The position numbers and the translations under genes were made by a program. DNA of 17,096 nucleotides from Pirellulales bacterium. GTDB taxonomy: Bacteria > Planctomycetota > Planctomycetia > Pirellulales > JAICIG01. Each line of letters begins with the position of its first letter. Position 1 is the stretch's first letter. Of the stretch, positions 1-17,096 are shown piece by piece. The notes under the pieces were generated by a model, which was given only the letters and a program-made list of their open reading frames with translations, did not search any database and was not told where the DNA came from. The stretch is from the NCBI GenBank assembly GCA_025924495.1, contig JAICIG010000137.1, positions 1 to 17,096 on the forward strand, in the 5' to 3' direction.

Positions 1-1
1 G

Positions 2-436
2 AACGTCAAGGAGCACGCGGCCGATGCCGCTGAGGCTATTTGGTCGCAACTCACCGAATTCCCCACGAGCGGAGAGGCCGGGCTGATTCTCAAAGCGAAC
101 ATGCTGCCGAGCGCTACGGCGAGCTTCATGCAAGTTTGCCGCGAGCTGGGTCCGCGGGTTTCGCTATTGGCCCATGCCGGCAATGGAATCGTATTGGCCA
201 GTTTCCCGGACTTTGCGCCGACTGATACCTCCCGCTGGCTCTTGCAACGGCTGCAACCTGCCGCGGTGGCGGCTAGCGGCAATCTGGTCGTATGGTCTTG
301 TGCGGGGGGTGAGTTGACGCGGCAGGCGATTTGGGGCGCCTCGCGCGACGACGCCGAGGTGATGCGAGCCGTGAAACGGCAGTTCGATCCACGAGGTCTG
401 CTCAATCCTGGCCGCTTCGTGTATGGTACACAGTAG
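2..436 (+). CDS. glcE: Glycolate oxidase FAD-binding subunit, GlcE-like (5' end cut off by the window)
   Basis: Only the last 144 codons are visible; the frame is open from base 2 to the TAG at 434. The fragment ends with a signature typical of the C-terminal cap of FAD-linked oxidases of the GlcD/GlcE type (FDPRGLLNPGRFVYG), preceded by a helix VMRAVKRQ. In this family the subunit binds FAD and takes part in oxidising glycolate, or D-lactate and other 2-hydroxy acids, on the cytoplasmic side of the membrane. The GlcF iron-sulfur subunit starts 44 bases downstream, which fits the usual glcD-glcE-glcF order. GlcE is preferred over GlcD because the piece directly precedes GlcF and has the Arg/Gly/Trp-containing strand pattern before the final cap (QAIWGAS). 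A GlcD, or a fused GlcDE protein, cannot be excluded because the FAD-binding half lies outside the window. Confidence 0.8.
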   Translation, partial: NVKEHAADAAEAIWSQLTEFPTSGEAGLILKANMLPSATASFMQVCRELGPRVSLLAHAGNGIVLASFPDFAPTDTSRWLLQRLQPAAVAASGNLVVWSCAGGELTRQAIWGASRDDAEVMRAVKRQFDPRGLLNPGRFVYGTQ

Positions 437-480
437 CCTCGCTTTCTCCGCCCGCCGATCTCGTCTCTTAGAAACCAACG

Positions 481-1845
481 ATGGCCCTCCTTTCAGAAAC
501 GCCCGCGGAACCAGCCCCGGAAGAGGCCGAACCGGCGACACGGCCAGATGCTGCTTCAGCGGCTAATCCCGGCGCCGGCATCGATTACGAGCTGTTTCTC
601 GATTGCGTCCATTGTGGGTTGTGTACGGCGTCGTGCCCCACCTACGTCGAGCTCGGCAACGAGAACGACAGCCCGCGCGGTCGGATTTACCTGATGCGGG
701 CGGTCACCGACGGACGGTTGGAGTTGAATCACGAAGTTCGACGCCATCTCGAACTGTGCCTCGACTGCCGATCGTGCGAAACCGCCTGTCCTTCGGGCGT
801 GCAGTACGGCAAGCTGATCGAGCCGTTTCGCGTGGCCATGGAGCAAACGGCCGAAGGGCCGAAGAAATCGGCCGACTGGTTCCATCGTTGGATCCTATTC
901 GGAGTGTTTCCTTATCCCGAGCGAATGCGCGCCTTGCTGGCGCCGGCGCGGCTCGCGCAGCGGCTGGGATTGATGAAGCTGGTTGAATCGCTCGGTTTGA
1001 CGAGGCTGCTGCCGCCACGACTGCGGCAACTCGTCAACATGCTGCCTCCTCCGGCTAAGGCGGAGCCGCCGCTGCCCGAGTTCTTGCCTGCCAAAGGGGC
1101 GCGGCGAGCCACGGTGGCGCTGTTCACCGGCTGCGTGGCCGATGTGATGTTTCGGCCGACGCATTGGGCCACAGCGCGTGTGCTGCAAGAAAACGGCTGC
1201 GATGTGCACGTGCCGCGCGCGCAGGCCTGCTGCGGCGCCATCCACTTTCATGCGGGCTCGAGCGAGCCGGCGCGCGAGCTGGCCGATAAGAACCTGGCGG
1301 CTTTCAAGCTCGACGAGATCGATGCGATCATCGTCAACGTCGCCGGCTGCGGCGCCATGTTGAAGGACTACGGCCATCATTGGCACGACGTGCGGCAAGC
1401 AGAGCGAGAAAAGTTCGCCGCCAAGATCAAAGACGTCAACGAGTTCCTGGACGAGTTAGGCCTGATTCCTCCTCAGGGAGAAATCCGCCTGACGGCCACT
1501 TATCACGACGCCTGCCACTTGGGCCATGCGCAGAAGATTCGAGAGGCGCCGCGGCGATTGCTGGCGCAGGTGCCGGGGCTCGACCTGCGCGAATTGCCTG
1601 AAACCGAAATCTGCTGCGGCGCCGCGGGCACGTATAACCTGACCGAACCTGAGATGGCCGGCCGTTTAAGTCGCCGCAAGCTCGACAACATTCGCAAGAC
1701 GCAGGCGCGGGCCGTGCTGACCGCCAACGCCGGCTGCCTGCTACAAATCGCCCGGGAGGCAAGGCAACAGGGCCAGCCCCTCTGGATCGCCCATCCAATC
1801 GACCTGCTCGATCTCAGCTATCGCGGCGAGCAGCCGCCGGTGTAA
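481..1845 (+). CDS. glcF: Glycolate oxidase iron-sulfur subunit GlcF
   Basis: This 454-residue protein carries two 4Fe-4S ferredoxin-type motifs near the N-terminus: Cys42, 45, 48, 52 (CVHCGLCTASCP) and Cys93, 96, 99, 103 (CLDCRSCETACP). Two CCG domains (cysteine-rich, DUF224 type) follow, with CCG at 250-252 and 378-380 and partner cysteines in TGCVAD (about 216-221) and YHDACH (about 341-346). This is the layout of GlcF, the electron-transfer subunit that takes electrons from the FAD subunits and passes them to the quinone pool or a related acceptor. The first 34 residues form an Ala/Pro/Glu-rich, probably disordered extension. No clear Shine-Dalgarno sequence precedes the ATG, but no better internal start exists before the first cluster. 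Its position 44 bases after the GlcE-like gene supports an operon. A related lactate or other 2-hydroxy-acid oxidase subunit remains possible. Confidence 0.9.
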   Translation: MALLSETPAEPAPEEAEPATRPDAASAANPGAGIDYELFLDCVHCGLCTASCPTYVELGNENDSPRGRIYLMRAVTDGRLELNHEVRRHLELCLDCRSCETACPSGVQYGKLIEPFRVAMEQTAEGPKKSADWFHRWILFGVFPYPERMRALLAPARLAQRLGLMKLVESLGLTRLLPPRLRQLVNMLPPPAKAEPPLPEFLPAKGARRATVALFTGCVADVMFRPTHWATARVLQENGCDVHVPRAQACCGAIHFHAGSSEPARELADKNLAAFKLDEIDAIIVNVAGCGAMLKDYGHHWHDVRQAEREKFAAKIKDVNEFLDELGLIPPQGEIRLTATYHDACHLGHAQKIREAPRRLLAQVPGLDLRELPETEICCGAAGTYNLTEPEMAGRLSRRKLDNIRKTQARAVLTANAGCLLQIAREARQQGQPLWIAHPIDLLDLSYRGEQPPV

Positions 1846-2259
1846 ATGCTTGGTTCTGTTATTCGCTGTGGTTGCTATTCGGATATCGATTTGAATGGCT
1901 GTAATCAACGCGTCGACGTCCGCTGTCAGCCGATGGGTCAATCGGGCTCGCCGCTTTTTGCTGGCCTCGTCGCTCTTGTTGGCCGCATTCATCGCTTGGA
2001 GCTCGACCAGTTCCCTGTGCTAAGGATCGATCAAATCTGGATCGCCGACGGGCTGCTCGCGAATGATGTGCATGCCGTCGCGATGCAACATTCCGACCAT
2101 CGGGCGGTTATCTGCGATTTGCTGTTTCCCCGCCTTTGAGGGAGGCGCCGGCGCGATGAAATTGCCTGAGCCGAACCCTTTACTCGGGCCTCTATAATTC
2201 ACCAACGCGCCAGCTCGCAATCGATCTGGCGCTTCCGACTTTGCGGGGGCCGTCAACAT
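1741..2259 (-). pseudogene. Possible decayed small gene of unknown function with one in-frame TAG
   Basis: The 504-base gap between glcF and the LssY-like gene has no intact gene. On the minus strand one frame runs from an ATG at 2259 down to a stop at 1741, interrupted only by a TAG at 2020-2022. The residues on both sides of the TAG read like one protein: GMHIIREQPVGDPDLIDP before it, and HRELVELQAMNAANKSDE, then a Lys/Arg/Ala-rich helix, after it. A single change from GAG (Glu) would explain the stop. Third-position GC in the best stretch is about two thirds by hand count, moderate rather than strongly coding. The last 105 bases overlap glcF on the opposite strand, so the true end may lie earlier. 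I do not recognise a family. A chance open frame is the main alternative. Confidence 0.3.
2193..2198 (+). promoter_or_regulatory. Consensus -10 hexamer (TATAAT) upstream of the LssY-like gene
   Basis: A perfect TATAAT sits about 150 bases before the start of the downstream gene, in otherwise GC-rich sequence. No good -35 hexamer lies 16 to 18 bases upstream, where the sequence reads around GCCGAA. It is therefore only a candidate promoter, and it would give a long leader. Confidence 0.25.
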
Positions 2260-2337
2260 TCGACATTGCCACACGCGGCCGCCGTGTGGCTGGCCGACGG
2301 AATGTGCGGTGCGGATTGAATTGTTGCCATCATCACG

Positions 2338-2345
2338 GAGGAGGG
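2338..2345 (+). promoter_or_regulatory. Strong ribosome binding site selecting a TTG start
   Basis: GGAGGAGG lies four bases before the TTG at 2350. The in-frame ATG at 2380 has no Shine-Dalgarno sequence at a workable distance. The site therefore favours TTG as the start of the LssY-like gene. Confidence 0.55.
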
Positions 2346-2349
2346 GAGC

Positions 2350-3216
2350 TTGCCGCCGAGGTCGGCTCCTGCATATCGCATGCCCGAAAACGATATCCAT
2401 CAGGCGAGGGCCGAGCGGCATTGGCGACGTCGAGTGCGACGAGCCGGCTACACGGTCCTATCATTGCTGGCCGCCTACTTGTTGGCCGCTTACGTGATTC
2501 TGCCGCTGGGATGGACGCACTTCGAGCATCACCCTTCCATGGAAGGCGCTCCGAAGGTCGCACTTACCCGAGAGGGCATTTCCGGCGACCCGCTCAACGT
2601 CGGTCTCATCGGAGCCAAACAGGAAGTTGTGCGTGCGATGTTGGCGGCCGGTTGGCAACCTGCGGATCGGACGACGCTGCGCACCAGCATGCATCTGGCG
2701 GCCGCCGTCGTGTTCAATCACGTTTATGAGACGGCGCCCGTCAGCAACCTGTATGTCTGGGGCAAGCGAGAAGATCTGGCCTTCGAGCGCCCGGTCGATG
2801 GCAAAGCGCGGCAGCGGCATCATGTACGGTTCTGGAAGGCAAACGGTCTGGGAACACAAGAGCGGCCCTTGTGGATCGGGGCCGCTACGTTTGACCGCGG
2901 CGTGGGCGTGAGTCACTATACGGGAAAAGTCACGCATCACATCAAAGCCGATATCGATGCGGAGCGTGATCGGTTGTTTGAAGATCTAAGCGCAGCTCGC
3001 CAACTGGATAAGATCTTCGAAGTATCCGGCGTCGGACCGACCTTGCTCGGACGAAACGGCGGGGGCGACCGCTATTTCACTGACGGAGAAGTCAAGGTTG
3101 GCATGGTTTCGACGGATAATATCCCGCAATCATCGCAGCCCGACAAACTAGAGAACCCGCCGCTCGTAGAATTGAAAAACGAGGCGTGGGACAAATTGCG
3201 TCCGCTCTTACAATGA
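2350..3216 (+). CDS. Membrane-anchored LssY C-terminal domain protein
   Basis: This 288-residue protein has a basic N-terminus, one membrane segment at about 34-53 (TVLSLLAAYLLAAYVILPLG) and a C-terminal region (about 80-250) resembling the LssY C-terminal domain. Typical pieces are PLNVGLIGAK at the domain start, AAGWQPAD, a central strand SNLYVWGKREDLAFE, RHHVRFWKA, and a conserved block with LWIGAATFD, THHIKADIDAERD and LFEDL. LssY is named after a gene near the Legionella type I secretion locus; the biochemical role of the domain is not established. In larger relatives it sits behind a DedA- or PAP2-type membrane domain, but here it has only a single anchor, so most of the protein probably faces the periplasm. 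The start is TTG at 2350, chosen for its strong ribosome binding site; ATG at 2380 would remove ten residues. No partner gene is evident. Confidence 0.8.
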   Translation: MPPRSAPAYRMPENDIHQARAERHWRRRVRRAGYTVLSLLAAYLLAAYVILPLGWTHFEHHPSMEGAPKVALTREGISGDPLNVGLIGAKQEVVRAMLAAGWQPADRTTLRTSMHLAAAVVFNHVYETAPVSNLYVWGKREDLAFERPVDGKARQRHHVRFWKANGLGTQERPLWIGAATFDRGVGVSHYTGKVTHHIKADIDAERDRLFEDLSAARQLDKIFEVSGVGPTLLGRNGGGDRYFTDGEVKVGMVSTDNIPQSSQPDKLENPPLVELKNEAWDKLRPLLQ

Positions 3217-3268
3217 TGCTCGCTTAGGACTAGTGATTCGAACGTTTAACGCCGGCAAAGGGCCTCTC

Positions 3269-4303
3269 ATGATCTTGCGTTGCCAGTCGCATATTCTCTT
3301 TCTCGCCGCGGCGTTTCTCCTTGGCGCCGGGTTGGCTTCTGCAGCAGAACAAAATCCGATTCCGCTGATCTTTGAAACGGATATCGGCAACGATATCGAT
3401 GATGCACTGGCTCTGGGAGTCATTCATGCCCTGGAGAGCCGGGGCGAGTGCAAGTTGCTGGCGGTTACGATCAACAAGGACAATCCGTTTTGCGCGCCAT
3501 TCGTCGATCTAGTGAACACGTTCTATGGCCGGGGCGAGATTCCGATCGGGATGATTCGCGAGGGCAAAACGCCGGAGGACGGGCGATTTGTGCGGCAAGT
3601 CTGCGAGGCTCGCGACGGCGACCAGCCGCGTTACGCTCGCGACCTGGCCAGCGGCCGCGACGCGCCGGAAGCGGTGGCGTTGCTGCGCAAGATTTTGGCT
3701 TCGCAGCCCGATGGTTCGGTCGTCATTGTATCGGTGGGATTCTCCACCAACTTGGCGCGGCTGCTCGATTCGCCGGCTGACAAAACCTCGCCGCTGACAG
3801 GCGAGAAGTTGGTGGCGAAAAAGTGCCGGCTGCTCTCGGCCATGGCGGGCAACTTCAGCCGGCCCGACGCGCAGAAGGAATACAACGTCTATATCGATCA
3901 GCCTGCGGCGGAAGAGGTCTTCAAGCGCTGGCCCACCCCGATTGTCGCCAGCGGCTACGAAGTGGGCGAGGCGATCACGTATCCCGCCACGAGCATCGCC
4001 CGCGACTTCGGCTATGTCAAACATCACCCGTTGCGCGAGGCCTACGATTTCTATTCCGAAGGCCCGCACGACCGACCGACCTGGGATCTGACGAGCGTGC
4101 TGTATGCAGTACGGCCCGACCGAGGTTACTTCGGCCTCTCAGCGCCGGGAAAAATCCGCGTGACCGGCGATTCGCTCACGCCGTTCACCGCCGATCCAAC
4201 CGGCCGGCATCGCTACCTGACGGTCAACAATGAGCAGGCCGTGCGGGTCCGCGAAGCGCTCGTGCATTTGGCAAGCCAACCGCCCGAAAAGCCCTCTCAC
4301 TAA
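3269..4303 (+). CDS. Exported nucleoside hydrolase (inosine/uridine-preferring family)
   Basis: The 344-residue product starts with a signal peptide (hydrophobic core 9-24, likely cleavage after LASA at about 26). It then carries the N-terminal hallmark of the inosine/uridine-preferring nucleoside hydrolase fold: FETDIGNDIDDALAL at 35-49, with Asp38, Asp42, Asp44 and Asp45 in the Ca-binding aspartate cluster. Further family-like blocks are VVIVSVGFSTNLARLL (151-166), MAGNF (192-196), EYNVYIDQPAA (204-214) and TWDLTSVLYAV (271-281), which contributes a late aspartate. Such enzymes cleave the N-glycosidic bond of nucleosides; export suggests scavenging in the periplasm. Planctomycetes have many paralogues of this fold with unproven substrates, so the exact substrate is open. 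ATG at 3269 is preferred over an upstream GTG because it directly precedes the signal peptide and follows AAAGGG. The gene ends 27 bases before a convergent gene. Confidence 0.88.
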   Translation: MILRCQSHILFLAAAFLLGAGLASAAEQNPIPLIFETDIGNDIDDALALGVIHALESRGECKLLAVTINKDNPFCAPFVDLVNTFYGRGEIPIGMIREGKTPEDGRFVRQVCEARDGDQPRYARDLASGRDAPEAVALLRKILASQPDGSVVIVSVGFSTNLARLLDSPADKTSPLTGEKLVAKKCRLLSAMAGNFSRPDAQKEYNVYIDQPAAEEVFKRWPTPIVASGYEVGEAITYPATSIARDFGYVKHHPLREAYDFYSEGPHDRPTWDLTSVLYAVRPDRGYFGLSAPGKIRVTGDSLTPFTADPTGRHRYLTVNNEQAVRVREALVHLASQPPEKPSH

Positions 4304-4330
4304 CGACGGGTGAAATCGCGGTGGCAGACC

Positions 4331-5182
4331 TTAGCGATCGCGTTTCAATTCTTTGAGAATCTCGGCCATGACGCGAACTTCCCTGCCCAGCAGTTGCACC
4401 TGTTCGCGCAACTCGGCGATCTCTTTTTCTCCTCGCTCATCATCCTCGTCATCCTCATCCTCGTCGTCTTCGTCCATCGCGCGACGATGCTCCATCGGAC
4501 GTCGGCCGGCATGCGGGCCTGGATGGCCCAGCCACGATGGCAATCCGCCAGGCGGTGCGCCTGTCACGATTACATACACGACCTGTGGCGGTTGGGGATG
4601 AGGACTGCCAGGATGTTGTCCCGGCATCAAATGCGGTCCGACGCCTGGATGAACTATTTGCCCTGGCGGATGCGGAAAGCTGGCGCCATGCGGGCCCGGC
4701 GGCCCATGATGTGCGCCAGGCATCATGCCGCCGAAATGCGCTGGTTGAGGTCGTCCGTGCTCCATGTGCATTTCATGATGGACATGATGCTCTTCTTGCT
4801 CGTGGCGCCGGCGCGCCTCGGCATCTCTCGCGCGCTCGGCCGCCTCTCGTCGGCGTGCACGCTCCCGCTCGCGATCTGGTTCTCGATCGTTGCGCTCTCG
4901 CGCCTCTTCTTGTTCTCTCGCTTCGCGATCTCGGGCACGTTCTCGCTCGCGCTGCTCCAGTTCCTTTCGTTCTCTTTCTTTTCGTCTGGCGGCGCGATCG
5001 CGCGGCTCGTCATCATCCGCCTCCGCCTCGCGAGCTTCGGCCATAACATGGCGGTTGACCGCCTGGTAAAAAGCCCGCTTCAGGCTGCGTAAGCCAACCG
5101 TCTGGACCGTTTCATCTTCGGCCCGAGCCGTGGCTGGCTGAAGCAAAGCCGCGGCCAGGCATGACAGCAAGACGCATCGCAT
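4331..5182 (-). CDS. Secreted low-complexity protein: Arg/Glu coil, His/Pro/Gly segment, acidic run, C-terminal coiled coil
   Basis: I recognise no family. The 283-residue product has a signal peptide (1-21, ending TARA), then a short ordinary stretch (LRSLKRAFYQAVNRH at 31-45). Residues about 49-130 form a highly charged, Arg/Glu-dominated helix or coil. Residues about 131-232 are rich in His, Pro, Gly and Met with repeated GPHG/HPG/PGPH-like pieces. An acidic run lies at 237-249, and a leucine-containing amphipathic helix with coiled-coil character at about 252-281. The start is well supported: AAGGAG at 5191-5196 is eight bases before the ATG, followed at once by the signal peptide. The His-rich part could bind metal and the coil could mediate self-assembly, but both are inferences from composition. 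The closest upstream gene on this strand is 203 bases away, so it is probably transcribed alone. Confidence 0.75.
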   Translation of the reverse strand: MRCVLLSCLAAALLQPATARAEDETVQTVGLRSLKRAFYQAVNRHVMAEAREAEADDDEPRDRAARRKERERKELEQRERERARDREAREQEEARERNDREPDRERERARRREAAERARDAEARRRHEQEEHHVHHEMHMEHGRPQPAHFGGMMPGAHHGPPGPHGASFPHPPGQIVHPGVGPHLMPGQHPGSPHPQPPQVVYVIVTGAPPGGLPSWLGHPGPHAGRRPMEHRRAMDEDDEDEDDEDDERGEKEIAELREQVQLLGREVRVMAEILKELKRDR

Positions 5183-5385
5183 GGATCGATCTCCTTGTGG
5201 GGAGGGGCAGAGAAGTCGGCCGGCCGACGGTCGTCCGCGGCCGATACCCTTATAACATCGATCAACGACCAAAGCTCGGCCAGTTGGCAAGAATTGCGAA
5301 CAGGATCCGGGCGATTGGCCGCCCGCATCGATCACCAATGCGCGAACTTGCCGCAACTGCAAGCCGGAAAGCGAGGCGGGAAAAC

Positions 5386-5886
5386 CTACTTCGGCACGTT
5401 TCCGGCCACCAAGGAGGTCATGTCCAGGCTGCTTACAATGCCGACCGGTCGCTCGTCTTCAACGACGATGATCCGATGGACATGGTGACGCACCATTTCT
5501 TCGGCCAGTTCCGAAACCGGAGCGTCGGGGCCGCAGGTCAGCACCTGGCCGCGCATGACATCCTTGACTCGCTGATCTTTGAGACGCTTGACAAACCCAT
5601 GGAATTCTTGCGGGGCGGAGTGCTTGAAGCCATCGGCCTGGCTGTCGAACCAGACTTCGAGACCCGAAACCTGCTCGTCCAGCGATTCGACAAGTTCCTC
5701 GACGCGCACCAGATCGCTGCGGCTGACAATGCCCACGAGTCTCCCCTGAGCGTCGACCACCGGAGCGCCGGAAATATGCGACTCGATGAGCAAGCGCCGC
5801 AATTCCGCCAACGACTGCTCGGGATGAGCATTGATCAAGTCGCGGTGCATGATGTCGCGGGCCACTAGTTCGGCGAAAGGGTGCAT
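5386..5886 (-). CDS. Stand-alone two-CBS-domain protein
   Basis: The 166-residue protein consists of two CBS motifs. The first spans about 8-64 (ARDIMHRDLI, then HISGAPVVDAQGRLVGIVSRSDLVR). The second spans about 107-162 (VKDVMRGQVLTC, then VHRIIVVEDERPVGIVSSLDMTSLV). The two are separated by a roughly 40-residue linker (EELVESLDEQVSGLEVWFDS onward), longer than in minimal tandem CBS proteins. CBS pairs usually bind adenine nucleotides such as AMP, ATP or SAM and act as regulatory modules; no catalytic or channel domain is attached here. It should be cytoplasmic. The start is firm: AAGGAGG at 5892-5898 lies five bases before the ATG. It is flanked by gaps of about 200 bases on both sides, so its partner protein is not evident from context. 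Confidence 0.9.
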   Translation of the reverse strand: MHPFAELVARDIMHRDLINAHPEQSLAELRRLLIESHISGAPVVDAQGRLVGIVSRSDLVRVEELVESLDEQVSGLEVWFDSQADGFKHSAPQEFHGFVKRLKDQRVKDVMRGQVLTCGPDAPVSELAEEMVRHHVHRIIVVEDERPVGIVSSLDMTSLVAGNVPK

Positions 5887-5928
5887 GCCGACCTCCTTTG
5901 CTTCGCAAGCTACTGGATTGACCCCAAT

Positions 5929-5949
5929 GCGCCAAGGGCGACAAACGCC
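5929..5949. repeat. Degenerate third member of the AACGCC/GGCGTT palindrome cluster
   Basis: The 11-base string CGCCAAGGGCG at 5930-5940 is the exact reverse complement of 5981-5991, and CAAACGCC at 5942-5949 is the reverse complement of 5988-5995. The segment looks like an inverted, imperfect copy of the hairpin at 5973-5996. It could pair with that hairpin to give mutually exclusive folds. Confidence 0.5.
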
Positions 5950-5972
5950 ACAAAGGTCGGCGAGGGCGCGTA

Positions 5973-5996
5973 GCGAACGCCGCCCTTGGCGTTTGC
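5973..5996. repeat. Palindromic repeat, copy 1 (hairpin with 6-base loop)
   Basis: GCGAACGCC and GGCGTTTGC flank the loop GCCCTT, giving a nine-pair stem with one G-T pair. It lies in the leader region of the CBS gene. The stem core AACGCC/GGCGTT and the six-base loop are shared with the hairpin at 6037-6058. Confidence 0.6.
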
Positions 5997-6036
5997 GCGG
6001 GACCGCCGATTGACACGCCAATCAAACGCAATGCCC

Positions 6037-6058
6037 GGAACGCCAGGGACGGCGTTCC
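6037..6058. repeat. Palindromic repeat, copy 2 (hairpin with 6-base loop)
   Basis: GGAACGCC and GGCGTTCC form a perfect eight-pair stem around AGGGAC. Read on the minus strand the loop is GTCCCT, close to the GCCCTT loop of the copy at 5973-5996, so the two copies are in opposite orientation. It lies 53 bases beyond the stop of the gene at 6111 and could also end that transcript, although there is no T-run on either side. Confidence 0.6.
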
Positions 6059-6110
6059 CTACAATTATTAACGGCACAAATCGCGCCTCCCGCGTGCCAA
6101 ACAGGCGCTC

Positions 6111-6842
6111 CTACCCAGCAGCTTCGCCGTTTTCGAGATGGAAATCGACCACCAGCGGCAAGTGGTCGCTCGCTCGTCGAGCCAAGAGCGTCGAAACGGC
6201 GCGGGCATGCCGGATGGCGACAGGACCGCGATGGAACACTTTGTCGAGCGATCCCAACGCCAGGTAGGCGGGAAAGGTGCGAAATCGCGAGGGGGGCGAC
6301 GTCGCCGAGCGGAACCCCTGGGCCGCGAAGGGGCCGTCCGTTAACGTATTCCGCCAGTCGTTGGTGTCGCCCGCCATGATCGAAGGCAAGTGGTGCGACT
6401 CGCGGAACAGCGGATGGGCCAGCAAGTGGCCAACCTGCCAATGGCGCTCTCGCTCGGCGAGACCTAAGTGCCAGTTCACTATCTGCAGAGGCCCCTCGGG
6501 CGTCATCACTACGGCGATTTGCGCCCCGCGCGGCTTTTTGCTGTTGAGCCGCAACGAAATCTGATGTTGTCGTTCGAATGGCCAGCGCGACAGAAGCAGG
6601 TTGCCGTAGCCGCCCGAGCGAAGGTGAACGTTGCGCTGGTAGAGATGAGCGGCGGAGCGAAAATATTTCGTCAGAATCTTCGGCTGGTCGTCGTGCCGCG
6701 AGCGGGGGACGTGCTGATCGACTTCCTGCAAGCAAATCAGGTCGGGGTTTTCGAGTTCAATGACCTCGATAATTCGCTCGAGACGGTAGCGCCGGTCGCG
6801 ACCGCCGATCCCCTTGTGGATGTTGTAACTCAGTAACCGCAT
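6111..6842 (-). CDS. Endonuclease/exonuclease/phosphatase-family hydrolase
   Basis: The 243-residue, signal-less protein shows the metal-dependent EEP fold motifs in order: SYNIHKGIGG with Asn7, LQEVD with Glu40, NWHLGL with His125, GDTNDW with Asp159 and Asn161, SLDKVF with Asp200, and SDHLPLVVDF with Asp226-His227. This is the full catalytic set of the DNase I/sphingomyelinase-like superfamily, so activity on a phosphodiester or phosphomonoester is expected; the substrate is not determined. Length matches small stand-alone bacterial members. ATG at 6842 opens directly onto the first core strand (RLLSYN), and a short GAGGA lies just before it. The glycogen debranching gene ends 142 bases upstream on the same strand, so co-transcription is possible, but no functional link is obvious. 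Confidence 0.9.
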   Translation of the reverse strand: MRLLSYNIHKGIGGRDRRYRLERIIEVIELENPDLICLQEVDQHVPRSRHDDQPKILTKYFRSAAHLYQRNVHLRSGGYGNLLLSRWPFERQHQISLRLNSKKPRGAQIAVVMTPEGPLQIVNWHLGLAERERHWQVGHLLAHPLFRESHHLPSIMAGDTNDWRNTLTDGPFAAQGFRSATSPPSRFRTFPAYLALGSLDKVFHRGPVAIRHARAVSTLLARRASDHLPLVVDFHLENGEAAG

Positions 6843-6984
6843 CGTCCTCGAACTTACGGGCTATCGCAGTCGACGAAAGAGCAGAATCGCTCGTTAACTC
6901 TCACAGCCGCTCTCTCGCCAATCAACGGCTAAGCTGCGTCATGCTAAAGCATAACCTACAATTCTCGCTGGAACGCCGGGCTTT

Positions 6985-9204
6985 TCAACCTCGCGGCTTG
7001 ACGGCCGCCGTCGTCGGCGCCACCCCTTTCTCGTACGGCGCCGCAGTCGCCTTGCTGCCCACAGGCGCCGCAAGCGGCGGTTCGGGCAGCAACAGCCGCA
7101 GCATGGCGAGCGAACAAGGCTCCAGCGGATACTGCGGCGAATCGATGACGCGCTGCGATTCGTCCTCGGGAATGGCCGTATCCATGACCAATTGCCAGCG
7201 CTGCCCTTCTTCCAGCTCGGGCAGCGTGAAATCGATTTTGGTGGCATGATCGGCATTGAACAACAACAGCAGCGTATCGCCGTTGATCTGCTCGCCATGC
7301 TCGTCGAGATCGACCTCCTGACCGAACAACTCGACGCCGAAGCTGCGCACGAAACTTGTCTGCCAGTCTTCGTCCGACATTTCATGGCCCGAAGTATCGA
7401 GCCAGGCGATATCGAGCGCCTCGCCGCCGTGAATGGCATGGCCGTGAAAGAATCGCCGGCGTTGCAGCACGGGCTGCTCTTTGACAATCGCAATGCACTT
7501 CTGCACGAACGCGAGCAATGATTGCTGCTCCGGCGTCAGATCCCATTTAAGCCAGGTCAGCTCATTGTCCTGGCAGTAGGCGTTGTTGTTGCCCTGCTGC
7601 GTATGGCCAATCTCGTCGCCGGCCAGAATCATCGACACGCCTTGCGAGAAGAGCAGCGTGGCCAGCAAATTTCGCTTCTTCTGTTCGCGCAGCTTGTTGA
7701 TCGCCGGGTCGTCCGTAGGCCCTTCGGCGCCGCAGTTCCAGCTATTGTTGTCCGATGCCCCATCGCGATTCTCTTCGCCATTGGCTTCGTTGTGCTTGTC
7801 GTTGTAAGAGACCAGGTCCTGCAGCGTGAAACCATCGTGGCAGGTGATGAAGTTGACGCTGGCATGCGGGCGGCGGTTGCTCCACTCATAAAGATCGCTC
7901 GAGCCGCAAAACCGCGTGGAGAACTCCGACACCATGCCGCTGTCCCCCTTCCAAAACTTCCGCACGCAGTCGCGATATTTTCCGTTCCACTCAGACCATA
8001 AGGCGGGAAAGTTGCCTACCTGGTAGCCGCCGGCCCCCAGGTCCCACGGCTCGGCAATCAGCTTGACCTGCGAAATGATCGGATCCTGATGGATGATGTC
8101 GAAGAAGGCGCCCAGCTTGTCCACCTCGTGCAGTTCGCGGGCCAGGGTGCTGGCCAAATCGAAGCGGAACCCGTCGATGTGCATGTCGGTGATCCAGTAC
8201 CGCAGACTGTCCATGATTAACTGCAGCACTCGCGGGTTGCGCATATTGAACGTGTTGCCGCAGCCGGTGAAATCCATGTAGTAGCGGGGATCTTCCGGGC
8301 TGACGCGATAGTAATTCGCATTGTCGATGCCGCGGAACGACAGCGTAGGCCCCATGTGATTGCCTTCGGCCGTATGGTTGTAGACCACATCGAGAATCAC
8401 TTCGATGCACGCCGAATGCAGGTTGCGCACCATCGTCTTGAATTCACGAACGGTATCGAGCGGCGTTTCGGCGGCCGAATAGCGGCTGGCCGGAGCAAAA
8501 AAGCCCAGCGTGTTGTAGCCCCAATAGTTGGAGAGCTTCTTGTCCACCAGGTGCCGGTCATCAATGAAGTGATGCACGGGCAACAGCTCGACGGCGGTAA
8601 CTCCCAACTTACGCAGGTAGCTCAGCGCTGCCTCGCAAGTCAATCCCGAATAGGTGCCCCGCATCAACTCCGGCACTTCCTGCTGGAGCTTCGTGAAGCC
8701 TTTCACGTGCATCTCATAGATCAAGGTCTTGTGCCACGGCACGTTAGGCGGGCGGTCGTCTCCCCAAGTAAATGCGGGATCGATCACGGCGGCCAACGGC
8801 GCAAAGGCGGCATTGTCGCGATCATCGAACGACAAATCGGCCGCTTCGTCGCCGATGCGGTAGCCCCACATCTCATCGCTCCAGCGCACGTCGCGCGCGA
8901 TGACTTTCGCGTAGGGATCGAGCACGACCTTCTTTGGATTGAAGCGATGGCCTTGCGCCGGCTCATAGGGGCCATGCACCCGATAGCCATAGAGCTGACC
9001 TGGCCGCGCGTCGGGCAGGTAGCAGTGCCAGACCATGTCGGTCTGCTCCATCATCGCAATGCAGTCCGATTCCTGCTTCGCGTCGACGCTAGCGAACAGA
9101 CACAGTTCCACCTTGGTCGCGGATTCCGAGTAGAGGGTGAAATTCACGCCGCTGCCGTCCCACGTGGCGCCTAACGGATAGGGATGTCCTGGCCAAACTC
9201 TCAT
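6985..9204 (-). CDS. glgX: Glycogen debranching enzyme GlgX / isoamylase-type (GH13)
   Basis: The 739-residue protein begins with a CBM48-type N-terminal domain (about 8-110; GHPYPLGATWDGSGVNFTLYS, YGYRVHGPY) and continues into a GH13 barrel. All four signature regions are present: DVVYNH (272-277), GFRFDLAS with nucleophile Asp349, IAEPWDLG with acid/base Glu385, and TCHDGFT with His456-Asp457. It should hydrolyse alpha-1,6 branches of glycogen or limit dextrins in the cytoplasm. The last 30 or so residues are an Ala/Pro/Lys-rich tail that looks disordered. ATG at 9204 is chosen because AAGGAG (9211-9216) is six bases before it and the family's N-terminus (RVWPGHPYPLG) follows at once; the longer frame up to 9330 adds 42 unrelated residues. 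No other glycogen gene is in the window. Confidence 0.95.
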   Translation of the reverse strand: MRVWPGHPYPLGATWDGSGVNFTLYSESATKVELCLFASVDAKQESDCIAMMEQTDMVWHCYLPDARPGQLYGYRVHGPYEPAQGHRFNPKKVVLDPYAKVIARDVRWSDEMWGYRIGDEAADLSFDDRDNAAFAPLAAVIDPAFTWGDDRPPNVPWHKTLIYEMHVKGFTKLQQEVPELMRGTYSGLTCEAALSYLRKLGVTAVELLPVHHFIDDRHLVDKKLSNYWGYNTLGFFAPASRYSAAETPLDTVREFKTMVRNLHSACIEVILDVVYNHTAEGNHMGPTLSFRGIDNANYYRVSPEDPRYYMDFTGCGNTFNMRNPRVLQLIMDSLRYWITDMHIDGFRFDLASTLARELHEVDKLGAFFDIIHQDPIISQVKLIAEPWDLGAGGYQVGNFPALWSEWNGKYRDCVRKFWKGDSGMVSEFSTRFCGSSDLYEWSNRRPHASVNFITCHDGFTLQDLVSYNDKHNEANGEENRDGASDNNSWNCGAEGPTDDPAINKLREQKKRNLLATLLFSQGVSMILAGDEIGHTQQGNNNAYCQDNELTWLKWDLTPEQQSLLAFVQKCIAIVKEQPVLQRRRFFHGHAIHGGEALDIAWLDTSGHEMSDEDWQTSFVRSFGVELFGQEVDLDEHGEQINGDTLLLLFNADHATKIDFTLPELEEGQRWQLVMDTAIPEDESQRVIDSPQYPLEPCSLAMLRLLLPEPPLAAPVGSKATAAPYEKGVAPTTAAVKPRG

Positions 9205-9313
9205 GGAATACTCCTTATCGCGCAGAGCATCTTTTGAGCGGATTGATCCGGGCGCGCGACCACCCCGGTGGAAAAGCTGGAGACGTGCTAACTGCAAATG
9301 CCGCGCCGCACTC

Positions 9314-9343
9314 ACCTTAGCCCCGCGCAACGAGCGCCGTCAA
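9314..9343 (-). promoter_or_regulatory. Candidate promoter for the glycogen debranching gene
   Basis: On the minus strand TTGACG (9338-9343) and TAAGGT (9314-9319) are separated by 18 bases, about 110 bases before the ATG at 9204. This resembles a sigma-70-type promoter with an imperfect -10. The 280-base gap 9205-9484 holds no gene. Confidence 0.3.
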
Positions 9344-9424
9344 TGTAATTCGGCCCTTTACCTCGCAATCAGCGGCGCCATCAGTTCGAAGGCAGTTGCC
9401 CGCCCAGCGACCAACACTCGCCCC

Positions 9425-9447
9425 CGCTGGCGGTTGATCTGCCAGCG
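9425..9447 (-). terminator. Hairpin after the deacetylase-esterase unit, possible terminator without T-run
   Basis: CGCTGGC and GCCAGCG form a perfect seven-pair stem, extendable by one G-T and one G-C pair, around a short loop. It lies 38 bases beyond the esterase stop at 9485. No T-run follows on the minus strand, so factor-independent termination is uncertain. Confidence 0.35.
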
Positions 9448-9484
9448 CCATGACATTTCCGACTACAGAGGTTGCCCGCTCGGC

Positions 9485-10615
9485 TCATTTCAACAGCGGC
9501 TCGAGGATTCTTGCGAAGGCATCGGCCTGGCGCATAAAACCCAGATCTGTCGGATGCGAGCTGTCGACGGTTCCCTCGTTGTCGTCCCCGAGCAGATGAT
9601 CGGCCGGCAGATAATGCAGGCCCTGCACGCCAGCCGCGACGAGCTTCTCGTAGGCAGCCCGAAGTGCAGCGTGGTTCGCCTCGTTGCGCTGCCGCTTTCC
9701 GGCCAGTAGGTGCGTATCGGTGTAGAATCGATCTTCGACCAGCACGATGGGCGTCTGCGGATGCGCCTTGCGCAGCGTTTGCACAAACGGCTCGACGCGC
9801 TCAGTGACTTCCTGTGCGTTCATGTTAGGCAAACAATCGAGCACATACACGGCCGGATCGAGCTCGGCCAAGAGCGTCGCCAGTTCGGGCTCCATCTTGC
9901 CGTTGCCGGAGAACCCGAGATTGATCACCGACCAATCGAAACGCCGCCCCAGGATCGCGCTGTGCACCATGCCGGGACGAGAGGCGCAGCCGCCTTGGGT
10001 AATCGAAGTTCCGTAGAATAGGATCGGCCGCTCGCGCCCAGCCGGCCGCGGATCGGCCTTCGAGAGCTTGCTGTCTTTTGCAATGCCGATCTCGACGCTC
10101 GAAACGCCGTTATACAGCGGCAGATAAAGCAGATACTCGCGGCTTCCCTCAGGCAACCCGCCGACGAGCGCGACTTCGTTTGTCGGCGCCGTCGGGCGTC
10201 CATTGGCCAGCCAGCGCCAACGGCCGCCGCTCTTCACGTACAGATCGAGCCCGCTAACGCCGGTGGCGGGCATGTGAGGCATCGCCAGATTCTCAGAAAT
10301 CAACGTCCAGCGGGCGTGAATCTTTGTAGCGTCGGTCCCAAAGCGGGCGCAAATGCCGGTCGAGTTGCGGCTCAAGCTCCAGACCGGCGGACGCACGACG
10401 CCGTCGGCCTTGCCCGGCAAGCGGTCGTACGGCGCCTTGGTATCGCTCCAGCCTTGCCCTTCCAACGGGAGGCTCTTCAAGTCGTACCACAGCAGCGATC
10501 CATCGGCCGAACTCTTCGCCTGAGCCGGATCGAGCGTTTCGGCGGCTCTCAGCGGCGACGCCGACGCCGAACAGAGTAAAGCCAGAACGAGCGCTCGCGA
10601 CAGTAGGCAGATCAT
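9485..10615 (-). CDS. Exported SGNH/GDSL-family esterase with N-terminal GxDLY module
   Basis: The 376-residue product has a signal peptide (1-24, LALLCSASASPLRAA). Residues about 30-190 form a beta-rich module containing the GxDLY signature (GLDLY at 122-126). A GDSL-like hydrolase domain of the Lipase_GDSL_3 type follows from about 195: GTSITQG with nucleophile Ser204, NLGFSGNGKME with Gly and Asn for the oxyanion hole, PNMN around 263-266, and DSSHPTDLGF with Asp351 and His354 completing the triad. Such enzymes deacylate, often removing acetyl groups from carbohydrates; the substrate here is unknown. GAGGAG (10622-10627) sits six bases before the ATG. It starts only 18 bases after the end of the PIG-L gene, so the two form an operon. 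Export puts this enzyme outside the cytoplasm, unlike its signal-less partner. Confidence 0.88.
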   Translation of the reverse strand: MICLLSRALVLALLCSASASPLRAAETLDPAQAKSSADGSLLWYDLKSLPLEGQGWSDTKAPYDRLPGKADGVVRPPVWSLSRNSTGICARFGTDATKIHARWTLISENLAMPHMPATGVSGLDLYVKSGGRWRWLANGRPTAPTNEVALVGGLPEGSREYLLYLPLYNGVSSVEIGIAKDSKLSKADPRPAGRERPILFYGTSITQGGCASRPGMVHSAILGRRFDWSVINLGFSGNGKMEPELATLLAELDPAVYVLDCLPNMNAQEVTERVEPFVQTLRKAHPQTPIVLVEDRFYTDTHLLAGKRQRNEANHAALRAAYEKLVAAGVQGLHYLPADHLLGDDNEGTVDSSHPTDLGFMRQADAFARILEPLLK

Positions 10616-10633
10616 CAGGTGCTCCTCAAAGTA

Positions 10634-11326
10634 TTAAAGAATGTCTCGCGGGTACTGGTCGACCACCCGTAGCGCCTCGGCGTAGCGAACGCCGCACGTC
10701 TTGCCGCGATAAGCGGCTAGCGTTTCCTTCATTTGCTGCGCGCCGTCAAGCTTGCCTGACTGGTAAGGTTCGTTTCGCACGAGCGCCATGAACTCGCCGA
10801 GCCAATCGATGGCGGCCGGCCAGACTTCGCTGACATCGACGAACGTGTCGGGCTCGAAACCGATCGTATGCCGAGGCCCATTGTCGTACATGTATTGAAA
10901 GCGCGGCCCCTTCACCGGCCGCTCCAATAGCGAGGCGGAGTAGCGCAGAGCAATTTCGCTCAACTGCGAGGCGACGACGTGATCGTCGTGGTGGTCGTGC
11001 CGCCAGAGATAAAGCGCGATGTCAGGCTCGATGTCGGCCACCGCTCGGGCGACGGCCAGCTTGGTCTTGTCGTTGACGTCGAACCGATGCGAGAGGAAAT
11101 CGAGGTAACGCATCTCGACGCCGCGCGCCCGGCAAAGCGCCTTCGTGCCGTCGAGCAGTTCCTGCTGGCGGTTGCCGATCGGCGCCCAGTTGCTATAGTC
11201 GCCGATCAGCGACAGGATCACCACGCGATAATGCTTAGCGACCGCTTGCAGCAAAATGCCTGGCACGCCGAACACGCAGTCGTCGTAATGCGCCCCGATC
11301 GCCAACAAGGTTTTTTCGCGAGCCAT
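10634..11326 (-). CDS. PIG-L family (LmbE-like) deacetylase
   Basis: The 230-residue cytoplasmic protein opens with the metal-binding loop of the PIG-L/LmbE family, AIGAHYDDC, equivalent to the usual AHPDDE: His13, Asp15 and Asp16 are kept. The proline is Tyr14 and the usual glutamate is Cys17. The second motif, LWRHDHHDDHVVAS, supplies the third ligand, probably His116. The family contains zinc-dependent N-deacetylases acting on GlcNAc-type groups in lipids, small glycosides or disaccharides. Asp15, the general base in characterised members, is present, so activity is plausible despite the changed loop. Length is normal. The gene is first in a minus-strand pair with the esterase (18-base gap) and is divergent from the GntR gene across 212 bases, suggesting shared control. 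Confidence 0.88.
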   Translation of the reverse strand: MAREKTLLAIGAHYDDCVFGVPGILLQAVAKHYRVVILSLIGDYSNWAPIGNRQQELLDGTKALCRARGVEMRYLDFLSHRFDVNDKTKLAVARAVADIEPDIALYLWRHDHHDDHVVASQLSEIALRYSASLLERPVKGPRFQYMYDNGPRHTIGFEPDTFVDVSEVWPAAIDWLGEFMALVRNEPYQSGKLDGAQQMKETLAAYRGKTCGVRYAEALRVVDQYPRDIL

Positions 11327-11402
11327 ACCAGCCGGTCCTAGTTTGTTTTGCTACGATCTGCAGGGTCTTGAAGTCTTGCGGCAACATCTCGCCCGCGATC
11401 GT

Positions 11403-11411
11403 GATTGTCAA
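11403..11411. promoter_or_regulatory. Half-site of the putative GntR operator near the deacetylase gene
   Basis: GATTGTCAA matches nine bases of the bottom-strand reading of the palindrome at 11445-11458. A second partial match, GACAATT, lies at 11435-11441. Their spread toward the deacetylase gene would allow control of both divergent units. Confidence 0.35.
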
Positions 11412-11444
11412 GTCGCATGCGAAGCCCGCAATTCGACAATTGCA

Positions 11445-11458
11445 GATTGTTGACAATC
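11445..11458. promoter_or_regulatory. Putative GntR/FCD operator palindrome GATTGT-TG-ACAATC
   Basis: Two six-base arms are perfect inverted repeats around a two-base centre. The shape, an ATTGT...ACAAT dyad, fits operators known for FCD-type GntR regulators. It overlaps possible -35 hexamers (TTGTTG at 11448-11453 or TTGACA at 11450-11455) and lies 81 bases before the GntR start. Binding by the adjacent regulator is inferred. Confidence 0.55.
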
Positions 11459-11475
11459 CACATTCGGCCTATCAT
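11448..11475 (+). promoter_or_regulatory. Candidate promoter of the GntR-cytochrome-DUF1501 operon
   Basis: TATCAT at 11470-11475 may serve as -10. TTGTTG at 11448-11453 gives a 16-base spacer; the better hexamer TTGACA at 11450 gives only 14. The palindrome covers the -35 region, which would suit autorepression. Confidence 0.35.
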
Positions 11476-11538
11476 GCTCGAACCGTGCGGGTCTCGACGC
11501 CCGCCTAGCAACTGCCATGGCACGGGCATTTCAAGCCA

Positions 11539-12207
11539 ATGATAAAACCAAACGCCAAGCCCGCTCCCCGGTCCGGACATGCGAACGGCGCCGCTCCGAC
11601 TACCTCTTTGCCGGCGGTCCGCACGGTGCGCGAACAGGTGACCGATCGGCTGCGCCAAGCGATCTTGTCCGGCCGGTTTCGCGAGGGCCAGCGATTGAAG
11701 GAGACGGAACTGGCCAGCGAACTAGGCGTAAGCCGCGGGCCGATTCGCGATGCCCTGCTGCAGCTCACCAGCGAAGGCGCGCTGGAGTATCAGCCGAATT
11801 GCGGCGTCGAGGTGGCGCCGCCTGCCAACGATGCCGTCCGCAGCGTGTTGGTCTCGCTGCGCCGCACGATCGAAGCTAACGCGTTGCGGCTGGCGTTTCC
11901 GCATCTTTCCGCCGCCGACATCGCCTCCTGGGAAGGAATTCTGGCGGAGCTGCGCGCCGCCTGCGATGCGGAAGATTTTCCGCGGGTCGTCGAGAGCGAC
12001 ATGGCATATCATCGCTGGGTGGTCGAGCAAGCGCGCGAGCCGGAGCTGTTGAGCGTATGGCTGCGAATCGTAATGCGGCTCCGGCTTGTCTATTCGCGCC
12101 ACAAGAGCCTCAAAGAAGTCGCGCCCGAACACGCTCGCGTGGTCAAGGCAGTGCGCCGTGGCAATGTGGAAGCGGCCGTCAAGGCGCTGGAGGCGAACAT
12201 CCGATGA
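11539..12207 (+). CDS. GntR-family transcriptional regulator, FCD (FadR) subfamily
   Basis: The 222-residue protein has a winged helix-turn-helix at about 28-92 (TVREQVTDRLRQAILSGRF, then LASELGVSRGPIRDALLQL). An all-helical FCD ligand-binding domain spans about 98-222. FCD domains usually hold a metal with one Asp and three His. Here Asp154 and His158 (DMAYH) and His198 (EHARVV) are in place, but where the last His is often found the protein reads EANIR with Asn220, two residues before the end. Ligand or metal binding may therefore differ. The TGA overlaps the next start as ATGA, implying translational coupling to the cytochrome gene. The likely operator upstream suggests that it controls its own operon and the divergent deacetylase-esterase pair. 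The effector is unknown. The ribosome binding site is weak. Confidence 0.92.
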   Translation: MIKPNAKPAPRSGHANGAAPTTSLPAVRTVREQVTDRLRQAILSGRFREGQRLKETELASELGVSRGPIRDALLQLTSEGALEYQPNCGVEVAPPANDAVRSVLVSLRRTIEANALRLAFPHLSAADIASWEGILAELRAACDAEDFPRVVESDMAYHRWVVEQAREPELLSVWLRIVMRLRLVYSRHKSLKEVAPEHARVVKAVRRGNVEAAVKALEANIR

Positions 12208-15068
12208 ACGCCGGCCGGCGATTAGCTCTGTGCGCAGGCGTGCTTGCCGCTACTTTGTGCTGCGAAGTTTGCGCTGCAAAGGCTGAGGATGCAAAGGCCG
12301 CAATCGCGGCGGAGAAGTTGTTCGCCGCCGAAATCTATCCGCTCTTCAAAGCACGCTGCTTTGGCTGCCATGGAGATAACGCAGAAGAGGTGAGCGGCGA
12401 GTTGGACCTGCGCAGCCGCGAAGCGGCGCTCCAGGGGGGCGCCAGCGGCGAGGCGGCCCTTGTCCCGGGCAAACCGGAAGAAAGCCCGCTGTTCATTGCC
12501 GTCAGCCGCCGCGATCCTGACCTGGCGATGCCGCCGAAGGAAAACGACAAGCTCTCGGCGAAAGAAATTGAGGCGATTCGAAGTTGGATCGCCTCAGGCG
12601 CGCCATGGCCTTCGGCCGCGCGGCGGGCCGAATTGACGAAGGATGGCTCCTGGAAGCAGGCCGACGGCGTCGCCGTTCGCACCAGCGGAGGACTTTCGCC
12701 GGAATGGACGAATCGCAAATACGCGCCGGCGGGGCTGTGGGCCTATCAGCCCATCACGAAACTTCCAGCGCCGGCAGGATATGGCGGCAAGAACGAAATC
12801 GACGCTTTTATTGAGCAGCGATTGGGGGCGCTGGGCCTGGCGACGGCGCCGGGGGCTGATCGCCTGACGCTGATCCGCCGCGCCACGTTCGATCTGCTCG
12901 GCCTGCCGCCGACGACTGAAGAGGTCGACGCTTTCAGCGCCGATCCCGACGACGACGACCGGGCATTCGCCAACGTGGTCGAACGGCTATTGGCCTCGCC
13001 TCACTATGGCGAGCGGATGGCTCGGCATTGGCTAGACGTGGTCCGCTACGCAGATTCCTCCGGGTTTGCCAACGACTATGAGCGCGGCAATGCCTGGCGC
13101 TACCGCGACTACGTGATCCGCTCTTTCAATGCCGACAAGCCGTACGACCAATTCGTTCGCGAGCAGATCGCCGGCGACGAGATCGATCCGCACAATCCAG
13201 AACTGATTGTGGCCGTTGGTTTCCTGCGTATGGGCCCCTGGGAGCTGACCGGCATGGAAGTACCCAAGGTGGCTCGGCAGCGGTTTCTCGACGACGTCAC
13301 CAACAGCGTGGGCGAGACGTTTCTGGCTCACTCGCTGCAATGCGCACGCTGCCACGATCACAAGTTCGATCCCATCCCGACGCGCGACTATTACGCGATC
13401 CAAGCCTGCTTCGCCACGACTCAGATGGCCGAGCGGCCTGCGGCGTTTCTGCCGCAGGAGAACACGCTCGACGGCTTCCAGGATGAGATTTATCTGCACC
13501 GCTCTCGCCAGCGGCACGAGCAGGCGCTCGAAGAGCTCGATCGGCATTCGATCGATGCGGCGCAGCGCTGGCTGGTCGACAACCAATTGAACGCCACCGA
13601 GTTCGAGCAGGCGCTCGAAGAAATCTCGACTCGTAAGCGGGCAGGCGCCAAAATTCGCGGTCGATACGATCAAGCGCGAGCGCTGATGCTGAAGCGCGGC
13701 ATCGCAGAATCCGAGATCCCGCCGCGATTCGCCGGTCTGTCGCCGGAGCAGATTGGAGTGGATCGCATCGCGCGAAAAGGGCTGGAGCGATTGGCCTGGG
13801 AATTAGATCGCTATCGGCCGTTCGCCTTCTCGGTCTACGACGGACCGACGCTGCAACTGACTTCGGTCACGGCGCCGCAACGTCTGCCGAAGGACCTCGC
13901 GCAAGGCGAGCTGGAACGAACGTGCATTCTGGCGGGGGGCGATCCCTTTTCGCCCGCCCAGCCCGTTTCTCCCGGCGTGCTCAGCGCCGTCGGCGCGATT
14001 CCCCAAGCGAAGATTCCTGCGGAAGCATCGGGCCGGCGTCTTGCCTTGGCCGAGTGGATTGCCGACCCGCAGCATCCGCTGACGAGCCGCGTGATCGTCA
14101 ACCGCGTCTGGCAGTGGCACTTTGGCCAGGCTTTGGCCGAAAACCCCAACAACTTCGGTTCGACCGGCAAACCGCCGACTCATCCGGAACTGCTCGACTG
14201 GCTGGCCGCCTCGCTCATCGAGCGCGGCTGGTCGCTCAAGCAATTGCATCGCACGATCATGGCTTCGGCCGCCTACCGTCGCTCGTGCGAACATCGCGAT
14301 CGCAAGGCGCTCGCCGAACTTGATCCGACCGGTTCCAGCTACGCCGTATTCAGGCCGCGACGCCTCGCCGCCGAGGAACTGCGCGACGGCATGCTCCGCG
14401 TGTCGGGCGAGTTGAACGTGGCGCTGGGCGGCGCGCCGGTGCGTCCGGAAATCAACCTCGAAGCCGCATTACAGCCGCGGCAAGTGATGGGCACGCTGGC
14501 CGCGGCCTGGAAGCCCAGCCCACGGCCGCAAGACCGCCATCGCCGTTCGATCTACGCGCTGAAGTTGCGTGGACTGCGCGACCCGTTCTACGAAGTCTTC
14601 AATGAGCCGAGTCCCGACCTGTCGTGCGAGCGCCGCGAAGCCTCGACCGTTACTCCGCAAGTCTTCAGCTTGTTCAACGGCCAGGCGACCTACGATCGAG
14701 CGGTGGCGCTGGCCGCGCTCGCGCTCAGAGTCGCACGCGATGAGAATGCCGCGGTGCAGGCGATCTATCGCCGCGCCTTCGGCCGCTCTGCGACGGCCGA
14801 AGAGGCACAGGCGGCCGTCAACCACTGGCGCCGGATGACGGCACGACACGAGAAGTTGTCGTTCGCCAAGGCTGACCGCCCGCGCGAGGTCGTCCGAGAA
14901 ACTATCGAGGAGAATACCGGCACGAAGTTCACCTTTGCGGAGCCGCTCGACGAATATGCCGAATTCACGCCCGACGCGGAGTTCGCCGACGTTGACGCTC
15001 GCACTCGCGGGCTGGCGGAGCTGTGTCTGGCGATCTTCAACTCGAACGAGTTCGCATTTGTATATTGA
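12204..15068 (+). CDS. Planctomycete cytochrome c-like protein with PSCyt1, DUF1549 and DUF1553 (PSD1) domains
   Basis: The 954-residue product has a signal peptide (about 1-25, ALCAGVLAATLCCEVCAAKA). Next is a PSCyt1 cytochrome-like domain (about 35-135) with haem motif CFGCH at 52-56 and a possible axial Met109 in AMPP. DUF1549/PSCyt2 (about 195-405) contains RHWLDVVRYADSSGF and a second CxxCH, CARCH at 380-384, inside the typical block CARCHDHKFDPIPTRDYY. DUF1553/PSD1 covers about 605-945 (ADPQHPLTSRVIVNRVWQ, PPTHPELLDWLA). A charged helical linker lies at 425-535. Two haems bound in the periplasm are expected. Family function is not established; a role with DUF1501 in handling complex substrates has been suggested. 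The start at 12204 is set by the ATGA overlap with the GntR gene and the signal peptide; the longer open frame from 12057 is overlap only. DUF1501 follows after 13 bases. Confidence 0.93.
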   Translation: MNAGRRLALCAGVLAATLCCEVCAAKAEDAKAAIAAEKLFAAEIYPLFKARCFGCHGDNAEEVSGELDLRSREAALQGGASGEAALVPGKPEESPLFIAVSRRDPDLAMPPKENDKLSAKEIEAIRSWIASGAPWPSAARRAELTKDGSWKQADGVAVRTSGGLSPEWTNRKYAPAGLWAYQPITKLPAPAGYGGKNEIDAFIEQRLGALGLATAPGADRLTLIRRATFDLLGLPPTTEEVDAFSADPDDDDRAFANVVERLLASPHYGERMARHWLDVVRYADSSGFANDYERGNAWRYRDYVIRSFNADKPYDQFVREQIAGDEIDPHNPELIVAVGFLRMGPWELTGMEVPKVARQRFLDDVTNSVGETFLAHSLQCARCHDHKFDPIPTRDYYAIQACFATTQMAERPAAFLPQENTLDGFQDEIYLHRSRQRHEQALEELDRHSIDAAQRWLVDNQLNATEFEQALEEISTRKRAGAKIRGRYDQARALMLKRGIAESEIPPRFAGLSPEQIGVDRIARKGLERLAWELDRYRPFAFSVYDGPTLQLTSVTAPQRLPKDLAQGELERTCILAGGDPFSPAQPVSPGVLSAVGAIPQAKIPAEASGRRLALAEWIADPQHPLTSRVIVNRVWQWHFGQALAENPNNFGSTGKPPTHPELLDWLAASLIERGWSLKQLHRTIMASAAYRRSCEHRDRKALAELDPTGSSYAVFRPRRLAAEELRDGMLRVSGELNVALGGAPVRPEINLEAALQPRQVMGTLAAAWKPSPRPQDRHRRSIYALKLRGLRDPFYEVFNEPSPDLSCERREASTVTPQVFSLFNGQATYDRAVALAALALRVARDENAAVQAIYRRAFGRSATAEEAQAAVNHWRRMTARHEKLSFAKADRPREVVRETIEENTGTKFTFAEPLDEYAEFTPDAEFADVDARTRGLAELCLAIFNSNEFAFVY

Positions 15069-15081
15069 ACGAGGTGCTGCA

Positions 15082-16491
15082 GTGACATATTCGACGCGGC
15101 GCGATTTTCTGCTCGGCGCGGGGGGCTCGCTGGCTGGCATCGCGTTGGCGGCGCTGTTGGCGGAAGACGTTCCAGCGAATGCAACCGAGAGGGCGGCCTC
15201 GCCGCTGGCGCCCAAAACCAGCCATCTGCCAGCAAAGGCCAAGCGCTGTATCTTCCTCACGATGGAAGGGGGCCCAAGCCATATTGACACGTTCGATCCA
15301 AAGCCCGCTCTGGCGCGATTGCACCTGAAAGAATTCGTTCGCGAGGGTCAGAGCAAATCGGCCATGGAAAGCGGCAAGCGATACTATGTGCAAAGTCCGT
15401 TCACATTTCGCAAAGCCGGCCAATCCGGCGCCGACATGGCCGACAACTGGCGGCATCTGGCCGAGTGCGCCGACGAGATTTGCTTTTATCGCGGCTGTCA
15501 GGTCGATTCGGTCAATCACCCGACCGCCATGTACCAGATGAATACGGGCAACCGCTTCGGCGGCGACCCGGGCATCGGCGCTTGGGTCACGTACGGTCTC
15601 GGTTCGCTAAACGCCAACTTGCCGGGCTTTATCGTGCTGCCCGAGGTCACCTATCCGCAAGGCGGCGCGGTCAACTGGAGCAATGGCTTTCTGCCTGCCG
15701 CCTTTCAAGGCACGCCGCTGCGCGCCAAAGGCTCGCCCATTCTCGATCTCAACCCGCCGGAGGGCATCTCGCCGGAACACCAACGAGCGAATCTCGATTT
15801 TCTGGCGGAGCTGAATCGCAAGCATCAGCAACAACATCCGTGGCACGATGAACTGGCGGCTCGCATGGAGAATTACGAGCTGGCCTTTCGCATGCAGATG
15901 GAAACGCCGGGGCTGCTCGATCTGTCCGCCGAGGGAGAAAACACGCTGGACAGCTACGGCGTCGGCCGCGATCCGACCGATGCCTTCGGCCGCAAGTGCC
16001 TGTTGGCGCGACGATTGATTGAGCAAGGGGTGCGTTTCGTGCAACTGTATCACGGCACGTGGGACTCGCACGATTTCATCGAACGGGCGCATGGCAACCT
16101 GGTTCGCCAGGTCGATCAGCCGATAGCAGCGCTGCTGGCCGACTTGCGCGAGCGAGGACTGCTAGACGAGACGCTGGTGGTCTGGTGCGGCGAATTCGGC
16201 CGCACGCCCGACAACGGCGTTCGCGGCGGCACGGCGTATGGCCGCGACCACAACCCCAAAGCCATGACGATCTGGTTGGCCGGCGGCGGCGTGAAAGCCG
16301 GGCACACGATCGGCGCCACCGATGAGCTTGGCGCCGAAGCGGTCGAGTGCGTGCACCACGTCCGCGATCTGCATGTTACGCTGTTGCGGCTGCTGGGACT
16401 CGACGACAATAAGCTCACCTACCATCACGGCGGCCGCTTCAAGCAGCTTTCGCAATTCGGCGGGCAGCCGATCAAGGAACTGATCGCCTGA
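15082..16491 (+). CDS. DUF1501 protein with Tat signal
   Basis: The 469-residue protein begins with a twin-arginine signal: STRRDFLLGAGG (4-15) followed by a hydrophobic stretch (16-26), so it is probably exported folded, perhaps with a cofactor or metal. The body has DUF1501 blocks that resemble the alkaline-phosphatase/sulfatase fold: FLTMEGGPSHIDTFDPKP (58-75), LYHGTWDSHDF, VVWCGEFGRTPDNG, GRDHNPKAMTIWLAGGG, and the C-terminal HVRDLHVTLLRLLGLD and KELIA. No enzyme activity is proven for the family. The start is GTG at 15082, supported by GAGG (15071-15074) and by the Tat motif directly behind it; the longer frame from 14935 overlaps the cytochrome gene. The 13-base gap shows co-transcription with the DUF1549/DUF1553 gene, the usual planctomycete pairing. 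Confidence 0.93.
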   Translation: MTYSTRRDFLLGAGGSLAGIALAALLAEDVPANATERAASPLAPKTSHLPAKAKRCIFLTMEGGPSHIDTFDPKPALARLHLKEFVREGQSKSAMESGKRYYVQSPFTFRKAGQSGADMADNWRHLAECADEICFYRGCQVDSVNHPTAMYQMNTGNRFGGDPGIGAWVTYGLGSLNANLPGFIVLPEVTYPQGGAVNWSNGFLPAAFQGTPLRAKGSPILDLNPPEGISPEHQRANLDFLAELNRKHQQQHPWHDELAARMENYELAFRMQMETPGLLDLSAEGENTLDSYGVGRDPTDAFGRKCLLARRLIEQGVRFVQLYHGTWDSHDFIERAHGNLVRQVDQPIAALLADLRERGLLDETLVVWCGEFGRTPDNGVRGGTAYGRDHNPKAMTIWLAGGGVKAGHTIGATDELGAEAVECVHHVRDLHVTLLRLLGLDDNKLTYHHGGRFKQLSQFGGQPIKELIA

Positions 16492-16531
16492 CCGCTTTCA
16501 CTGCCTGCGCCGGCGTGCCACAATAGAAAAA

Positions 16532-16547
16532 GCCGTCCCAAAACGGC
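16532..16547 (+). terminator. Weak hairpin between the DUF1501 gene and the next PSCyt1 gene
   Basis: GCCGT and ACGGC form a five-pair stem around CCCAAA, 40 bases after the DUF1501 stop, with A-rich sequence before it and GATTTGTT after it. The stem is short, so termination would be partial at best. Confidence 0.3.
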
Positions 16548-16577
16548 GATTTGTTCGGCCGCCGATCATTCCGGGGT

Positions 16578-17096
16578 ATGCAGTTGATCATGCCGCTTTG
16601 TCTCGCTCTTCGACGCCCGCCGCTCGCTTGTCTCGCTCTGCTAGCGATCGCCTCGGGCGCTAGCTTTGCCGAAGAACCGCCGGCTCGCGTCGAATTCAAT
16701 CGACAAATCCGGCCGATTCTGTCCGACAATTGCTTCGCCTGCCACGGACCCGACGCCAATCACCGAGAAGCGGAACTGCGGCTGGATACCGCCGAGGGAG
16801 CGACGGCCGATCTGGGCGGGCATCAAGCAGTTCAGCCGGGCAAGCCGAACGAGAGCGAACTGCTGCGACGCATTACTTCAGCCGATGCCGACGAGCGGAT
16901 GCCGCCGACGGAGTCGAGTAAGAAGCTGACCGACGAGCAAATCGATCTCGTTCGCCGCTGGATCGCCGAGGGCGCTGAGTATCAGCCGCATTGGTCGTAC
17001 CTGCCGCCCAGGCGGAGCCCGCCGCCGGAAGTCGGTGCAAGCAATTGGCCTGTCGGTACGATTGATCGGTTTTTACTCCATCGACTGCAACAAGAA
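16578..17096 (+). CDS. Second PSCyt1/DUF1549-type cytochrome protein (3' end beyond the window)
   Basis: The frame is open from ATG 16578 to the window edge, 173 codons. A signal peptide (about 1-31, ending ASGASFA) precedes a PSCyt1 domain: VEFNRQIRPILSDNCFACHG with haem motif Cys52-Cys55-His56, the conserved ELRLDTAEGA, a possible axial Met in ERMPP, and LVRRWIAEGAEYQPHW. The last visible residues (TIDRFLLHRLQQE) match the start of DUF1549. The full protein is expected to be of the same type as the one at 12204-15068, but the two PSCyt1 domains differ clearly, so this is not a recent duplication. It lies 86 bases after the DUF1501 gene, possibly beginning another cytochrome-DUF1501 pair. 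ATG at 16590 is an alternative start; neither has a strong ribosome binding site. Confidence 0.88.
   Translation, partial: MQLIMPLCLALRRPPLACLALLAIASGASFAEEPPARVEFNRQIRPILSDNCFACHGPDANHREAELRLDTAEGATADLGGHQAVQPGKPNESELLRRITSADADERMPPTESSKKLTDEQIDLVRRWIAEGAEYQPHWSYLPPRRSPPPEVGASNWPVGTIDRFLLHRLQQE

Follow-up and report, generated by a model that had tools for sequence, protein, structure and literature searches.

A predicted GntR operator ahead of a gntR-PSCyt-DUF1501 operon suggests a self-contained, autoregulated unit in a Pirellulales bacterium

The stretch of DNA analysed here (the window, 17,096 nucleotides, from a Pirellulales bacterium) carries two divergent gene units. On the minus strand, an SGNH esterase gene (positions 9485 to 10615; GxDLY N-terminal domain and Lipase_GDSL_3) is separated by 18 nt from a gene encoding a PIG-L/LmbE-type deacetylase (10634 to 11326; PIG-L in Pfam). 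On the plus strand, a gene for a GntR/FCD regulator of the FadR subfamily (11539 to 12207) is followed by one for a PSCyt1-DUF1549-DUF1553 protein (PSCyt; 12204 to 15068), whose ATG start at 12204 overlaps the gntR stop codon as ATGA, and, after a gap of 13 nt, by one for a DUF1501 protein (15082 to 16491) with a GTG start. The first-pass annotation had listed these five genes, and their coordinates, the ATGA overlap and the gaps were all confirmed from the open reading frames and Pfam domains. A terminator-like hairpin (16532 to 16547, plus strand; scored on both strands) lies between the DUF1501 gene and a second PSCyt1 gene, which makes DUF1501 the probable last gene of the operon. The second PSCyt1 gene, also on the plus strand, starts near position 16578, approximately 87 bases past the DUF1501 gene, and runs off the window (16578 to 17096). 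A GlgX-type glycogen debranching enzyme (6985 to 9330, minus strand; 1036 bits, cut-off 641) adjoins the SGNH gene downstream, and positions 2 to 1845 hold the C-terminal end of a FAD-linked oxidase and then a GlcF-like iron-sulfur protein, which falls under the GlcF cut-off (292.7 vs 333 bits).

The gntR-PSCyt-DUF1501 operon proposed earlier proved to be real, and the arrangement recurs in the loci of relatives, in both Planctomycetota and Verrucomicrobiota. According to Pfam, a PSCyt1-DUF1549-DUF1553 protein followed by DUF1501 makes this a PSCyt-DUF1501 pair. The N-terminus of PSCyt appears Sec-like by eye, and the protein contains two CXXCH haem-binding motifs; in the numbering of the 954-aa form, the one at residues 52-56 is nearly invariant and the one at 380-384 is invariant in 17/17. 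Its cytochrome part matches FoxE by profile and, weakly, the hydrazine synthase alpha subunit by fold, while the fold comparison of DUF1549 and DUF1553 returned no clear fold. The DUF1501 protein begins, by eye, with a Tat-like RRDFL sequence and is likely a member of the alkaline-phosphatase/sulfatase superfamily, as hhalign against that superfamily gave 90.9% with an E-value of 1.2e-6 over 96 columns. Its PDB profile matches alone were weak (best E 0.049), and with a poor structural model (mean pLDDT 55.9) no Foldseek match reached E 0.001.

The intergenic region between the PIG-L and gntR genes spans 212 nt and contains one full dyad. The palindrome GATTGTTGACAATC at 11445 to 11458, which had been noted as fit for the GntR protein together with half-sites, is part of a longer 22-bp dyad, TGCAGATTGTTGACAATCCACA (11441 to 11462), with the core TTGT-NN-ACAA, which leaves 114 nt to the start of PIG-L and 76 nt to that of gntR. 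A matrix was built from 16 sites of other PSCyt loci, leaving out the window itself, one duplicate and one divergent site. With this matrix the window dyad scored 30.4 bits, compared with 4.0 bits for the second-best place in the whole window and 15.7 bits for the best place among 40 Markov copies of it. The palindrome was thus borne out, whereas the half-sites were not, the next-best place in the gap scoring -4.5 bits.

Recurrence ahead of related regulators strengthened the palindrome further. Relatives of the regulator were collected from a profile scan of public genomes (74 loci, of which the nearest 46, L001-L045 and L051, were used, one of them falling below the score limit) and from a set of 396 genomes belonging to a single order, where 19 genomes matched at E 1e-40 and 17 stretches were taken, two of them duplicating the first set. 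In a first count, which dropped ten loci where no anchor motif was found and still held two duplicates, TTGT-N(0-4)-ACAA preceded the GntR relatives at 29 of 55 places, where mononucleotide shuffles gave an expectation of 1.04. A recount over 61 distinct loci, window included, found the core upstream in 34; TTGTNNACAA was present in 19 of the 24 loci with PSCyt downstream and in 17 of the 20 whose close downstream PSCyt scores above 470 bits. The three misses among these 20 have sites one base off the core, at 25.5, 19.7 and 5.8 bits, and the consensus read off the counts is TGTARATTGTYRACAATCTACA. Because TTGTNNACAA also occurs in 15 of the 37 GntR loci that have no PSCyt, the motif is, on these counts, a mark of the regulator family and not of the PSCyt module. 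Elsewhere in the 61 loci, 27 TTGTNNACAA sites were counted in 899 kb, some of them before other genes. One locus (L138, genome G394) has its GntR relative between two opposite-strand PSCyt genes, each followed by a DUF1501 gene; in this locus a TTGTATACAA dyad lies inside the stop-to-stop frame of the GntR relative.

The regulator itself combines a helix-turn-helix domain (PF00392, 67.1 bits, cut-off 27) with an FCD domain (PF07729, 64.8 bits, cut-off 24.3), and the solved chains nearest to it by profile are 3sxy and 3fms. Residues D154, H158 and H198 are invariant in all 30 aligned sequences and align with the Asp/His residues of 3sxy; they would be metal ligands of the FCD Asp-His site, together with a third His. 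The predicted, recurrent motif has the palindromic TKGT-N-ACMA form of operators in the FadR/FCD subfamily. According to part of a survey of that subfamily, its operators are TKGT/ACMA palindromes, spaced by 2 nt in, for example, the GntR and UxuR groups (PMC4494728). It is very likely that the palindrome of the window serves GntR as its operator.

A TTGACA box lies inside the dyad, although the -10 partner of this box is poor, and a search for a sigma-70-type promoter in 11300 to 11600 found none (best relaxed match 9/12). In a rival reading, GntR is an activator, or acts in both ways, and only with its ligand would it attach to the dyad and turn on the operon; the location of the dyad ahead of gntR, with 76 nt up to the start codon, would be open to such an activator. 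The box within the dyad suits repression instead, and most characterised FadR-subfamily proteins are repressors. The activating role is improbable, and we favour repression.

To see how many targets the regulator may have, 18 whole genomes were scanned, each with a gntR-PSCyt operon. The core motif ATTGTYRACAAT was found at 32 places and the reversed pattern at 2. Seventeen of the 32 sites, in 16 genomes, directly precede a gntR-PSCyt operon (four assigned by coordinates, 13 by context) and score 21-35 bits where scored, so that the operon is the preferred place of the motif. Each of the remaining 15 falls within a stop-to-stop frame at least 268 residues long; such frames are not proven genes, and some pre-gntR sites overlap frames too. 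These 15 sites score 6.6-22 bits, and the two score ranges touch. Eleven of the 15 lie past residue 200 of their frame, three more within Pfam domains, and the last (genome G008; L172, position 4028; 22.0 bits) ahead of a DUF885 domain. A later start codon of the DUF885 gene would place this site upstream, and G008 may have a second target here. Of the two genomes that lack an exact ATTGTYRACAAT ahead of the operon, G004 has a variant and G020 a weak site, and another genome (G408) has two gntR-PSCyt operons (L177 and L182), each with its own dyad. Apart from this second gntR-PSCyt locus in one genome, the search for a second target among the operator-like sites of the 18 genomes gave no clear one. 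With 17 sites before gntR-PSCyt operons and 15 in long frames, GntR appears to have one main target and most likely governs mainly its own operon.

The first-pass annotation had gone further and placed the PIG-L and SGNH genes in one five-gene regulon with the operon, acting on an acylated substrate. The SGNH esterase has a hydrophobic N-terminus resembling a Sec signal (by eye), and its nearest solved chain, 4lhs, is uncharacterised. In the PIG-L protein no signal peptide was seen by eye; related solved chains are 1uan, 6p2t and 2ixd, and an assignment as BshB1 deacetylase was rejected, as the score lies below the NCBIfam equivalog cut-off (64.9 vs 182.5 bits). A single dyad controlling both units in this lineage, with all five genes serving one acylated substrate, would fit the divergent layout with one dyad in the 212-nt gap, 114 and 76 nt from the two starts; part of the subfamily survey also reports that single sites in divergons tend towards mid-gap (PMC4494728). 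The neighbourhoods of relatives, which the first-pass annotation had itself named as a refuting test, argue otherwise. Apart from the window, the loci covered included 23 with PSCyt, and 20 of them extend at least 1.6 kb upstream of gntR; none of the 23 had a relative of the window's PIG-L or SGNH protein (phmmer, E 1e-5 and 1e-4). The protein database also contains closer GntR relatives, of 76-93% identity, among which a recent local pairing may exist. Close PIG-L orthologues (58-76% identity) occur in 12 of 396 genomes, and none of these 12 loci has GntR, SGNH or the TTGTNNACAA dyad nearby; three have PSCyt or DUF1501 genes, without the GntR. At E 1e-130, 20 of 392 genomes were found to have SGNH relatives. 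GntR and PIG-L are both present but on different contigs in four genomes (G005, G006, G020 and G050), and so are PIG-L and SGNH in four (G037, G308, G374 and G396).

Two observations point the other way. Relatives of PIG-L (89%) and SGNH (80%) from one source lie on contigs of equal length, 3604 bases, which suggests that a close relative may have retained the pair. In addition, relatives of GntR (53%) and SGNH (68%), both named Pirellulaceae, are listed with contigs of length 200724 and probably lie on one contig, though not necessarily close to each other. On balance, joint control of the five genes by the dyad is unlikely, though in this one lineage the single dyad between the divergent genes may act on PIG-L as well. 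The conserved neighbourhood that such a regulon calls for was found neither at the 23 PSCyt loci nor at the 12 PIG-L loci, and nothing spoke for the acylated-substrate idea except the closeness of the genes and the families to which they belong. The PIG-L and SGNH genes would rather form a neighbouring unit with a lineage-specific position, outside the conserved circuit.

In a tree of 65 GntR sequences, the 25 PSCyt-linked ones cluster but do not form one clade; the tree calls for about 8 changes in which the PSCyt partner is gained or lost, against an average of 20.3 in shuffles, and the place of the window GntR is poorly supported. Sister regulators, judged from one Pfam-scanned representative per cluster, neighbour genes suggestive of sugar oxidation (RhaT-like, aldose epimerase, ADH, SDR, ALDH and MR/MLE) or, in other cases, of CoA-ester metabolism. 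Gene sets of the sugar-oxidation type adjoin four GntR relatives (L137, L140, L016 and L004); in L016 and L004 the dyad core precedes the regulator, and in L137 it is found at another place. By analogy, these gene sets and the known ligands of the subfamily suggest that the GntR inducer is a carboxylate. The several partner changes, and the motif ahead of regulators beside catabolic gene sets, could also mean that the regulator is what remains of a sugar-acid catabolism regulator captured by a PSCyt-DUF1501 pair and now without a regulatory role. This is very improbable, since the dyad stands before the gntR-PSCyt operon across two phyla and the regulator frame is intact, while unused sites would be expected to decay.

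The evidence is best explained by a self-contained, autoregulated gntR-PSCyt-DUF1501 operon that is repressed until a ligand releases GntR, a reading that, from sequence comparison, we consider probable. A GntR/FCD dimer, bound to the 22-bp dyad ahead of gntR, would keep gntR, PSCyt and DUF1501 from being transcribed. The dimer would be released by a small molecule, probably a carboxylate (for instance a sugar acid), and the freed operon would then yield more regulator together with the exported PSCyt, carrying two haem motifs, and the probably Tat-exported DUF1501 protein. We infer that these two may jointly process some substrate outside the cytoplasm. That the pair combines redox and hydrolase activities, induced by the ligand for oxidative or desulfating breakdown of carbohydrate outside the cytoplasm, is a tentative and rather doubtful extension.

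No description of a GntR-controlled PSCyt-DUF1501 operon was found in the open-access literature searched. According to a passage of He et al. (2017, PMC5615132), nothing was known of the functions of PSCyt-type proteins as of 2017. Proteins of these families can be very numerous: in R. baltica, two of the PSCyt/DUF1549/DUF1553-type domains occur 41 times each, according to part of a 2009 study (PMC2754498). With what appears to be essentially a single target and with a defined predicted operator, GntR would be a tractable entry to PSCyt and DUF1501 function, and the ligand that releases GntR from the dyad, once found, may reveal the class of substrate. If the redox-plus-hydrolase switch holds, the GntR ligand would be a direct handle on these large unexplained families.

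Several known systems offer points of comparison. Like the alkaline-phosphatase/sulfatase superfamily, DUF1501 has the C-terminal core by profile and, on the poor model, perhaps the fold; unlike the sulfatase set, in which C and P of the C-x-P-S-R motif are invariant, its alignment showed no such motif by eye. The HTH and FCD domains, the palindromic TKGT/ACMA form and the site before its own gene are shared with the 2-nt groups of the FadR/FCD subfamily (UxuR, GntR, HypR and PrpR), whereas the target there is a pathway of known substrate and here the PSCyt-DUF1501 operon; the table of analysed regulators in the survey of that subfamily lists no Planctomycetes (PMC4494728). PSCyt2/PSCyt3 genes were described as usually adjoining two families of unknown genes, which that passage leaves unnamed, and as often lying near sulfatases (He et al. 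2017, PMC5615132). As reported in part of the 2009 study, one PSD1/PSC2 gene of R. baltica is linked to an ECF sigma factor (PMC2754498), while the PSCyt operon of the window has a GntR instead. The operon shares the PSCyt domain set of the PSCyt-DUF1501 pairs of Planctomycetes and Verrucomicrobia, and the subset to which it belongs differs from those pairs in having a dedicated GntR and a predicted operator.
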